Assembly: GCF_014982975.1 (NCBI RefSeq)
Contig: NZ_JADCKL010000001.1
Location: forward strand, 186,001 to 250,000
Length of the DNA: 64,000 nucleotides
Source of the DNA: Claveliimonas monacensis
GTDB lineage: Bacteria; Bacillota; Clostridia; Lachnospirales; Lachnospiraceae
Reading direction: 5' to 3'
Below the pieces are notes generated by a model. That model was not told the DNA's origin. It saw nothing but the letters and a program-made list of their open reading frames with translations, and searched no databases. Position numbers and translations under genes: made by a program. Shown piece by piece: positions 1-64,000 of the stretch (positions within the stretch are counted from its first letter, which is position 1; every line of letters begins with the position of its first letter).

Positions 1-1
1 A

Positions 2-277
2 GTGAGCGAGGATGTGATCGGACAGTTCAAGGAGAACTACGATCCGTCCGTGTGGGGGGAACTGTTTTACCAGAAAGAGGAGCAGAAAGGCAGGGGGAAG
101 TACCAGCTTGATCTGTGGAAAGCCAATGAGCTCAATCTTTTAGGAGCCGGGCTTTTGCCGGAGCACATCGCTGTGACGAACCTGTGTACCTGCTGCAATC
201 CCCGGATTTTGTTTTCCCACCGGGTGTCCGGGTGGAACAGGGGGAACCTGAGCGCTTTTCTGGCCCTGAAGGAGTAG
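2..277 (+). CDS. pgeF: Peptidoglycan editing factor PgeF / YfiH family (C-terminal fragment)
   Basis: The first reading frame is open from the window edge, so only the C-terminal 91 residues are visible and the true start lies upstream. The tail carries NLCTCCNPRILFSHR, which matches the conserved C-terminal Cys-rich/His region of the YfiH (laccase-domain, DUF152) family; the Cys and His residues there bind zinc. Family members act in the cytoplasm on wrongly built peptidoglycan precursors, and some have purine nucleoside phosphorylase or adenosine deaminase activity. The match rests only on this tail. The next gene follows after about 30 bases. Confidence 0.7.
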   Translation: MSEDVIGQFKENYDPSVWGELFYQKEEQKGRGKYQLDLWKANELNLLGAGLLPEHIAVTNLCTCCNPRILFSHRVSGWNRGNLSAFLALKE

Positions 278-308
278 ACTGATTCTATATCATAAGGAGG
301 AGATGCCT

Positions 309-1187
309 GTGAATACAGAAGAAATTGCTGAGACAACAGAGGAGACCGTAGAGAATGTGAACATGTTTCTCCAGTTTATAGAGGACCATATCCCGGATAT
401 GATCGGTTTTGGGTTTAAGATCCTCTTTGCGGTGATCCTGATCATTGCAGGAAAATATATCATCAAGGCAGTCCGCAGATTTGCGGCAAGAGCTTTTGCC
501 CGTTCCAACGCAGATACAGGGGTGAGCCAGTTTACAGACTCTATCATCAAGTACGGCCTGTACACAGTGCTGGTGATCCTGGTGATTACAAGTTTCGGAG
601 TGAATCTTTCATCCATTACGGCCATTCTGGCTGCGGCAGGCGTGGCGGTCAGCCTGGCTTTGCAGGGAGTGATCTCCAATTTTGCAGGCGGCGTGCTGAT
701 TCTGACACTGAAGCCTTTTGTCGTGGGCGACTATATCGTAGAGGACAATAACAAGAATGAGGGAACGGTCAAGGAAATCCAGCTTTTTCATACAAAGCTG
801 ACCACTGTGGACAATAAGACCATTGTCATCCCCAACGGCATGCTGACGAACAACAGCCTGACCAACGTGACTGCCAAGGATGAGCGCCAGCTTGACCTGC
901 GGATTGATATTTCCTACGAGTCGGATCTTCGAAAGGCCAAGAAGATACTGGAGGATATGCTCCAGAATACGCCCGGCATACTGAAAGACATGGAGATGTC
1001 CGTCTTCGTGGACTCCCTGGGGACAAGCAGCGTAGTCCTGGGGATACGGGCCTGGACAAGGATGGAGGAGTACTGGGGAATACGTTGGAAGCTGCTGGAG
1101 GATATCAAGTTGACTTTTGATGAGGAGGGGATCAATATCCCCTACACGCAGATTACTGTCCACAGCGCTGGAAAAGACCAGATGTGA
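309..1187 (+). CDS. MscS-family mechanosensitive ion channel
   Basis: About 292 residues, close to the usual small-MscS length. The N-terminus has membrane segments around residues 25-45, 70-90 and 95-120. The last is the Gly/Ala-rich pore helix (AAAGVAVSLALQGVISNFAGG) followed by the beta-domain that starts KPFVVGDYI. These are the hallmarks of MscS, the inner-membrane channel that releases solutes on hypo-osmotic shock. Start choice: AAGGAGG at 294-300 lies 8 bases before GTG at 309 but only 2 before ATG at 303, so GTG is preferred; the ATG adds two residues. Confidence 0.88.
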   Translation: MNTEEIAETTEETVENVNMFLQFIEDHIPDMIGFGFKILFAVILIIAGKYIIKAVRRFAARAFARSNADTGVSQFTDSIIKYGLYTVLVILVITSFGVNLSSITAILAAAGVAVSLALQGVISNFAGGVLILTLKPFVVGDYIVEDNNKNEGTVKEIQLFHTKLTTVDNKTIVIPNGMLTNNSLTNVTAKDERQLDLRIDISYESDLRKAKKILEDMLQNTPGILKDMEMSVFVDSLGTSSVVLGIRAWTRMEEYWGIRWKLLEDIKLTFDEEGINIPYTQITVHSAGKDQM

Positions 1188-1212
1188 CACAGCGAAAAGA
1201 GGGGGAAGAAAC

Positions 1213-3051
1213 ATGCCTACGAGAAAAGAGATGAAGCGCAGGGCGAGGAGAGCCCTGAAAAGACATTATATCCTGTATGTGGCAATCTGCCTGATTGCAG
1301 CCTATATAGGCTCTGAGTTTGCCTCCTCCCTGAATGTGCTGGAGATATCCCCTGCCTCCGGGTATGAGGCGCAGACTCGTCTGGAGAAACCTTCCGGGAC
1401 CAGAGAGGGCTTTGCGGACGTTATGTACGATATCCTGGAAGACGGCGAGGAAGAGGGAAGAGCGCTGTCCCAGGAGATTAAGGAGGAAGAGGTGGAGAGG
1501 TCCAGAAGCGGGAATCCTGCTTTTGGAAGGACAAGGGGGGTGCTGGCCGGCCTGGTGAACAGCGTGACCTCCGGCTCCATACTGGTCAGCATGCTGGCGG
1601 CTCTCCACTCTCTGACGGGCTCTGAAAACCTTGCCGTTTTGTGCCTTATCCTTCTGGGAGCGGCGTTTCTCTTTGTGGTATGGTTTTTCTTTGTCAATAT
1701 ATTTAAAGTGATCTCCAGGCGTGTGTTCCTGGAGGGGCGCATCTACGAGAAGGTTCCGTTCCAGCGTATGCTGTTCCTTCTGCGGGTGAAGAAGTGGACA
1801 AAGGTGTGCTGTACTATGTTCCGCACCTCCCTCTACCAGATGCTCTGGAATTTCACCATCATTGGCGGTGTGATCAAGTACTATTCTTATTACCTGGTGC
1901 CCTATATTGCCGCGGAGAACCCGGATATTTCCTCCAGGGAGGCCATCAGCCTGTCACGCAGGATGATGAAGGGACACAAATGGGAGTGTTTCGTCTACGA
2001 GCTCTCCTTTCTTCCGTGGACTTTTCTTGGAGCTGCGACACTGGGCCTGTCCGAGATCCTCTACTCAAACCCTTACAGGGCGGCTTCTTTCAGTGAGTAT
2101 TACGCGGATCTCCGGGCTGAGGCGAAGAAGGCGCATATGAAGGGCTGCGAGTTTCTGAATGATACCTACCTCTATGAGATGCCGGAGGATGAGCTGATCT
2201 ACCTTGCCTATGAGGATGTCATCTCTGCACTGATACGCCGGCCCAGGGACATTCTGCAGCTGTCCGGCGTGCGGAAGTTTTTTGCAGACTGCCTGGGTGT
2301 TCTTCTGACAAATTCAAAAAAAGAGAAAGAATATGAAGAGATGCAGGCCCGGCGGGTGAAGATGGAGCTCCTAAAGGACGCCGTGGACAGAAAGGCCTAT
2401 CCGAGCAGGCTTTCCGCCGTGCCGGAAGTGGAGAAGAGGCCGAAGATAGAGACGATCCACTATCTCAGGCACTATTCTATATGGTCTATTATCCTTCTGT
2501 TTTTCATCTTCTCTGTGATCGGGTGGGCCTGGGAGGTCAGCCTGCATCTGGTGACAGATGGAGAATTTGTCAACAGAGGAGTACTCCACGGACCATGGCT
2601 GCCCATCTATGGAGGCGGAGGGGTGCTGATCCTCATGCTCCTGAACAGGCTGAGGAATCGGCCAGTTCTTGAGTTCGCCGGCATTGTCATTCTCTGCGGC
2701 TGTGTGGAGTACGCCACTTCACTGGCTCTGGAGATCCTCCACGACGGAGAGAGATGGTGGGATTACAGCGGATACTTCCTGAACCTGAACGGGAGGATCT
2801 GTGCGGAAGGCCTGCTGGTCTTTGGCATAGGAGGCATTGCCATCGTCTATATGCTGGCGCCCCTTCTTGACAACCAGATCCAGCGCATCCGCTCCTGGAT
2901 CCTGATCCCGCTGTGTCTGATTCTTCTGACGGTATTTGCCGTGGACAGCATCTATTCGGCGCAGCACCCTAACATTGGAAAAGGCATTACAGATTACGAG
3001 GAGAAAACAGCGTGCTTGCAATATATTTATCCCCCCTATACATACTTGTAA
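1213..3051 (+). CDS. DUF975-type membrane protein fused to a CmpB-like (putative ABC permease) domain
   Basis: About 612 residues with ATG at 1213 behind a GGGGGAAG ribosome site. The N-terminal part (about 1-290) begins MPTRKEMKRRARRALKRHY and contains several hydrophobic segments, as in DUF975 integral membrane proteins. A charged cytoplasmic linker follows. From about residue 415 a second membrane domain starts; its IGWAWEVSLH and RGVLHGPWLPIYGGGG motifs are typical of the CmpB/DUF1113 family, annotated as putative ABC transporter permease although no ATPase is nearby. The function of either domain is not established. The 3' end overlaps the next gene by 40 bases, suggesting translational coupling. 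Confidence 0.75.
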   Translation: MPTRKEMKRRARRALKRHYILYVAICLIAAYIGSEFASSLNVLEISPASGYEAQTRLEKPSGTREGFADVMYDILEDGEEEGRALSQEIKEEEVERSRSGNPAFGRTRGVLAGLVNSVTSGSILVSMLAALHSLTGSENLAVLCLILLGAAFLFVVWFFFVNIFKVISRRVFLEGRIYEKVPFQRMLFLLRVKKWTKVCCTMFRTSLYQMLWNFTIIGGVIKYYSYYLVPYIAAENPDISSREAISLSRRMMKGHKWECFVYELSFLPWTFLGAATLGLSEILYSNPYRAASFSEYYADLRAEAKKAHMKGCEFLNDTYLYEMPEDELIYLAYEDVISALIRRPRDILQLSGVRKFFADCLGVLLTNSKKEKEYEEMQARRVKMELLKDAVDRKAYPSRLSAVPEVEKRPKIETIHYLRHYSIWSIILLFFIFSVIGWAWEVSLHLVTDGEFVNRGVLHGPWLPIYGGGGVLILMLLNRLRNRPVLEFAGIVILCGCVEYATSLALEILHDGERWWDYSGYFLNLNGRICAEGLLVFGIGGIAIVYMLAPLLDNQIQRIRSWILIPLCLILLTVFAVDSIYSAQHPNIGKGITDYEEKTACLQYIYPPYTYL

Positions 3052-4244
3052 ATATCTATATTTTCTGGAGACTGACACAGTGGCTGTCTGTATGCCATGG
3101 ACTTTTTGGAAGTCGGCCGGCGCGCATCGTATCCGGTCTGATGTATCTTTTCTTTGCTACGTCCCTGCTGGTGGGATTTTTCCTGCCGGCGGGCAGCCTC
3201 CAGCGCTTTTTCAAGTCTGTGGGCAACTACTGGCTGGGCGTGCTGTTGTACGCGCTGCTGATCCTGGCCTGCACAGAACTGATCCGCCTGACCGCCTGGC
3301 TGCGCCGCCGTTCCAGAAAGGGCGGCGCGGCGCATGAAGAGGATGGGGCAGAAAGCAGGCCCCGGAGCCGGAGGCGGCGGGCAATAGCCGGAGGCGCGGC
3401 AGCACTGCTGATCGCTGTACTGTCTCTCTGGGGCGTGGTGAACGCCAGGATCATCCACACGACGAAGTACCAGGTGGCGGTTGATAAGTCCGGGGGAGGG
3501 CTGGAGGACCTGAAGGTTGTGCTGGCAGCGGATTTACATCTGGGATACAATATCGGCTGCAGGCAGATGGAAGATATGGTGGAGAAGATCAATCGGGAGA
3601 AGCCGGATCTGGTGGTCATCGCAGGAGACATTTTTGACAATGAGTATGATGCTCTGGATGACCCGGACAGACTGGTTCAGATCTTGGGAGGCATCTCCGC
3701 TAAATACGGCGTCTACGCCTGCTACGGAAACCACGATATACAGGAGAAGATACTGGCCGGATTTACCTTTGGAAGCAAAGACGGGAAAAAAGAGAGCGAT
3801 CCCAGGATGGACGCCTTTCTGGAGCGGGCGGGTATCACACTTCTTCAGGATGAGGGCGTGCTCATCGATGACAGCTTTTATCTTTTTGGCAGGGCTGACG
3901 CAGGGAAGCCGGGGCGTGGCATCACGGTTCGGAAGACGCCGGAGGAGATCACGGCCGACATGGACCTGTCAAAGCCTGTTCTTGTGATGGACCATGAGCC
4001 GGAAGAGCTGCAGGAACTGGCGGATGCGGGAGTGGACGTGGACCTGGGCGGCCATACCCACGACGGACAGATGTTCCCCGGCAATATGGTTATGAAGTTT
4101 CTGTGGGAGAATCCCTGCGGCTATCTGCAAAAAGGGCAGATGCACAGCATCGTCACTTCCGGAGCCGGACTCTTTGGCCCTAATATGCGGGTCGGGACAA
4201 AGGCGGAGATATGCGTGGTGGACATTCGGTTTACAGGGGCCTAG
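3012..4244 (+). CDS. Membrane-anchored metallophosphoesterase (YkuE-like)
   Basis: 410 residues from GTG at 3012; GAGGAG lies 7 bases upstream inside the previous gene, which supports this start. Three or four N-terminal membrane helices span about residues 1-100, a basic linker and one more helix follow at about 120-145, then a calcineurin-like phosphoesterase domain. The metal ligands are visible as ADLHLG (D174, H176), GDIFDNE (D206), GNHD (N240, H241), MDHEP and GGHTHDGQ. The set is complete, so activity is expected. Relatives act on phosphomonoesters or phosphodiesters at the membrane; the substrate cannot be read here. Overlap with the DUF975/CmpB gene indicates one operon. Confidence 0.85.
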   Translation: MLAIYLSPLYILVNIYIFWRLTQWLSVCHGLFGSRPARIVSGLMYLFFATSLLVGFFLPAGSLQRFFKSVGNYWLGVLLYALLILACTELIRLTAWLRRRSRKGGAAHEEDGAESRPRSRRRRAIAGGAAALLIAVLSLWGVVNARIIHTTKYQVAVDKSGGGLEDLKVVLAADLHLGYNIGCRQMEDMVEKINREKPDLVVIAGDIFDNEYDALDDPDRLVQILGGISAKYGVYACYGNHDIQEKILAGFTFGSKDGKKESDPRMDAFLERAGITLLQDEGVLIDDSFYLFGRADAGKPGRGITVRKTPEEITADMDLSKPVLVMDHEPEELQELADAGVDVDLGGHTHDGQMFPGNMVMKFLWENPCGYLQKGQMHSIVTSGAGLFGPNMRVGTKAEICVVDIRFTGA

Positions 4245-4285
4245 AGGCAGCGGTCCTGCAGGACAGAAATTAAAGAAAAAACTTC

Positions 4286-4313
4286 TTGCATTTTAATGGA
4301 AATACGATATAAT
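4286..4313 (+). promoter_or_regulatory. Promoter of the tRNA-Thr gene
   Basis: TTGCAT at 4286-4291 and a perfect TATAAT at 4308-4313 are separated by 16 bases, a sigma-A type arrangement. The predicted start near 4320 lies about 25 bases before the tRNA. Confidence 0.65.
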
Positions 4314-4345
4314 ATTAGTTGTGGCTTTTGAAAAAAAGCTGCTAA

Positions 4346-4418
4346 GCCGGAATAGCTCAGTCGGTAGAGCACTTCACTCGTAATGAAGGGGTCGTCAGTT
4401 CGAGTCTGATTTCCGGCT
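4346..4418 (+). tRNA. tRNA-Thr (anticodon CGT)
   Basis: All cloverleaf arms can be drawn: acceptor GCCGGAA/TTCCGGC, D arm GCTC/GAGC, anticodon stem CTTCA/TGAAG with loop CTCGTAA (anticodon CGT, reads ACG) and T arm GTCAG/CTGAT with TTCGAGT loop. The discriminator base is T and CCA is not encoded. An oligo-T run follows directly. Confidence 0.95.
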
Positions 4419-4437
4419 TTTTGCATAGTGATAGATG

Positions 4438-4467
4438 AGACGGGGTGCAGGGCAAGCCCGTCTTTTT
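4438..4467 (+). terminator. Rho-independent terminator after tRNA-Thr
   Basis: AGACGGG pairs with CCCGTCT across a 12-base loop and is followed by a T run at 4463-4467. Confidence 0.65.
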
Positions 4468-4490
4468 CTTGTCATGCCAGAGAATGATGA

Positions 4491-4524
4491 AGAAGGAGGA
4501 ACCCGTTTTTGGATACCTCCTTCT
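4491..4524. terminator. Stem-loop between convergent tRNA and HD-protein units
   Basis: AGAAGGAGG (4491-4499) is perfectly complementary to CCTCCTTCT (4516-4524) with a 16-base loop. It sits just past the stop of the minus-strand HD gene and probably ends that transcript. No clean T tract follows on either strand, so the call is tentative. Confidence 0.4.
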
Positions 4525-4545
4525 GTTGTGTTTTTCTGATTTTGA

Positions 4546-5040
4546 CTATGCCGGGTTCACCACAACGCGGCCCTCTTTTGCAAAAGCCACAGGCAGACAG
4601 CACAGCTCGGCCGTGGCGCAGAATTTGTCCGCGCAGGTGATGATCCAGGCCTCCCTGCTTGTGGGGAGGGGACCCAGCGGAAACATGTGTGACAGGATCG
4701 CCAGACGTTCTTTTTCAGAGATGTCAAACCGCTCCTTACTGTTTCTGGCAGCCACCTTTGGGTGGTAGAATGCCTGGAATTCTTTCACCGGTTTTGGATC
4801 GCTGAATCTGTAGAGGAAGAAATCATGGAGAAGGCCTGCCCTTGCGGCCGCCCGCTCATCACATCCCAGCTTTCTGGCCATCTTCCAGGAGATATAGGAT
4901 ACATTGAGGCTGTGGATCAGCCGCGTCGTCTTTACATGCTGGATATAGCCGGACAGCTTGCGGAACTCCTCATCCTCCAGAATATCTCTGACGATCTCCA
5001 CAAATTCTGAGGAAATATCCTCCGTAACTTTAATGTCCAT
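4546..5040 (-). CDS. HD-domain phosphohydrolase-like protein
   Basis: 164 residues, start at 5040 preceded on the minus strand by GGGAG. The HD signature is recognisable as an early His (RLIHSLNVS), then GLLHDFFLY and a later Asp in TCADKFCA, the usual H...HD...D metal-binding pattern. Small HD proteins of this kind hydrolyse nucleotides or phosphate esters; Firmicutes relatives are often annotated as HDIG-domain proteins without a known substrate. It is a single-gene unit on the minus strand between tRNA-Thr and an MBL hydrolase. Confidence 0.75.
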   Translation of the reverse strand: MDIKVTEDISSEFVEIVRDILEDEEFRKLSGYIQHVKTTRLIHSLNVSYISWKMARKLGCDERAAARAGLLHDFFLYRFSDPKPVKEFQAFYHPKVAARNSKERFDISEKERLAILSHMFPLGPLPTSREAWIITCADKFCATAELCCLPVAFAKEGRVVVNPA

Positions 5041-5190
5041 CGGCGCTCACTCCCTTTTTATTTCTTGGTAGAATAGTACTTCTTATTTTTTATATAGCTT
5101 TCCATCTGAAAAAAGTCAATGAAATTAATGAAAAAATAAGGAAGAATATGTTAGAATAATAGGGCAGATTTCAGGAAGGAGAAAAGGAAT

Positions 5191-5991
5191 ATGAAACTTA
5201 CGATACTTGGAACCGGAAATGCGGCGGTGACAGAGGTCTATAACACCTGCTTTGCATTTTCCGACGGTGACAGACATTTCCTGGTGGACGCAGGCGGCGG
5301 CAACCAGATCTTAAAGAGACTGAAGGATGCGGGGATCCCGCTGAAGGACATCCATGATATATTTATCACGCACGAGCACATCGATCATCTTCTGGGGCTG
5401 ATCTGGCTTGTGCGCATGATCGGCCAGAATATGAACAAGGGAAAATATGAGGGGGATCTGCGGATCTACTGCCACAGCGACCTGATCCCGGTCATCAAGA
5501 CGATCACAGACCTTACCATCCAGAAAAAAGTGACAAAGCACATCGGTGAGCGCATCCAACTCATTCCGGTGGAGCACGGGGAGACAAAGGAGATCATTGG
5601 ATGTCCGGTGACATTTTTTGACATCTGGTCCACAAAGGCCAAGCAATACGGCTTTACCATCATGCTGCCGGGCAATGTGAAGTTTACCTGCGCCGGGGAC
5701 GAGCCCTACAATGAGAGGGATTATGAGTTTGTGAAGGGCAGTGACTGGCTGATGCACGAGGCATTCTGCCTGTACGGGGAGGCGGACGAGTTCGGTCCCT
5801 ATGAAAAGCACCACAGTACAGTGAAGGAGGCCTGCCAGACTGCTGAGGAGCTTCAGATCCCGAATCTGATCCTCTACCACACAGAGGACAAGAATATTGC
5901 CAGGAGAAAAGAGCTCTATACAAACGAGGGCAGAGAATTCTATCACGGCAGCCTGTATGTGCCGGATGATATGGAGACCTTTGAGATCTAG
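5191..5991 (+). CDS. MBL-fold metallo-hydrolase, ribonuclease Z-like
   Basis: 266 residues with a good AAGGAG site upstream. It opens MKLTILGTGNAAVTEVYNTC and carries the zinc motif THEHIDH, with further ligands expected in CAGDEPY and YHTED. The layout resembles RNase Z/ElaC-like members of the metallo-beta-lactamase fold, but it is not clearly the tRNA 3'-processing enzyme. Cytoplasmic, with no signal peptide. The small gene at 6013 follows closely and is probably co-transcribed; a strong terminator ends the unit at about 6324. Confidence 0.8.
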   Translation: MKLTILGTGNAAVTEVYNTCFAFSDGDRHFLVDAGGGNQILKRLKDAGIPLKDIHDIFITHEHIDHLLGLIWLVRMIGQNMNKGKYEGDLRIYCHSDLIPVIKTITDLTIQKKVTKHIGERIQLIPVEHGETKEIIGCPVTFFDIWSTKAKQYGFTIMLPGNVKFTCAGDEPYNERDYEFVKGSDWLMHEAFCLYGEADEFGPYEKHHSTVKEACQTAEELQIPNLILYHTEDKNIARRKELYTNEGREFYHGSLYVPDDMETFEI

Positions 5992-6012
5992 GAAGGAAAG
6001 GAAGGGACAGAC

Positions 6013-6258
6013 ATGGCTGTTACGAGGCAGATGATCTTTCCGCTGGCTTTTTATAAGAAGTCAAAGTTCAACGGCAGCAAGGGAGCTTTGAATTACCGGA
6101 TCGAGAAAGTGTCCGGTGAAGACAGGGATGAGTTTCTTCTGACAATCTGGAAAGGTCCCTTCTGTTATGAGGCCACCAGGGAAGAGAAGACCACACACCG
6201 CTATCCCTTCAGCGATGAGGGGCTGGATGCCATTGTGGAGAAGCTGAATCAGCTGTAG
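6013..6258 (+). CDS. Small conserved-looking protein of unknown function
   Basis: 81 residues beginning MAVTRQMIFPLAFYKKSKFN. It is preceded by GGAAGGGACAG, starts 21 bases after the MBL gene and ends before a terminator. No family recognised. It looks like a compact alpha/beta protein with alternating hydrophobic strands (DEFLLTIWKGPFCYEA) and a C-terminal helix (DEGLDAIVEKLNQL). No membrane segment or signal peptide. Operon position suggests it works with or is carried along by the MBL hydrolase. Confidence 0.6.
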   Translation: MAVTRQMIFPLAFYKKSKFNGSKGALNYRIEKVSGEDRDEFLLTIWKGPFCYEATREEKTTHRYPFSDEGLDAIVEKLNQL

Positions 6259-6290
6259 GCAATGACAGGAGAAATATATGGCTATGTAAG

Positions 6291-6324
6291 GCAGCCTGCG
6301 TTTTCGGACGCGGCTGCTTTTTTG
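6291..6324. terminator. Bidirectional rho-independent terminator
   Basis: GCAGCC...GGCTGC with inner GCGT/ACGC pairing forms a strong hairpin, followed by six T on the plus strand. It separates the MBL unit from the convergent ABC transporter. Confidence 0.75.
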
Positions 6325-6325
6325 C

Positions 6326-7132
6326 TTACTTTCCGGAGATCTGCCTCTGGTAGAGCTTCTCCAGAAGATTGATGACAGCGTAGAGAAGCATGGCCATGAT
6401 GCACAGGAGCACGATGGACATCAGAAGCCAGTCGAGTTTGAACGTCTGACTGGCGTAGATGATCAGGTACCCCAGTCCCTGTCTTGCGGCCAGGAACTCC
6501 CCGATGATCACGCCCACCAGGCAGAGCCCGATGTTTACCTTCATGGTGCTGATGAGGGCGGGGATGGAGCCTGGGATGACCGCCTTTGTGAGTGCCTGGA
6601 TGCGGGTGCCCCGCAGCGTGTAGATCAGCTTGATCTTCTCCGGGTCTGCGGTGCGAAAGGCTGTGTACAGGTTCAGGATGCTGCCGAAGATGGCCACGGA
6701 CATGCCGGCCACGATGATCGTGGTGGTGGTGGCTCCCAGCCACACAATGAGGAGGGGAGCCAGCGCGGATTTAGGCAGGCTGTTCAGCACCACCATATAT
6801 GGATCCAGTATCTCTGAGAGCTTCGGGCACAGCCAGAGGACAACTGCCATCAGAATACTGATGGCAATGACCAGGAGAAAGCTGACAAGGGTTTCATACA
6901 GAGTCACCCATATATGGCGGTAGATGCTTCCGTCCCGGGTCATATCCATGAAACAGGCAGCGATCTTGGAGGGGCTGCTGAAGATAAAGGAGTCGATGAT
7001 CCCTCTGTCTGCACAGAATTCCCAGAGACAGAAGAAGCCGATGAGGATCAGCGCCCTGGACAGGACCACGGTCAGGCGGTGTCTCTTTTGTCGGTTCAGA
7101 TAGCGCAGCTGGGCTGCAGATTGTTCATTCAT
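6326..7132 (-). CDS. ABC transporter permease (SsuC/TauC-like)
   Basis: 268 residues, about six membrane helices, in the binding-protein-dependent permease family used for nitrate, sulfonate, taurine and pyrimidine precursors. The cytoplasmic EAA-like loop is visible in the stretch ending GTRIQALTKAVIPGSIPALI. Its start at 7132 overlaps the end of the upstream ATPase gene by 8 bases, so the two are translated together. No substrate-binding protein lies in the operon, so the substrate cannot be inferred. Confidence 0.85.
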   Translation of the reverse strand: MNEQSAAQLRYLNRQKRHRLTVVLSRALILIGFFCLWEFCADRGIIDSFIFSSPSKIAACFMDMTRDGSIYRHIWVTLYETLVSFLLVIAISILMAVVLWLCPKLSEILDPYMVVLNSLPKSALAPLLIVWLGATTTTIIVAGMSVAIFGSILNLYTAFRTADPEKIKLIYTLRGTRIQALTKAVIPGSIPALISTMKVNIGLCLVGVIIGEFLAARQGLGYLIIYASQTFKLDWLLMSIVLLCIMAMLLYAVINLLEKLYQRQISGK

Positions 7133-7892
7133 TGCTGTTCAGTTCCTTCCAGATTAGATTGAAATAGGTCTTGAACTCCGGGGCGCCCCGCCGGTTCAGG
7201 GGTGTGTCTTCTTCCAGCTCAAAGATGAGGGGCAGTGTCTGACGTATGGTGGCGGGCCGGGGGCTTAAGATGATGACCCGGTCAGCCAGGGATACGGCCT
7301 CCGAGAGATCATGGGTCACCAGGATGGCCGTTTTCTTCTCCCGCCGGATGATCTGGCCGATGTCGTCGCTGACCCGGAGTCTTGTCTGGTAGTCCAGGGC
7401 GGAGAAGGGCTCGTCGAGGAGCAGGATATCCGGTTCCAGCACCAGGGTGCGGACAAGAGCCGCCCGCTGGCGCATACCGCCGGAGAGCTGGGAGGGCCTT
7501 GCGTTCTCAAACTGAGACAGCCCGTAGGTGTCTAAAAGTTCGTGGGCCTTCTGGCGTGACTTGGTGGTCAGCATGTGCTGTACTTCCAGGCCCAGGATGA
7601 CATTGTTGTAGATCGTTCGCCATTCAAAGAGCTGGTCGTGCTGCAGCATGTATCCGATGTTTGTGGTGCTCTCTTTGAGCTCTTTTCCCCGCACTCTGAT
7701 CCGGCCTTTCTCTGGCTGCAGCAGGCCGCAGACCAGTGAGAGCAGGGTGGACTTGCCGCAGCCGGAAGGTCCCACCACAGCCACAAATTCGCCCTCTTTC
7801 ATGGTAAATGAGATATCTGAAAGTGCAGAGGTCTCTCCATCCATTGTATGATAGGAATAGTAAATATGTTTCAGTTCTAAGATCTCTTCCAT
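7125..7892 (-). CDS. ABC transporter ATP-binding protein (SsuB/TauB-like)
   Basis: 255 residues with Walker A GPSGCGKST, signature LSGGMRQR, Walker B ILLLDEP and the switch His in LVTHDLSEAV. This is the NitT/TauT-type ATPase class, partner of the overlapping permease. It is the first gene of its operon. No binding-protein gene precedes it; the next feature upstream is the divergent LDH-family gene at 8079. Confidence 0.88.
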   Translation of the reverse strand: MEEILELKHIYYSYHTMDGETSALSDISFTMKEGEFVAVVGPSGCGKSTLLSLVCGLLQPEKGRIRVRGKELKESTTNIGYMLQHDQLFEWRTIYNNVILGLEVQHMLTTKSRQKAHELLDTYGLSQFENARPSQLSGGMRQRAALVRTLVLEPDILLLDEPFSALDYQTRLRVSDDIGQIIRREKKTAILVTHDLSEAVSLADRVIILSPRPATIRQTLPLIFELEEDTPLNRRGAPEFKTYFNLIWKELNSNE

Positions 7893-7966
7893 GGGAACCT
7901 CCTGATCAAAATGTCCTGAAGTACAGTGAATCTATATTAGTTTATGCCTGGCAGCTGAAAGGGTGC

Positions 7967-7995
7967 TTGCATATGGTATAAAAATGCCATATACT
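7967..7995 (+). promoter_or_regulatory. Promoter with embedded palindrome upstream of the LDH/MDH-family gene
   Basis: TTGCAT (7967-7972) and TATACT (7990-7995) are 17 bases apart. ATATGG (7971-7976) and CCATAT (7987-7992) form an inverted repeat inside the spacer, so a bound regulator would cover both promoter elements. It does not resemble the Rex consensus. Confidence 0.55.
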
Positions 7996-8078
7996 AATTA
8001 CCGTCAGAAAACGGCAGGCCGGATGGGCTGTCAGTGGAAGACAGACTTACATTTAAAAAGGACAGGGAGGCACGTAAT

Positions 8079-9032
8079 ATGAAGACATGGAAAAAGATCG
8101 TGATCATCGGAGCAGGACATGTGGGTTCCCACTGTGCGCTCAGCCTGGTGTACACAGGGGAAGCGGATGAGATTGTTCTGATTGATATAGACAGAGAAAA
8201 GGCGGCCGGGCAGGCAAAAGATATAAGTGACGCAGCCGCGGGCCTTGGAAATGCAGTGAAAGTCTATGCGGGAGATTACGCGGACGCGCAGGATGCGTCT
8301 GTTATGATCATGGCCGCAGGGCGCAGTCGCCGTCCGGGGGAGACCAGGCTGGATATGCTGGACGACTCTGTACGCATGATACAGGATATTATTCCCAGAA
8401 TTAAGGAGAGCGGTTTCAATGGATTTTTTATCAGTATCTCCAATCCGGCGGATGTGATCTGTGAATATGTGAGAAGGGCAGTCGGCTTTGACCGGACAAA
8501 AGCTTTCTCTACAGGAACCAGTCTGGATACATTCCGTCTCTATAAATATATTTCCCAGGCTACGGGATACAGTACCCAGTCCATACAGGGATTCTGCATG
8601 GGAGAGCACGGGGACTCCCACGTGCCCATCTACTCCAGGGTGACGCTGAACGGCAAGTCCTTTATGGAGCTGAGAGAGGAAAGGCCGGACACAATCGGAA
8701 AGATCGATCTGGAGCAGATGGAAAAGGACATTAAATGGGAAGGATTTGCAGAGGTGGAAGGAAAGGGCTGTACAGAATTCGGCATAGCCGCAGTGGCCTC
8801 CAAGCTGGTGAAAGCCATTTTCCATGACCAGAAGCTGATCTGGCCTGTCTCCGTGGCTCTGGAAGGAGAGTACGGGGAAGAGAATGTGGCAGCAGGCGTC
8901 CCCTGCGTGATTGGAAAAGACGGGGTAGAGGAGATCCTGGAAGTGGCTCTCACAGAAGAGGAAGAGGCGAGGTTCCACCAGTCATGCAGTGTGATCCGGT
9001 CCTTCCTTGAGCGGGCAGAAAAGGTGAGGTAG
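8079..9032 (+). CDS. L-lactate/malate dehydrogenase family protein (Arg at the substrate-specificity position)
   Basis: 317 residues from ATG at 8079, behind AGGGAGG; an in-frame upstream start at 8034 has no good ribosome site. The NAD fold is clear (GAGHVG at 11-16; acidic D36 favours NAD over NADP). N122, D150, R153 and catalytic H177 (GEHGDS) match LDH N140, D168, R171 and H195. In the substrate loop the LDH motif QKPGETR is here R84-R-PGETR90, so the residue matching Gln102 of LDH is Arg, as in malate dehydrogenases. Overall sequence is LDH-like, so the likely substrate is oxaloacetate/malate or another 2-oxo acid with a second carboxylate; this is inference. queH follows after 2 bases. 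Confidence 0.8.
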   Translation: MKTWKKIVIIGAGHVGSHCALSLVYTGEADEIVLIDIDREKAAGQAKDISDAAAGLGNAVKVYAGDYADAQDASVMIMAAGRSRRPGETRLDMLDDSVRMIQDIIPRIKESGFNGFFISISNPADVICEYVRRAVGFDRTKAFSTGTSLDTFRLYKYISQATGYSTQSIQGFCMGEHGDSHVPIYSRVTLNGKSFMELREERPDTIGKIDLEQMEKDIKWEGFAEVEGKGCTEFGIAAVASKLVKAIFHDQKLIWPVSVALEGEYGEENVAAGVPCVIGKDGVEEILEVALTEEEEARFHQSCSVIRSFLERAEKVR

Positions 9033-9034
9033 AG

Positions 9035-9673
9035 ATGATGGCTGTCAATTATCAGAAAGAACTGGATCAGCTCCTTGCAAGGCTACAGGAGGAGAAACAG
9101 GTGCCCTCTCTTCTGCTCCACAGCTGCTGCGCGCCCTGCAGCAGCTACGTGCTGGAGTATCTGAGTGCATATTTCAACATCACGGTGTTCTATTACAATC
9201 CCAACATTTTTCCGGAAAGCGAGTACACGAAGCGGATCCTGGAGCAGCAGACGCTGATCAGCGGGATGGAGACAAAGCATCCGGTGTCGTTTCTTGCAGG
9301 GTACTATGACAAAGAGAAGTTTTACGAGATGGCAAGAGGGCTGGAACATGTGAGAGAGGGCGGAGAAAGATGCATGCGGTGCTATGAGCTGCGTCTGCGG
9401 GAGTCAGCACAGATAGCCGCGCAGGGCGGATTTGACTATTTTACAACTACCTTGAGCATCAGTCCCATGAAAAACGCGGCAAAGCTCAATGAGATCGGCG
9501 GCAGGCTGGCGGAAGAGTACGGAGTGAGATACCTTCACTCGGATTTCAAGAAAAAGAACGGATACAAGCGTTCCATAGAGCTGTCCAGGGAGTACGGACT
9601 GTACAGACAGGACTACTGCGGCTGTGAATTTTCTTTCCGGGAGGCCGAAAAACGCAGAAACCAGCAGTTTTAG
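9035..9673 (+). CDS. queH: Epoxyqueuosine reductase QueH
   Basis: 212 residues of the QueH (DUF208) family, the non-cobalamin enzyme that reduces epoxyqueuosine to queuosine in tRNA with wobble G34. The Cys ligands for the iron-sulfur and metal site are in place: HSCCAPCSS (C31, C32, C35), GGERCMRC, and CGCEF near the C-terminus. The conserved TTTLSISPMKN segment is also present. ATG at 9035 or 9038 are both possible. Only 2 bases separate it from the upstream dehydrogenase, so they are co-transcribed, though no functional link is known. Confidence 0.9.
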   Translation: MMAVNYQKELDQLLARLQEEKQVPSLLLHSCCAPCSSYVLEYLSAYFNITVFYYNPNIFPESEYTKRILEQQTLISGMETKHPVSFLAGYYDKEKFYEMARGLEHVREGGERCMRCYELRLRESAQIAAQGGFDYFTTTLSISPMKNAAKLNEIGGRLAEEYGVRYLHSDFKKKNGYKRSIELSREYGLYRQDYCGCEFSFREAEKRRNQQF

Positions 9674-9680
9674 TTGTGTT

Positions 9681-9737
9681 TTGCGGTGAAAGTGTGATAA
9701 ACTATAGCGTATATATAACATTTTATAAATATTTATA
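9681..9737 (+). promoter_or_regulatory. argH promoter region with an AT-rich palindrome
   Basis: A weak promoter TTGCGG (9681-9686), 16 bases, TATAGC (9703-9708) precedes argH. Downstream, TATAAATATTTATA (9724-9737) is a perfect 14-base palindrome. It resembles the AT-rich core of ArgR boxes but lacks the usual TGAAT/ATTCA arms, so an ArgR site is only a possibility. Confidence 0.35.
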
Positions 9738-9757
9738 CAAAAGAAAGGGGATCGAAA

Positions 9758-11140
9758 ATGGCACAGTTATGGGGCGGGCGCTTCACAAAGGAGACCGATC
9801 AGCTTGTATATAATTTCAATGCCTCTATTTCCTTTGATAAAAGGCTGTATGCCCAGGATATAAGAGGCAGCATCGCGCATGTGATGATGCTTGCAAAGCA
9901 GGGGATCCTGACAGACGCAGACAAGGATAAGATCGTGGAAGGTCTGGAGGGGATCCTGGATGATATAGAAAAGGGAAGGCTTGAGATCTCGGATAAATAT
10001 GAGGACATCCACAGCTTTGTGGAGGCAGTGCTCACAGAGAGGATCGGTGAGCCGGGAAAGAAACTCCACACAGGAAGGAGCAGAAATGACCAGGTGGCGC
10101 TGGACATGAAGCTCTACACGAGAGATGAAGTACATCTCATCGACAACCTGTTAAAGGAGCTGCTGTTTGCCATCCTGAATACTATGGAGGAGCATACGGA
10201 GACGATCATGCCCGGGTTCACCCATCTGCAGAAGGCACAGCCTATCACACTGGCCCACCATATGGGCGCCTATTTTGAGATGTTCAAGCGGGACCACGAG
10301 AGGATGCAGGACATTTACGGCAGAATGAATACATGTCCCCTGGGATCCGGGGCGCTGGCCGGGACCACCTATCCGCTGGACCGGGACTACACCGCCAAAC
10401 TCCTTGGATTTGACGGCCCTACGCTGAACAGCATGGACGGCGTGTCAGACAGGGATTACCTGATCGAGCTGCTGGCCGCCCTTTCTACAGTGATGATGCA
10501 TCTGAGCCGCTTTTCCGAGGAGATGATCATCTGGAATTCCAATGAATATCAGTTTGTGGAGCTGGATGATGCCTACAGCACAGGCAGCAGCATCATGCCC
10601 CAGAAGAAAAATCCGGATATCGCGGAGCTTGTACGGGGAAAGACCGGGCGTGTGTACGGGGCTTTGATGTCTCTTCTCACTACCATGAAGGGCATTCCCC
10701 TTGCCTACAATAAAGATATGCAGGAGGACAAGGAGCTTGTCTTTGACGCCATCGATACGGCCAAGGGCTGCATCTCCCTCTTTACAGGCATGCTCCGCAC
10801 GACCCGCTTCAATAAGGAGCGCATGGAGGCCAGCGCGAAGCACGGCTTCACCAACGCCACAGACGCGGCGGATTACCTGGTGGGAAAAGGAGTTCCCTTC
10901 CGGGATGCGCACGGTATCGTCGGGCAGCTTGTGCTCTACTGCATCGAAAGAGGCATTGCACTGGATGATATGACGCTGGAGGAGTACAGGGAGATTTCTC
11001 CCGTCTTTGGGGAGGACATCTACGATGCCATCAGCATTGACACCTGCGTCAACAGGCGGGTGACCACAGGAGCCCCGGGAAAGAAAGCTATGGAGGAAGT
11101 GATCGCCATATATAAAAAATATATGCGCGAATACTCATAA
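9758..11140 (+). CDS. argH: Argininosuccinate lyase
   Basis: 460 residues, full length for the fumarase/aspartase-superfamily enzyme that splits argininosuccinate into arginine and fumarate, the last step of arginine synthesis. It begins MAQLWGGRF and has LHTGRSRNDQVALD, THLQKAQP and the superfamily signature GSSIMPQKKNPD at residues 276-287, which includes the catalytic Ser loop. The ribosome site is AAAGGGG. argG is not next to it. asd follows 22 bases later and probably shares the transcript. Confidence 0.96.
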   Translation: MAQLWGGRFTKETDQLVYNFNASISFDKRLYAQDIRGSIAHVMMLAKQGILTDADKDKIVEGLEGILDDIEKGRLEISDKYEDIHSFVEAVLTERIGEPGKKLHTGRSRNDQVALDMKLYTRDEVHLIDNLLKELLFAILNTMEEHTETIMPGFTHLQKAQPITLAHHMGAYFEMFKRDHERMQDIYGRMNTCPLGSGALAGTTYPLDRDYTAKLLGFDGPTLNSMDGVSDRDYLIELLAALSTVMMHLSRFSEEMIIWNSNEYQFVELDDAYSTGSSIMPQKKNPDIAELVRGKTGRVYGALMSLLTTMKGIPLAYNKDMQEDKELVFDAIDTAKGCISLFTGMLRTTRFNKERMEASAKHGFTNATDAADYLVGKGVPFRDAHGIVGQLVLYCIERGIALDDMTLEEYREISPVFGEDIYDAISIDTCVNRRVTTGAPGKKAMEEVIAIYKKYMREYS

Positions 11141-11162
11141 AAGAAAAAGGAGAGCAAAGGAA

Positions 11163-12248
11163 ATGGAGAAAAAATTACGAGTTGGTATTTTAGGTGCGAC
11201 AGGAATGGTGGGACAGCGTTTTATCGCTCTCCTGGAAAACCATCCCTGGTTTGAGGTGGTGACAGTGGCGGCAAGCCCCAGGTCAGCAGGCAAGACATAC
11301 CAGGAGGCTGTGGGAGGCCGCTGGAAGATGGACACTCCCATGCCGGAGGCAGTGAAGGATCTGGTAGTCCTCAATGTAAACGAAGTGGAGAAGGTTGCCT
11401 CCACAGTAGATTTCGTGTTCAGCGCTGTGGATATGACCAAGGAAGAGATCAAGGCTATTGAGGAGGCCTACGCAAAGACAGAGACTCCAGTTGTCTCCAA
11501 CAACAGTGCGCACCGCTGGACACCGGACGTGCCCATGGTCGTGCCGGAGATCAACGCGGATCATTTTGACGTGATCAAAGACCAGAAGAAGCGTCTTGGA
11601 ACAGAGAAGGGCTTCATTGCTGTAAAACCGAACTGCTCCATCCAGAGCTACGCTCCCTGTCTGGCAGCATGGAAGGAATTCGGCCCGAAAGAGCTTGTGG
11701 TGACTACATACCAGGCTATCTCCGGAGCCGGAAAGACATTTAAAGACTGGCCGGAGATGGAGGGTAACATCATCCCCTACATCGGCGGCGAGGAGGAGAA
11801 GAGCGAGAAAGAGCCTCTGCGCGTTCTCGGAAAAGTGGAGAACGGACAGATCGTCATGGCAGATTCCCCGAAGATCACCTGCCAGTGCGTCCGCGTGCCG
11901 GTGCTCAACGGCCATACAGCAGCCGTGTTCATTAACTTTGAAAATAAGCCTTCCAAGGAAGAGCTGATCGAAAAGCTGGTGTCATTTAAAGGATTCCCCC
12001 AGGAGGCGGATCTTCCCAGCGCACCGAAGCAGTTCATCCAGTATCTGGAGGAGAACAACCGTCCTCAGGTGACCATGGATGTGAACTACGAGAATGGCAT
12101 GGGCGTTTCTATCGGACGTCTGCGGGAAGACAGCATCTATGACTACAAATTCATCGGTCTGTCCCACAATACAGTGAGAGGCGCGGCGGGCGGAGCAGTG
12201 CTCTGTGCTGAGGCGCTGACAGCCAAGGGTTATATCCAGGCAAAATAG
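11163..12248 (+). CDS. asd: Aspartate-semialdehyde dehydrogenase
   Basis: 361 residues. It reduces aspartyl phosphate with NADPH to aspartate semialdehyde, the branch point to lysine, diaminopimelate, threonine and methionine. The N-terminal GATGMVGQ nucleotide motif and the active-site Cys158 in KPNCSIQ are visible, with the conserved QAISGAGK further on. The length and the ENHPWF start fit the archaeal/Clostridial asd type. A strong terminator follows at 12261-12309. Confidence 0.95.
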   Translation: MEKKLRVGILGATGMVGQRFIALLENHPWFEVVTVAASPRSAGKTYQEAVGGRWKMDTPMPEAVKDLVVLNVNEVEKVASTVDFVFSAVDMTKEEIKAIEEAYAKTETPVVSNNSAHRWTPDVPMVVPEINADHFDVIKDQKKRLGTEKGFIAVKPNCSIQSYAPCLAAWKEFGPKELVVTTYQAISGAGKTFKDWPEMEGNIIPYIGGEEEKSEKEPLRVLGKVENGQIVMADSPKITCQCVRVPVLNGHTAAVFINFENKPSKEELIEKLVSFKGFPQEADLPSAPKQFIQYLEENNRPQVTMDVNYENGMGVSIGRLREDSIYDYKFIGLSHNTVRGAAGGAVLCAEALTAKGYIQAK

Positions 12249-12260
12249 AAGAACAGGCAA

Positions 12261-12309
12261 GATCCCCCGGGGCGAAGCTGCTGTGAGCTTTGGCTCCGGG
12301 GGATCTTTT
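12261..12309 (+). terminator. Rho-independent terminator of argH-asd
   Basis: GATCCCCCGG and CCGGGGGATC are perfectly complementary and followed by TTTT. Confidence 0.85.
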
Positions 12310-12338
12310 GCTGTAAAAGTATGAACTTTGAAAAGTCC

Positions 12339-13001
12339 CTAATCCAGTATCCGGCCGTCTGTGGAGATGGTCACCACCTGCCAGGGGATGAATTTTCCGC
12401 TGGCCTTCAGCGCCTCCGTTGCGGCGTGCTGGATGCCGCCGCAGCAGGGCACCTCCATCCGGACGATAGTCAGGTCCCGGATGTCATTTTCGGAGAGGAT
12501 CTCGGTCAGCTTCTCCGTGTAGTCCACGCCGTCCAGCTTGGGACAGCCGATCAGCGTCACACGGCCACGGATGAAATCCTGGTGGAAGCTGGCGTAAGCG
12601 TAGGCTGTGCAGTCGGCGGCAATGAGAAGACGGGCGCCGCTGAAATAGGGGGCGCTGACAGGAGCAAGCTTAATCTGCACCGGCCACTGGCAAAGCTGGG
12701 AAGGCTGGGGTGCCAGGCCAGGCTGAGAAGCCGCTGCGCCGGAAGCAGAGGGAGCGCCGTCACGCTTTGCGAGATGCCTTTTTACCGCCTCCTCATCGTA
12801 GGCGGCGGCCTCCCGCTCTGTGAAGGTGATGGCGCCTGTGGGGCAGGCCGGCAGGCAGTCTCCCAGGCCGTCACAGTAGTCATCCCGCATCAGGCGGGCC
12901 TTGCCGTTCACCATCTCAATGGCGCCCTCGTGGCAAGCCTCGGCGCAGAGCCCGCAGCCATTGCATTTTTCTTCGTCAATGTGTATGATCTTTCGTATCA
13001 T
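12339..13001 (-). CDS. 4Fe-4S ferredoxin-type protein with a C-terminal Cys-containing domain
   Basis: 220 residues. Two ferredoxin cluster motifs sit at the N-terminus: CNGCGLCAEAC and CDGLGDCLPAC, both CxxCxxC/C types although the second has a one-residue insertion. An Ala/Pro-rich linker (about 90-115) joins a second domain containing AADCTAYA, IGCPKLDG and VPCCGGI, which may hold another metal or act in redox transfer. Probably an intracellular electron carrier or regulator-linked redox protein. It is transcribed divergently from a Crp/Fnr regulator gene 105 bases away, a pairing that suggests control by that regulator. Confidence 0.8.
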   Translation of the reverse strand: MIRKIIHIDEEKCNGCGLCAEACHEGAIEMVNGKARLMRDDYCDGLGDCLPACPTGAITFTEREAAAYDEEAVKRHLAKRDGAPSASGAAASQPGLAPQPSQLCQWPVQIKLAPVSAPYFSGARLLIAADCTAYAYASFHQDFIRGRVTLIGCPKLDGVDYTEKLTEILSENDIRDLTIVRMEVPCCGGIQHAATEALKASGKFIPWQVVTISTDGRILD

Positions 13002-13034
13002 GTATTGTCCTCCTCGCTGTTTCGATAGATGTTC

Positions 13035-13062
13035 TTGTTTTACACAGGCAGTATAGTATAAT
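13035..13062 (+). promoter_or_regulatory. Promoter of the Crp/Fnr-family gene
   Basis: TTGTTT (13035-13040), 16-base spacer and TATAAT (13057-13062). The predicted start, near 13069, is just upstream of the palindrome at 13078. Confidence 0.6.
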
Positions 13063-13077
13063 AGAACAAAATAATCA

Positions 13078-13091
13078 GTTGCAAATGCAAC
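13078..13091. promoter_or_regulatory. Palindromic operator candidate GTTGCAAATGCAAC
   Basis: Six-base arms GTTGCA/TGCAAC flank two bases, in the intergenic region between the ferredoxin and Crp/Fnr genes and a few bases past the predicted transcription start of the latter. The symmetry and size suit a Crp/Fnr-type dimer, and the position suits autorepression. No second copy was noticed in the window. Confidence 0.5.
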
Positions 13092-13106
13092 GGAAAAGAG
13101 CGAAAA

Positions 13107-13802
13107 ATGAAGAAATATGAAAAAATATTGTTGTCACAGCCGTTTTTTGCCGGGATCGCTGAAGAAGACATGGAGAAAGTCCTGTCCTGTCTGTCGGCAA
13201 GGATGCAGGAATATGAGAGAGGATCGGTCCTTTTCAGGCAGGGAGAGAAGATGGAACAGATGGGGATCGTCCTGGAGGGCAGTCTTTCCCTGGAGAAGGA
13301 AGATTTCTGGGGAAATCGGAGCATCCTGGCGGTGGTAGAGGCCGGAGAAGTCTTTGGAGAGGTGTACGCCTGCAGGAAGGAGCGGACTTTGAACATCAAT
13401 GTGACGGCTCAGTGCCGGACAAAGGTGCTGCTCCTGGACCTGACGCCGGTGCTTGACAGGGGAGAAGGGGAAGGCCCGGGAAAGGAGAAAGCGCTCTATG
13501 AGAAGCTGACTGTCAATCTTGTCCACATTCTGGCAGATAAGACCTGGTCCATGGCCAGGAAGACAGAGTATCTATCCGGGCGCGGCATACGGGAGAAGGT
13601 GGAGGCCTACCTCTCTGCCCAGGCTCAGATGGCCGGAGGAGGAGATTTTATCATTCCGTTTAACCGGCAGGAGCTGGCGGATTTTCTGGCTGTTGACCGG
13701 AGTGCTCTGTCCCGGGAGCTGGGGAAAATGCGCCGGGAGGGGATACTGGATTACAGGAAAAATCATTTCCGTCTTCTGGCGGCAGACAGACTGCCGGACT
13801 GA
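13107..13802 (+). CDS. Crp/Fnr-family transcriptional regulator
   Basis: 231 residues. The N-terminal cyclic-nucleotide-binding-type beta-roll spans about 10-125 (RGSVLFRQGEKMEQMGIVLEG is typical) and the C-terminal winged helix has NRQELADFLAVDRSALSREL as its helix-turn-helix. There is no cluster of four N-terminal Cys as in Fnr, so an iron-sulfur sensor of that type is unlikely; the ligand is unknown. It is divergent from a ferredoxin-type gene with a shared palindrome between them, so it likely controls itself and that neighbour. Confidence 0.87.
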   Translation: MKKYEKILLSQPFFAGIAEEDMEKVLSCLSARMQEYERGSVLFRQGEKMEQMGIVLEGSLSLEKEDFWGNRSILAVVEAGEVFGEVYACRKERTLNINVTAQCRTKVLLLDLTPVLDRGEGEGPGKEKALYEKLTVNLVHILADKTWSMARKTEYLSGRGIREKVEAYLSAQAQMAGGGDFIIPFNRQELADFLAVDRSALSRELGKMRREGILDYRKNHFRLLAADRLPD

Positions 13803-13832
13803 CCGGGCAGTGTGGACGGAGAAAAAGAAGAC

Positions 13833-13861
13833 TGGATATATTTCCGGTTTACATGTATAAT
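13833..13861 (+). promoter_or_regulatory. Possible ppk1 promoter
   Basis: TGGATA, 17 bases, then TATAAT at 13856-13861 preceded by TG. The -10 is perfect but the -35 is weak. Confidence 0.4.
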
Positions 13862-13907
13862 CTTTATGAAAGAAATTCCGTGACCGGAAAGGAGAGGCGG
13901 GAGAAAG

Positions 13908-16016
13908 ATGAGAAAGGACATTTTAAAATACACTCAGAACAGGGAGCTGTCCTGGCTGAAGTTCAACCAGCGGGTGCTTGAGGAGGCCCAGGACCCGTCC
14001 GTGCCGCTGCTGGAGCGGATGAAGTTTGTGGCCATCTTTACCAGCAATCTGGACGAGTTTTTTATGATCCGTGTGGGAAGCCTTTTTGATATGGCGGCCA
14101 CAGACCCTAAGACGGTTGACTCCAGGTCCGGCATGACGCCGGCCCAGCAGCTGGAGAAGATTTACGAGGCGATAGCCCCCCTTTACAAAGAGAGAGATAA
14201 GACCTACGGGGAGATCAAGAAGCAGCTGCACCCCTACGGCGTGTGCGGGCTGGATTACAAAGAGCTGGAGCAGAGTGAGAAAAAGTACGTGAAAAAATAT
14301 TTTAAGGAGCAGGTGCTCCCCATCCTGTCGCCTCAGATCGTGGATGCGGGGCATCCCTTTCCGCACCTGCTCAACAAGGAGCTCTATGTGACGGCCATGC
14401 TGAAGCTGGAGGGACGCAGTATGATGGGGATCGTGCCGGTGCCCAACTTTGTGTCTGATATCCTCTATCTGCCGGGGCATGATATCCGCTATATCCGGAT
14501 GGAGAAGGTGATCATGGAGCATCTGGACCTTGTGTTCGGGCACTACGAGGTGTCTGAGCGGAACTATATCTGTGTCACAAGGAATGCGGACATTGCACCG
14601 GATGACGAGTCACTGGAGGTCACGGATGATTTCCGCTTTCTGATGAAGCAGACCCTGCACAAGCGCCGGAGGATGGCGGTGGTCCGGCTGGAGATAGCGG
14701 AGAAGCTGAACCAGGATATGGAGAAATATTTCTGTGAGAAATTTAATATCACAAAGAAGCAGATTTTCCGCACAAAGATGCCTATGAAGCTGGATTACAT
14801 GTTTGCTATCAGCGGAAATCTGCCGGACTCCATGAAGAGGTCCCTCATCTATCATCCCTTCTCTCCGCAGCCGGGGCGCCAGGTGGAGGAGGGGAGCATG
14901 ATGCGGCAGATCCGAAAGCAGGATATCCTGCTTTTCTACCCTTACGAGAGTATGGAGCCTTTCCTGCAGCTTATCAAGGAGGCGGCCTTTGACCCCTCAG
15001 TCATGACCATCAAGATCACGATCTATCGGCTGGCGAAAAAGGCCAGGCTGGTGGAGTATCTGTGCGCCGCCGCTGAGAACGGCAAGGAGGTAACCGTTCT
15101 CATTGAGCTCAGAGCCCGCTTTGACGAGCAGAACAACATTGACTGGTCCGAGCGGCTGGAGGAGGCGGGATGCCGCGTCCTGTATGGATTTGAGGGGTAC
15201 AAGGTGCACTCCAAGATCTGCCTGATCACCTATCGGCAGAGAAACGAGATCCAGTATATCACTCAGATCGGAACAGGCAATTACAATGAAAAGACAGCCG
15301 CCATGTACACGGACCTGTCGCTTATGACAGCAAACCGGGAGATCGGCGAGGATGCGGCTCTCTTTTTCCAGAATATGTCCATCGGCAACCTGGACGGCAT
15401 CTACCGGCATCTGATCGTATCTCCCACCTCCCTCAAGCCCAAAGTGCTGCAGCTTATGGATGAGGAGATCAAAAAGGGGCCCAGGGGACGTGTCATCATG
15501 AAAATGAATTCCCTGACAGATGTGGATTTTATTGCCAAGGTGGCGGAGGCGTCCCGGGCAGGTGTGAAGGTTGACCTTATCGTGCGGGGCATCTGCTGTA
15601 TCCTGCCGGGCGTGCCGGGCTACACAGACAATCTGACCGTGTCCAGCATTGTGGGGAGATATCTGGAGCATCCCAGGATATTCTGCTTCGGCACAGGGGC
15701 GGACCAAAAGATCTACATAGGATCTGCGGATATGATGACCCGCAACACGGAGAAGCGGGTGGAGGTGGCCTGCCCGGTACTGGACGATGCGGTCCGGCGC
15801 CAGATCAGCTACTATATGGACGTGATGCTGGCGGACAACGTAAAGGCCCGGGTGCTGCAGAGCGATGGCACATACAAGAAAAAGCCCATCACAGAGCACA
15901 GGGTGAACTCCCAGGAGCGCTTTATGAAGGAGGCCGTGCACGCTGCGAGAAGTGCGGGCGCTTCCCAGAAAAAGAAAGGGCTGCGGGAGAGGATAGCCGG
16001 GCTCCTCAGGAGATAG
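13908..16016 (+). CDS. ppk1: Polyphosphate kinase 1
   Basis: 702 residues, full length. PPK1 reversibly transfers the ATP gamma-phosphate to inorganic polyphosphate, usually at the membrane. The start NRELSWLKFNQRVLEEA and FTSNLDEFFMIRVG are the N-domain signatures. The phosphorylated His lies in YKVHSKI (H434), and the second conserved His region follows toward the C-terminus. The C-terminus is basic. AAGGAGAGGCGGG lies upstream. Next gene starts after 58 bases and may be co-transcribed. Confidence 0.96.
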   Translation: MRKDILKYTQNRELSWLKFNQRVLEEAQDPSVPLLERMKFVAIFTSNLDEFFMIRVGSLFDMAATDPKTVDSRSGMTPAQQLEKIYEAIAPLYKERDKTYGEIKKQLHPYGVCGLDYKELEQSEKKYVKKYFKEQVLPILSPQIVDAGHPFPHLLNKELYVTAMLKLEGRSMMGIVPVPNFVSDILYLPGHDIRYIRMEKVIMEHLDLVFGHYEVSERNYICVTRNADIAPDDESLEVTDDFRFLMKQTLHKRRRMAVVRLEIAEKLNQDMEKYFCEKFNITKKQIFRTKMPMKLDYMFAISGNLPDSMKRSLIYHPFSPQPGRQVEEGSMMRQIRKQDILLFYPYESMEPFLQLIKEAAFDPSVMTIKITIYRLAKKARLVEYLCAAAENGKEVTVLIELRARFDEQNNIDWSERLEEAGCRVLYGFEGYKVHSKICLITYRQRNEIQYITQIGTGNYNEKTAAMYTDLSLMTANREIGEDAALFFQNMSIGNLDGIYRHLIVSPTSLKPKVLQLMDEEIKKGPRGRVIMKMNSLTDVDFIAKVAEASRAGVKVDLIVRGICCILPGVPGYTDNLTVSSIVGRYLEHPRIFCFGTGADQKIYIGSADMMTRNTEKRVEVACPVLDDAVRRQISYYMDVMLADNVKARVLQSDGTYKKKPITEHRVNSQERFMKEAVHAARSAGASQKKKGLRERIAGLLRR

Positions 16017-16074
16017 CACCGGATATCCGGGGAGAATGTAATAAGGGACAAGAACAGGAGATCAGACAGCATTT

Positions 16075-18180
16075 ATGGGAAAATCATTATACATCGCAGA
16101 AAAACCGAGCGTGGCCCAGGAGTTTGCCAGGGCCCTTCACCTCCGGACAGGCAGGCATGACGGCTATCTGGAGTCGGAGGAGGCGGTGGTGACCTGGTGC
16201 GTGGGGCATCTGGTGACCATGAGCTATCCGGAGGCCTACGATGAAAAATATAAGCGGTGGAGTCTGGAGACTCTGCCGTTTTTACCGGGGGAATTCAAGT
16301 ATGAAGTGATCCCCGGGGTGGCCAAACAGTACCGCATCGTGGCTTCCCTTCTTAACCGGGAGGATGTGGAGACGATCTATGTGTGCACCGACTCCGGGCG
16401 GGAGGGAGAGTACATCTACCGGCTTGTGGAGCAGATGGCGGGCGTGAAAGGAAAGGAGCGCCGCAGGGTGTGGATCGACTCCCAGACCGAGGAGGAGATC
16501 CTGCGGGGGATCCGGGAGGCAAAGGATCTGTCCGCCTACGACAATCTGTCTTCCTCCGCCTACCTGCGGGCCAAGGAGGACTACCTGATGGGGATCAATT
16601 TCTCCCGCCTGCTCACCTTAAAGTACGGAAACAGCATTTCCAACTACCTGCGGACTAAATATGCGGTCATTTCCGTGGGCCGGGTCATGACCTGTGTCCA
16701 GGGTATGGTGGTGCGCAGGGAGCGGGAGATCCGGGAGTTTGTGGAGACGCCCTTCTACCGGGTGGTCAGCACGATCCCTGTCGGAGAAGGCGGTGAGACC
16801 CAGGGGCCATCCCCGGAGCTTACGTTTGAGGGAGAGTGGCGTGCGGTGGAGGGCTCCAGGTATTTTGCCTCCCCCTGCCTCTACAAGGAAAACGGATTTA
16901 AGGAGAAAGAGAAGGCCCAGGAACTGATCGACCATCTACGCGGAGAAGATGACAGGCTGACCTGCAAGATTCTCTCTATTGAGAAAAAGAAGGAAAAAAA
17001 GAATCCGCCTCTTCTCTATAACCTGGCGGAGCTGCAGAACGAGTGTTCCAAAAGGTTCAAGATCAGCCCGGATGAGACCCTGCGCATTGTGCAGGAGCTG
17101 TACGAGAAGAAGCTGGTCACCTATCCAAGGACAGATGCCAGGGTGCTCTCCACCGCGGTGGCAAAGGAGATCAGCAAAAATCTCAACGGACTGATGAAAT
17201 ACAGCCCGGCGGTTCCCTATTTAAATGAGATCGCCTCCATGGGCACCCACAAGGGACTGGCAAAGACCCGGTACGTCAATGACAAGCAGATCACAGACCA
17301 CTATGCCATCATTCCCACCGGGCAGGGGCTCTCTGCGCTGAACAGTGTGGCGCACACGGCAAAAGAAGTGTATGATGTAATTGTGCGCAGATTCCTCAGC
17401 ATTTTTTATCCTGCGGCTGTGTACCAGAAGGTATCCATTGTAACAGGCATGAGGGAGGAGCAGTTTTTTTCCAGCTTCCGCGTGCTGGCGGAAGAAGGGT
17501 ACCTGAAAGTGGCGGGTATCCCGGGACAGAAAAGAGGAAAGCAGGAGGAGACAGCCGGGGAGGCAAACGGAGAGGCAAACGACAGCGCTGACTCCGGAAA
17601 GGATGATCCGGCAGCCCTCTTTGCGGCGGTGAAGAGCCTGAAAAAAGGCATGACCCTTCCGGTGTCCTTCCTGGACCTCAAGGAGGGAAAGACTTCCCCG
17701 CCCAAGCGGTACAATTCCGGGTCTCTCATCCTGGCCATGGAAAATGCCGGGCAGCTCATTGAGGACGAGGAGCTGCGGGAGCAGATCAAAAGCTGCGGCA
17801 TCGGCACCAGCGCCACGAGAGGCGAGATACTGAAAAAACTGTTTAACAACAAGTATCTGGCACTGAACAAGAAGACCCAGATCGTGACCCCCACCCTCCA
17901 GGGCGAGATGATCTACGATGTAGTGGATCATTCCATCCGCTCTCTTCTTAATCCGGAGCTGACAGCCAGCTGGGAGAAAGGGCTGAACTATGTGGCGGAA
18001 GGGGAGATCACATCGGAGGAATACATGGAGAAGCTGGAGCATTTTATTAAGACAAGGACAGACGGAGTCCTGGGGCTTAACAACCAGTATCAGTTAAGAA
18101 GCTGCTACGACAGGGCAGCTGCATTTTATAAAACAAAAAATAAAAAGCCGGAAGGCGGAAATGGAGCGAAGAAAAAATGA
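16075..18180 (+). CDS. topB: Type IA DNA topoisomerase (topoisomerase III type, first copy)
   Basis: 701 residues. The Toprim domain begins SLYIAEKPSVAQEFARAL and has the acidic CTDSGREGEYI metal site; the catalytic Tyr350 is in VTYPRTDAR. It lacks the C-terminal zinc ribbons seen in the second copy at 37425, ending instead in a basic tail, and has an acidic Gly/Ala-rich insert around residues 485-510. Enzymes of this class pass single strands and decatenate replication intermediates. The stop overlaps the next start by 4 bases (ATGA). Confidence 0.92.
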   Translation: MGKSLYIAEKPSVAQEFARALHLRTGRHDGYLESEEAVVTWCVGHLVTMSYPEAYDEKYKRWSLETLPFLPGEFKYEVIPGVAKQYRIVASLLNREDVETIYVCTDSGREGEYIYRLVEQMAGVKGKERRRVWIDSQTEEEILRGIREAKDLSAYDNLSSSAYLRAKEDYLMGINFSRLLTLKYGNSISNYLRTKYAVISVGRVMTCVQGMVVRREREIREFVETPFYRVVSTIPVGEGGETQGPSPELTFEGEWRAVEGSRYFASPCLYKENGFKEKEKAQELIDHLRGEDDRLTCKILSIEKKKEKKNPPLLYNLAELQNECSKRFKISPDETLRIVQELYEKKLVTYPRTDARVLSTAVAKEISKNLNGLMKYSPAVPYLNEIASMGTHKGLAKTRYVNDKQITDHYAIIPTGQGLSALNSVAHTAKEVYDVIVRRFLSIFYPAAVYQKVSIVTGMREEQFFSSFRVLAEEGYLKVAGIPGQKRGKQEETAGEANGEANDSADSGKDDPAALFAAVKSLKKGMTLPVSFLDLKEGKTSPPKRYNSGSLILAMENAGQLIEDEELREQIKSCGIGTSATRGEILKKLFNNKYLALNKKTQIVTPTLQGEMIYDVVDHSIRSLLNPELTASWEKGLNYVAEGEITSEEYMEKLEHFIKTRTDGVLGLNNQYQLRSCYDRAAAFYKTKNKKPEGGNGAKKK

Positions 18181-18842
18181 AAGAACTGACCATCAAAGAA
18201 CTCTATACACTGGACGAGACCATCGCGAAGGACATTTTCGAGGGAGCTACCTATCCCTGGGAGGTGCTGCCGAAGATCAAGGACTTTATCCTGGAGCTTG
18301 GCAAGAGCCTTCCCGAAGACGAGTACGACAAGGTGGGAGAGGATGTTTGGATCGCAAAATCCGCAAAAGTATTTGAGTCCGCCTACATCCACGGGCCTGC
18401 CATCATCGGAAAGGACGCAGAGGTGCGCCACTGCGCTTTCATCCGCGGCAACGCCATCGTGGGCGAGGGGGCTGTGGTTGGAAATTCCACAGAGCTGAAA
18501 AACGTGATCCTCTTTAACAAAGTACAGGTGCCCCACTACAACTATGTGGGCGATTCTATCCTGGGATACAAGGCACACATGGGCGCCGGCTCCATCACTT
18601 CCAATGTAAAGTCAGATAAAAAACTGGTGGTGGTGAAGACGCCGGAGGGAAATATGGAGACCGGGCTTAAGAAATTCGGCGCCATGCTGGGCGACGAAGT
18701 GGAGGTTGGCTGCGGCACAGTCCTGAACCCGGGCAGCGTGGTGGGAAGCCACAGCAACATCTATCCGCTCTCCTCTGTGAGAGGCTTTGTCCCGGCGGGG
18801 AGCATTTACAAGAAGCAGGGCGAGGTTGTAGAGAAACAGTAA
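18177..18842 (+). CDS. Left-handed beta-helix (hexapeptide repeat) protein, GlmU-like
   Basis: 221 residues. A helical N-terminus of about 65 residues is followed by hexapeptide-type repeats (AKVFESAYIHGPAIIGKDAEV, FIRGNAIVGEGAVVG) that predict a left-handed beta-helix as in GlmU and other acyl- or nucleotidyl-transferases. The nucleotidyltransferase domain of GlmU is absent, so it may be a lone acetyltransferase-type module; a sugar nucleotide is a plausible but unproven substrate. It is translationally coupled to topB (ATGA) and followed by the CobU-like pair. Confidence 0.75.
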   Translation: MKELTIKELYTLDETIAKDIFEGATYPWEVLPKIKDFILELGKSLPEDEYDKVGEDVWIAKSAKVFESAYIHGPAIIGKDAEVRHCAFIRGNAIVGEGAVVGNSTELKNVILFNKVQVPHYNYVGDSILGYKAHMGAGSITSNVKSDKKLVVVKTPEGNMETGLKKFGAMLGDEVEVGCGTVLNPGSVVGSHSNIYPLSSVRGFVPAGSIYKKQGEVVEKQ

Positions 18843-18870
18843 ACAGAAAGTGCAGAAGAGGTGGAGTAGT

Positions 18871-19275
18871 ATGTTTTTGCTGATCACAGGCGGAAGCGCA
18901 AGCGGAAAGTCCTGGATCGCGCAGGAATTTGCGGGGAAAATGGATAAAGAGCAGTCCACCGTTGTGCTGGACTGTGTGGCGGAGACGCTGACAGAAAAGA
19001 TCCGGGCATACCAGGGGGAGATCCTTCCCCAGCAGCAGATCGTGGAGGAAATCCTTTCAGAAATCCATGCGCTGGGGGAGCAGACGGACAATCTGATCGT
19101 TGTGACAAACCAGGTGTTTTCTGATGTGCCGGGGACAGATGAGGAGCGGAAATTCCTGGAATGTCTCGGACAGATCAACCAGACGCTGGCGAAAGAGGCG
19201 GATCTTTTCGTGGAAGTGGTCTACGGCATCCCCATCTGGAGAAAACAGCGGGATGAAAAGAAAGGTTGGTGGTAA
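18871..19275 (+). CDS. Shortened CobU-like P-loop protein (first of tandem pair)
   Basis: 134 residues from ATG at 18871, which has GGTGGAG 5 bases upstream. CobU (adenosylcobinamide kinase/guanylyltransferase) is usually about 180 residues. Walker A GGSASGKS (7-14) is intact. The C-terminal part (TNQVFSDVP, then GQINQTLAKEAD, then YGIPI) lines up with the CobU segment normally reading NEVGMGIVP...GRLNQ...AGLP. The central region with the guanylylated His is missing. Thus it likely binds a nucleotide but should not carry full CobU activity. It is 3 bases upstream of a second such gene and has no cobalamin genes around it. Confidence 0.65.
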   Translation: MFLLITGGSASGKSWIAQEFAGKMDKEQSTVVLDCVAETLTEKIRAYQGEILPQQQIVEEILSEIHALGEQTDNLIVVTNQVFSDVPGTDEERKFLECLGQINQTLAKEADLFVEVVYGIPIWRKQRDEKKGWW

Positions 19276-19278
19276 GAC

Positions 19279-19605
19279 ATGATTTTCATAACAGGCGGAA
19301 GCTGTCAGGGCAAGGTGGCCTTTGCAAAGGAGCAGTTTCCGGATCGCATCCTTATGCCTGCCTATCAGTTTTCCGTGGAAAAATATGTAAAAGAGGGCAA
19401 GGACCCGGTGGAACAGACAGAGGCCATGTTGCAAATGAACCCGGAAGTTGTTATTATTATGAGTGAAATGGGATGCGGTATGACTCCAGGGAAAGCGGAG
19501 GACCGGATCCTTAGGGAACAGGTTGGCCGGGTAGGGTGCTATCTGGCGGACATGGCAGACAAGGTGTACCGGGTGACGGCCGGCATCGGTGAACGCATCA
19601 AATAA
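19279..19605 (+). CDS. Shortened CobU-like protein (second of tandem pair)
   Basis: 108 residues. It begins MIFITGGSCQGKV, a Walker A in which the Ser/Thr after Lys is Val, so nucleotide binding is doubtful. The C-terminus (SEMGCGMTP, REQVGRVGCYLADMADKVYRVTAG) is a clear match to the CobU end. The middle with the catalytic His is lost. Arrangement next to the first copy, one with an intact and one with a degenerate P-loop, suggests they form a heteromer; this is inference. No other corrin gene is in the window. Confidence 0.65.
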   Translation: MIFITGGSCQGKVAFAKEQFPDRILMPAYQFSVEKYVKEGKDPVEQTEAMLQMNPEVVIIMSEMGCGMTPGKAEDRILREQVGRVGCYLADMADKVYRVTAGIGERIK

Positions 19606-19677
19606 AAGAGACAGGCAGGAACTTTTGTTGTATCATGGAAAGCCTGTGTACAAAAGAATGGTTTATGGAGGTACAAG

Positions 19678-20154
19678 ATGAGAGTTGCGATTATAACAGC
19701 GAATACGGCAGTATACAGAGAAAAAGAGGAAGATGCCGCAGGAAAAGTGATAAAGAAGCTGATCGAGCAGGCGGGACACACGATCGTGTTCCAGAAAGCC
19801 CTTCCCTGTGACAGGACTGTCCTCTCCACTGTTATGCAGAGGATGGCGGACGGACATCTGACCGACCTGATCCTGACAACAGGCGGAGCGGGCTGCAATG
19901 CCGGAGACTGCACGCCAGAGGCCACCATGGACGTGGTGGAGCGGCCGGTCCTTGGTATACCGGAGGCCATGCGCGCGTACACGATGAAGCTGACAAAAAG
20001 ATCTATGCTCAACAGGAGCGCTGCCGGGATCAGGGGAGATGTCCTGATCGTTAATCTTCCCGGAAAAGCAGGGGCTGTTAAGCAGTGCCTTGAATATCTG
20101 CTTCCGGAGATTGCCCACGCGGTGGAAGTGATCCAGAAGGCACCCCAGGAGTAG
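19678..20154 (+). CDS. MogA/MoaB-family molybdopterin-binding protein
   Basis: 158 residues of the MoCF-binding fold: AIITANTAVYREKEEDAAG at the start and LTTGGAGCNAGDCTPEAT in the middle, matching the TTGGTG...D.TPEA motif that binds molybdopterin and adenylates it. The usual TG following TTGG is AG here, and the spacing is normal. Role expected in molybdenum cofactor synthesis. A TGGAGG ribosome site lies upstream. No other Moco gene is adjacent. Confidence 0.82.
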   Translation: MRVAIITANTAVYREKEEDAAGKVIKKLIEQAGHTIVFQKALPCDRTVLSTVMQRMADGHLTDLILTTGGAGCNAGDCTPEATMDVVERPVLGIPEAMRAYTMKLTKRSMLNRSAAGIRGDVLIVNLPGKAGAVKQCLEYLLPEIAHAVEVIQKAPQE

Positions 20155-20161
20155 TTTTGCA

Positions 20162-20878
20162 ATGAGTATGAAGGTTACTTATATCCAGCACAGCGGCTTC
20201 GCGGTGGAGATGGAGGATAAGGTTCTGATTTTTGACTACTACAGAGGAGAGATTCCTGCTTTTGGCCGTGACAGGGATGTGTACGTTTTTGTGAGCCACA
20301 AACATTACGATCACTACCAGCGATCTATTTTTACGTGGACAGGAAAATTTCCCCGCATCACCTACATTTTGTCCAGTGATGTGGAGGAAGCGGTGCCTTC
20401 TTCTGCTCCAAAAGACAATATGTACTTCATGGAGCCGGGAGAGACATTGCAGATCGAGGCCGGGGAGAGTGAACTTCTTATAGAGACACTCAGATCCACA
20501 GATGAGGGCGTTGCCTTTGTGGTGAAAACAGCGGGGCATACGATCTATCATGCGGGGGATCTGAACTGGTGGCACTGGGAGGAAGAGACGGATACCTACA
20601 ACCGGTTTATGAAAGAGGCTTACCAAAAGGAGATCGGGATGCTGGAGGGGATGCATATAGATGCGGCCTTTGTCCCTCTGGATCCAAGGCTGGACAGAGA
20701 GTATTACTGGGGGCTGGACTGGTTTATGCGCCACACAGACACAGATGTTGTGTTCCCCATGCATATGCAGGACCAGTATGATCTGTACGACCGTCTGATG
20801 GAGGAGGAATCTGCCCTGGATTATAAAACCAGGGTGGCTCACATCACCCGGGAGGGGCAGAGCTTTGAGCTGGATTAA
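20162..20878 (+). CDS. MBL-fold hydrolase, UlaG-like
   Basis: 238 residues with SHKHYDHY as the metal-binding HxHxDH-type motif, a downstream HAGDLNWWHW with further ligands, and the final His in FPMHMQDQ. The start MKVTYIQHSGFAVEMEDKVLIFDYY is typical for UlaG-like members of the family (L-ascorbate-6-phosphate lactonase and relatives), though the substrate is not determined. It begins 8 bases after the MogA-like gene, with AGGAG in the end of that gene, so both are probably on one transcript. Confidence 0.8.
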   Translation: MSMKVTYIQHSGFAVEMEDKVLIFDYYRGEIPAFGRDRDVYVFVSHKHYDHYQRSIFTWTGKFPRITYILSSDVEEAVPSSAPKDNMYFMEPGETLQIEAGESELLIETLRSTDEGVAFVVKTAGHTIYHAGDLNWWHWEEETDTYNRFMKEAYQKEIGMLEGMHIDAAFVPLDPRLDREYYWGLDWFMRHTDTDVVFPMHMQDQYDLYDRLMEEESALDYKTRVAHITREGQSFELD

Positions 20879-20899
20879 AGAACAGGAGCTTACAATTTT

Positions 20900-21385
20900 A
20901 TGCAGGTAAAGATTTATACAGATGGGGCGGCAAGAGGCAACCCGGACGGGCCGGGGGGCTACGGTGCCGTCCTTGAATATGTGGATACAAAGGGACAGCT
21001 CCACACAAAGGAGCTGTCCCAGGGATATAAGAAGACAACCAACAACCGGATGGAGCTGATGGCAGTGATCGCTGCGCTGGAGGCGCTGAACAGGCCCTGC
21101 AGCGTGGAACTCTACTCAGACTCCAAGTATGTGGTGGATGCCTTCAACCAGAACTGGATCGGCGGCTGGCTGAAAAAGGGATGGAAGAGAGGCAAGAATG
21201 AGCCGGTGAAGAATGTGGATCTGTGGAAGCGGCTTCTCCAGGCAAAAGAGCCTCACCAGGTGCGGTTCATCTGGGTGAAGGGCCATGACGGCCATCCCCA
21301 GAATGAGAGATGCGATACCCTTGCCACCGCAGCGGCAGACGGAGATGACCTGATCGAGGACACAGGACTTGCCATAAATTCATAA
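20900..21385 (+). CDS. rnhA: Ribonuclease HI
   Basis: 161 residues with the complete DEDD active site: D8 in [11 protein letters not shown]52 in [10 protein letters not shown]74 in LYSDSKYV and D139 in NERCDTLA, plus the assisting His in the GHDGHPQNE loop and a basic-protrusion-like segment around [12 protein letters not shown]. It degrades RNA in RNA-DNA hybrids. It follows the MBL gene by 21 bases, and the rnpB promoter overlaps its 3' end. Confidence 0.95.
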
Positions 21386-21397
21386 TTGTGATAAAAT
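21369..21397 (+). promoter_or_regulatory. rnpB promoter
   Basis: TTGCCA (21369-21374), 17-base spacer, TAAAAT (21392-21397), placing the start within a few bases of the P1 helix. The -35 lies in the last codons of rnhA. Confidence 0.7.
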
Positions 21398-21405
21398 CGA
21401 AAATC

Positions 21406-21765
21406 GTGAGACCAGGTATGACAGGTAATCGCGGCTGCATACGCCGAAAGGCAGCAGGTGAGGAAAGTCCGGGCTTCACAGGGCAGGATGCCGGATAACG
21501 TCCGGTGGAGGCAACTCCAAGGCCAGTGCAACAGAAATGTACCGCCGGGATCTTCCCGGTAAGGGTGGAAGGGCAGTGTAAGAGACTACCGCCCTCCTGG
21601 TAACAGGAGGGGCACATGTAAACCCCATCCGAAGCAAGACCGGAACGAGACAATGCGGCGGCCCGCCGCGTCTCAGGTTGGTCGCTTGAGCCTGCCGGTA
21701 ACGGCAGGCCTAGATAGATGATTACCCAACGACATAACCCGGCTTATCGTCATGCCTGGTTTCAC
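21406..21765 (+). ncRNA. rnpB: RNase P RNA (A type)
   Basis: The catalytic RNA of RNase P, which matures tRNA 5' ends. The P1 helix pairs the 5' GTGAGACCAGG with the 3' end CCTGGTTTCAC. Universal core blocks are present: GAGGAAAGTCCGGGC, CAACAGAAA, the TAAACCCCATCCGAAGCAAGACC region, and AGATAGATGATTACC before the ACATAACCCGGCTTA block. The order and the P-helix between AAGGGTGGAA and AGAGACTACCGCC fit the A type. About 360 bases, a normal size. Confidence 0.95.
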
Positions 21766-21783
21766 ACAATTACGACAATTGTT

Positions 21784-21826
21784 AATTTCGGACGTAATAC
21801 TTTTAAAAAGTATTACGTCCGAAATT
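21784..21826. repeat. Perfect 21-base inverted repeat between rnpB and the DUF4125 gene
   Basis: Two 21-base arms, the left starting AATTTCGGACGTAATAC and the right ending GTATTACGTCCGAAATT, are perfectly complementary with only one base between them. There is no clean T tract, only AT-rich sequence beyond. It lies between convergent transcripts, so a bidirectional terminator is the simplest reading, but the length and perfection are unusual. Confidence 0.7.
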
Positions 21827-21867
21827 TATATAACTGGTGTGTTATTGTGCAAGAATGATGAAAAACT

Positions 21868-22494
21868 TTATAAATTGAGGTGAGCCTGTGCGTCTTCGAG
21901 AGAGGAGTAGCCATATTCCTGCACCATGAGTGTGTCTGATTTTTCAACTACATTCACTCTCTTTTGCGCACAGGAAGTCAGATATTCCAGATAGAGTTGC
22001 AGTGTTTCGACAGAGTAAGTCTGAAGCTCTCCCCGGAGATAGGTTTCGGCGGATGTGTCCCATTTCGTGTCCTCGCTGGAGTGAAGGCGGCGGCCCCGGG
22101 CAGAAAGTGCTGGGTAATGTTCTGCGTATTCTTCCAGCCACACCATGAGAAGAGAGAGGATCTCTTCTGTGATCTCCTCGGCCTGGCTGGTAAGAGCGGG
22201 GAGAAAAGGTTCCAGCCGGCGGTATTCTTCCGGGTCTGTGCTTGCCATCATGCGGGCGTATTTCTCTGTAATCAGGTTGCGCCCCTGGGATTTGGCAGTA
22301 TCGAGATCTGTTTGATAGCTGGAAAGTACCTTCTCCGGCCACATGGCAAATTGACAGTGCCGCATAATGCGGAAGGTATTCCAGTCGTCCTGGCAGGCGG
22401 CCCGCCCGCCTTCGTTGTGGACATGCTGGAACAGTTCCCACTCTGTCTCGATCAACTTCTGTATCCGTGTTTCTTTTTGTGTTTCAGATAGCAT
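21868..22494 (-). CDS. DUF4125 family protein
   Basis: 208 residues, mostly helical, preceded on the minus strand by AAGAGG. Sequence such as ETEWELFQHVHNEGGRAACQ and FRIMRHCQFAMWP fits the DUF4125 family as I recall it. No catalytic motif is evident. It is the last gene of a three-gene operon after a TPR protein and a DUF4037 nucleotidyltransferase-like protein; these three types are often linked or fused in Lachnospiraceae. Function unknown. Confidence 0.75.
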   Translation of the reverse strand: MLSETQKETRIQKLIETEWELFQHVHNEGGRAACQDDWNTFRIMRHCQFAMWPEKVLSSYQTDLDTAKSQGRNLITEKYARMMASTDPEEYRRLEPFLPALTSQAEEITEEILSLLMVWLEEYAEHYPALSARGRRLHSSEDTKWDTSAETYLRGELQTYSVETLQLYLEYLTSCAQKRVNVVEKSDTLMVQEYGYSSLEDAQAHLNL

Positions 22495-22545
22495 AGCGAT
22501 CCTCTTTCTTTAAAATGTTTTATGTTTATCAGCTGATCTTGCGGC

Positions 22546-23469
22546 TCAGCCTGTCAGGATGTGAAGGCTTCGCAGATAACTGGACTGTATCCGCCCATAC
22601 AGCTCCACGCCCTGTGCCTCCAGATATGTCTCATCCAGGGTGGTCAGGCCCTGCGCCTTCCACTGGTTCACGATCTCTTTACAGAAGTCTTCTATGAGAA
22701 TAGTGTTATCCGGAGAAAGAGGGTCCTCCGCCATCCTGAGGAGAGCGGATTTGTGGATCTCCGGGAAAGGCAGCTGTGAAAAACTGCGGAACATCCACTT
22801 GTAGTAGGGCGTGTAGCGCCGGTTCAGCAGATGGACCATGGAAATGGCGGCCCGTATGAATTCCTGCAGAGCAAGAAAAGCAGCACCGCTGTCTTTTCGC
22901 TTCAGAGATCGGGGATAATTGTACTGTCCGGACTGAGCCATAGTGACTGCCCGTGCAGCCAGTTTTTTCCAGCGGATCTCCTCCGGATAAAAAGCCAGGT
23001 ATCCGTTTCTTATGCTGGTGAAGGTACCGCAGGCATCCTCGAAGACCTGGCCGTTGACTGCCTGGGCAAGCAAGTGCTCCGGAATGCGCATCCACTGACG
23101 CTTATCCGCCGGAAGACCGGGGCACCCGGTGAATTTCCGATAAAAATCTTCGATCTTCATAATACCCACACGGTTTTGCCCCTGGGGCATAACTTTTCTG
23201 GGAGAAAATCCTAGATAATGTTTGGGAAGAGAGTCGTAGACACTCTGCATCCTGCTGCCCCAGCGGCTGTACACCTGTTCAGGAAGCCAGAGGCAGAAAG
23301 AAGGGCCGTAGTCGTGATCTCTGGAGTAATCGTCGTCATACCCGAAACATTCGGATCCCTCACCGGCAAGACCGGCGGCTGCCTCTGCCATGGCTTCCGG
23401 GAACCGCTCTGCCAGAGCAGGGCGGCCAACTTCAAAGTAGTAATGCCTGGCTAGTTCCAGTCCGTTCAT
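22546..23469 (-). CDS. DUF4037 protein, nucleotidyltransferase-like
   Basis: 307 residues. Near the N-terminus GEGSECFGYDDDYSRDHDYGP (about 37-56) has the look of a nucleotidyltransferase active site: a Gly-Ser pair followed by acidic residues, with D51 and D53 in the SRDHD motif characteristic of DUF4037. The rest is helical. Its start overlaps the TPR gene's stop by 4 bases (ATGA), with GGAG inside the end of that gene, so synthesis is coupled. It might modify a partner or small molecule with a nucleotide; that is inference only. Function unknown. Confidence 0.75.
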   Translation of the reverse strand: MNGLELARHYYFEVGRPALAERFPEAMAEAAAGLAGEGSECFGYDDDYSRDHDYGPSFCLWLPEQVYSRWGSRMQSVYDSLPKHYLGFSPRKVMPQGQNRVGIMKIEDFYRKFTGCPGLPADKRQWMRIPEHLLAQAVNGQVFEDACGTFTSIRNGYLAFYPEEIRWKKLAARAVTMAQSGQYNYPRSLKRKDSGAAFLALQEFIRAAISMVHLLNRRYTPYYKWMFRSFSQLPFPEIHKSALLRMAEDPLSPDNTILIEDFCKEIVNQWKAQGLTTLDETYLEAQGVELYGRIQSSYLRSLHILTG

Positions 23470-24347
23470 AGATTTTCTCCTTTTTCTATATCTGCTTGGA
23501 GTTTAGTGAAAATGCTTTCTGCTTCCTGACGAAGAGCGCTGGCCTCATCGGGATGTCCGTTTTTGTCCAGCACCAGTGCCAGATTCTGGCTCACAATGGC
23601 ATAGGAGCGGTTTTTCCCGAAAAAGGATTCAATGACAGCAAGGGCCTGGCCAAGATAGACGGCGGCGGAGTCATAATCTTTCCGGGCGCAACAGACATCC
23701 GCCCAGGTGGAGAGGAGAGAAGCAAAGTGGGGGTCCCGGCCTCCGGCAGCCTCAAACAGCTCCTTTCCCCTCTCTAAATGTTTCTCCGCCTGCCGCATTT
23801 GTCCCACATGGCAGTACAGACTGGCTAGATTTGTATGGGTGGAGGCCTGCTCGGAAGTGGTGCCGGGCAGTGCTTCTAAAATAGACAGGGCCCGGAGGAG
23901 GTGAGGGAGCGCTTCCTGCTGCTTCCCCTGCTCCAGATAGACCAGGCTCAGGTTGTTGTGAAGGCCGGCAATACGATAGTCTTTCTCAGGAAGATTTTTC
24001 TCCAGTACACAGAGGGTTTCCAGATAGAGAGCAGCTGCCTGGTCAGGCTTGCCGACTGTGCGGTAGATATTGGCGCCATTCATTAAGGTGGTGGCATGGG
24101 GGACCGTGCCCTCCATGCCTTTTTCCGCGAAAAGCTGGCAGGTGCTCTGAAAATACCGGAGTGCCTCTGCGTATTTCCCTAATTCCCTGTACAGGCCAAT
24201 GAGTTCGTTGGACAGTGTGATCCAGAGTTTCCATTCCCCGGACTGGTCGGCCAGATCCAGTTGCGTCAGCAGAAACGCTTCCAGATCGCGGGGATCCCCG
24301 GATGCATAGAGAGCATCCAGCTGTTTGATGATCTTCTCTCTTTCCAT
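23466..24347 (-). CDS. Tetratricopeptide repeat protein
   Basis: About 293 residues; ATG at 24347 is chosen because AAAAGGA lies 9 bases upstream, whereas ATG at 24359 directly abuts it. Repeats of about 40 residues run through the protein (for example AEALRYFQSTCQLFAEKG, DQAAALYLETLCVLEKNL, QEALPHLLRALSILEALPG, DSAAVYLGQALAVIESF), giving six or so TPR units. No signal peptide. As first gene of the TPR-DUF4037-DUF4125 operon it likely acts as a scaffold for the other two. Confidence 0.85.
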   Translation of the reverse strand: MEREKIIKQLDALYASGDPRDLEAFLLTQLDLADQSGEWKLWITLSNELIGLYRELGKYAEALRYFQSTCQLFAEKGMEGTVPHATTLMNGANIYRTVGKPDQAAALYLETLCVLEKNLPEKDYRIAGLHNNLSLVYLEQGKQQEALPHLLRALSILEALPGTTSEQASTHTNLASLYCHVGQMRQAEKHLERGKELFEAAGGRDPHFASLLSTWADVCCARKDYDSAAVYLGQALAVIESFFGKNRSYAIVSQNLALVLDKNGHPDEASALRQEAESIFTKLQADIEKGENL

Positions 24348-24365
24348 ATATTTTACCATTCCTTT

Positions 24366-24407
24366 TAAAAGAGCCCTCCGGACGTTCTGGTTCGTCCGGG
24401 GGGCTTA
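24366..24407 (-). terminator. Terminator of the pyrBI transcript
   Basis: On the minus strand CCGGACG pairs with CGTCCGG, extended by AAGCCC/GGGCT pairs, followed by CTTTT. It falls between pyrI and the TPR gene, so the downstream operon depends on readthrough or a promoter not recognised. Confidence 0.75.
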
Positions 24408-24425
24408 CCTGTCATGACCCGGTCT

Positions 24426-24872
24426 TTATCTGGGCCTTCTTTCATATTTTTCTTCGCAGTACATGCACCGGTAAATCTCTTTATCCGGATCAGTCAGGAC
24501 AAATACATGATCCAGCTCCTGCTCAATGGAAGTGATACACCGGGGATTTTTGCACTTGATCACATTCTTGATCTTCTTGGGCAGATGAAGCGCTTTTTTC
24601 TCGATGATCTGCTCGTCCTTGATGATGTTGATGGTGATGTTGTGATCAATGAACCCCAGGATGTCCAGGTCCATAAAGTCTATGGGACACTCGATCTTCA
24701 TGATATCCTTCTTCCCCATCTTGCTGCTCTTGGCGTTCTTGATGATGGCCACGCAGCAGTCCAGCTGATCCAGGTGGAGATATTTGTAGATGTCCATACT
24801 GCGGCCTGCCTGGATGTGGTCCAGCACAAAGCCCTCGGAAATGCGTCCGACATTCAATGTATTCTTAACCAT
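24426..24872 (-). CDS. pyrI: Aspartate carbamoyltransferase regulatory subunit
   Basis: 148 residues. PyrI binds CTP/ATP and holds the catalytic trimers together. The N-terminal allosteric domain starts MVKNTLNVGRISEGFVLDHI and the C-terminal zinc domain has CKNPRC and CMYC as the four Cys ligands. It begins 11 bases after the pyrB stop, the usual pyrBI order. Confidence 0.95.
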   Translation of the reverse strand: MVKNTLNVGRISEGFVLDHIQAGRSMDIYKYLHLDQLDCCVAIIKNAKSSKMGKKDIMKIECPIDFMDLDILGFIDHNITINIIKDEQIIEKKALHLPKKIKNVIKCKNPRCITSIEQELDHVFVLTDPDKEIYRCMYCEEKYERRPR

Positions 24873-24883
24873 GTTTCTTCCTC

Positions 24884-25801
24884 CTACACTTCAATTTCCA
24901 GCAATGTCAAAATGAGAGCCATGCGGACATAGACACCGTACTGCATCTGTTTGAAATAGGCGGCTCTCGGGTCGGAGTCCACCTCCGTGGAGATCTCGTT
25001 GACGCGGGGCAGCGGATGGAGCACGTACATGTCATCCTTGGCCAGCTTCATTTTCTTTGCGTCCAGGATGTAGAAGTCCTTCATGCGCACATAGTCTTCC
25101 TCGTTGAAGAAACGCTCTTTCTGCACGCGGGTCATGTAGAGCAGATCCAGGTTCGGGATGGCCTCCTCCAGGCGGACAACCTCCTCGTAGGGAACCTGGT
25201 TCTTCTCCAGCACATCGTGGCGGATATATCCTGGCAGTCTCAGCTCCTCTGGTGAGATGAGGACAAATTTCATGCCCGGATAGCGCACCAGGGCGTGGAT
25301 CAGGGAGTGGACTGTGCGTCCGAATTTCAGGTCTCCGCACAGACCGATGGTCATATTGCCCAGATGCCCTTTAAGGGACCGGATCGTCATCAGGTCCGTC
25401 AGTGTCTGGGTGGGATGCTGATGCCCTCCGTCTCCTGCGTTAATGACCGGGATAGAAGAGTGCTGGCAGGCAACCATGGGAGCTCCCTCTTTTGGATGGC
25501 GCATGGCACAGATATCCGCGTAGCAGGAGATGGTGCGGATGGTGTCAGACACGCTCTCTCCCTTGGCGGCGGAGCTGGAGTCAGCGGAAGAAAATCCCAT
25601 GATGCTGCCTCCCAGGTTCAGCATAGCTGCCTCGTGGCTTAAACGTGTTCTCGTGCTTGGCTCGTAGAACAGGGTGGCAAGCTTTTTCCCGTCGCAGGCG
25701 TGGGCATATTTCTTCGGGTCTGCCTCAATGTCCTCTGCCAGGTCCAGCAATTTATCCAGCTCTTCCACTGAAAAATCCAGCGGACTCATTAAATGTCTCA
25801 T
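24884..25801 (-). CDS. pyrB: Aspartate carbamoyltransferase catalytic subunit
   Basis: 305 residues starting at 25801, where AAGGAGG lies 5 bases upstream; the longer frame to 25834 has no ribosome site. It joins carbamoyl phosphate and aspartate in the first committed step of pyrimidine synthesis. Carbamoyl-phosphate-binding [23 protein letters not shown] and the aspartate-binding [10 protein letters not shown] are all intact. The partner pyrI is immediately downstream. Confidence 0.96.
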
Positions 25802-25848
25802 AAAAACCTCCTTCGTGTTATGTGCCCTTCTCATGGCACGGTAAAGAA

Positions 25849-26385
25849 TTAACGGTACGTCAGAAGCTCGTCCACGCTCTTTCGCTTCGGCGCCTCGGGA
25901 GCAATGTCCGGATACCCCACTGCGATCAGTGCCCCAAGCTCACGATCAGCGGGAATGTCAAGAAGCTCTCCTATGCCGTCCTCGTCAAAAATCCCCATGA
26001 TGACCGTGCCAAGGCCCGCTTCATGGGCAGCCAGACAGAAGGTCTGGCAGGCGGCTCCCACATCAAACATCTGCCAGCGGTCCCCTTTCTTTGTAGAGAA
26101 AGAGCCGTCCCTCTCAAAGCCGCTGCGCCCTTTGACAAAGGTGACAGCCAGGAGGAGCGGTGCCTGACGGATAATATGACTGTTGAATGACGGGGTGAAA
26201 TCATCGGCAATTTTTGCGAGAATAGAAGAATCTTCGATAGCGATATAGCGTGTGATCTGACTGTTTTTCCAGGAAGGAGAATAGGATGCCGCCTGGATGA
26301 CTGTCTCAAGAAGCTGGTGCCCCACAGGGTCCGGCTTGAATTTGCGGATACTTCTTCTGCTGAAAATGCAATCCATGGTGTTCAT
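25849..26385 (-). CDS. Nitroreductase-family flavoprotein
   Basis: 178 residues. FMN-binding [13 protein letters not shown] at the start and the Ser-Trp-Lys-Asn-Ser substrate-side segment are typical of the NfsA/NfnB-like fold; [16 protein letters not shown] and ALIAVGYPD are standard late motifs. It uses NAD(P)H to reduce nitro compounds, quinones or flavins; the physiological substrate is unknown. 47 bases separate its stop from pyrB on the same strand, so they may be co-transcribed. Confidence 0.85.
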
Positions 26386-26456
26386 ACTGTTCGCCTCCCT
26401 TTAGATCAATTCACCGTACCTACATCATATAATAAATGCCAAAGTTTTTCAACGTC

Positions 26457-26490
26457 TGACGTGGATTTTGACGTGGACTTGTATTATAAT
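26457..26490 (+). promoter_or_regulatory. pheA upstream region: direct repeat and -10 box
   Basis: TGACGTGGA occurs at 26457-26465 and again at 26469-26477, a 12-base period, just upstream of TATAAT at 26485-26490. A standard -35 at the right distance is poor, so the repeats may bind a regulator that assists or blocks polymerase. Confidence 0.45.
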
Positions 26491-26525
26491 ACCTTTTAGT
26501 ATGTGTGCAAAAGGAGACAGAAGAA

Positions 26526-27656
26526 ATGGCAGAATTAGAGGAACTGAGAGAACATCTGGCGCAGATCGACAGCCAGATCGCGGAATTGTACAAGAGCCGT
26601 GTGCAGGTGTGCGAAAAGATCGGCGATATCAAGATAGATGCAGGAAAGAAAGTGTTTGATAAAAAGCGGGAGAAGGATCAGCTCGCCAGGATCACCCGGA
26701 ATGTGGAGGATGAGTTCCTCCGGCTGGGACTGACGGAGCTTTTTGAGCAGCTCATGTCTCAGAGCCGAAAAATGCAGTACCAGATGCTGACTAAGAAGGG
26801 AGCGCTTGGAAGGCTGCCCTTTATCGGGGTGGACAAGCTGGATTACGAGCAGTCCCGGATCGTCTTTCAGGGGACAGACGGTGCCTACTCCCAGGCAGCC
26901 ATGCACGCTTATTTTGGAAAGGATATAAACAGCTTCCATGTGCAGACCTTTCGTGACGCCATGGAGGCCATAGAGGAGGGTTCTGCGGATTTTGCGGTCC
27001 TCCCTATTGAAAATTCATCAGCGGGAGTGGTGAGTGAGGTCTATGACCTGCTTGTGGAATTTGAAAATTATATCGTGGGGGAGATCATCCTCCCCATCGA
27101 CCATGCTCTCGCAAGCGTGGAGGGAGCGTCCCTGGACACGATAAAGACGGTCTACTCCCATCCCCAGGCACTGATGCAGAGCTCCAAATATCTGGATGAG
27201 CAGCCGGGATGGCAGCGGATCAGCGCACCCAACACAGCGGTAGCGGCAAAAAAGGTGCTGGAGGACGGGGATATCACTCAGGCGGCCATCTGCAGTGAGC
27301 ATGCGGCTCAGATATACGGACTGAAGATACTGGACCGGAAGATCAACTACAATGACAACAACTCCACCCGGTTTATCATTGTGACGAACCAGAAGATTTT
27401 CCTGAAGGACGCGAAAAAGATCAGCATCTGCTTTGAGGTGGACCACTCCAGCGGTTCTCTCTATCACCTGCTGGCCCATTTTACCTACAATAACCTGAAT
27501 ATGACAAAGATCGAGTCCCGTCCGGTGGAGGGAAGGACCTGGGAGTACCGTTTCTTTGTGGACTTTGAAGGAAACATGGGGGAGGGCGCCGTGAAAAATG
27601 CCATCCGGGGCCTGCGGGAAGAGTCCAAGAGCCTGAAAATACTTGGAAACTACTGA
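26526..27656 (+). CDS. pheA: Bifunctional chorismate mutase / prephenate dehydratase (P-protein)
   Basis: 376 residues from ATG at 26526, 9 bases after AAGGAG. Residues about 1-90 form the AroQ-type chorismate mutase (ELREHLAQIDSQIAELYKSR). About 110-290 is prephenate dehydratase, opening FQGTDGAYSQAA, where the usual GPxGTYS is changed to GTDGAYS. An ACT domain with ESRPVEGRTWEYRFFVDFEG near the end gives phenylalanine feedback. It makes phenylpyruvate from chorismate. The DUF815 gene follows after 18 bases. Confidence 0.94.
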   Translation: MAELEELREHLAQIDSQIAELYKSRVQVCEKIGDIKIDAGKKVFDKKREKDQLARITRNVEDEFLRLGLTELFEQLMSQSRKMQYQMLTKKGALGRLPFIGVDKLDYEQSRIVFQGTDGAYSQAAMHAYFGKDINSFHVQTFRDAMEAIEEGSADFAVLPIENSSAGVVSEVYDLLVEFENYIVGEIILPIDHALASVEGASLDTIKTVYSHPQALMQSSKYLDEQPGWQRISAPNTAVAAKKVLEDGDITQAAICSEHAAQIYGLKILDRKINYNDNNSTRFIIVTNQKIFLKDAKKISICFEVDHSSGSLYHLLAHFTYNNLNMTKIESRPVEGRTWEYRFFVDFEGNMGEGAVKNAIRGLREESKSLKILGNY

Positions 27657-27674
27657 TCTGAAGGGAGAAACAAT

Positions 27675-28976
27675 ATGAGAGTACACGAACTGATCATCTA
27701 TAAAAATCTGGAGCAGGAACAGATCTTAAATGACATGACGTTCCTGATGGAAAACTACAATAATGAATATTACAACGAGGAGGACCTGAAAAGCCTTCTC
27801 TTTGCGTGCACAGGCAGCATACTGGAGCTCTGTGTGGACCACGGCTTTGAGGGAAATCTCTGGCACGATTACCTGACCTTTCTCCTGGCAAACGATGAGA
27901 ACGCCTACAGCACTTCCTGCGAGATCGTGGGAGAGACAGGGGGAAGCATCAACAAGGTGGCCCTCCACGACTTCGCTATCTTCAAGGAGCTGTTTGACTA
28001 CGACTTCTCCGCGATGGAGGCAGGGCTTGGCGTGGACTGCGTCTCCATGATCCTGGACTACACAGGATCTGGCACCCACGGCAGTGTGTTCAACGGCCGT
28101 ATCCGGGACCGGATCTGCGCTCTGGCGAAAAGCCTGGGGCAGACAAAGGACGCGGAGGAGTTCAAGGCTTCCGTGACCCAGTTCTACAAGGAGTTCGGCG
28201 TAGGCAAGCTGGGCCTTCACAAGGCTTTCCGGGTGGCCCACGACGAGGAGGGCGTCCACATTGTGCCTATCACAAAGATCGCCCATGTACAGCTTGACGA
28301 GCTGGTGGGGTATGAGAGCGCCAAGAAAAAACTCATTGACAACACAGAGGCCTTTGTGAAGGGGCGCCGGGCCAACAACTGCCTTCTCTTCGGGGACGCG
28401 GGAACCGGGAAATCCTCCTCCATCAAGGCTATCCTCAATAAATACTATGACCAGGGCCTTAGGATGATCGAGGTGTACAAGCATCAGTTCCAGGACCTCA
28501 ACGATGTCATCGCCCAGATCAAGAACCGGAACTATAAATTTATCATCTACATGGACGACCTTTCCTTCGAGGAGTTTGAAATCGAATACAAATACCTGAA
28601 GGCGGTCATCGAGGGCGGACTGGAGAGAAAGCCGGACAATGTGCTCATCTACGCCACCTCCAACCGCCGCCATCTGATCCGGGAGAGCTTCCGGGACAAG
28701 GAGGAGAGAGACGAAGAGCTGCACACAAACGACACGGTGCAGGAGAAACTTTCCCTTGTGGCAAGGTTCGGCGTCACCATATATTTTGGAAAACCGGCCA
28801 AGAAGGAATTCCAGGAGATCGTCCGTCAGCTGGCAAAGAGAAACGGCATAGAGATGGACGAAGAAAAGCTCCTTCTTGAAGCCAACCGCTGGGAGCTGAA
28901 CCACGGCGGCATGTCCGGGCGGACAGCTCAGCAGTTTATAGACTATCTGCTGGGGATGGAAACGCAGTCCTGCTGA
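27675..28976 (+). CDS. DUF815 family AAA-type ATPase
   Basis: 433 residues. After a 220-residue helical N-terminus, Walker A is GDAGTGKS (240-247), Walker B IIYMDDLSF and a sensor-1-like YATSNRR follow, as in the DUF815/AAA group. The N-terminal half is variable in the family. Function is unknown; relatives are believed to be chaperone-like or partners of regulatory proteins. The next gene is convergent. Confidence 0.85.
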   Translation: MRVHELIIYKNLEQEQILNDMTFLMENYNNEYYNEEDLKSLLFACTGSILELCVDHGFEGNLWHDYLTFLLANDENAYSTSCEIVGETGGSINKVALHDFAIFKELFDYDFSAMEAGLGVDCVSMILDYTGSGTHGSVFNGRIRDRICALAKSLGQTKDAEEFKASVTQFYKEFGVGKLGLHKAFRVAHDEEGVHIVPITKIAHVQLDELVGYESAKKKLIDNTEAFVKGRRANNCLLFGDAGTGKSSSIKAILNKYYDQGLRMIEVYKHQFQDLNDVIAQIKNRNYKFIIYMDDLSFEEFEIEYKYLKAVIEGGLERKPDNVLIYATSNRRHLIRESFRDKEERDEELHTNDTVQEKLSLVARFGVTIYFGKPAKKEFQEIVRQLAKRNGIEMDEEKLLLEANRWELNHGGMSGRTAQQFIDYLLGMETQSC

Positions 28977-29012
28977 TCTGACCACTGATCCTGTTAATAT
29001 GTTGCAGATAAA

Positions 29013-29050
29013 GAAGTGCGGATGAACTGATGTCAGTTCGTCCGCACTTC
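29013..29050 (-). terminator. Long hairpin ending the rqcH transcript
   Basis: GAAGTGCGGA-T-GAACTGA pairs with TCAGTTC-G-TCCGCACTTC across a two-base loop. On the minus strand it runs into TTTATC. It overlaps the last codons of rqcH (stop at 29033-29035) and also faces the DUF815 gene. Confidence 0.6.
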
Positions 29051-30775
29051 CTCAATTCCGCTGATATCCGAGTCAATGACAAGCGAGTAGTTTGTGTGGT
29101 AGATGACAAAGCCTGGCTTTCCGCCGCCGGGCTTTTTCACATGTTTCTTTTCAATGTAGTCGATCTCGACTTTATCGTTTCCGCGGCTCTTTGAGTAGTA
29201 GGCAGCCAGCCGGCCGGCCTCCTCAAAGGTGCGGTCCGGCAGCTCATCCCCGCCGGATTTCACGATGACGTGGGAGCCGGGCACCTTCTTTGCGTGGAAC
29301 CACCAGTCGTTGCCGGAGGCAAAGTGGAAGGTCAGCTCCTCGTTCTGTAGATTGTTTTTTCCTACATACATATGATAGCCGTCGCTGGAGATGTAGTGGA
29401 AGGGGCGGCTTGTGATGCGCACCTTCTGCTTTGTGCTGCGGCGGCGGATATAACCGGTCTGGGTCAGCTCCTCCTTGATCTGTACCAGGTCCTCCTCGGC
29501 CCGGGCGATGTCCAGGGCGTTGCTGATGGACTCCAGGTACTGGATGTCATCCCGGGTCTCCTGTATGAGCTGGCTCAAAGCCTCGAAGGTCCGCTTCTGT
29601 TTGTTGTATTTTGCAAAATAGCGCTGGGCATTCTCGCCGGCTGTGAGATGTTCATCCAGGGGGATGGTGACTTCCTCGTTGGTGTAGTAATTGAGAGCAG
29701 TCAGCTTTTTCGCGCCGGGCTCCAGGCCGTAGCCGTAGGTGTTGATCAGCTCCCCGTAGACTTTAAATTTATCCCGGCCCTCCGTGTCCTTAAGCTGCCT
29801 GGACTGCAGGTCGTATTTCTTTCGGTTCCTCTCCAGGGCCGTCTGGACAACGTGGCGCAGATCCGCAGACTTCTGGCGAATACGGGTCAGTGTCTCCCGG
29901 GAGGAATAGTAGGTGCGGATCACCTGGGAGATGGAAGAAAGTTCTTCCCTTCTGTAATTGGAGAAATGACTCAAGGGCAGGGCGGAAAACTCCTTCGGTT
30001 CCGTGCCGTCGTAATAGATGGCAGGAGAGAAAGAGCCAAGACGCACCTGTTCCATATAGTAGCTGAACTGCCGGTGGAGATGGATGAGCATGTCCCCGGA
30101 GAGGTCCTCCGCTGTCATCCGGGATTCCAAGGCGGCCAGATAACAGATCTCCTCCGCCACCACCGGGCTGATGCCGGTAAAGCTGGTATAGATGGCCTTT
30201 GAGATGGGGCCTCCTTTTTCCTTCAGCGCCTGGATGAAATCTTCTTGTGTCACAGTCAGCGGATCCAGCTTGTGCATGGTATCCGGTATAAAATATTCCC
30301 GCCCCGGGAGCACCTCCCGGACAGAGCTTGTCTGGGCAGATATATGTTTGATGCTGTCGATGATGCGGCCGTCGTCATCGCAGAAGATAATGTTGCTGTG
30401 TTTTCCCATCAGCTCCACCACAAGCGTCTTTTGACAAAGATCTCCCATCTCATCCAGATGCTCGATGTCAAAGCGGATGATGCGCTCCATCTTTGGCTGA
30501 TGGATGCCCACGATGCGCCCGCTGCCGATGTGCTTGCGCAGCAGCATGCAAAAGCCCGGAGCCTGCATGGGGCTCGTCTTGTTTTCGTCAGTGAGATATA
30601 TAAGAGGAAGAGAGGCGCTGGCGCAGATGCACAGCCGCCTCTGTCCTGCGGGAGTCTTGACTGTCAGGAGAAGCTCATCTGCCTCCGGCTGAGCGATCTT
30701 GCTGATCCGCCCGCCTTCCAGGGCCTCCTTTAATTCTTTTGTCACAGCTGCGATCGTAATTCCGTCAAAAGCCAT
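29033..30775 (-). CDS. rqcH: RqcH / NFACT family ribosome-associated quality-control protein
   Basis: 580 residues. The N-terminal NFACT-N domain (MAFDGITIAAVTKELKEALEGGRISKI, and VELMGKHSNIIF) is followed by a coiled-coil middle (about 330-440) and a C-terminal NFACT-R domain (FHYISSDGYHMYVGKNNLQNE, KVPGSHVIV). This is the bacterial Rqc2 homologue, which recruits tRNA-Ala and adds alanine tails to stalled 50S nascent chains; older annotations call it a fibronectin-binding protein. The start at 30775 is supported by AAAGGA upstream. The promoter region contains three direct repeats shared with yicC. Confidence 0.93.
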   Translation of the reverse strand: MAFDGITIAAVTKELKEALEGGRISKIAQPEADELLLTVKTPAGQRRLCICASASLPLIYLTDENKTSPMQAPGFCMLLRKHIGSGRIVGIHQPKMERIIRFDIEHLDEMGDLCQKTLVVELMGKHSNIIFCDDDGRIIDSIKHISAQTSSVREVLPGREYFIPDTMHKLDPLTVTQEDFIQALKEKGGPISKAIYTSFTGISPVVAEEICYLAALESRMTAEDLSGDMLIHLHRQFSYYMEQVRLGSFSPAIYYDGTEPKEFSALPLSHFSNYRREELSSISQVIRTYYSSRETLTRIRQKSADLRHVVQTALERNRKKYDLQSRQLKDTEGRDKFKVYGELINTYGYGLEPGAKKLTALNYYTNEEVTIPLDEHLTAGENAQRYFAKYNKQKRTFEALSQLIQETRDDIQYLESISNALDIARAEEDLVQIKEELTQTGYIRRRSTKQKVRITSRPFHYISSDGYHMYVGKNNLQNEELTFHFASGNDWWFHAKKVPGSHVIVKSGGDELPDRTFEEAGRLAAYYSKSRGNDKVEIDYIEKKHVKKPGGGKPGFVIYHTNYSLVIDSDISGIEEVRTN

Positions 30776-30798
30776 ATAGATACAATCCTTTCTATTTT

Positions 30799-30846
30799 AA
30801 GTGTCCACAGTGCCAAGTGTTCACAGGACCAAGTGTTCACAGTATA
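30799..30846. repeat. Three direct repeats in the rqcH-yicC intergenic region
   Basis: AAGTGTCCACAG, AAGTGTTCACAG and AAGTGTTCACAG occur in the same orientation with a strict 16-base period (starts 30799, 30815, 30831). They lie just upstream of rqcH and yicC, which are transcribed divergently. Iteron-like spacing suggests an operator for a regulator. Confidence 0.75.
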
Positions 30847-30935
30847 CCACAGAAAGGGGGTTTTGCAAAGTTGACGGAGGAGGGGAAATGAATTATAATA
30901 ATGCAGTATTAAAAAGCGAAAAAGAGGTTGCCAAA

Positions 30936-31817
30936 ATGATAAAGAGTATGACAGGCTTCGGGCGGTGTGAATTTGCTGACGGAGAGCGGAAATTTACGGT
31001 GGAGATGAAGGGTGTCAACCACCGCTACCTGGATGTCAACATCCGCATGCCCAAGAAGCTGAATTTTTTTGAGACATCTATCCGCAGTCTTTTAAAGCAG
31101 TCTGTCTCCAGAGGCAAGGTGGATATTTTTATTACCTACGAGGATCTGTCTGAGGGGCAGGCAGTGCTGAAATACAATGCGTCTATGGCAAAGGAGTATA
31201 TGGAAAGGCTCAGGGAGATGGAGGAACAGTTCGGTCTGGACAATGATGTCCGTGTGTCCACGCTGTCCCGGTATCCGGAGGTCCTCACTATGGAGGAGCA
31301 GGCCCTGGATGAAGAGGAGATATGGAACTGCCTGAAAAAAGCTATAGAGGGGGCCATTGCCCAGTTCGTGGAGACTCGGACCCTTGAGGGGGAGAACCTC
31401 CGCAGAGACATCATTGACAAGCTGGACGGCATGATGGAGCTGGTGGACTTTATCGAAGTCAGGTCTCCGCAGATCATTGCCGAGTACAGAGAAAAGCTGG
31501 AGGAGAAGGTGAAGGAGCTCCTTCAGGACACCCAGATAGACGACAGCCGCATCGCCGCGGAGGTAGTTGTATTTGCAGATAAGATATGCACGGACGAGGA
31601 GGTAGTGAGACTCAAAAGCCATATCAGCCATATGAAGGACGTGCTTCTCTCCGATGAGGCGGGTATAGGAAGAAAACTGGATTTTATCGCTCAGGAGATG
31701 AACAGGGAGGCAAATACCATCCTGTCCAAGGCAAACGACCTGGAAGTCTCCAACAGAGGCATTGACCTGAAGACAGAGATCGAGAAGGTCAGAGAACAGA
31801 TACAGAACATAGAATAG
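30936..31817 (+). CDS. yicC: YicC/YloC-family endoribonuclease
   Basis: 293 residues counted from ATG at 30936 (MIKSMTGFGR, the family's conserved start) with AAAGAGG 8 bases upstream. An in-frame ATG at 30888 with GGAGG 7 bases upstream would add 16 residues and cannot be excluded. The C-terminal signature FIAQEMNREANTILSKAND is the DUF1732 domain. YicC is an RNase that helps regulate small RNA. It heads yicC-gmk-rpoZ-rimO-pgsA-cinA, all in one direction. Confidence 0.93.
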   Translation: MIKSMTGFGRCEFADGERKFTVEMKGVNHRYLDVNIRMPKKLNFFETSIRSLLKQSVSRGKVDIFITYEDLSEGQAVLKYNASMAKEYMERLREMEEQFGLDNDVRVSTLSRYPEVLTMEEQALDEEEIWNCLKKAIEGAIAQFVETRTLEGENLRRDIIDKLDGMMELVDFIEVRSPQIIAEYREKLEEKVKELLQDTQIDDSRIAAEVVVFADKICTDEEVVRLKSHISHMKDVLLSDEAGIGRKLDFIAQEMNREANTILSKANDLEVSNRGIDLKTEIEKVREQIQNIE

Positions 31818-31835
31818 AAAAGCGGGGACATGAAC

Positions 31836-32465
31836 ATGAGCAAGCAAAAAGGAATTCTCACCGTCCTGTCCGGTTTCTCCGGAGCAGGGAAAGGGACTGT
31901 GCTTAGAAGGCTTCTTGAGAAGTATGACAATTATGCGCTCTCCATCTCAGCAACCACAAGAGGACCCAGAGAGGGAGAGGAGAACGGCAGGGAATATTTT
32001 TTCAAAACGCGGGAAGAATTTGAAAAAATGATTGCGAAAGACGAACTGATAGAGTATGCTATGTACGTGAATAATTACTATGGCACGCCCAAAGCGTACG
32101 TGCAGGAGCAGCTCGCAGAGGGAAAAGATGTGATCCTGGAGATCGAGGTCCAGGGCGCTCTGAAGGTGAAGGAGAAATTTCCCGACACGCCTCTCATCTT
32201 TATCACGCCTCCCACCGCAGGTGAGCTGAAAAGAAGGCTGACAGACAGAGGAACAGAAAGTCCCGAAGTGGTGGAGGAGAGGATGAAGACAGCGGCAAAG
32301 GAAGCCCGCTTCATGGAGTCCTACGACTACATCATCCTCAATGAGAGAGACCGGCTGGAAGAGTGCGTGGAGGCAGTCCACGGGGTGATCCTGGCGGAGC
32401 ACGAGAAGAGTACGCGCAATCAGGCATTTATTGATCATATGAAAGAAGAGTTGAAAGGAGAATAA
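31836..32465 (+). CDS. gmk: Guanylate kinase
   Basis: 209 residues. ATG at 31836 is favoured: GGGG ends 8 bases upstream, while ATG at 31830 is only 2 bases away. P-loop GFSGAGKGT (13-21), GMP-binding SISATTRGPREGEENGREYF and the lid RLTDRGTESPE are present. It phosphorylates GMP to GDP. Immediately followed by rpoZ, a pairing conserved in many bacteria; RemA, often found between yicC and gmk in Clostridia, is missing here. Confidence 0.97.
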   Translation: MSKQKGILTVLSGFSGAGKGTVLRRLLEKYDNYALSISATTRGPREGEENGREYFFKTREEFEKMIAKDELIEYAMYVNNYYGTPKAYVQEQLAEGKDVILEIEVQGALKVKEKFPDTPLIFITPPTAGELKRRLTDRGTESPEVVEERMKTAAKEARFMESYDYIILNERDRLEECVEAVHGVILAEHEKSTRNQAFIDHMKEELKGE

Positions 32466-32469
32466 GAAT

Positions 32470-32712
32470 ATGCTGCATCCATCATACACGGATCTGATGA
32501 AAGTAGTGAACAAAGACGTGGAGGAGGGCGAGACAAAGGTTGTCAACAGCCGTTATTCCATCGTCATGGCAACAGCAAAGAGAGCCAGACAGCTGATCGA
32601 CGGCGATGTGCCTCTGGTAAAGACCAAGGACGGCGAGAAGCCCCTTTCCATCGCTATCGATGAACTGAACAGCGGCAAGATCACGATCATTGCAGAGGAC
32701 TCTGAAGAATAA
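32470..32712 (+). CDS. rpoZ: RNA polymerase omega subunit
   Basis: 80 residues. SRYSIVMATAKRARQLIDG is the hallmark omega helix that supports the beta' subunit. Starts 5 bases after gmk. The C-terminus is acidic. Confidence 0.93.
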   Translation: MLHPSYTDLMKVVNKDVEEGETKVVNSRYSIVMATAKRARQLIDGDVPLVKTKDGEKPLSIAIDELNSGKITIIAEDSEE

Positions 32713-32727
32713 GCAGACGAAAATGAT

Positions 32728-32758
32728 AAGGCAGATGCTTTTACAAGGTATCTGCCTT
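32728..32758 (+). terminator. Weak intergenic stem-loop between rpoZ and rimO
   Basis: AAGGCAGAT (32728-32736) pairs with ATCTGCCTT (32750-32758), followed by only TTC. It is likely an attenuator or processing hairpin rather than a full stop, since rimO starts 24 bases later. Confidence 0.4.
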
Positions 32759-32781
32759 TCTGACTGAAAGGAGAAAAAGCT

Positions 32782-34104
32782 ATGAATGTGCTTTTTATTT
32801 CACTGGGCTGTGATAAAAATCTGGTGGACTCAGAGGTCATGATCGGCCTGCTGGCAGACAAGGGCTACCAGATGACGGACGATGAGACCCAGGCTGATGT
32901 GATCGTCATCAACACCTGCTGTTTCATCCATGATGCCAAGGAGGAGAGCATCCAGACCATCCTGGAGATGGCAGAATACAAAAAGACAGGCACTCTGAAG
33001 GCGCTTATTGTCACCGGCTGCCTGGCCCAGAGATACCAGGAGGAGATCCTGGAGGAGATACCGGAAGTGGACGAAGTGCTGGGCACCACATCCTACGACA
33101 AGATCGTGGATGCCATACAGGAGGCACTGGAGGGAAAAAGCGGCGTCCGGATCGAGGACATCGACGCCCTGCCCCTGCCTGATACCAAGCGGCTTGTGAC
33201 CACAGGCGGACATTTTGCCTACCTCAAGATCGCGGAGGGCTGCGACAAGCACTGCACCTACTGTATCATACCGAAGATCCGGGGCAACTACCGCAGCGTT
33301 CCCATGGAGCGGCTTGTGAAGGAGGCCAGGGACCTGGCGGAAGACGGCGTGAAGGAGCTGATCCTGGTGGCCCAGGAGACCACTATCTACGGGACTGACC
33401 TATACGGGGAGAAATCCCTGCACCGGCTTTTGCGGGAGCTGTGCAAAATCGATGGCATCCGGTGGATCCGGATCCTCTACTGCTACCCGGAGGAGATCGA
33501 CGATCACCTCATCCAGGTCATGAAGGAGGAGCCCAAGATCTGCCACTATCTGGATCTTCCCATCCAGCATGCCAGTACAGAGATCCTGCGCAGGATGGGA
33601 CGGCGTACTTCAAGGGAGGACCTGGAGGAGATCATCGGGAAGCTGAGAAGAGAGATCCCGGACATTGCCATCCGCACCACCCTCATCACTGGATTCCCCG
33701 GGGAGACAAAGGAACAGCATGAAGAGCTGATGGACTTTGTGGATCAGATGGAATTTGACCGCCTTGGCGTCTTTACCTACTCACCGGAGGAGGGGACCCC
33801 GGCAGCCCAGATGGAAGACCAGATCCCGGAGGAAGTAAAAGAAGACCGGCAGGCAGAGCTGATGGAGCTTCAGCAGGAGATCGCCTTTGACCTGGCAGAA
33901 GACATGATCGGCCGGGAAGTGCTGGTTATGATCGAGGGAAAGGTAGCCGATGAGAACGCCTACGTGGGCAGAACCTACAAGGATGCGCCGAACGTGGATG
34001 GGCTGATCTTTGTAAATACAGATGAGGAACTGATGTCCGGCGATTTTGCCAGGGTGAAAGTCACAGGGGCAGCAGAATACGATTTGATAGGAGAGTTGAT
34101 GTAA
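32782..34104 (+). CDS. rimO: Ribosomal protein S12 methylthiotransferase RimO
   Basis: 440 residues: N-terminal UPF0004 domain with Cys in GCDKNL, NTCCFI and TGCLAQR for one 4Fe-4S cluster, radical-SAM motif CDKHCTYC (C154, C158, C161) for the second, and a C-terminal TRAM domain. It adds a methylthio group to an Asp of ribosomal protein S12. The start VLFISLGCDKNLVDSE is the RimO (not MiaB) type. pgsA begins 2 bases after it. Confidence 0.95.
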   Translation: MNVLFISLGCDKNLVDSEVMIGLLADKGYQMTDDETQADVIVINTCCFIHDAKEESIQTILEMAEYKKTGTLKALIVTGCLAQRYQEEILEEIPEVDEVLGTTSYDKIVDAIQEALEGKSGVRIEDIDALPLPDTKRLVTTGGHFAYLKIAEGCDKHCTYCIIPKIRGNYRSVPMERLVKEARDLAEDGVKELILVAQETTIYGTDLYGEKSLHRLLRELCKIDGIRWIRILYCYPEEIDDHLIQVMKEEPKICHYLDLPIQHASTEILRRMGRRTSREDLEEIIGKLRREIPDIAIRTTLITGFPGETKEQHEELMDFVDQMEFDRLGVFTYSPEEGTPAAQMEDQIPEEVKEDRQAELMELQQEIAFDLAEDMIGREVLVMIEGKVADENAYVGRTYKDAPNVDGLIFVNTDEELMSGDFARVKVTGAAEYDLIGELM

Positions 34105-34105
34105 G

Positions 34106-34648
34106 ATGAATTTGCCAAACAAACTGACCGTACTGCGGGTAATCATGGTACCATTTTTTGTGTTTTTTATGCTGACGGATTTCGCCGGGGATGCCAGCAA
34201 ATGGATCGCTCTTGTGATCTTCTGCGCTGCCAGTCTCACGGACATGCTGGACGGAAAGATCGCCAGAGCCAGGAACCTGGTGACAAACTTCGGAAAATTC
34301 ATGGATCCTCTGGCAGATAAACTCCTTGTGTGCTCTGCCATGATCTGCCTGATCCCCTCCGGACAGCTTCCGGCCTGGGTTGTGATCGTCATCATTGCCA
34401 GGGAATTCATTATCAGCGGTTTCCGCCTTGTGGCAGCTGACAGCGGCATTGTCATCGCGGCCAGCTACTGGGGGAAATTCAAGACCGTGTCCCAGATGTT
34501 CATGGTGATCGTGCTGATCGCTGATCTGGGTGGTGTGTTTGACACCATCGGCACTGTGCTGATCTGGATCGCGCTGATCCTGACAGTGATCTCTCTGATT
34601 GATTATATTGCGAAAAACGTGGAAGTGCTGACAAAGGGAGGAATGTAG
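34106..34648 (+). CDS. pgsA: CDP-diacylglycerol-glycerol-3-phosphate 3-phosphatidyltransferase
   Basis: 180 residues with about four membrane helices. The CDP-alcohol phosphotransferase signature DMLDGKIAR...G...D...D is complete (FMDPLADK ends it). It makes phosphatidylglycerol phosphate, the first step to phosphatidylglycerol. It is set between rimO and cinA with 1-2 bases on either side, the conserved Clostridial order. Confidence 0.94.
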   Translation: MNLPNKLTVLRVIMVPFFVFFMLTDFAGDASKWIALVIFCAASLTDMLDGKIARARNLVTNFGKFMDPLADKLLVCSAMICLIPSGQLPAWVVIVIIAREFIISGFRLVAADSGIVIAASYWGKFKTVSQMFMVIVLIADLGGVFDTIGTVLIWIALILTVISLIDYIAKNVEVLTKGGM

Positions 34649-34649
34649 G

Positions 34650-35924
34650 ATGACCGTTGAGCTGATATCAGTCGGTACGGAGATACTTCTTGGAAATATT
34701 GTAAATACAAACGCCGCCTATCTGGCAGAGAAGATCGCCCTTCTGGGACTTTCCTGCTACCACCAGAGCGCGGTGGGAGACAATGAGGAGCGTCTGGAGG
34801 ACGCCATCCGGCTGGCCCTTTCCAGATCCGACATTGTGATCCTGAGCGGCGGCCTTGGACCCACCAAGGATGACCTGACAAAAGAGGTGACGGCAAAAGT
34901 GTTCGGGAGAGAGCTCTATGAGGATGCCCACTCCAAAGAGCGGATCCAGGCTTACTTTGACAGGAGGAGAGCCCAGGGCCGGGAGATCACGGCCAACAAC
35001 TGGAAGCAGGCCCTTGTCCCGGAGGGAGCCATTGTGGTGGACAACTACAACGGCACAGCGCCGGGCATCATCCTGGAGGATAAGGAAAATGGGAAGACAG
35101 CCATTCTGCTGCCGGGACCTCCCAATGAGATCCGGCCCATGTTTGAGCGGGACATAGCGCCCTATCTGAATAAACTGCAGCCGGAGGGCATCTACTCAAA
35201 AATGGTGAAGATCTGTTCCATCGGCGAGAGCCAGGCAGAGACTATGGTGGCAGATCTGATGGATGCCCAGAGCAACCCCACTCTTGCGCCCTATGCCAAG
35301 ACAGGTGAGGTGCATTTCCGGGTGACTGCCAAGGCAGCTGACGAGGAGACAGCCTGCAGGCTCATGGAGCCCATGCTTCAGGAGCTTAAGAAGCGGTTTG
35401 GGGATTACATCTATACTATGGACGAGGAAGTGACTCTGGAAGAGGCAGTTGTGGACATGCTTCGGGAGAGACAGATGACAGTTACTACGGCCGAGTCCTG
35501 CACAGGGGGACTGCTGGCCGGAAGGATCATGAATGTCCCCGGCGCTTCCAGCGTTTACAGGGAGGGGTATATCACCTACTCTAATGAAGCAAAAGAAAAG
35601 CTCCTCGGCGTAGAGCACCAGACGCTGGAGACCGTTGGGGCGGTGAGCCCGGAGACGGCGGAACAGATGGCCAGGGGCGCAGCACGCCAGGCAGGGGCGG
35701 ACGCGGCCCTGGCTGTCACCGGCATTGCAGGGCCGGACGGAGGAACGCCGGAGAAGCCGGTGGGTCTTGTGTACATTGGGTGCTGTGTGCAGGGAAGGAT
35801 CCGGGTGGAAGAATTCCACTTTACCGGAAACCGCAGCAAGAACCGCGACTACGCTGTCGTCAGGGCACTGACCCTGCTGCGGGAAGAGCTTCTCCGGGAT
35901 CAGACACAGGCAGAGATACGATAG
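34650..35924 (+). CDS. cinA: CinA family competence/damage-inducible protein
   Basis: 424 residues, two domains. The N-terminal molybdopterin-binding-like domain (about 1-165, SGGLGPTKDDLTKE) is the ADP-ribose/NMN pyrophosphatase part. The C-terminal domain (about 260-415, TTAESCTGGLLAGRI and GAVSPETAEQMARGA) is NMN deamidase. Ribosome site GGGAGG. recA often follows cinA; here a GNAT-fusion gene does. Confidence 0.94.
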   Translation: MTVELISVGTEILLGNIVNTNAAYLAEKIALLGLSCYHQSAVGDNEERLEDAIRLALSRSDIVILSGGLGPTKDDLTKEVTAKVFGRELYEDAHSKERIQAYFDRRRAQGREITANNWKQALVPEGAIVVDNYNGTAPGIILEDKENGKTAILLPGPPNEIRPMFERDIAPYLNKLQPEGIYSKMVKICSIGESQAETMVADLMDAQSNPTLAPYAKTGEVHFRVTAKAADEETACRLMEPMLQELKKRFGDYIYTMDEEVTLEEAVVDMLRERQMTVTTAESCTGGLLAGRIMNVPGASSVYREGYITYSNEAKEKLLGVEHQTLETVGAVSPETAEQMARGAARQAGADAALAVTGIAGPDGGTPEKPVGLVYIGCCVQGRIRVEEFHFTGNRSKNRDYAVVRALTLLREELLRDQTQAEIR

Positions 35925-35942
35925 AAGAAGGAGGAAGATCCT

Positions 35943-37388
35943 ATGATCATACGCAGACTGGAAGGACAGGAGGTACTGGATGCGCTCCATCTTGTGTGGG
36001 AAGTGTTTGCACAGGATGTGGCGCCTCTGTATACAGCAGAGGGTGTGGCTTCTTTTCAGGATTTCATCAGATATCCAAACATAGAGAAAAAGATGCAGGC
36101 AGAAGGGCTGGCTCTGTTCGGCGCCTTTGAGGGGCCACAGATGCTGGGAGCAGGGGGAATTCTGCCCACAGGACATATCGCCCTTCTCTTTGTGAGGCGG
36201 GAATACCAGCACAGAGGGATTGGGAAAGCCCTTTTGATGGAGATGTGTTCTTTCGCAGTCCAGGTGTACGGCGTGCAGAAATTTACTGTCAACGCCTCTC
36301 CGGGAGCGGTGGATGCCTACCGGCACATGGGGATGCATGACACGGCGCCGGAGCAGAATGCAGGCGGGATGCGCTTTATTCCTATGGAGATGTGGGCTGC
36401 ATCTGTCCCTATCAGGAAGAAGAGGGGAAAAGGCATGTATATCGCCGGTGCGGTGGGAGCTCTGTGTCTTGTGCTGACCTTTGTGGTAGGCGCTGCCATT
36501 ACCAGGGAACTGGACTACGCAGCCGAGAACGGCGTGGACGGATACCTGGAGGACGGCGGCCAGTGGGGAGAGGACGGCTCTTCTATCGAGGACTGGTATG
36601 ATGAATTTTACGGGGATTATGGGCAGGATGACAGCGAACCTCAGGAAGAGTCAGGCATAGACGCCATTCCGGAGTATGTGGATGAGGACTGCGGTTATGA
36701 GGTGACAGAGGACAATTATACCTACACGGCGGATAACACCAGCAGTACGACGATCCAGTTCGAGGTCTATTATCCCCAGGTGGACGGCCTGGATGCAGCT
36801 GTGCAGGAGAGCGTGAACGCTGCGCTTCAGGACTGCGCCCTGGCTTCTGTGGACAAGCTTTACCTGGACCCTTCCGATGAGATGAAGGAGAAGGTGCTGG
36901 GGGAGGAGTACCCGGTGCTGGCCAGCTTTGTGGAATATAAAGTGACCTATCAGAGTCAGTCCCTCTTAAGTGTTGTGTTCCAGGATTACAGCTACGAGGG
37001 AAGCGAGAGTGATTATCACGTGGCTCTGCGCTGTGTCAATATCAACCTGCAGGACGGGACTCTCTACGAGGTGAAAGATATTGTCAGCCTGGACGACCAT
37101 TTTGTCTCTGCGTGGGCAGAAGGCATGCGGGACGAGGCAGATGACGATACGCTTCTGTCCGAATTGAACACAGAAGACATGAAGGCTGTCCTGGGCGGAG
37201 ATACGAAAGACGGCGTCTACGAGCCGGAATTTTTCGTGGATGCAGAAGGCCTGGAGATCGGCCTGTCCTTCCGCTATCCGGCGGACAGCCAGGATGACAG
37301 AGGCTATGCCTGGGTGACAGCCCCCTTTGAATTTGATGAGATAGCAGCCTTTGCCTCAGACAGCAGTTTCTGGACACTGGTCCGGTAG
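35943..37388 (+). CDS. GNAT acetyltransferase - membrane helix - extracytoplasmic domain fusion
   Basis: 481 residues in three parts. About 1-155 is a GNAT N-acetyltransferase fold, with its acetyl-CoA loop in YQHRGIGKALL (Q89-G94). KKRGKGMYIAGAVGALCLVLTFVVGAAI (about 160-186) is one transmembrane helix. The rest (about 190-481) is an acidic extracytoplasmic part with an Asp/Glu/Tyr/Gly-rich linker and then an alpha/beta domain (VYYPQVDGLDAAVQESVNAAL and AEGLEIGLSFRYP) resembling RsiV-like DUF3298/DUF4163 domains. It looks like a device linking acetylation inside to something outside. Function unknown. Confidence 0.75.
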   Translation: MIIRRLEGQEVLDALHLVWEVFAQDVAPLYTAEGVASFQDFIRYPNIEKKMQAEGLALFGAFEGPQMLGAGGILPTGHIALLFVRREYQHRGIGKALLMEMCSFAVQVYGVQKFTVNASPGAVDAYRHMGMHDTAPEQNAGGMRFIPMEMWAASVPIRKKRGKGMYIAGAVGALCLVLTFVVGAAITRELDYAAENGVDGYLEDGGQWGEDGSSIEDWYDEFYGDYGQDDSEPQEESGIDAIPEYVDEDCGYEVTEDNYTYTADNTSSTTIQFEVYYPQVDGLDAAVQESVNAALQDCALASVDKLYLDPSDEMKEKVLGEEYPVLASFVEYKVTYQSQSLLSVVFQDYSYEGSESDYHVALRCVNINLQDGTLYEVKDIVSLDDHFVSAWAEGMRDEADDDTLLSELNTEDMKAVLGGDTKDGVYEPEFFVDAEGLEIGLSFRYPADSQDDRGYAWVTAPFEFDEIAAFASDSSFWTLVR

Positions 37389-37424
37389 AATAGAGTTTCT
37401 GAAAATATAGGAGAAGATTTGTAA

Positions 37425-39608
37425 ATGAAAGCATTGGTTATCGCAGAAAAGCCGTCGGTGGCAAGAGATATCGCCAGAGTGTTAAAGTGCGGGAAAAATA
37501 TTTCCGGAGCCATTGAGGGCGGACAGTACATCGTCACCTGGGGGCTTGGGCATCTTGTAACCCTGGCAGACCCGGAGGACTATGATCCCAAGTACAAGGC
37601 CTGGAAGCTGGATGATCTTCCCCTGATGCCCAAGGAATTTAAGCTGGAAGTGATTCGCCAGAGCCAGAAACAGTATCAGGCCGTCAAAGCCCAGATCCAC
37701 AGGAAGGATGTGGGGGAGATCATCATCGCCACAGACGCTGGCCGGGAGGGCGAGCTGGTAGCCAGGCTGATCCTTGCCAAGGCGGGCAGCAAAAAGCCCA
37801 TCAAGAGACTCTGGATCTCCTCCGTCACAGACAAGGCTATCCGGGAGGGATTTGCCCATCTGCGCAGCGGCCATGACTATGACCCGCTCTACGACGCTGC
37901 TCTGTGCCGTGCGGAGGCGGACTGGCTTGTGGGGATCAACGCCACACGGGCGCTGACCTGCAAGTATAACGCCCAGCTCTCCTGCGGCAGGGTCCAGACC
38001 CCCACCCTGGCCATTGTGGCAAAAAGAGAGGAGCAGATCCGCAGCTTTGTCCCCCAGACATACTATGGCATGCGGGCGGCCGCAAAGGGACTCACTCTTG
38101 TGTGGAAAGATGGGAAGTCGGGGAGCACAAGAACCTTTGACAGAGGAAAGATCCAGAACCTGAAAAAGGAACTGGAAGGGGAGGAGGCAGTGATCCGGGA
38201 AGTGAAAGCGTCCAGGAAAAAGACATACGCGCCTCTTCTCTATGATCTGACAGAACTCCAGAAGGACGCCTACAAAAAGTTTGGCTTCTCCCCCAAGGAG
38301 ACACTGAACATCATGCAGCGGCTCTATGAGAACCACAAGGTGCTGACCTATCCCAGGACAGACTCCCGGTATATCAGCAGCGATATTGTGCCTACTATAA
38401 AAGACAGGCTCGGCGCCTGCGCTGTAGGTCCCTACCGGAAGCTGGCCGCAAAGGTGATGCGTGTCCAGGTGAGTCCAAAGGCCTCCTTTGTGAATGATAA
38501 AAAGGTGTCCGACCACCACGCTATTATTCCCACAGAGCAGTATGTGGAGCTGACCCACATGACAAACGAAGAGAGAAAGATCTACGATCTGGTGGTAAGA
38601 AGATTCCTGGCTGTCCTCTATCCCCCGGCAGAGTATGAGGAGATCCAGCTTGCTGCCTCTGTCGGGAGAGAAGATTTCACTGCCAAAGGAAAACATATGC
38701 TGAAAGAAGGATGGCGGGAAGTCTATGACTCTGACCAGGAGGAAGAGGAAGATGACGAGGAGGATGTAAGAAGCCAGGCGCTTCCGAAGCTGGAGAAGGG
38801 AAGCCGGATCAGCGGCCTTCACCTTACTGTCACCGAGGGCCGGACAAAGCCCCCTGCCAGATTTAATGAGGGAACTCTCCTTGCGGCGATGGAGAACCCG
38901 GCAGCCTACATGGAAAGCCATGACAAAAAGGCGGCAAAGACGCTGGGAGAGACCGGCGGCCTGGGGACTGTGGCTACAAGGGCGGACATCATGGACAAGC
39001 TGTTCGGCAGTTTCCTCCTTGAGAAGCGGGGAAATGAGATCTATCTCACCTCCAAGGCAAAACAGCTTTTAGAGCTGGTTCCTGCGGACCTGAAAAAGCC
39101 GGAGCTCACAGCTGACTGGGAGATGAAGCTCTCCCGGATCGCGGAGGGAAAGCTGAAGCGGACTGCCTTTATGCACGATATCCGGGATTACGCCGGGGCA
39201 GTCACAGAGGAGATCCGCACCGGCACAGGAACCTTCCGCCACGACAATCTGACCAACACCAAATGCCCGGTCTGCGGAAAGCGGATGCTGAAGGTGAAGG
39301 GAAAGAACGCGGAGATGCTGGTGTGTCAGGACAGAGAGTGCGGCCACCGGGAGACCATTGCCCGCACCTCCAACGCACGGTGTCCAAACTGCCACAAGAA
39401 GATGATGCTCAAAGGGCAGGGAGACGGGCAGGTCTTTGTCTGCTCCTGCGGATACAAGGAGAAGCTGTCCGCCTTCAAAGAGCGCAGAAAGAAAGAGGGG
39501 GCAGGCGTCAGCAAGCGGGATGTCCGAAAATATCTGGACAGGCAGAAGGACGAACCTGTCAACACGGCATTTGCGGATGCCCTCGCAGGCATAAAGCTGG
39601 ACCAGTAG
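37425..39608 (+). CDS. topB: DNA topoisomerase III (type IA, second copy, with zinc ribbons)
   Basis: 727 residues. Toprim domain start KALVIAEKPSVARDIAR and ATDAGREGEL; catalytic Tyr309 in LTYPRTDSR. Unlike the copy at 16075, the C-terminus carries two Cys4-type zinc ribbons (CPVCGKRM..., then CPNCHKK...CSCGYKE at about 615-680) before a Lys/Arg-rich tail. The intact active site implies a decatenating topoisomerase. GTAAATG at 37425 with a weak GGAGAAG upstream. It follows the GNAT fusion gene by 36 bases. Confidence 0.93.
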   Translation: MKALVIAEKPSVARDIARVLKCGKNISGAIEGGQYIVTWGLGHLVTLADPEDYDPKYKAWKLDDLPLMPKEFKLEVIRQSQKQYQAVKAQIHRKDVGEIIIATDAGREGELVARLILAKAGSKKPIKRLWISSVTDKAIREGFAHLRSGHDYDPLYDAALCRAEADWLVGINATRALTCKYNAQLSCGRVQTPTLAIVAKREEQIRSFVPQTYYGMRAAAKGLTLVWKDGKSGSTRTFDRGKIQNLKKELEGEEAVIREVKASRKKTYAPLLYDLTELQKDAYKKFGFSPKETLNIMQRLYENHKVLTYPRTDSRYISSDIVPTIKDRLGACAVGPYRKLAAKVMRVQVSPKASFVNDKKVSDHHAIIPTEQYVELTHMTNEERKIYDLVVRRFLAVLYPPAEYEEIQLAASVGREDFTAKGKHMLKEGWREVYDSDQEEEEDDEEDVRSQALPKLEKGSRISGLHLTVTEGRTKPPARFNEGTLLAAMENPAAYMESHDKKAAKTLGETGGLGTVATRADIMDKLFGSFLLEKRGNEIYLTSKAKQLLELVPADLKKPELTADWEMKLSRIAEGKLKRTAFMHDIRDYAGAVTEEIRTGTGTFRHDNLTNTKCPVCGKRMLKVKGKNAEMLVCQDRECGHRETIARTSNARCPNCHKKMMLKGQGDGQVFVCSCGYKEKLSAFKERRKKEGAGVSKRDVRKYLDRQKDEPVNTAFADALAGIKLDQ

Positions 39609-39627
39609 AAAAATTGCTGAAACCAGA

Positions 39628-39656
39628 TTGACGAATGTCGAAAATTATGAGAGAAT
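39628..39656 (+). promoter_or_regulatory. Possible promoter of the IscU-like/GGGtGRT operon
   Basis: TTGACG (39628-39633) with GAGAAT 17 bases on (39651-39656). The -35 is good and the -10 partial. The resulting 5' leader would hold the hairpin at 39701-39726. Confidence 0.4.
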
Positions 39657-39700
39657 AATTTTAGGTATGGGTTAAATATATAACGACCCTGCAAATAATC

Positions 39701-39726
39701 CGTACATGCAGCCAAGGGCATGTACG
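39701..39726 (+). repeat. Leader hairpin upstream of the IscU-like gene
   Basis: CGTACATGC and GCATGTACG form a perfect 9-base stem with an 8-base loop (39710-39717). It stands just before the ribosome site AAAGGAG (39734-39740). It could stabilise the mRNA or bind a regulator. Confidence 0.55.
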
Positions 39727-39747
39727 CATATCGAAAGGAGTTTTAAA

Positions 39748-40440
39748 ATGATTTATTCACATGAAGTAGAAATGATGTGTCCGGTAGCTCAGGGTGCAAA
39801 TCACGGACCGGCTCCGATCCCGGAAGAAGCAAAATGGGTACAGGCTAAAGAGATCAAAGACATCTCCGGATTTACACACGGTGTGGGCTGGTGTGCGCCT
39901 CAGCAGGGAGCATGCAAGCTGACACTGAATGTAAAAGACGGTATCATCCAGGAGGCTCTTGTTGAGACACTGGGATGTTCCGGAATGACTCACTCCGCAG
40001 CTATGGCTTCCGAGATCCTGCCTGGAAAGACAATTCTTGAGGCACTGAACACAGACCTTGTCTGTGACGCTATCAACACAGCCATGAGAGAGCTCTTCCT
40101 CCAGATCGTTTACGGAAGAACACAGAGTGCGTTCTCTGAGAACGGCCTTGCTATCGGAGCAGGACTGGAAGACCTCGGAAAAGGACTCCGTTCACAGGTT
40201 GGAACTATGTATGGTACATTAGCCAAAGGTCCCCGTTACCTTGAGATGGCAGAGGGATATGTAACAGGTATCGCTCTTGACGAGAACGATGAGATCATCG
40301 GATACCAGTTCGTAAACCTTGGAAAACTGACAGACTTTATCAAAAACGGCGATACACCGAACGATGCCTGGGAGAAGGCAAAAGGCCAGTACGGACGTGT
40401 GGATGACGCTGTGAAGATCATCGATCCGCGCAAAGAGTAA
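39748..40440 (+). CDS. IscU/NifU-like iron-sulfur scaffold protein
   Basis: 230 residues from ATG at 39748, behind AAAGGAG. LVETLGCSGMTHSAAMASEILPGK fits the IscU/NifU-N fold; candidate cluster ligands are Cys49, Cys56 and Cys77, plus C11 outside the core. The C-terminal 100 residues are unlike IscU. Codon choice (CGT, ACA, CTT, GGA rather than CGG and CTG) is biased compared with neighbours, which suggests high expression. It is paired with the GGGtGRT gene 50 bases downstream, an arrangement I recall across Clostridia. The partner receiving the cluster is unknown. Confidence 0.8.
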   Translation: MIYSHEVEMMCPVAQGANHGPAPIPEEAKWVQAKEIKDISGFTHGVGWCAPQQGACKLTLNVKDGIIQEALVETLGCSGMTHSAAMASEILPGKTILEALNTDLVCDAINTAMRELFLQIVYGRTQSAFSENGLAIGAGLEDLGKGLRSQVGTMYGTLAKGPRYLEMAEGYVTGIALDENDEIIGYQFVNLGKLTDFIKNGDTPNDAWEKAKGQYGRVDDAVKIIDPRKE

Positions 40441-40489
40441 TAGCAGGTTGTCGCAGAGAATAAAGGTAATAATTCAGGAGGATACATAA

Positions 40490-41500
40490 ATGGCTTTATT
40501 TGAATCATATGAAAGAAGAATTGATAAAATCAATGAAGTATTAAACAGCTACGGCATTGCTTCACTGGAAGAAGCTGAGAAGATCACAAAAGATGCCGGA
40601 CTGGACGTATACAATCAGATCAAAGGTATTCAGCCGATCTGTTTCGAGAATGCATGCTGGGCTTACATCACAGGTGCAGCTATCGCCATCAAGAAGGGCT
40701 GTGAGACAGCAGCAGACGCCGCAGCAGCCATCGGAGAGGGCCTGCAGGCTTTCTGTATTCCGGGATCCGTTGCTGACCAGCGTAAAGTAGGTCTTGGACA
40801 TGGTAACCTTGGCAAGATGCTCCTTGAGGAGACAACAGACTGCTTCTGCTTCCTGGCTGGACATGAGTCCTTCGCAGCAGCAGAGGGTGCGATCGGTATC
40901 GCTGAGAAAGCAAACAAAGTGCGCAAGAAACCTCTCCGTGTTATCCTGAACGGACTTGGAAAAGACGCTGCAAAGATCATTTCCAGGATCAACGGTTTCA
41001 CATATGTACAGACAGAGTACGACTACTTCACAGGCGAGCTGAAAGAAGTACAGAGAATTGCTTACTCTGACGGACTTCGCTCCAAAGTAAACTGCTACGG
41101 TGCAAACGACGTGCGCGAGGGTGTTGCCATCATGTGGAAAGAGGGCGTTGACGTTTCCATCACAGGTAACTCCACAAACCCGACACGTTTCCAGCATCCG
41201 GTTGCAGGAACATACAAAAAAGAGTGCGTAGAGGCAGGAAAGAAATACTTCTCCGTTGCATCTGGCGGTGGTACAGGACGTACACTTCACCCGGACAACA
41301 TGGCTGCAGGACCGGCTTCCTACGGTATGACAGATACAATGGGACGTATGCATTCTGACGCTCAGTTTGCAGGATCCTCTTCCGTACCGGCTCACGTAGA
41401 GATGATGGGTCTGATCGGTGCAGGAAACAACCCGATGGTTGGTATGACTGTTGCAGTTGCCGTTTCTATTGAGGAAGCAAAGAAAGCCGGCAAATTCTAG
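40490..41500 (+). CDS. GGGtGRT family protein
   Basis: 336 residues preceded by CAGGAGG. The family takes its name from the motif SGGGTGRT, here at residues 258-265 (followed by LHPDNMAAGPASYGM). No function known to me. Visible traits: a Gly/Ala-rich, presumably cytoplasmic alpha/beta protein with several conserved Cys (FENACW, ETTDCFCF, VNCYGAND) and no signal peptide. Its codon use is strongly biased like that of the gene before it, so high expression is likely. A strong terminator at 41515-41556 ends the two-gene unit. Confidence 0.82.
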   Translation: MALFESYERRIDKINEVLNSYGIASLEEAEKITKDAGLDVYNQIKGIQPICFENACWAYITGAAIAIKKGCETAADAAAAIGEGLQAFCIPGSVADQRKVGLGHGNLGKMLLEETTDCFCFLAGHESFAAAEGAIGIAEKANKVRKKPLRVILNGLGKDAAKIISRINGFTYVQTEYDYFTGELKEVQRIAYSDGLRSKVNCYGANDVREGVAIMWKEGVDVSITGNSTNPTRFQHPVAGTYKKECVEAGKKYFSVASGGGTGRTLHPDNMAAGPASYGMTDTMGRMHSDAQFAGSSSVPAHVEMMGLIGAGNNPMVGMTVAVAVSIEEAKKAGKF

Positions 41501-41514
41501 GAAAAGATCAAAGT

Positions 41515-41556
41515 GGACTTCCCGGAGCAGCGCAGGCTGCGGGGAAGTCCTTTTTT
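41515..41556 (+). terminator. Strong rho-independent terminator of the GGGtGRT operon
   Basis: GGACTTCCC and GGGAAGTCC, with inner GCAGC/GCTGC, form a long stem followed by six T. Confidence 0.85.
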
Positions 41557-41584
41557 CATGCTGATGAGAGTGGAGACAAATATT

Positions 41585-42685
41585 ATGGAAAAGAAAAGAG
41601 CGTTCCTGATCAATATAGGCTATTATGGCTTTTTTGTGATCCTGCTGCTTCTGGCGGCCAGGTACCTGCTTCCGGTGCTGATGCCCTTTCTCGTGGCTTT
41701 TGTCCTGGCTTTCCTGATCCAGAGGCCGGCGGCGTGGATAGCACGGCGCCTGAGAGCTCCGAAGGGGAGACTTTCCGTGCTGCTGCTGGTCCTTGTCTAT
41801 GTGGCCGTGTTTGGCGTTGCGTTTTCGGGAGGAGGAAGGGTGTTTGCCGTGATCCGGGAGTTTGTGATCGATGTGCCGGATATTTACCGCAGGGATATCC
41901 TGCCGCTTCTCAACTATGTGCTGGAGGGGGTGGCGGAGAACCTCTCGGAGGCGGATCCCTTCGTGTCGGCTCAGATCGAGAACAGTCTGCAGCAGGCGGT
42001 GCAGAGCATCGGGCAGATGGTGTCCGGCCTCTCGGTTACTCTCCTGCAGATGGTATCTGAATTTATTACAGGAGTTCCATCCGTACTGATACGTGTTGTG
42101 CTCACAGTCATCACATCCTTTTACATTTGTTCGGACTATGACAGGATCCTGGCCGCACTCTGGAGACTTCTGCCGGACAGATGGCAGAACCTGTGCAGGG
42201 ATATCAAGCAATACGGGCTCAATATGATCCGGGTCTATATCCGGTCCTACTCCCTGTTGTTCCTTCTGACGTTTACAGAGCTGACCATAGGTTTTCTGAT
42301 CTTTCAGATCCCACACTCGCTGCTAGTGGCCGTTCTGATCGCAATATTTGATATTCTGCCGGTTCTGGGAACAGGCGGCGTCCTGATCCCGTGGGCCGTG
42401 ATCCTGGCGGTGATCGGGAATTATCCTCTGGCTGCGGGGATCCTGATCCTCTATGTCATCATCACGGTCGTCAGGAACTCTGTGGAGCCCAGGATCGTTG
42501 GCAAACAGATCGGACTTCATCCGCTGCTCACCCTGATCGCCATGTTCACTGGAGTCAGCCTGGCCGGTCTGCCGGGTCTGATCCTTCTGCCCATGGCAGT
42601 GATGATATTTGTCAATATGGAGAAGAACGGTGCGATCCATATATTCGGCGGCGTAAAAGAAGAAAACAGACAGGAAAGAGATTGA
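41585..42685 (+). CDS. AI-2E family transporter (YtvI/TqsA-like)
   Basis: 366 residues from ATG at 41585 with GGAG upstream; earlier in-frame starts lie in the terminator. About eight membrane helices. The AI-2E-type C-terminal half includes FDILPVLGTGGVLIPW and EPRIVGKQIGLHPLLTLIAMF, both conserved in the family. Members export small molecules (AI-2, Na+) or, as YtvI in spore formers, act at sporulation; the substrate here is not deducible. ispH follows 9 bases later. Confidence 0.87.
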   Translation: MEKKRAFLINIGYYGFFVILLLLAARYLLPVLMPFLVAFVLAFLIQRPAAWIARRLRAPKGRLSVLLLVLVYVAVFGVAFSGGGRVFAVIREFVIDVPDIYRRDILPLLNYVLEGVAENLSEADPFVSAQIENSLQQAVQSIGQMVSGLSVTLLQMVSEFITGVPSVLIRVVLTVITSFYICSDYDRILAALWRLLPDRWQNLCRDIKQYGLNMIRVYIRSYSLLFLLTFTELTIGFLIFQIPHSLLVAVLIAIFDILPVLGTGGVLIPWAVILAVIGNYPLAAGILILYVIITVVRNSVEPRIVGKQIGLHPLLTLIAMFTGVSLAGLPGLILLPMAVMIFVNMEKNGAIHIFGGVKEENRQERD

Positions 42686-42694
42686 GGTGAAAAA

Positions 42695-43606
42695 ATGCAG
42701 GTCAAAGCGATAACCCCGAGGGGATACTGTAAGGGCGTGGTCCGCGCCATAGAGATGGCCAAAAAGGCACAGAATGAAAAAAAGCCCATCGTGATCCTGG
42801 GCATGATCGTCCATAATAAGTATATTGTCGAGGCCCTCAAAGAGATGGGAATCGAGACCATCGATCATCCGGGCAAGACCCGTCTGGAACTTTTAGATGA
42901 GATCCAGGAAGGGACTGTGATCATTACAGCCCACGGAGCCGGAGACCAGGTGTTTAAAAAGGCGCGGGATAAAGGGCTCCATGTCATTGACGCGTCCTGT
43001 CTCGATGTCATCAAGACCCACAATGTGATCAAGACAAGGCTGAAGGAAGGAAGAGAAGTGCTGTACTTCGGGAAGGCCGGGCATCCGGAGGCCGAAGGAG
43101 CTGTCTCCATTGACAGCGACCGGGTCCATCTCATTACCTGCAAAGAGGATCTCCAGGCGATAGATCCGGGCAAGTCTTACGTCATCACAAATCAGACGAC
43201 CATGTCCCTCTATGATGTCCGGGATCTGTGTGAGTATGCAGAGGCATCCCTTCCCCATGTGATCGTCGAGAAAGAGACATGCACGGCCACCAAGATCAGG
43301 CAGGAGGCCATCAAACATATGGATGAGGATATTGATATTGTATTTATCGTAGGCGATCCCCACTCCAACAACACGCAGAAGCTGGCTGCCATTGCAAGGG
43401 AGAAAAGGGAAGTCCACATGATCGAGAGCCTGGATGACCTGGATGTGGAGCTGCTGAAGGGAAAGAAAAAGGCGGCTGTCTCCTCAGGAGCTTCCACCCC
43501 CACCTATCTGACCAATCAGGTCATCCGGTTTCTTCAGCAGTTCGATGAAAACGTGCCGGCCACCTATCACAAGCCGTCCATTGATCTGCGCAAAATTCTT
43601 GACTGA
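42695..43606 (+). CDS. ispH: 4-hydroxy-3-methylbut-2-enyl diphosphate reductase (IspH)
   Basis: 303 residues. Last enzyme of the non-mevalonate isoprenoid route, making IPP and DMAPP. The cluster Cys are C12 (PRGYCKGV), C102 (DASCLDV) and C196 (ETCTATKIRQ). H and E of GHPEAEG and the NQTT motif are present, so it should be active. Only the IspH domain is present; no fused S1 domains, as in some Clostridia. Confidence 0.96.
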   Translation: MQVKAITPRGYCKGVVRAIEMAKKAQNEKKPIVILGMIVHNKYIVEALKEMGIETIDHPGKTRLELLDEIQEGTVIITAHGAGDQVFKKARDKGLHVIDASCLDVIKTHNVIKTRLKEGREVLYFGKAGHPEAEGAVSIDSDRVHLITCKEDLQAIDPGKSYVITNQTTMSLYDVRDLCEYAEASLPHVIVEKETCTATKIRQEAIKHMDEDIDIVFIVGDPHSNNTQKLAAIAREKREVHMIESLDDLDVELLKGKKKAAVSSGASTPTYLTNQVIRFLQQFDENVPATYHKPSIDLRKILD

Positions 43607-43676
43607 CACACGTGCTTTGGGCAAGTGTCAGGCGAAAAAGGGCGGCTTTTTGGCCTGGTCAGAGAAAGGGAACCTG

Positions 43677-44690
43677 ATGAGAGAAAAAAATTACAATCTG
43701 GAACTGATACGTATGGTATCCTTTGTCCTGGTGATCGCCATACATGTGAGCAATTATTTTTGCCGCGGCTACGGGGAGATCCCTGAAAGGGAATATCTTT
43801 TTTCTCTTGTGGTGGATACCGCTGCGAGAGTGAGCGTGCCCTGCTTTTTTATGATCACCGGGGCGCTTCTCATGGGGAGGGATGAGCCCCTTGAAAAGCA
43901 TGTGAAGAGACTTCTCAGATTTTTTACCGTACTTGTGGTGTGGAGCCTTGTCTACTATCTGTGGAATACCTTTTACATGAAATCGGAGTTTGATCTGCGG
44001 ACCATTCTCTATGAGCCTGTGGAAGCACACCTGTGGTATCTGTATGCCATGATACCCATCTATCTTGTTCTGCCATTTCTGCAGGTGATGTGCAGGAACT
44101 TCAGCGAGAAGCTGGAGAAGGCTTTTTTTGTGGTGACAACAGGAACGGTGCTCGCCAATTATCTCCTGTGGCTGATGCATGGCGAATTTTACTACGATCC
44201 GCCTCTGATAGGGGACAGGGTCTATGTCTACTATCTGTACGCGGGATACTATCTCTATAAATACAAGGACCGTATCCGCCTCAGCCAGCCGGCGGCAATG
44301 GGGATCTGTCTGGCAAGTCTTGGGGCGGCCTTTGGCATTACGCTGGGGGCAACAGTAGCCCAGGCGGACCATTATGAGGGCGCACTGACCTACGGCATGC
44401 CTCTGATCGTGCTCGCGTCTGCCATGTTCTTCCTGTTTATGCTGCGGCTTGGAAGGGGAAAGATCCGGTTAGGGGAGAGGACAAAAAAGGTGATAGATCT
44501 TTTCTGCGGGTGCTCTTTTGGTATCTACCTGATCCACATCCTCTTTCTGGACAATTACAAAAAGCATATGGAACCTTATGATCTGTCTGCCTGGATCGCA
44601 GTGCCATCGCTTGTGGCGGGGATCGCCGCTGTTTCCTTTCTGTGTGTCTGGCTGATGAGGAAGACCAGGATCGGAAGGAAGATTACCTGA
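43677..44690 (+). CDS. Acyltransferase family 3 membrane protein
   Basis: 337 residues from ATG at 43677 (AAAGGGA upstream), about ten membrane helices. The start NYNLELIRMVSFVLVIAIHVSNYF fits the acyltransferase-3 (OafA/WecH) family, with the conserved N-terminal Arg and His in RM...H of the first helices, and PCFFMITGALLM in the next. It probably O-acetylates a cell-surface polymer or lipid; substrate unknown. It stands apart from capsule genes. No strong terminator was recognised between ispH and this gene. Confidence 0.85.
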   Translation: MREKNYNLELIRMVSFVLVIAIHVSNYFCRGYGEIPEREYLFSLVVDTAARVSVPCFFMITGALLMGRDEPLEKHVKRLLRFFTVLVVWSLVYYLWNTFYMKSEFDLRTILYEPVEAHLWYLYAMIPIYLVLPFLQVMCRNFSEKLEKAFFVVTTGTVLANYLLWLMHGEFYYDPPLIGDRVYVYYLYAGYYLYKYKDRIRLSQPAAMGICLASLGAAFGITLGATVAQADHYEGALTYGMPLIVLASAMFFLFMLRLGRGKIRLGERTKKVIDLFCGCSFGIYLIHILFLDNYKKHMEPYDLSAWIAVPSLVAGIAAVSFLCVWLMRKTRIGRKIT

Positions 44691-44719
44691 TCTGCCGGCA
44701 CGGTTTACCGCGTCGTTGA

Positions 44720-44748
44720 TTGACAAGGACCGTCAGTCTTACTACAAT
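44720..44748 (+). promoter_or_regulatory. Strong promoter of the candidate selenoprotein gene
   Basis: TTGACA (44720-44725), exactly 17 bases, then TACAAT (44743-44748). This is among the best promoter matches in the window; the start codon is at 44786. Confidence 0.75.
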
Positions 44749-44785
44749 AAAAGCAGCAGAAATGAGAAAGGGGGCAGGTGACCGG

Positions 44786-45085
44786 ATGATACAATTAAAC
44801 GAACAGGCCAAAGAATATATGGCAAAACTGGGGTGGAGTGATCTGGTGCTGAGTGTAGAGGAATACACCAGCTGATGTGCGCCTCCGTACAAGGAGATCG
44901 TGGTAAGTTTTACCCGAGAGGATAAGGGAGCCATGGAAGCAAAGGGCTATGTGGCAGGAAAGAGCGAGGTGGGATACGTGTATTACCCAGCGGAAGGGGT
45001 GAAGACTTCGGAGGAAATAGCTGTGAATTATATAGAATATCCTTGGCTTACCAGATTTGAAGTGGAAGGGATCGAGCCGTCGTAG
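44786..45085 (+). CDS. Candidate selenoprotein with in-frame TGA (Sec-Cys pair)
   Basis: Reading from ATG at 44786 (AGGTG upstream) gives 29 codons, then TGA at 44873-44875, then TGT (Cys) and 68 more codons in the same frame to TAG at 45083-45085. Both sides read as one coherent small protein: start MIQLNEQAKEYMAKLGW, then EEYTS-U-CAPPYKE, end FEVEGIEPS. A short CTCC/GGAG hairpin with loop GTACAA lies at 44883-44896, a possible SECIS. In my recollection a family of small Clostridial proteins has a CC or Sec-Cys pair at such a site. The alternative is a nonsense mutation. No SelA/SelB/SelD gene is in the window. Confidence 0.6.
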
Positions 45086-45117
45086 AGCCGGCGGCAGGTG
45101 AAGGAGGGGGATGCTTT

Positions 45118-45633
45118 ATGGACAGCCGGACTGTAATGGAGCTTGTGCTGGTCGCAGTACTTGCGGTTTTGGGCATTGCCATGACCGTCTGTGAGAGCAG
45201 GAGGGTGGCAGAGCCGACAACCGTGCAGACTACGCCTTACCGCTCTGTCCTGATCAGCGGGATGACAGCCGCTCTCGCAGCAACCGTGTTATTCGTGGCC
45301 GCACTGTGGGAGCATGCAGGGATGTACAGCATTCTGGCGGCCGGAGCAGCTAGAAAAAACTCTGTGCAGATGAAAGACAATGGATCTGCACAGAGTTTTT
45401 TTCTGTCACGTGGAGACGATGGTAAAATAGTATTTCCGGTCTCCCACAGTGACCCGGAAAACGGTGTCATCTTCTCTCTGAACGGATACATCCCCGGAGC
45501 TGATACAGAAGAGCCAGAGAGTGTCAATGTCGGCGTCGTGGCGCCTGGTGGAGCCCGCGTCCCACTGGACCAGATAGTCGTCCACAGGCAGCCGTGTCAG
45601 CAGGCCGTCCCTGGCAAATACAGTGGGGTTTAA
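45118..45633 (+). CDS. Small membrane protein; 3' part overlaps a terminator and an antisense gene
   Basis: ATG at 45118 has an excellent AAGGAGGGGG upstream. The first 75 or so residues form two membrane helices (TVMELVLVAVLAVLGIAMTV and SGMTAALAATVLFVAALW) and look real. No family recognised. The frame then runs through a strong terminator (45354-45402) and lies antisense to the gene at 45406-45705, so the C-terminal part is probably not protein in nature. A one-base shift near 45348 would give a stop (TAG at 45351-45353). It starts 32 bases after the candidate selenoprotein gene. Confidence 0.4.
   Translation: MDSRTVMELVLVAVLAVLGIAMTVCESRRVAEPTTVQTTPYRSVLISGMTAALAATVLFVAALWEHAGMYSILAAGAARKNSVQMKDNGSAQSFFLSRGDDGKIVFPVSHSDPENGVIFSLNGYIPGADTEEPESVNVGVVAPGGARVPLDQIVVHRQPCQQAVPGKYSGV
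45354..45402. terminator. Strong bidirectional terminator
   Basis: AAAAAACTCTGTGCAGAT pairs with ATCTGCACAGAGTTTTTT. The flanks supply T runs for both strands. It sits inside the plus-strand frame 45118-45633. Confidence 0.85.
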
Positions 45634-45705
45634 CCAGAAAATAAGCAGAAACAGCAGGATGGCTACGGCCAAAAGAAACAGCAGTCGTTTTTTCTTTGCC
45701 TTCAT
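45406..45705 (-). CDS. Small single-pass membrane protein
   Basis: 99 residues. On the minus strand AAGGAGG precedes ATG at 45705. It begins MKAKKKRLLFLLAVAILLFLLIFW, an uncleaved signal anchor without a lipobox, followed by an outside domain of about 70 residues with alternating strands (TVFRVTVGDRKYYFTIVST). The stop lies right before the bidirectional terminator. Not recognised as a known family. Probably an envelope protein. Confidence 0.6.
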   Translation of the reverse strand: MKAKKKRLLFLLAVAILLFLLIFWLNPTVFARDGLLTRLPVDDYLVQWDAGSTRRHDADIDTLWLFCISSGDVSVQREDDTVFRVTVGDRKYYFTIVST

Positions 45706-45759
45706 TTACACCGCCTCCTTGGAGAAAATGGATGCCTTTTTAACTATTTCAAAAAGATA

Positions 45760-45787
45760 CTGACAACATCTTTCCGTATGATATAAA
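45760..45787 (+). promoter_or_regulatory. Promoter of a mini-gene at 45815
   Basis: CTGACA (45760-45765), 16 bases, TATAAA (45782-45787). The start codon is at 45815. Confidence 0.5.
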
Positions 45788-45814
45788 ATTATAGCACAGA
45801 AAGAGGTGAAAGCG

Positions 45815-45929
45815 ATGATCAATTACTTGGAAAATGCACAGAAGCTGGTCACGGACAGCGGGGGGGCTTGAGCTGGGGGCTGACCGGCTGGGAACAAGCA
45901 GGCTGGTGAAGTTGATGAAGAGCAGTTGA
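45815..45929 (+). pseudogene. Frameshifted mini-gene with a G7 run
   Basis: An AAGAGGTG ribosome site precedes ATG at 45815. The frame as written stops at 45869-45871 after 18 residues, MINYLENAQKLVTDSGGA. It crosses a run of seven G at 45860-45866. With six G the frame would continue to TGA at 45927-45929, giving a 37-residue product ending LMKSS. Both halves look protein-like. A recent frameshift, slippage or a sequencing error is possible. No family recognised. Confidence 0.35.
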
Positions 45930-45966
45930 GAAAACAATTTCAAAAAACAATTGATAAAAAAACAAA

Positions 45967-45996
45967 TTGACAGACAAGTATGTCCGGTGCTATACT
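45967..45996 (+). promoter_or_regulatory. Promoter of the T-box operon
   Basis: A perfect TTGACA (45967-45972), 18 bases and TATACT (45991-45996). The transcript is expected to start near 46003. Confidence 0.75.
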
Positions 45997-46002
45997 TACT
46001 AC

Positions 46003-46303
46003 CATAAACCGGAGACGGGGAAGTTGTATTGTCAAACGGTCTGCAGCGAATTCGGGATGGTGGAAGCCGAAGAGACGTCAGTGGCAGTAAGTGGGCCCCG
46101 GAGGGCGAAGTGAAAAGAAGAGGTCTGCATCTGAACAGTTTTTGCGGGCGGCTTCCCAGTAGCCGAGACGCAAGGCCAGCGTTAGTGGGCCAGGGATGTG
46201 ATGGCATTCCGGCAGAGTGGGCATATCATATATGATTTGTCAAACAGGGTGGTACCGCAGGTTTTTACCTGTCCTTGAAGTGTTTTCAAGGACGGGTTTT
46301 TTT
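46003..46303 (+). ncRNA. T-box leader
   Basis: A tRNA-sensing leader. The distal stem I loop is visible in GTCT...CGG-GATGGTGGAAG-CCG...AGAC (46040-46075), and the T-box bulge, GGGTGGTACCGCAG, at 46247-46260. The expression terminator follows: GTCCTTGAA (46271-46279) pairs with TTCAAGGAC (46285-46293), with seven T at 46297-46303. Uncharged tRNA would favour the antiterminator. The specifier codon is probably within GTCAGTGGCAG at 46077-46087 but could not be fixed by eye, so the amino acid is not assigned. It controls the downstream TIGR04076-AKR-NhaC genes. Confidence 0.88.
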
Positions 46304-46388
46304 ATTTTACAGGAAAGTCCTTCGGGCTCCACTGTTGCAGAAAATCTGTCAGCCGGGTGCACTAGGAAGACAGTCTGGAGGTGAGAAA

Positions 46389-46730
46389 ATGGATGACAGC
46401 TTTATGCTCTATGACCTGAAGGTGGAAGTGATCGGGTCAGAGAAGCCCATGGTGTGCAGCCATAAGGAAGGAGATCATTTTCTGGTGATAGGAGAAAATC
46501 TTGTCTTTCCGGAAAACAATTCCTTTTCCATGTACGCCCTGAGCGCGCTGCTCCCCCTGCTGCCTGCGAAGCAGCGGGTGCTGGATCAGAACGACTGGAT
46601 GCTCTCGGACAGCGTCATTGCCTGTCCGGACCCGAACTGCGGGGCGAGATTTAAGATCACCCGCATCGGGAAGAGAAAATTCAGTCACGGCGAGTGTACA
46701 GTGGAACCTCTGTACAGAGGGGAAGATTAA
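46389..46730 (+). CDS. TIGR04076 family protein
   Basis: 113 residues from ATG at 46389 behind TGGAGGTG; the longer frame to 46275 begins in the T-box terminator. DDSFMLYDLKVEVIGSEKPMVCSHKEGDHFLV matches the start I recall for TIGR04076. Two Cys in ACPDPNCGA may bind metal. No known activity. It is the first gene after the T-box and is followed by an aldo/keto reductase after 27 bases. Confidence 0.75.
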   Translation: MDDSFMLYDLKVEVIGSEKPMVCSHKEGDHFLVIGENLVFPENNSFSMYALSALLPLLPAKQRVLDQNDWMLSDSVIACPDPNCGARFKITRIGKRKFSHGECTVEPLYRGED

Positions 46731-46757
46731 AGGACACAAAAAAGGAGAAGACAGACT

Positions 46758-47807
46758 ATGACAGAGAAGATCGAACTTACAGACGGCTATAAGATAAACA
46801 GAGTGATCAACGGATGCTGGCAGCTCTCTGAGGGGCACACCATCAAGAATGATCTGGATTTTGGCGATGTGATGCGGGCCTTCCACATGCTGACCGAGAG
46901 AGGATTTACCACCTTTGACTGCGGCGACATCTACACAGGGGTGGAGGAGTTCCTGGGGAAATTCGTGCTGGAGCTGAAAAACGGCAGCGGCGTCTCCCCG
47001 GCAGACATCCAGATACACACGAAATACGTACCGGACCTGGATATGCTGGACAAAGTGGATTTCCAGTACACGGAAAAGATCATTGACAGGAGCCTTAAGA
47101 GGCTGAACAGGGATGTACTGGACATGGTGCAGTTCCACTGGTGGGATTACGATGTGCCGGGATGCGTGGAGACAGCCGGATATCTGTGCAGGCTGAAAGA
47201 GAAGGGGAAGATCCGCAACATCAGCGTCACCAATTTCGACACGGCTCATCTGGCAGAGCTGGTGGATGCGGGGATTCCTGTGGTCACAAGCCAGACCCAG
47301 TACTCTGTGTTCGACAGAAGGCCGGAGAAAGGATATCTGGATTACCTGAAGCAGCATCACATCCCCATGCTCTGCTACGGAACCCTGTCCGGCGGATTTC
47401 TGGCGGAGAGATGGATCGGAAAGAAGATGGAGGAGCCGGAGACAAGGTCCCAGGTGAAATACATGCAGGTCATCGAGGACTCCCTCGGCTGGGACGGGTA
47501 TCAGCAGCTTCTCCTCATACTGAAGGAAATCGCTGATAAATACGGCGTAGGCATCTCCCAGGTGGCATCCCGGTATATCCTGAGCCAGGAGGGTGTGGGA
47601 GCCGCCATCATCGGCGTCAGGAACAGCCGCCACGTGGAGGCTAATATGGGGATATTCTCCTTTGAGCTCTCTGAGGAAGATATACAGAGGATACGGAGCT
47701 TCCTTAAGCAGTACCCCACAGTGGAGGGCGAGCCCTTCCAGCAGGAGAGGACCGTGGGGTCCAAGTACAGGAGCATCATGTGGATGAACCTGAGTGAGGA
47801 AGAGTAA
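46758..47807 (+). CDS. Aldo/keto reductase
   Basis: 349 residues. The catalytic tetrad is found as D54 and Y59 in TTFDCGDIYTG, K89 in IHTKYV and H127 in QFHWWDY. The late VSRY/GARN-type NADPH segment is present as ASRYILSQEGVGAAIIGVRN. It reduces carbonyls with NADPH. Its position in a T-box operon with an NhaC-type transporter suggests a role in amino-acid or amino-acid-derived compound use, which is inference. Confidence 0.88.
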   Translation: MTEKIELTDGYKINRVINGCWQLSEGHTIKNDLDFGDVMRAFHMLTERGFTTFDCGDIYTGVEEFLGKFVLELKNGSGVSPADIQIHTKYVPDLDMLDKVDFQYTEKIIDRSLKRLNRDVLDMVQFHWWDYDVPGCVETAGYLCRLKEKGKIRNISVTNFDTAHLAELVDAGIPVVTSQTQYSVFDRRPEKGYLDYLKQHHIPMLCYGTLSGGFLAERWIGKKMEEPETRSQVKYMQVIEDSLGWDGYQQLLLILKEIADKYGVGISQVASRYILSQEGVGAAIIGVRNSRHVEANMGIFSFELSEEDIQRIRSFLKQYPTVEGEPFQQERTVGSKYRSIMWMNLSEEE

Positions 47808-47864
47808 GAGAATGTAACAGAATAAGGAACATGCGGAATAAACATTATAGAAGGAGGTATTTTT

Positions 47865-49358
47865 ATGGAGCAGCAGAAAAACACGCAGACAAAAGAAAGA
47901 CTGGAATTTCGCGGCGGATGGGCCATGGCTTTTCTGCCGGTGGTGATCTTCCTCTTTTTCTGTATCCTCTATTTTGTCGTCTTTAAGGCGTTTGAGATGT
48001 ACGCGCTGGCCATGGGAGCCTTTGTGGGGCTTCTCGTGGGGGCCATGTTTGTGAAAAAGGGACAGTATGACCGTTTCTGGGAGGCGGTCTATGAGGGGGC
48101 CAAGGAAGCGGTGTCCATCGGTATCCTCCTTCTGATCATCGGCATGTTTGCCTCCATGATCAAGGCGGCTGATATCTCCTCCGGCTTTGTATGGCTGGCA
48201 GATTATTTCCATGTGAGCGGCGGGCTCTTTACGGCATTTACCTTTTTCGCTGTCTGCGTCATTGCCACTGCCACTGGCTCCTCCCTGGGGACCATGTTTA
48301 CCTGCTTCCCCATCTTTTACCCGGCAGGCATCCTGCTGGGGAGCAACGCGCCGGTGCTGGCCGGGGCCATCGTGGGCGGCGCTATCTTCGGTGACAATCT
48401 GGCGCCTATATCGGACACCACCATCATCTCAGCCGGGACCCAGGAGTACAGGAACCGGCCGGGTACAGCGGATGTGGGAGGATGCGTGTCCACCCGCCTG
48501 AAATATTCCCTTGTGGCAGCCACGCTGTCCTTTGTCCTGTTCTGGGCGTTCGGCGGAGGCGGGACCGCAGGGACAGGAGGAGAGGAGATCCTGGCGGGAA
48601 ATATGAACCCGTCCACCCTGATCATGCTCATACCTGTGGCAGTCATGCTGGTGCTTGCGGTGAAGACGAGAAACATTTACAAGGCCATCACAGCCGGCAT
48701 CCTTCTGGGCACAGTGATCGGCCTGGCATCCAGACTTCTCACCTTTGCCGATGTGATCTCCATTCAGGACGGGGTTCCGGCAGGCTTTCTGACAGACGGC
48801 ATCAGCGGTATGATGGCTACAGTAGTTCTGGTGCTCTCCGTGTACGGCATCATGGGCGTGCTCACGGCAGCAGGCGTTCTGGACCGTATCGCGGAGGTAA
48901 TCCTGCAGGGCCGCCTCGGAAAGAGCGCGAGAGGCGCGGAGGTGGCCATGATGCTTGGCATCTCGGTCACCACCCTGATCTTTGGCGGCGTGACCAGCGC
49001 CTCCATGGCGACCTTTGGAAAGATACAGAATGAGATCGGCAAGCGGGCCGGGCTCCATCCCTACCGCCGGGCCAACCTGCTGGACGGCTTCGCCAATGCC
49101 ATTGTGCTGAACGTTCCCTTCCTCAGCGTGTTTGTCTTCATAGGGACCTCCCTGACAGAGGGCTACGACATGGCGGCGCCCCTCACCGTCACACAGGTGG
49201 GAGGCAGCATGTTCTACAGCATGATGCTGTTCCTCGTTCTCCTTTTCTCTGTCATCACAGGATGGGGCAGAGACTTTGAGGGTGAGAACGGCGAGCCTGT
49301 GAGGGGGAAGAGCGGGATAATGTCCGGGGCAGCTGGAAGAGTGATGAAATTTGAATAA
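47865..49358 (+). CDS. NhaC-family Na+/H+ antiporter-like transporter
   Basis: 497 residues, about 11-12 membrane helices. TATGSSLGTMF and IFGDNLAPISDTTIISAGTQ are the signature of NhaC proteins. NhaC relatives under T-box control are generally predicted to be amino-acid importers or exchangers, so this one probably moves the amino acid sensed by the leader. TAGAAGGAGG upstream. Last gene of the operon; a hairpin follows at 49400-49453. Confidence 0.88.
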   Translation: MEQQKNTQTKERLEFRGGWAMAFLPVVIFLFFCILYFVVFKAFEMYALAMGAFVGLLVGAMFVKKGQYDRFWEAVYEGAKEAVSIGILLLIIGMFASMIKAADISSGFVWLADYFHVSGGLFTAFTFFAVCVIATATGSSLGTMFTCFPIFYPAGILLGSNAPVLAGAIVGGAIFGDNLAPISDTTIISAGTQEYRNRPGTADVGGCVSTRLKYSLVAATLSFVLFWAFGGGGTAGTGGEEILAGNMNPSTLIMLIPVAVMLVLAVKTRNIYKAITAGILLGTVIGLASRLLTFADVISIQDGVPAGFLTDGISGMMATVVLVLSVYGIMGVLTAAGVLDRIAEVILQGRLGKSARGAEVAMMLGISVTTLIFGGVTSASMATFGKIQNEIGKRAGLHPYRRANLLDGFANAIVLNVPFLSVFVFIGTSLTEGYDMAAPLTVTQVGGSMFYSMMLFLVLLFSVITGWGRDFEGENGEPVRGKSGIMSGAAGRVMKFE

Positions 49359-49399
49359 GCGTGGAGACATCTTTGGATCTTCGATGAACGGATGCTCAT

Positions 49400-49453
49400 A
49401 GTCAATAACCGCAAGGATTTACATGATATATGCAAACCCTGCGGTTATTGACT
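49400..49453. terminator. Inverted repeat after the NhaC gene
   Basis: AGTCAATAACCGCA (49400-49413) and TGCGGTTATTGACT (49440-49453) are perfectly complementary 14-base arms with a 26-base loop. It has no T tract. It lies between convergent genes and could be a terminator or the edge of the following cassette. Confidence 0.45.
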
Positions 49454-49479
49454 TTGTAAAAACAAAGGCTATTGATCGA

Positions 49480-50199
49480 TCAATATATCAGCAGGCAGTT
49501 GGTGCGCCTGATTTCCGAAAGTATATCTCTGGTGGAGATGGTCAGCTCGCTTTTCAGTTTGGAATCCTCCTTTAAGGGACTTAAGGAAAAGATAACCTTA
49601 AAAGAGGTTGGACTGCGGAGCGATTCGGAAAGTCCTAATAAGAGGCCGTTGGATGTTCCGTGTGTATGAAAGGGAGATTTCGCATAAATATAGATTTGAT
49701 CCGAAACATTATGTGGATTATCCAGCCGCATTGTCACATGCGAATCATAATAGTTTATGCTTCCATAATAAATGAAAGCTGATTTTGAATAGTTTTTAGT
49801 GCTTTCAATATCGTAATATAAAATGATTTTGTCGCTGGCTTTTCCTGTTTCGTATTTATCTTTTACGATCTTCAGGGCACAATCATAAAATTTTTTGTCC
49901 ACTCCGAAATAGGAATACATATAAAAGAGATCCGACTGCTGAAAGAAATTGCCGGATGAAAGGAAATTGGTATTCGTCGGAGCTACTGACCTGTCGAAAT
50001 CCACAAGCTGATTAACCGTAATATTCAAAGCGTCTGCGATTTCAAAAAGAGTTTCTATATCTAATACAATTTTTCCGGATTCATATTTTGACAATGTGGA
50101 AGGACTTTTTAATATAAGCTTGGAAAATTCTTCTAACGAAAGATGGCGTTGTCTGCGGAAAAATTTAATTCTTTCTCCAATTTTCTGACTTACTGACAC
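49480..50199 (-). CDS. XRE-family transcriptional regulator
   Basis: 239 residues from GTG at 50199, which follows AAGGGTG by a normal distance; the TTG at 50220 would lie before that site. The N-terminal helix-turn-helix is IGERIKFFRRQRHLSLEEFSK and STLSKYESGKIVLDIETLFEIA. The remaining 170 residues are a non-standard, Tyr/Ser/Asn-rich sensor domain that I do not recognise. The gene is markedly AT-richer than its surroundings. It is divergent from an MFS transporter gene and likely controls it. Confidence 0.82.
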   Translation of the reverse strand: MSVSQKIGERIKFFRRQRHLSLEEFSKLILKSPSTLSKYESGKIVLDIETLFEIADALNITVNQLVDFDRSVAPTNTNFLSSGNFFQQSDLFYMYSYFGVDKKFYDCALKIVKDKYETGKASDKIILYYDIESTKNYSKSAFIYYGSINYYDSHVTMRLDNPHNVSDQIYIYAKSPFHTHGTSNGLLLGLSESLRSPTSFKVIFSLSPLKEDSKLKSELTISTRDILSEIRRTNCLLIY

Positions 50200-50570
50200 A
50201 AAAATCACCCTTTTTAACAATAATATCTAGTTTTTGTTGGAACGTTGATGTGTTTTATTATTTTATCTGTGAATTGACAAAAATACAACAAAGATTGCTT
50301 TAAAATGCTTGTGAAAGTAAAAATAATTAAAAAACAGGTTTATTTTAAATTTTAATAGAAAAAAACGATAAAAAATTTCGTTTAAAGAAAAAAATAATAA
50401 ATAAAGCGGATTTTAAGGAGAATTTTGGCGAATAGAAAAGGAACAAAAGTTTGTTTATAATATAACAAAGATCTTTAAAACATCCTTTTGAAAAGTATAA
50501 CTGCAGATATGCAAAGAGGAATCACAACACAGAAAAGGAAAGTGAGATACGAGAGAAGGAGGAATGTGAT
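50200..50570. promoter_or_regulatory. AT-rich 370-base divergent control region
   Basis: Contains no gene. Plus-strand elements: TTGACA at 50274-50279, with TTTAAA at 50299-50304 (spacing 19), and a perfect TATAAT at 50456-50461. AAACGA (50363-50368) and TCGTTT (50378-50383) form a small inverted repeat that might be the operator for the XRE protein. AGAAGGAGG just before 50571 is the MFS ribosome site. Confidence 0.4.
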
Positions 50571-51866
50571 ATGGAGCAGAACACCCAGGCAGGATATAAG
50601 AAAAACAGAATTATCATTCTGTTGATTGCGCTGGCAGGAATGAGTGTTTATCTTTTGCCATATTTTCGCAGCTACTATTATGATGCGTATTTAGCATACT
50701 TTGGTATTAATGATATGCAGATGGGTATGCTGGGAAGTGCATATGGAGCATTGGCAATCGTAGGATACTGTTTAGGAGGCTGGGTAGCTGACCGGGCCCC
50801 GCTGAAGATTGTTGTCCCGGGATCTCTGATCGTAACAGGAGTAGCTGGATTAATTCTTCTTTTAAAACCGCCATTTCCTGTACACGTAGCTGTTTACGCA
50901 ATATGGGGAATCACGACAATACTGACCTTCTGGAATCCCCTGATGAAGGTTCTGCGCAGTTTAAGCCGGCCGGAAGAGCAGGCAAGAGGCTATGCTCTGT
51001 TTGACATGGGGCGGGGCATTTTAAACTTCGCCTCAGGTATTGTGATCATGGCAGCTTTTACTGCGGCCTGTCGCGTGGTAGGTGATCATGCAGGTATGAC
51101 CGGACTTATCATATTTTATGATCTAGAGGCCATTATCGTAGGTGTTATTTGCTACTTTGCACTCAGGAACAGACTGCCTGACTTTACAAAGGAGAAAGGC
51201 GAGAAAAAGACCAACTTTGGACGGGAAGTGCTTCATGCGCTTAAAATGCCTACAACCTGGATGCTGGTCATCATCATGTTTGCTACATATGGTGTTATTA
51301 TAAGCTATACATATGTTGTGCCTTACTGTACAGCGGCCTTCGGCATGTCAGCAGCTTTGGCAGGTATTATGGGATATGCGGCAAATGGATTCCGATTTGC
51401 AGGCTGTTGGATCGGCGGCCAGATAGCGGACCGAAAGGGACTGTCTGCCATGATGCTGGCTGATATAGCGCTGATGATGGTTGGTGTGGCCGGTCTGATG
51501 CTGATGCCTCAGTCCATGAATTATATGTGGCTGCTGATTTTGTTTATCGCTATTTTATGTATGTCCATGTATTCGGCCCAGGCTTTACACTATGCTGTTA
51601 TGGAGGAAGGCAGCTATCCGGTTGAGACAATGGGCGCGGCAACATTTATCATAACGCCGCTTGGCTATGGCGCTGAAAGCGTAATGCCCCTGTTTAACGG
51701 ATGGTGTCTTTCAACTTTCGATGGTGTACTTGGATACCGTTACATGTTTGGCGGCTTTTTGGTGCTTCTTGCTATTGGATTTATCGCCTGTCTCATTTTC
51801 AGAGCATGTACAAAGGAGCGTAGAGCTGAGCTTGCACGGCTGAGAAAAGAAGACAAAAACAAGTAA
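50571..51866 (+). CDS. MFS transporter
   Basis: 431 residues and 12 membrane helices. The segment after helix 2 reads GGWVADRAPLKIV, a variant of the MFS motif DRxGRR/K, and a matching second half has GGQIADRKGLSAMM. The Gly-rich helix AYGALAIVGYCLGG resembles oxalate/formate-type MFS members, but the substrate is unknown. Likely co-transcribed with the M24 peptidase that begins 45 bases downstream. Confidence 0.87.
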   Translation: MEQNTQAGYKKNRIIILLIALAGMSVYLLPYFRSYYYDAYLAYFGINDMQMGMLGSAYGALAIVGYCLGGWVADRAPLKIVVPGSLIVTGVAGLILLLKPPFPVHVAVYAIWGITTILTFWNPLMKVLRSLSRPEEQARGYALFDMGRGILNFASGIVIMAAFTAACRVVGDHAGMTGLIIFYDLEAIIVGVICYFALRNRLPDFTKEKGEKKTNFGREVLHALKMPTTWMLVIIMFATYGVIISYTYVVPYCTAAFGMSAALAGIMGYAANGFRFAGCWIGGQIADRKGLSAMMLADIALMMVGVAGLMLMPQSMNYMWLLILFIAILCMSMYSAQALHYAVMEEGSYPVETMGAATFIITPLGYGAESVMPLFNGWCLSTFDGVLGYRYMFGGFLVLLAIGFIACLIFRACTKERRAELARLRKEDKNK

Positions 51867-51910
51867 CTTTTGAACATCTTTTTATCTGGAAAGGAATGGA
51901 GGAAAGAAAA

Positions 51911-52996
51911 ATGTTAGATCAACAGAGAGTGCAGAATGTAATCAGCAACATGAAAACAGTGGGATTAAAACAGATTCTGGTGGGAGATGATCCGTCTATT
52001 TTTTATCTGACCGGACGCTTCGTAAATCCTATGGAAAGATGCGGAGCCATTTTGATCAAGGACAACGGTGAAATACATGCTTTTATGAATAACCTGTTCT
52101 GCTTTGATCCGATGGACGGCATGACAATGCATTACTATGCGGATGGAGAAAATCCATATGCACTTATAGCGAAGGAGCTGGAGCCGGGAAAAGTAGGTTT
52201 TGACAAAAACTGGGCCTCAAAGCATACAATCTCTGTTCTGCAGGAAAGAGATGACCTCATTCCTGTAATTGGCTCGGATTGTGTAGACTGGTGCAAGGCC
52301 AGGAAGGACGAGAAGGAGAGAGAGCTTCTGAGGCAGGCGGCCCGGGTAAATGATATGGCTGTTGAGTTTGCCATCAACCATATTGATCCCGCTTTAGATG
52401 AAAAACAGCTTTCCGACATGATCGAGGAATTCTTTGAAGAGCATGGCGCTGTGCAGGATATGCAGCTTCAATATGTTTGCTACGGGAAAAATGCGGCTGA
52501 GCCGCATCACGGAGCGGTTGCGGGAGAAACGTTAAAAGAAGGCGATGCCGTTCTGTTTGATCTGTGGGCTCCGATCAATAATTACTGGTGCGATATGACA
52601 AGGACTGTATTCTATAAATCTGTCACAGAAGAACACAGGAAGGTATACGAAATTGTCAAAAAGGCTCAGCAGGCAGCAATAGATTTTGTAAAGCCGGGTG
52701 TGAAAATGTCTGACATTGATGCGGTTGCCAGGAAAGTCATATCTGATGCCGGATATGGGGACAAATTCCTCACACGTACAGGTCACGGCGTTGGCATGAC
52801 CGTTCATGAGCCGCCGGAGGCAAGTGCTTCATGTGATCTCATCGCTGAGCCGGGCATGTGTTTCTCTATCGAGCCAGGTATCTACTTAAAGGATGATGTG
52901 GGTGTAAGGATCGAGGATCTCGTCATAGTGACAGAAGATGGCTGTGAAGTGTTGACAAAATATCCAAAAGACCTGCAAATTGTAGGAAATGATTAA
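51911..52996 (+). CDS. M24-family metallopeptidase (Xaa-Pro aminopeptidase/creatinase-like)
   Basis: 361 residues from ATG at 51911 (GGAGGAAAG upstream, in preference to ATG at 51896). The N-terminal half is the creatinase-type domain and the C-terminal half the pita-bread catalytic domain. All five metal ligands are visible: the two Asp in FDLWAPINNYWCDMTRTV, His in TGHGVGMTVHEPP, Glu in FSIEPGIYL and Glu in VRIEDLV. It may cleave dipeptides with proline or act as a creatinase-like amidinohydrolase; its partner is the MFS transporter, suggesting uptake and breakdown of one substrate. Confidence 0.86.
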   Translation: MLDQQRVQNVISNMKTVGLKQILVGDDPSIFYLTGRFVNPMERCGAILIKDNGEIHAFMNNLFCFDPMDGMTMHYYADGENPYALIAKELEPGKVGFDKNWASKHTISVLQERDDLIPVIGSDCVDWCKARKDEKERELLRQAARVNDMAVEFAINHIDPALDEKQLSDMIEEFFEEHGAVQDMQLQYVCYGKNAAEPHHGAVAGETLKEGDAVLFDLWAPINNYWCDMTRTVFYKSVTEEHRKVYEIVKKAQQAAIDFVKPGVKMSDIDAVARKVISDAGYGDKFLTRTGHGVGMTVHEPPEASASCDLIAEPGMCFSIEPGIYLKDDVGVRIEDLVIVTEDGCEVLTKYPKDLQIVGND

Positions 52997-53005
52997 ATAA
53001 TGAGC

Positions 53006-53050
53006 AAGGAAAACCCCGGAGGTCTGGCACACCTCCGGGGTTTTCCTTTT
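53006..53050. terminator. Bidirectional rho-independent terminator
   Basis: AAGGAAAACCCCGGAGGT pairs with ACCTCCGGGGTTTTCCTT; TTTT follows. It ends the M24 gene and, on the other strand, pepT. Confidence 0.85.
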
Positions 53051-53068
53051 GCATGTCCCTCCTCAAAT

Positions 53069-54292
53069 CTACCGCATCTGCCCGTACAGCTTCACCAGCT
53101 CCATGAGTATGTCCACAGCCTGGTCCATGCCCTCCACAGTGGTATGCTCGTAGGGGCCGTGGTAGGCGTGGCCGCCGGTTCCCAGGTTGGGACAGGGCAG
53201 TCCCATGAAGCTGAGCTGGCACCCGTCCGTGCCGCCCCGGATGGGCAGGACCCGGGGCGTGACGCCTGCAAGCTGGCAGGCCTTCCTGGCGTTCTCGATG
53301 AGGTGCATGCAGTCCGCGATGACGCTGGCCATATTTTTGTACTGGTCCGTGATGGTGAGCCTGACCGTGCCCGGCCCCCACTTCTCGTTCAGGTTTTTCT
53401 CGATCAGGCGGAGAGTGCGCTTTCTCGCCTCAAAGAGGTGCTCGTCGTGGTCCCGGACAATGTAGTGGAGCTGGGCGGAAGCCACATCTCCGGACATGCC
53501 CGTGAGATGGTAGAAGCCCTCGTAGTCCTCCGTGCCTCTGGGAGTCTCCATGCCGGGCAGCAGCTGGTTGATCTCCATGGCCACCAGGGAGGCGTTGATC
53601 ATGGTGTCCTTGGAGGAGCCGGGGTGGACCGCAAAGCCGGTGATCTCAAAGTCTGCCTTGCAGGCGTTGAAGTTCTCGTACTGGATCTCCCCTTCCGTGT
53701 CCCCGTCCAGGGTGTAGGCGTAGTCCGCCCCAAAGCCCTCCACGTCGAAACGGGAGGTGCCGGCGCCGATCTCCTCGTCCGGGGTGAAGGCGATACAGAT
53801 GGCGCCGTGGGGGATGCTCTCGTCCTGCAGGCGCTCTGCCATGGTGAGGATCTCGGCAATGCCGGCCTTGTCGTCCACGCCCAGCACCGTATTTCCGTCA
53901 GAGCTGATGAGGGTGCGCCCCGCCAGGTCCGGCAGGTGGGGGAAATCCTTCACAGTAAGCGTGCGCCCGCTTGTGCCCAGGGGCAGATCCTTCCCGTCAT
54001 AGTTCTCGTGGAGAACGGGTCGGATGGGGGCGCTGCAGTAGTCGCTGACTGTGTCCATGTGGGCGATAAACCCAATCCTGGGGCAGCTTTCATACCCCGG
54101 CGTGGCGGGGATGCGGCCGTACACGTAGCAGTGCTCGTCCAGGCGCACGTCCTGGATGCCAAGGGCCGTCATCTCCTCTGTCAGGAGCTTTGCCAGGTCA
54201 AACTGGCAGGCGCTGGAGGGGGATGTGCCGCTGCCCTCGTCGCTGGGGGTGGGGATGACCACATATCTTAAGAGTCTTTCAAAGGCTTTCAT
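53069..54292 (-). CDS. pepT: Peptidase T (tripeptide aminopeptidase)
   Basis: 407 residues, an M20-family zinc exopeptidase that removes the N-terminal residue from tripeptides. Metal and catalytic motifs are all here: IAHMDTVSD, SDGNTVLGVDDKAG, FTPDEEIG, LDGDTEGE and the C-terminal GGHAYHGP. RGGTDGCQLS is the conserved substrate loop. AAAGGAAG lies upstream of ATG at 54292. Single gene, divergent from the polyamine-type operon. Confidence 0.95.
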   Translation of the reverse strand: MKAFERLLRYVVIPTPSDEGSGTSPSSACQFDLAKLLTEEMTALGIQDVRLDEHCYVYGRIPATPGYESCPRIGFIAHMDTVSDYCSAPIRPVLHENYDGKDLPLGTSGRTLTVKDFPHLPDLAGRTLISSDGNTVLGVDDKAGIAEILTMAERLQDESIPHGAICIAFTPDEEIGAGTSRFDVEGFGADYAYTLDGDTEGEIQYENFNACKADFEITGFAVHPGSSKDTMINASLVAMEINQLLPGMETPRGTEDYEGFYHLTGMSGDVASAQLHYIVRDHDEHLFEARKRTLRLIEKNLNEKWGPGTVRLTITDQYKNMASVIADCMHLIENARKACQLAGVTPRVLPIRGGTDGCQLSFMGLPCPNLGTGGHAYHGPYEHTTVEGMDQAVDILMELVKLYGQMR

Positions 54293-54419
54293 GAGCTTTC
54301 CTTCCTTTCCTTGTCTGTGTCATAGCAGCAGGCTGCCTCTTTATTCTAGCTCTGGAATGCAGGGGCGTCAAGCGGGCAAAACAGGGCGAACAGAAAAGAT
54401 AAAAATTCGTCAAAAGCTA

Positions 54420-54447
54420 TTGCATTTTAGCCATAGCTATGTATAAT
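54420..54447 (+). promoter_or_regulatory. Promoter of the polyamine-type ABC operon, with palindrome
   Basis: TTGCAT (54420-54425), 16 bases, TATAAT (54442-54447). The spacer contains CATAGCTATG (54432-54441), a perfect 10-base palindrome that could be the operator of the cupin regulator. Confidence 0.65.
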
Positions 54448-54506
54448 AGAGAAGGTTCATTAATTTTTAACGAAAAGTATAGTATTAGAAAACAGGAGGC
54501 GCACAG

Positions 54507-55040
54507 GTGGATATTGGAAAAAAATTGAAAGAACTTCGTCTGCAGAACGACCTGACCCTGGGAGACCTGGCATCCAGGAGCGAGCTGACAAAGGGATTTC
54601 TGTCCCAGGTGGAGAGGAACCTGACGACCCCCAGCATTGCCACTCTGGAGGATATTCTGGAAGCCCTGGGCAGCAGTCTGTCTGAATTTTTCCGGGAGGA
54701 GGAAGAAAAGCAGATCGTCTTTCCGACAGAGGATTTCTTTGTGGATGAGCAGGAGGACTGCACCATCGAGTGGATCGTCCCCAATGCCCAGAAGAACCAG
54801 ATGGAACCCATCATTCTGACGCTGCACCCGCGCAAAAAGAGCCAGGTCATGTCCGCCTACCAGGGGCAGGAATTCGGATATGTGCTCAAGGGGAGCGTGA
54901 CCATTGTACAGGGAGGCAAGAAGTACAGGGTGAAGGCGAAGGAGACCTTCTACCTGGACGGGACCACAAGCCATTATCTGTACAACCACGGCAGCAGTGA
55001 TGCCAGAGTGCTCTGGATCACCACGCCGCCCATGTTTTAG
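54507..55040 (+). CDS. XRE-cupin regulator of the polyamine ABC transporter
   Basis: 177 residues from GTG at 54507, 7 bases after AGGAGG (54494-54499). The N-terminal helix-turn-helix (about 1-65) contains LTLGDLASRSELTKGFLSQVE. The C-terminal part is a small cupin (GYVLKGSVTIVQGGKKYRVKAKE, then YLYNHG). The PuuR-type arrangement and its place in front of potABCD suggest regulation by a polyamine or related ligand. Confidence 0.88.
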   Translation: MDIGKKLKELRLQNDLTLGDLASRSELTKGFLSQVERNLTTPSIATLEDILEALGSSLSEFFREEEEKQIVFPTEDFFVDEQEDCTIEWIVPNAQKNQMEPIILTLHPRKKSQVMSAYQGQEFGYVLKGSVTIVQGGKKYRVKAKETFYLDGTTSHYLYNHGSSDARVLWITTPPMF

Positions 55041-55067
55041 CATGTTCTTACAGGAAGGAGAAGTGAG

Positions 55068-56645
55068 ATGGAAGAGAAAAAACTGATAGAGTTCCGCAAT
55101 ATTGTAAAGAATTTTGACGGACAGATCGTTCTGAAGGGGATCAACCTTGATATATACGAAAATGAATTTGTCACCCTGCTGGGGCCCAGCGGATGCGGAA
55201 AAACTACCCTGCTGCGCATCCTGGGAGGATTTCTGGATGCGGACGAGGGTTCTGTCATCTTTGACGGGGAGGAGATAAGCAAAAAGCCGCCCTACGAGAG
55301 GGAGCTGAACACCGTGTTCCAGAAATACGCCCTTTTCCCCCATCTGAGTGTGTATGAAAATATCGCCTTTGGGCTGAAGATCAAGAAGATGAGCAAGGAC
55401 GTCATCGACCAGAAGGTGATGAAGATGTTGAAGCTCATCGGCCTGGAGGGCTTTGAGGACAAGAATACCACCCTTCTGTCCGGCGGACAGCAGCAGAGGG
55501 TGGCCATTGCCAGGGCCCTTGTAAACGAGCCCAAGGTCCTGCTTCTTGACGAGCCACTGGCCGCCCTGGACTTAAAGCTCCGAAAGGAGATGCAGTACGA
55601 GCTGAAAAGAATCCAGCAGGAGGTAGGGATCACCTTTATCTTCGTCACTCACGACCAGGAGGAGGCCCTGACCATGTCTGACAAGATCGTGGTCATGAAG
55701 AACGGAGAGATCCAGCAGGTGGGAAGCCCCCAGGATATCTACAATGAGCCTGCCAACCGGTTTGTGGCCAACTTTATCGGGGAGAGCAACGTCATCCCGG
55801 CAGTCATGCCGGAGGACTACAAGGTGCGCTTTGACGACATCACCTTTGACTGTGTGGATTTTGGCTTCAAGGAAAATGAACCCGTGGACGTGGTCATCCG
55901 TCCCGAGGATATCGACATTGTGGATGTGAAGGACGGCAAGATGACAGGCGAGGTGTTGAGCGTGCTCTTTAAGGGCGTGCACTATGAGATCATGGTGGAG
56001 ACCGTGCCCGGTACCAGCGTGACAGTCAACATGCGCGTCATAAGGAACCAGGATGTAAAGAGCGAGGACGGCAGAGAGATGATCAGCGCCAACGACTTCT
56101 ATGTGGATATCGACGATGTGGAGGCACTGGACGACAAGGAGATCATCGCCCTGTCCAACGCCCAGGCATGGGATCCGGAGACGGACGAGTATATTTCCAT
56201 CGCAAAGGTGGAGTACAGTCTGGAGAAAGAAGAAGGAAAGTACCCGGTTACCTTTGCCACATCCAGCGGAACAAGTATCGAGAAGACCATCTACGTGGTG
56301 GACCAGCCCTTTGTCAAGAACGAGAAGGCAAACGAGGGTGTCATGGCCTTCAACTTCTTCAAGACTGTGGACGAGATCACAGAGTCCCAGGCTCTTGACA
56401 CAGATCTGAAGACCTGGGCCGGCGCACAGGGATGGAAGCTGAGCAACGAGGATGAGTCTGTGGATCTTGGCGTGGACTATGATTTCGAGCCGGAGAACGT
56501 AAAAGAAGGCGTCTACCAGATCACCTTCTCCACAACAGGCCGGGAGTTCAAGATTCATACGACAGATTACACGGAAGAGGGACAGGAGGTGGGTCTTACC
56601 TTCTTCCCGGAGGATATCCATGTCATGTCCAGGGAGGTATTTTAA
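55068..56645 (+). CDS. potA: PotA-like polyamine ABC transporter ATPase with an inserted duplication in the TOBE region
   Basis: 525 residues, when PotA is usually 350-385. The ATPase is normal: Walker [10 protein letters not shown] (39-47), signature LSGGQQQ (137-143), Walker B LLLDEP (158-163). The TOBE region starts normally (about 245-317, ending [13 protein letters not shown]) and resumes at about 492 with [17 protein letters not shown] and PEDIHVM. In between are about 170 extra residues, acidic, containing two similar units of about 75 residues (about 339-412 and 425-500; compare [14 protein letters not shown] with [13 protein letters not shown]). It powers import of putrescine/spermidine-type substrates. 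Overlaps nothing; potB follows directly. Confidence 0.9.
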
Positions 56646-57488
56646 ATGAAAAGATTTTCAACACTGGCAGTGCCCTACATTGTGTGGGCCGCGCTGATGC
56701 TGGTGCTTCCCATGGCGCTGATCGCCATGTACTCCTTCATGGAGCCGGGAAACAGCATCATATCTTTTTCCTTTACGCTGGAACACTACATTAAGTTCTT
56801 CACGGATCCGGATTTCCTCCTGATCCTGTGGCGTTCCCTTTTGATCGCTGTGAAGACCACCATTATCTGCCTGATCCTTGGCTATCCTGTGGCTTACTTT
56901 ATCGCCAGGAGCAGTGAGAAAGTACAGAATGTGCTGATCCTGTGCATCACCATTCCCATGTGGATCAACATGCTTGTGCGTACTTACGCCTGGATCGGCC
57001 TTCTCAGCGAGGGAGGTCTTATCCAGCGCATTCTGGGGATCTTCGGGCTGGGAGATATGGAGCTTCTCTACACGGAGGGGTCTGTGCTTCTTGGCATGGT
57101 CTACAACTTCCTGCCTTTTATGATCCTGCAGATCCAGACGTCCCTGTCCAAGATGGACCACTCCCTTCTGGAGGCCAGCGCGGATCTGGGGGCCAGCCCG
57201 GTGCAGACATTCAGGCGGGTGACCCTGCCTCTCTCCCTGCCCGGCGTTATCAACGGCATCACGCTTGTATTCCTGCCTGCAGTCAGCTCCTTCTTTATCC
57301 CGAAGCTGCTGGGCGGAGGACAGTATTTCCTCATCGGAAATATGATCGAGAACCAGTTCATCACAGTAGGTGAGTGGAACTTCGGAAGCGCCATATCCAT
57401 GATCATGGCCATTATCATGATGCTGATGATGATGGCGGTGCGCAAGATCGAGATTCGCAACCAGGGAGGAAAGGGGGAGAGAGCATGA
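56646..57488 (+). CDS. potB: Polyamine-type ABC transporter permease
   Basis: 280 residues with six membrane helices, starting at the base after the potA stop. The EAA loop is EASADLGASPVQTFRRVTLPLSLPGV. It forms the membrane channel with the PotC part of the next gene. The stop overlaps the next start (ATGA, 57485-57488). Confidence 0.92.
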   Translation: MKRFSTLAVPYIVWAALMLVLPMALIAMYSFMEPGNSIISFSFTLEHYIKFFTDPDFLLILWRSLLIAVKTTIICLILGYPVAYFIARSSEKVQNVLILCITIPMWINMLVRTYAWIGLLSEGGLIQRILGIFGLGDMELLYTEGSVLLGMVYNFLPFMILQIQTSLSKMDHSLLEASADLGASPVQTFRRVTLPLSLPGVINGITLVFLPAVSSFFIPKLLGGGQYFLIGNMIENQFITVGEWNFGSAISMIMAIIMMLMMMAVRKIEIRNQGGKGERA

Positions 57489-59380
57489 AAAAGAACAGGC
57501 GTCCTTTCGGGAAGATCCTGATGATCCTGGCGATCGCATTTTTCTATCTTCCCATCCTTTACATGATCGTCTTCTCCTTCAACGAAGGAAAATCGCTGAC
57601 CAGCTTTACAGGTTTTTCCCTGCGATGGTATCAGCACATGCTGGAGTCAAATGACATGATGACGGCCCTCTACACCACCTTCAGCGTGGCCATCATTGCA
57701 ACGCTGGTTTCCACAGTGGTGGGTACGGTGGCGGCCATCGGACTTTCCAGCTCAAGGAAGATTGTGCGCAATGTCATGGAGCAGGTAAACAATCTCCCCA
57801 TGATGAACCCGGAGATCGTGACAGCCATCGGTTTTATGCTTCTTTTCATCACATTCAATGTGGAGAAGGGCTACATGACCATGCTGCTGGCCCACATTGC
57901 TTTCTGTATCCCTTATGTCATGCTGTCCGTCATGCCAAAGATCCGATCCCTGGATCCCAACCTGGCGGACGCGGCCATGGACCTGGGAGCCACCCCGTTC
58001 AAGGCGCTGACAAAAGTCATTGTGCCCCAGATCACCCCGGGCATCGTCTCAGGCGCGCTGATCGCCTTCACCATGTCTGTGGATGATTTCATCATCTCCT
58101 ACTTTGTGACAGGGCGGGGCGTGAAGAACCTGAGCATTGTGGTCTACACTATGAGCAAGCGCGTCAATCCCAGCATCAACGCGGTGTCCACTCTGGTGGT
58201 GGTGATCATCACCGTGGTGCTCCTTATCATCAACATTGCCCCTGTCATTGCGGCAAAGAGAAGCAGGAAGGCGGAGATGGGCAGAAAGAGAAAGGTGGTG
58301 CCGGTTCTGGCAGTCTGCTTTGCCCTGGTAGTCGGACTTTTTGCCTTCCGGGCAGGAGGGGGAGCCGGCGGAGACCGTCCTTTTGAGGGGCAGACACTGC
58401 ACATCTACAACTGGGGTGAGTACACCGGCGAAAATATCATCGGTGATTTCGAGGAGGCCACAGGGGCTACTGTGGTCATGGAGAACTTTGACTCCAATGA
58501 GCAGATGTACATCAAGGTGGCAAACGGAGAGTCCTACGACCTTCTTGTACCCAGCGACTACATGATCCAGCGGCTGATCCAGGAGGGATATCTGCAGAAG
58601 CTGGACAAATCCAAGCTGGACTGCTTTGACAAGCTTTCCGGCGATGTCCTGGGGCTGCCATATGATCCTGACAACGACTATTCTGTTCCCTATTTCTGGG
58701 GCACAGTGGGCATTGTGTACGATAAGACAAAGGTGGACATCGAGGATCTGAAGAGAGAAGGATACAACATTTTCCTGGATGAAAAGTACAAGGGAGATGT
58801 GTACCTGTACGACTCAGAGAGAGATTCCTTTATGATGGCGCTGAAAGCTCTTGGTTATTCCATGAACACGGAGAACGAGGCGGAGCTTCAGGAGGCCTAC
58901 GACTGGCTGGTACAGTGTGTGGAGACCATGGACACGGAGATCGTTACAGATGAGATCATCGACAACATGGCACAGGGAAGGAAGGCGCTTGGCCTGATCT
59001 ACTCCGGAGACGCCACCTATGTCATGGCGGAGAATGAGGACATGGGCTACTATATGCCGGAGACCGGCACAAACCTCTGGTCCGATGCCATGGTCATCCC
59101 CAAGAACGCGAAAAATCCGGATCTGGCCCACGCGTTCATCAACTTCGCCAGCGACTACGACGGGGCCTACGACAACTCCAGCTACGTGGGCTACACCTCC
59201 GCCAACCAGGAGGTTATGGAGGTGCTGTCCGGGGAGGGCGGCGACTATGAGGGTATCAACGCCTACATCCCCAGATCAGGCAATGAGAACGACGAAGTGT
59301 TTGTGTACAATGAAAATACAAAGAAGATCATCAGCGACCTGTGGAGCCGTGTGAAGATTGCCGCCAGCAACGCAGGTTAG
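57485..59380 (+). CDS. potCD: PotC-PotD fusion: ABC permease joined to a polyamine-binding protein
   Basis: 631 residues from ATG at 57485. Residues 1-265 are the PotC-like permease with about six helices and the EAA loop AAMDLGATPFKALTKVIVPQITPG. A further membrane helix (about 271-290) carries the chain out of the cell; from about 300 a PotD-type binding protein begins (GQTLHIYNWGEYTGENII, then WGTVGIVYDKTKV and SDAMVIPKNAKNPDLAHAFINF). Fused PotCD is known in Firmicutes. The binding protein needs no lipid anchor. Confidence 0.92.
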   Translation: MKKNRRPFGKILMILAIAFFYLPILYMIVFSFNEGKSLTSFTGFSLRWYQHMLESNDMMTALYTTFSVAIIATLVSTVVGTVAAIGLSSSRKIVRNVMEQVNNLPMMNPEIVTAIGFMLLFITFNVEKGYMTMLLAHIAFCIPYVMLSVMPKIRSLDPNLADAAMDLGATPFKALTKVIVPQITPGIVSGALIAFTMSVDDFIISYFVTGRGVKNLSIVVYTMSKRVNPSINAVSTLVVVIITVVLLIINIAPVIAAKRSRKAEMGRKRKVVPVLAVCFALVVGLFAFRAGGGAGGDRPFEGQTLHIYNWGEYTGENIIGDFEEATGATVVMENFDSNEQMYIKVANGESYDLLVPSDYMIQRLIQEGYLQKLDKSKLDCFDKLSGDVLGLPYDPDNDYSVPYFWGTVGIVYDKTKVDIEDLKREGYNIFLDEKYKGDVYLYDSERDSFMMALKALGYSMNTENEAELQEAYDWLVQCVETMDTEIVTDEIIDNMAQGRKALGLIYSGDATYVMAENEDMGYYMPETGTNLWSDAMVIPKNAKNPDLAHAFINFASDYDGAYDNSSYVGYTSANQEVMEVLSGEGGDYEGINAYIPRSGNENDEVFVYNENTKKIISDLWSRVKIAASNAG

Positions 59381-59401
59381 AAAAAGGAGGAACATGACAG
59401 C

Positions 59402-60019
59402 ATGAAGGTATTAATGATCAATGGAAGTCCTCACGCAAAGGGCAACACGGCTGTTGCTCTGGAAGAGATGAAGAAGGTATTTGACGCAGAAGGGATCGAG
59501 GCGGAGATCCTCCATATCGGAAACAAGGATATAAGGGGATGCATCGCCTGCCGCTCCTGCCACAACACAGGAAAATGTGTCTTTGACGACTTTGTCAATG
59601 AGACGGCGGCGAAATTCGAGGCGTGCGACGGCCTTGTTGTGGGAAGCCCTGTGTATTATGCTTCCGCCAACGCCACGCTCATCGCTTTCCTTGACAGGCT
59701 GTTCTACAGCACCCATTTTGAAAAGAGAATGAAAGTGGGAGCCAGCGTGGTAGTAGCCAGAAGAGGAGGCCTGTCCGCCACCTTTGACGAGCTGAACAAG
59801 TATTTTACCATCTGTGGCATGCCGGTGGCTTCCAGCCAGTACTGGAACAGTGTCCACGGCCAGATGCCGGGCGAGGCGCTGGAAGATGCAGAAGGGCTGC
59901 AGACCATGCGGACCCTTGCGGCCAATATGTCTTTCCTTATGAAGAGCATTGCTCTTGGGAAGGAAAAGTATGGACTGCCGGAAAAAGAAGAGAGCATACA
60001 CACGAATTTTGTGCGTTAG
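59402..60019 (+). CDS. NADPH-dependent FMN reductase / flavodoxin-like protein
   Basis: 205 residues. MKVLMINGSPHAKGNTAVAL is the FMN-binding start; CIACRSCHNTGKC (about 47-59) gives a CxxCxxC...C set that resembles iron-sulfur flavoproteins. GSPVYYASANATLIAFLDRL is typical for the fold. It starts 21 bases after potCD, probably by readthrough. Role: an oxidoreductase for quinones or other acceptors; unknown. Confidence 0.83.
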   Translation: MKVLMINGSPHAKGNTAVALEEMKKVFDAEGIEAEILHIGNKDIRGCIACRSCHNTGKCVFDDFVNETAAKFEACDGLVVGSPVYYASANATLIAFLDRLFYSTHFEKRMKVGASVVVARRGGLSATFDELNKYFTICGMPVASSQYWNSVHGQMPGEALEDAEGLQTMRTLAANMSFLMKSIALGKEKYGLPEKEESIHTNFVR

Positions 60020-60094
60020 CAGGCGCCGGCAAATGTGCCAGAGCAAAGAAAGTGCATATTTTGTCGAAAGTGTTAAAATGAAAAAGCCCCTGCC

Positions 60095-60123
60095 TTGACA
60101 AAGCGAAGGGTTCAGAATAACAT
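60095..60123 (+). promoter_or_regulatory. Promoter of the YitT-family gene
   Basis: TTGACA (60095-60100), 17 bases, TAACAT (60118-60123). Confidence 0.55.
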
Positions 60124-60163
60124 GGAAGAAAGGTATATCATTACGGATGAGGAGGAAAGCAGG

Positions 60164-60211
60164 ATGCGGGGGTCCTGCGCAGAGTACCATGAAAAAATCA
60201 CCGGTTTTTAG
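60164..60211 (+). other. Possible short upstream reading frame overlapping the yitT start
   Basis: ATG at 60164 stands 8 bases after GAGGAGG, a better ribosome site than that of the main gene, and encodes 15 residues (MRGSCAEYHEKITGF, then TAG at 60209-60211). It overlaps the main start at 60189 in another frame. It may be a translational control element or chance. Confidence 0.3.
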
Positions 60212-61064
60212 AGCATTTCTTCTGATCCTTGGGTGTCTGTGCTGCAGTATTGCCACCAACTGGATCATGATCCCCAACGGCCTGGCAGCACCTGGGATTA
60301 CAGGTATTTCTATGACCATTGAGCATTTCACGGGGATCAATTATGCACTGATCTACTACGCCATTACTATTCTCATTCTGATCGTTACCTGGATGACCCT
60401 GGGGAAAAAGGATGCATCCAACATTATCATCCTTTCCATCCTGTACCCTATGGTCCTGTGGGTGCTGAGTTTTGTGGATGTGCAGATCATATTTGAGGAG
60501 AAGCTGATCGCCCTGGCGGCTTTTGGCGTCCTCTACGGCGTGGGGATCGGCATTCCCTACAGAATCGGTTTTTCCTACGGCGGGGACGACACAGTGGCCA
60601 AGATCCTGAAGAAGACTATATGGAAATCCACTGAGCTGAAAAAGATCTATTATTTTGAAGAGATCATCATCCTTCTATTTATGATGCTGGCTTTCAGCCT
60701 GGACCAGCTGGCCTACGCTTTTGCGGGGCAGCTCATATATGTGAACAGTATGAACTACATAGTGTTCAATCTGGGGCCCAAGTTGTACGATGTGCAGATG
60801 ATCGGAAAGGATATGGAAAAGATCGAGGATTTTGTTATCAATAAGATCCACAAAAGCGTGACGATCTACAGCGATGCCATGGGTGGCTATTCCAGGGAGC
60901 CGAAGGTGCAGATGAGCTGTGTCTGCAATTCCAGGGAATATGTGCAGCTCAGGGAATTCATCAAGGAGGGAAACTACGAGTGCTTTATCAAGGTCCTTCC
61001 GCTGATCCACGTATTTGGAAATAACAGAGATTTTCACAGACTGGATGATGAAAATATTGAATAA
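60189..61064 (+). CDS. YitT family membrane protein
   Basis: 291 residues from ATG at 60189 (MKKSPVFRAFLLILG). The in-frame ATG at 60147 would add 14 residues of unhydrophobic, Cys/Gly-rich sequence before the first helix. About five membrane helices are followed by a DUF2179 domain near the C-terminus (VTIYSDAMGGYSREPKVQMSCVCN). Function unknown; a transporter role is often guessed. It has its own promoter and a strong terminator. Confidence 0.85.
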   Translation: MKKSPVFRAFLLILGCLCCSIATNWIMIPNGLAAPGITGISMTIEHFTGINYALIYYAITILILIVTWMTLGKKDASNIIILSILYPMVLWVLSFVDVQIIFEEKLIALAAFGVLYGVGIGIPYRIGFSYGGDDTVAKILKKTIWKSTELKKIYYFEEIIILLFMMLAFSLDQLAYAFAGQLIYVNSMNYIVFNLGPKLYDVQMIGKDMEKIEDFVINKIHKSVTIYSDAMGGYSREPKVQMSCVCNSREYVQLREFIKEGNYECFIKVLPLIHVFGNNRDFHRLDDENIE

Positions 61065-61113
61065 AGAGGGTATCCCCCGGGCCAGAAAGTGACCCGGGGG
61101 ATACCCTCTTCTT
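61064..61113. terminator. Bidirectional rho-independent terminator
   Basis: AAGAGGGTATCCCCCGGG and CCCGGGGGATACCCTCTT are perfect complements. It separates the convergent yitT-like and NCS2 genes. Confidence 0.8.
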
Positions 61114-61148
61114 GTAAGCAATCTGATTGCCATGCCGCGAGGAAGAGC

Positions 61149-62495
61149 TTATTTCTCTTTTTTCTCTTCCCTTGGCAGTATGATGTTCAGAAGAATAGCC
61201 ATCAGTGTGGCAATCACTACCGGTGAGCTTCCAAATACAGTCGTTACCCACTCCGGGAAAGCTGCCAGGGAGCCGGAAGCCTGGGTGATTCCCATGCCCA
61301 GCGCAACGGACAGTCCCACAATGGACGTGTTGCGGAAGTTCATCTCTTCCTGGAAGATCAGCTTGATACCCGTCATGGCGATGGAGGCGAACACGGAGAT
61401 GGTGGCGCCGCCCAGCACGCACTGTGGGATGGTGGTCAGAAGTCCGGAGAACTTCGGCACAAAGCCGGCGATCATCAGAATGATGGCTGCCAGTCCCAGC
61501 ACGCACCGGTTGATGACTTTGGTGGTGGTGACGATACCTACGTTCTGGCTGTAAGTGGCTGTGGGAAGTCCTCCGAAGAACGCGCACAGGATGTTGCTGA
61601 TTCCGTACATGACAATGCCGCCTTGGAGTTCCTTGTTCTCCGGCATGCGGTTCATACTTCCGGATGTGGTGGCGGAGAAATCTCCGATGGCCTGGATGGA
61701 GTTGATGGCAAAGAGAAGACCGATAGCCACACAGGCAGAGGGCTCAAAGCTCATGGAAAAATGCATGGGCTGGGGAAGCTGGAACCATCCGGCGGACTGT
61801 ACACCCGACAGATCCACAAGGCCGAAAGGAATGGCAAGGATGTAGCCGGCTATAATACCGATCAGGATGGAGGCCAGTTTCAGAAAGCCTTTCGCGAAGT
61901 GATTCAGCCCTGTCACGACAGCCAGCGTAAAGAAGGCTACCAGCCAGTTCTGCCAGGAACCGTAAGTCTCGCTGGATGTTCCGCCGGCCATGTAGTTGAC
62001 AGCTGTGGGGTAAAGAGACAGACCGATGGTGAAGACCACAGTTCCTGTCACAAGGGGCGGGAACAGGACGCGGATCTTTCGGATAAAAAGACCAACGATA
62101 ATGGCAATGACGCCGCCCACTACCTGGGCGCCCAGAATGGTGGCAATGTCGTACGTGCCTGCGATGGCCTGCATGCTTGGCACATAGGCAAAGCTGATAC
62201 CCATGATGACAGGCAGAGCGCTTCCAAGCTGAAAGTTCCCGAATTTAATAAAGGGGAAGAGCTGCAGAAGCGTGCTGATGGCGGAGCAGAACAGTGCGGC
62301 CTGTATGAGGATGACGCGGTCGCTGTCGCTGATCCCGGCCACTCCTGCGATAATGATGGACGGAGTGACGCAGCCCACGATCATGGCGACTACGTGCTGC
62401 AGTGCCAGGGGAAGAGCCTGTCCGAACGCCGGAACACCGCTCAGCTCAAAGACAGACGCATGTTTTTTGCTGACAGATGAATTTGAAGCAGACAT
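61149..62495 (-). CDS. NCS2-family nucleobase permease (xanthine/uric acid type)
   Basis: 448 residues and about 13-14 helices. The family motif QNVG is present in YSQNVGIVTTTKV, and NRCVLGLAAIILMIAGFVPKFSGL follows. The ATTSGSMNRM stretch matches the purine (PbuX/UacT) branch rather than the uracil (UraA) branch. It brings purines or urate in with a cation. No purine riboswitch was seen in the upstream region. TAGGAGG on the minus strand precedes the start. Confidence 0.87.
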   Translation of the reverse strand: MSASNSSVSKKHASVFELSGVPAFGQALPLALQHVVAMIVGCVTPSIIIAGVAGISDSDRVILIQAALFCSAISTLLQLFPFIKFGNFQLGSALPVIMGISFAYVPSMQAIAGTYDIATILGAQVVGGVIAIIVGLFIRKIRVLFPPLVTGTVVFTIGLSLYPTAVNYMAGGTSSETYGSWQNWLVAFFTLAVVTGLNHFAKGFLKLASILIGIIAGYILAIPFGLVDLSGVQSAGWFQLPQPMHFSMSFEPSACVAIGLLFAINSIQAIGDFSATTSGSMNRMPENKELQGGIVMYGISNILCAFFGGLPTATYSQNVGIVTTTKVINRCVLGLAAIILMIAGFVPKFSGLLTTIPQCVLGGATISVFASIAMTGIKLIFQEEMNFRNTSIVGLSVALGMGITQASGSLAAFPEWVTTVFGSSPVVIATLMAILLNIILPREEKKEK

Positions 62496-62616
62496 AATTT
62501 CCTCCTAAGTATAATGAATTAGATTTACCTTCTGTCTCCATGTCGTATTCTGCCATGGAAACTACCTTATTACTTTATCACTAAACAGAGAAAATGCAAA
62601 GAAGAAAATCAAATCA

Positions 62617-62646
62617 CTGGCAAATTCCTGCCCAATGCGATATAAT
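62617..62646 (+). promoter_or_regulatory. Promoter of the degV gene
   Basis: CTGGCA (62617-62622), 18 bases, then a perfect TATAAT (62641-62646). Confidence 0.5.
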
Positions 62647-62680
62647 GGGCAAAGCGGTATTTTGCAAGGAGGATTATAGA

Positions 62681-63553
62681 ATGGCAGATTTTGTGATTAC
62701 AACAGACTCCAACTCAGATGTGCCGGAAGGATTTCTGGTACAGCATGGCATCCCTGTCATACCCCAGTATTATATGTTCGGGGAGACGGTGTACGGAGAC
62801 GAGATAAAGATGGAACCGTCGGAATTTTATGAGACGATGCGGAAGGGAGAGCTTCCCAAATCCATGGCCAACAATCCGGAAGTGATACGGGAGAAATTTA
62901 CGAAGATATTAAAAGAAGGAAAAGATATACTTCACATTGCGTTTTCCAGCGCGTTAAGCGGCAGCTGCCAGAACGTGCAGGTGGCGGCCCGGGATCTGAT
63001 GGAAGACTATCCGGAAAGAAAGATCCTTGTGTTCGACTCACTCAATGCCTCCCTGGGAGAGGGCGTGTCCGTGATGCGGGCAGTGCAGCTTAAAGAGGAA
63101 GGCAGGAGCATGGAGGAGATCTACGATATCCTGGCAGAGGAGAGAGCGCATGTCAATGTGTGCTTTACAGTGGACGACCTTCACCATCTGCAGCGGGGAG
63201 GGCGTGTCTCAAAGACGACAGCCGTTGTGGGAAGCATGATCAATATCAAACCTCTCCTTACGGTGACAGCCACCGGGGAACTGAAGTCTGACGGCACTGT
63301 GCGGGGCAGAAAAAAGGCTCTCAAAACCCTTGTGACCAGAATGGAGCAGTGTCTGGACACAGAGCATTTCGGAAAGGACAGGCCTGTGGCCATTGTCCAC
63401 GGTGACTGTATAGACGATGCCCTTGCCGTGCAGGAGCATGTAAAAGAACTTGGATTTGAAAATGTAGTGATCAACGACGTGAGCCCCAGTATCGGCACCC
63501 ACGCGGGTCCCGGGGTAGTCGGGCTGATCTTTTATGGGAAAACCGTAAAATAA
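62681..63553 (+). CDS. DegV family fatty-acid-binding protein
   Basis: 290 residues from ATG at 62681 behind AAGGAGG; the earlier in-frame frame has no ribosome site. VITTDSNSDVP, FSSALSGSCQNVQVA and the later VDDLHHLQRGGRVS with KPLLTV are the family motifs. DegV (FakB-like) proteins bind a fatty acid and hand it to the kinase FakA for phosphorylation. FakA is not in the window. Single gene. Confidence 0.9.
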   Translation: MADFVITTDSNSDVPEGFLVQHGIPVIPQYYMFGETVYGDEIKMEPSEFYETMRKGELPKSMANNPEVIREKFTKILKEGKDILHIAFSSALSGSCQNVQVAARDLMEDYPERKILVFDSLNASLGEGVSVMRAVQLKEEGRSMEEIYDILAEERAHVNVCFTVDDLHHLQRGGRVSKTTAVVGSMINIKPLLTVTATGELKSDGTVRGRKKALKTLVTRMEQCLDTEHFGKDRPVAIVHGDCIDDALAVQEHVKELGFENVVINDVSPSIGTHAGPGVVGLIFYGKTVK

Positions 63554-63653
63554 AGAAAGCTTTACTTTGATTTGACAAAGGCTTAATCCTTTTGTGACAA
63601 AGATATGCTACTCTTCTTATAGCAACAATTTTAAGACAGCGAGGTTGATAAAG

Positions 63654-63785
63654 ATGCGTAAAGAGAGAAGAAGCCGCAAGAGGATCAAAGCGGATCTGAT
63701 GAGATCCTACTATACCATGGAGTCAAAAGTGGACCCCAGGGCAAAGGAAGTTTTCAAAAGAAAACCTTACGCTGCGGTGCACTAG
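63654..63785 (+). CDS. Small basic protein of unknown function
   Basis: 43 residues from ATG at 63654 (GCGAGGTTG upstream): a run of Lys/Arg at the start (MRKERRSRKRIKADLMRSYY), then MESKVDPRAKEVFKRKPYAAVH. It may bind nucleic acid. No family recognised. Upstream, TGACAAAG occurs at 63573-63580 and again at 63596-63603 and may belong to its promoter. A terminator follows. Confidence 0.45.
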   Translation: MRKERRSRKRIKADLMRSYYTMESKVDPRAKEVFKRKPYAAVH

Positions 63786-63815
63786 AACAGTTGCCGCAAT
63801 AGCAGGCAGGAAAGC

Positions 63816-63859
63816 ATTCCCATATCAGTCCCCGAAAAAAGGGAGATATGGGAATTTTT
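63816..63859 (+). terminator. Rho-independent terminator
   Basis: ATTCCCATATC (63816-63826) pairs with GATATGGGAAT (63845-63855), with five T at 63855-63859. Confidence 0.75.
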
Positions 63860-63895
63860 CTGTTCTGAAAAAATACAGATGAAGAGGCAGATATT

Positions 63896-64000
63896 ATGAC
63901 GAACATGGAGCGAAGAGAGGCGCTGCGGGGCATGGCTATCGCCCTGATCGGCGGCATTTTCTGGGGACTGGCAGGCGTCTTCGGGCAGTTTCTATTTGAA
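63896..64000 (+). CDS. EamA/DMT-family transporter (5' part only)
   Basis: 35 codons to the window edge. AAGAGG precedes ATG at 63896. After a short charged head (MTNMERREALRG) a membrane helix begins with IALIGGIFWGLAGVFGQFL, which matches the first helix of EamA transporters (drug/metabolite exporters). The rest lies outside the window. Confidence 0.65.
   Translation, partial: MTNMERREALRGMAIALIGGIFWGLAGVFGQFLFE

Follow-up and report, generated by a model that had tools for sequence, protein, structure and literature searches.

A probable selenoprotein with an adjacent Sec-Cys pair in Claveliimonas monacensis, and its distant kinship to the CC/Se motif family

The window, that is the whole stretch of 64,000 nucleotides of Claveliimonas monacensis DNA that was analysed, contains a short gene with a single in-frame TGA (Table 1). 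Its reading frame opens with the ATG at 44786 and runs over 29 codons to the TGA, which is followed by TGT and by 68 more codons up to the TAG at 45083-45085. The first-pass annotation had proposed this layout, and on re-reading the positions it gave for ATG, TGA, TGT and TAG matched base for base. The other elements it had described were recovered as well: the promoter-like sequence TTGACA-17-TACAAT, which a consensus scan returned as the sole site of its kind within 44600-45500 (shuffled sequences average 0.4), a plausible ribosome site, AGGTGA, that by eye ends 4 bases upstream of the ATG, and a small CTCC-GTACAA-GGAG hairpin 7 bases past the TGA. After the gene there is an ORF with hydrophobic stretches (45118-45402), which remains stop-free into an inverted repeat; this repeat and the T that follow it (45360-45402) were seen by eye and are absent from the list of the scan.

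Table 1. Coordinates of the candidate selenoprotein gene and its local features (window numbering), and of the Sec machinery and a second small gene with an in-frame TGA elsewhere in the same genome (contig numbering)
Feature	Position	Strand	Remark
Candidate selenoprotein gene, subgroup A (TSUCAPP)	44786..45085	+	99 residues counting Sec at 30; stop TAG
TGA codon, read as Sec30	44873..44875	+	one TGA in each of 27 distinct matches
TGT codon, Cys31, putative partner of Sec30	44876..44878	+	Cys at +1 in 16/16 subgroup A rows
Promoter-like site TTGACA-17-TACAAT	44720..44748	+	consensus match only, 11/12 bases
Hairpin 1, CTCC/GGAG	44883..44896	+	invariant in 16/16 subgroup A rows; may be part of or adjoin the SECIS
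Hairpin 2, main SECIS candidate	44898..44917	+	triloop GUU 44907-44909, bulged U 44901; fold and covariation
selA	C12:329408-330772
selB	C12:327495-329378
selD	C12:330929-331849		one TGA of its own
tRNA-Sec	C12:321352-321445		64.3 bits against 47
Second small candidate selenoprotein gene (L137), subgroup B (CSTUGG)	C32:167040-167336		one in-frame TGA

Homologues were collected by a profile search within the genus, a single-protein search within the family and, beyond the family, a pattern search of genome contigs only. A homologue spanning the TGA is found in 13 of the 299 same-family genomes when the own genome is included (12 of the 298 others), and the profile search detected the gene in 10 of the 11 genomes of the genus. 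Combined, the family and genus searches yielded 27 distinct matches in 21 genomes, with identities to the window protein ranging from 87% down to 24%. Every one of these matches has exactly one internal stop in frame, always TGA and never TAA or TAG, and in all 17 loci of a first set it lies at codon 27, 30 or 31 of the respective reading frame. For 23 of the 27 matches the TGA position was read (13 + 10; the remaining four, one of them a partial match, all came from the genus search), and Cys was present there in none. Likewise, the family and genus searches returned no Cys form of the close family, which comprises the subgroups A and B described below. The expectation that homologues would have Cys or TGA at this column was thus borne out for TGA (23/23 read). 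Four named loci with a homologue, from Eubacterium sp. ER2, Lachnoclostridium sp. An118, Claveliimonas bilis and a Lachnospiraceae assembly, are not independent observations because each of the four proteins is identical to one from a genome of the same genus. The homologue of Claveliimonas bilis, in strain c-25, is 69% identical. Plasmids and phages gave no match and the viral contigs searched gave no confirmed one. The window family does occur in other Lachnospiraceae, also of other genera, and most of these bacteria have selenocysteine machinery.

That the TGA is a sequencing error, or is read through as some other residue such as Trp, is most improbable, and nothing was found in favour of either. 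An error is very unlikely given that the TGA recurs across 21 genomes, and a different residue is at odds with the Cys that distant relatives mostly have at this place, with a gene presence that tracks selA and with the covariation of the downstream hairpin (see below). The alternative of a true stop, in which translation would give a 29-residue peptide and the second half would have a start of its own or be decaying, has in its favour that TGA normally is a stop in these bacteria. However, the pattern of change after the TGA resembles that before it: over 12 rows the values for changes at codon positions 1/2/3 are 0.33/0.26/0.59 before it and 0.28/0.22/0.51 after it, where codon-position counts were used in place of dN/dS because saturated pairs give no finite value. 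The dominance of third-position changes on both sides indicates that selection at the protein level continues past the TGA, in agreement with the earlier observation that the codons beyond it look protein-like. Moreover, codons 31-60 contain no conserved restart codon, and two of 16 rows have no start codon there at all; the internal stop is a single TGA throughout the 27 matches; and TGA-free relatives from the family NF041239, introduced below, run through the same place. The in-frame UGA is, in other words, conserved and situated in a protein that stays under selection to either side of it, and a true stop is very improbable.

The own genome has selA, selB, selC and selD, for which the first-pass annotation had suggested looking; selD, selA, selB and tRNA-Sec are all situated on one contig (C12), between 321352 and 331849. 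The distribution of the gene follows that of the machinery. Taking the gene and selA counts as covering the same 299 family genomes, selA is over cut-off in 45, namely in 11 of the 13 with a window-family gene and in 34 of the 286 without (Fisher P 1.8e-8, with kinship not corrected for). Within the genus the same 10 of the 11 genomes have both the gene and selA, and both are absent from the remaining one (G300, 90% complete), in which tRNA-Sec over cut-off was also not found. Among the carriers of the gene, G231 (82% complete) gave no selA, selB, selD or tRNA-Sec over cut-off. The genome G104 (96% complete) speaks for a true stop to the extent that it keeps a TGA gene of subgroup B and gave no selA, selB or selD over cut-off. 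It does have a tRNA-Sec of 67.9 bits, which suggests either that the lineage still has the Sec system or lost it recently, or that the assembly has a gap.

The model of the bacterial SECIS element described in section 5 of PMC13188914 specifies a loop of 3-9 nt, a stem of 4-16 bp, a spacing of 16-37 nt, a G in the first two loop positions and an MFE of at most -7.5 kcal/mol. The small hairpin that the first-pass annotation had noticed (hairpin 1) is conserved in subgroup A (16/16 rows), but its loop lies 11 nt past the TGA, closer than the 16-37 nt that the model allows. Hairpin 2 starts 22 nt past the UGA and has a GUU loop, G first, at 31 nt, so that it fits the model in loop, stem, G and spacing. 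Folded alone it reaches -6.4 kcal/mol, short of the -7.5 required by the model; a 54-nt stretch folds at -12.6 kcal/mol, with a z of no more than -1.33, and when 79 nt are folded hairpin 2 gives way to a different structure.

In an alignment of 15 rows from both subgroups (L011 left out), 7 of 12 pairs have changed on both sides, a count that 5 of 500 shuffles matched, and the covariation score was reached by none of the 500 shuffles and by no slid version. Within subgroup A (16 rows) both partners have changed in 4 pairs of hairpin 2, which 11 of 500 shuffles equalled, with a covariation score that again none of 500 shuffles reached. Kinship alone can lift rows above shuffles without any structure; the slid controls retain this kinship and stay well below. 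Standard pair types are no more numerous than in the shuffles (186/500 for the 15 rows, 375/500 for the 16). In the lower part of hairpin 2, pair 28-44 is open in 6 of the 16 subgroup A rows and pairs 27-45 and 29-43 in 4 each; the window row itself is open at 28-44 and 29-43 in the structure that was counted, and its own fold closes there via a bulged U. Synonymous codon identity amounts to 0.83 in hairpin 1 and 0.70 in hairpin 2, compared with 0.49 upstream of them and 0.50 downstream (for this measure, as for the counts of Cys near Sec below, L028, L126, L128, L129 and L133 were left out as copies). Judged from fold and covariation, hairpin 2 is the main candidate for the SECIS, and a better one than hairpin 1.

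We estimate at roughly 94% the probability that the UGA at codon 30 encodes Sec, which would make the window gene a bacterial selenoprotein. Several observations speak for the Sec30-Cys31 pair as originally proposed: each homologue found has the TGA, selection continues past it, the Sec machinery of the genome is complete, the gene co-occurs with selA, and the downstream hairpin covaries. By established bacterial Sec biology, SelB would bind the downstream hairpin and bring Sec-tRNA to the UGA.

The homologues divide into two subgroups: A, which includes the window gene and has the motif TSUCAPP, and B, with the motif CxTUGG (CNTUGG, CSTUGG and the like). The own genome (G000) carries one gene of each, and the hairpin sequence of its subgroup B gene is similar to that of the window gene. 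The window protein has no match to NCBIfam or Pfam up to E 10, and thus none, even at that value, to NF041239, the CC/Se motif family with a curated cut-off of 40 bits. Three of the four subgroup B rows in a 16-row alignment do match NF041239, at 26.4, 25.2 and 13.0 bits and hence below this cut-off; the fourth and two later-added B rows (L136 and L137) gave no match. Of 398 genomes searched in the phylum, 89 have a match to NF041239 itself, 85 of them over cut-off; the family was represented in what follows by 50 matches, consisting of the 30 best (29 with TGA) and 20 picked because no internal stop was reported for them. In profile comparisons by hhalign, with X at every Sec, these rows aligned to subgroup A at 94.5% (E 7.5e-8), to subgroup B at 97.0% and to both together at 97.1%, and A aligned to B at 98.9%, where E-values are those for one pairwise comparison. 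The combined subgroups gave no hit against 20 column-shuffled versions and one reversed version. A tree of 72 rows separates A and B from NF041239 at 100/99 support and by a long branch, with few columns and many long branches overall. By profile comparison, then, the window protein is a distant relative of NF041239. The earlier suggestion of a Clostridial CC/Sec family stands as regards this kinship; the scores do not place the protein inside the family.

Two further observations concern NF041239 itself. In G699 two of its matches (C13:31701-31967 and C13:28056-28307) have an internal TAA or TAG and no TGA, and are perhaps decayed copies. The NF041239-like loci L065 and L070 have Ala (GTAGG) where others have Sec or Cys, and the same genomes carry a TGA copy.

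Beyond NF041239 the relationships extend to HesB-like proteins. A set of 17 HesB-like rows, out of 20 loci fetched (L118, L120 and L121 were left out), was found with the model TIGR01911, all below its curated cut-off (0/149 genomes over). The NF041239 rows align with this set over 89 columns at a probability of 96%, and the A, B and NF041239 rows jointly do so as well. Subgroup A alone gave no alignment to the HesB-like rows, and subgroup B alone gave one of 33% with C at the Sec position and none with X. TIGR01911 has no match in the own genome, and the HesB/IscA-like family models of Pfam and NCBIfam have none among the 16 alignment rows. The link to the HesB/IscA superfamily is therefore indirect, as it is held only through the NF041239 rows, and the window family would be related to HesB-like proteins in this indirect sense. 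The C-terminal Cys residues of HesB/IscA-like proteins are Fe-S ligands. The window protein has no Cys after Cys31 and hence none at its C terminus; in several relatives a single Cys stands close to the C-terminal end. Among other candidates, a solved-structure match to DUF4465 (the best of 10 chains up to E 10; E 2e-5 for the whole chain) was discarded, being built from several weak stretches of which none was better than an i-Evalue of 0.18. A Pfam search over the 16 rows returned three families with one row each (best DM9, 0.0012), which were judged to be chance.

Exactly one Cys lies within 5 residues of Sec in 50 of the 51 Sec rows (16 A, 6 B and 29 NF041239), at offset +1 in all A rows and at -3 in all B rows. 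Among the NF041239 rows the offsets -3, +1, +3 and +4 occur in 15, 5, 7 and 1 rows, and one row has no such Cys. The register between the subgroups depends on which side is considered: counted from downstream, Cys31 of A falls where B and NF041239 have their Sec, whereas counted from upstream the Sec of A coincides with that of B. In the MAFFT alignment Sec stands one column earlier in the 16 A rows than in the 35 others. Where B and NF041239 have Sec, 19 of the 21 TGA-free NF041239 rows have Cys and the other 2 have Ala; where the window protein has its own Sec, Cys is found in 15 or 17 of them, according to the alignment used (two alignments). Cys thus appears as the usual residue of TGA-free relatives at either column, with an alignment that is uncertain by one residue. 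A tentative and rather unlikely reading is that the window family forms a selenoprotein branch of the HesB-like superfamily in which the UGA has slid by one codon while the SECIS hairpin remained fixed. One Sec and one nearby Cys would then have been kept as their geometry moved (Cys at -3, +1, +3 or +4), and in the TSUCAPP branch Sec, one residue earlier by the downstream spacing, would sit at the first Cys of the Cys-Cys pair of most Cys-type relatives.

With regard to function, a weaker proposal is that the product would be a small protein of the HesB-like superfamily in which Sec30 and Cys31 may form a reversible Se-S bond. A redox role is suggested because the single Cys near Sec is kept across the superfamily despite its changing spacing, and selenol/thiol redox chemistry of the pair is the function we prefer, at about even odds. 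With the odds somewhat against it, Sec may be real and the pair may instead bind a soft metal or metalloid (Hg, As, Cu) or an Fe-S cluster, with no redox turnover. HesB/IscA relatives are Fe-S carriers, and the alignment of the superfamily with the HesB-like rows fits such a binding role. However, the C-terminal Cys that is present in 16 of the 17 HesB-like rows is absent from the window protein. A further point for binding is a NifU-like gene (20.9 bits, just under the Pfam cut-off of 22), which at 39706-41500 of the window adjoins a GGGtGRT gene and lies about 4.3 kb upstream. At L028 and L081, which are close relatives of each other in the genus, its homologue is no more than 2 kb away; yet such a neighbour is found in only 3 of 17 loci, on the other strand in two of the three. 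In L028 and L081 the NifU-like homologue stands beside a 336-residue ORF, equal in length to the GGGtGRT protein.

The wider context is sparse. Neighbouring ORFs were clustered at 17 loci (the window, 12 loci from other genomes and the four named ones; two are clipped by contig ends). In subgroup A the neighbours common to at least three loci are limited to the same genus, except for cluster 0, an antisense ORF over the gene itself; outside the genus only single neighbour families are common to L082 and L087 and to L029 and L085, at different distances. Consequently, the context provides no operon-based function. More is shared in subgroup B: three upstream families recur in identical order at L089 and L090, two downstream families are common to L089 and L091 and one family to L091 and L092, these four loci being from different genera; L091 also has one neighbour family in common with the subgroup A locus L029. 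By eye the neighbours at L089 look like housekeeping DNA-repair genes, and we take the sharing as common ancestry and not as function.

NF041239 is among the closest known systems. This CC/Se motif family (seleno)protein (Moor_selen_rel) is listed in Table 1 of PMC13188914 as hypothetical, predicted in Moorella thermoacetica and with the motif CxxU. Its members have about the same length as the window protein and align to it by profile over the full length, and they place Sec or Cys-Cys in the corresponding loop. Of the 29 TGA rows, 28 have a single Cys close to Sec, and by eye there is a palindromic stretch past the TGA. In contrast, the window protein itself scores no match to the model, the best subgroup B row stays well under its cut-off, and the window family is set apart by its separate branch, its TSUCAPP motif and another hairpin sequence. 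The HesB-like selenoprotein of TIGR01911 resembles both families in the joint alignments and in its Sec, which lies in an early glycine-rich loop in 15 of the 17 HesB-like rows, and differs in that the window subgroup alone does not align to it and lacks the C-terminal Cys. The CU-motif selenoproteins SaoC, SaoL, MbdU and KCU-star (PMC13188914, Table 1) also have adjacent Cys and Sec, whereas the order in the window protein is Sec-Cys and it has no NCBIfam match to any of them.

The catalogue of 119 families and subfamilies in section 7 of PMC13188914 counts differing Sec positions or motifs as separate subfamilies. Among the open-licence papers listed there is no report of the window family, and we rate it as a new subfamily, outside the NCBIfam and Pfam models that were searched. 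In general, automatic annotation readily overlooks selenoprotein genes, since it treats their UGA as a stop. The window family is kept in 10 of the 11 genomes of its genus and in other genera of the family, yet stands outside the curated models. It would broaden the CC/Se superfamily, and some of these bacteria would spend selenium on two such small proteins. The natural series UC, CxxU, UxxC and CC may offer a way to ask what the neighbouring Cys does for Sec and, if the UGA has indeed slid by one codon, the window family would show that Sec and its partner can swap places within the pair in nature.
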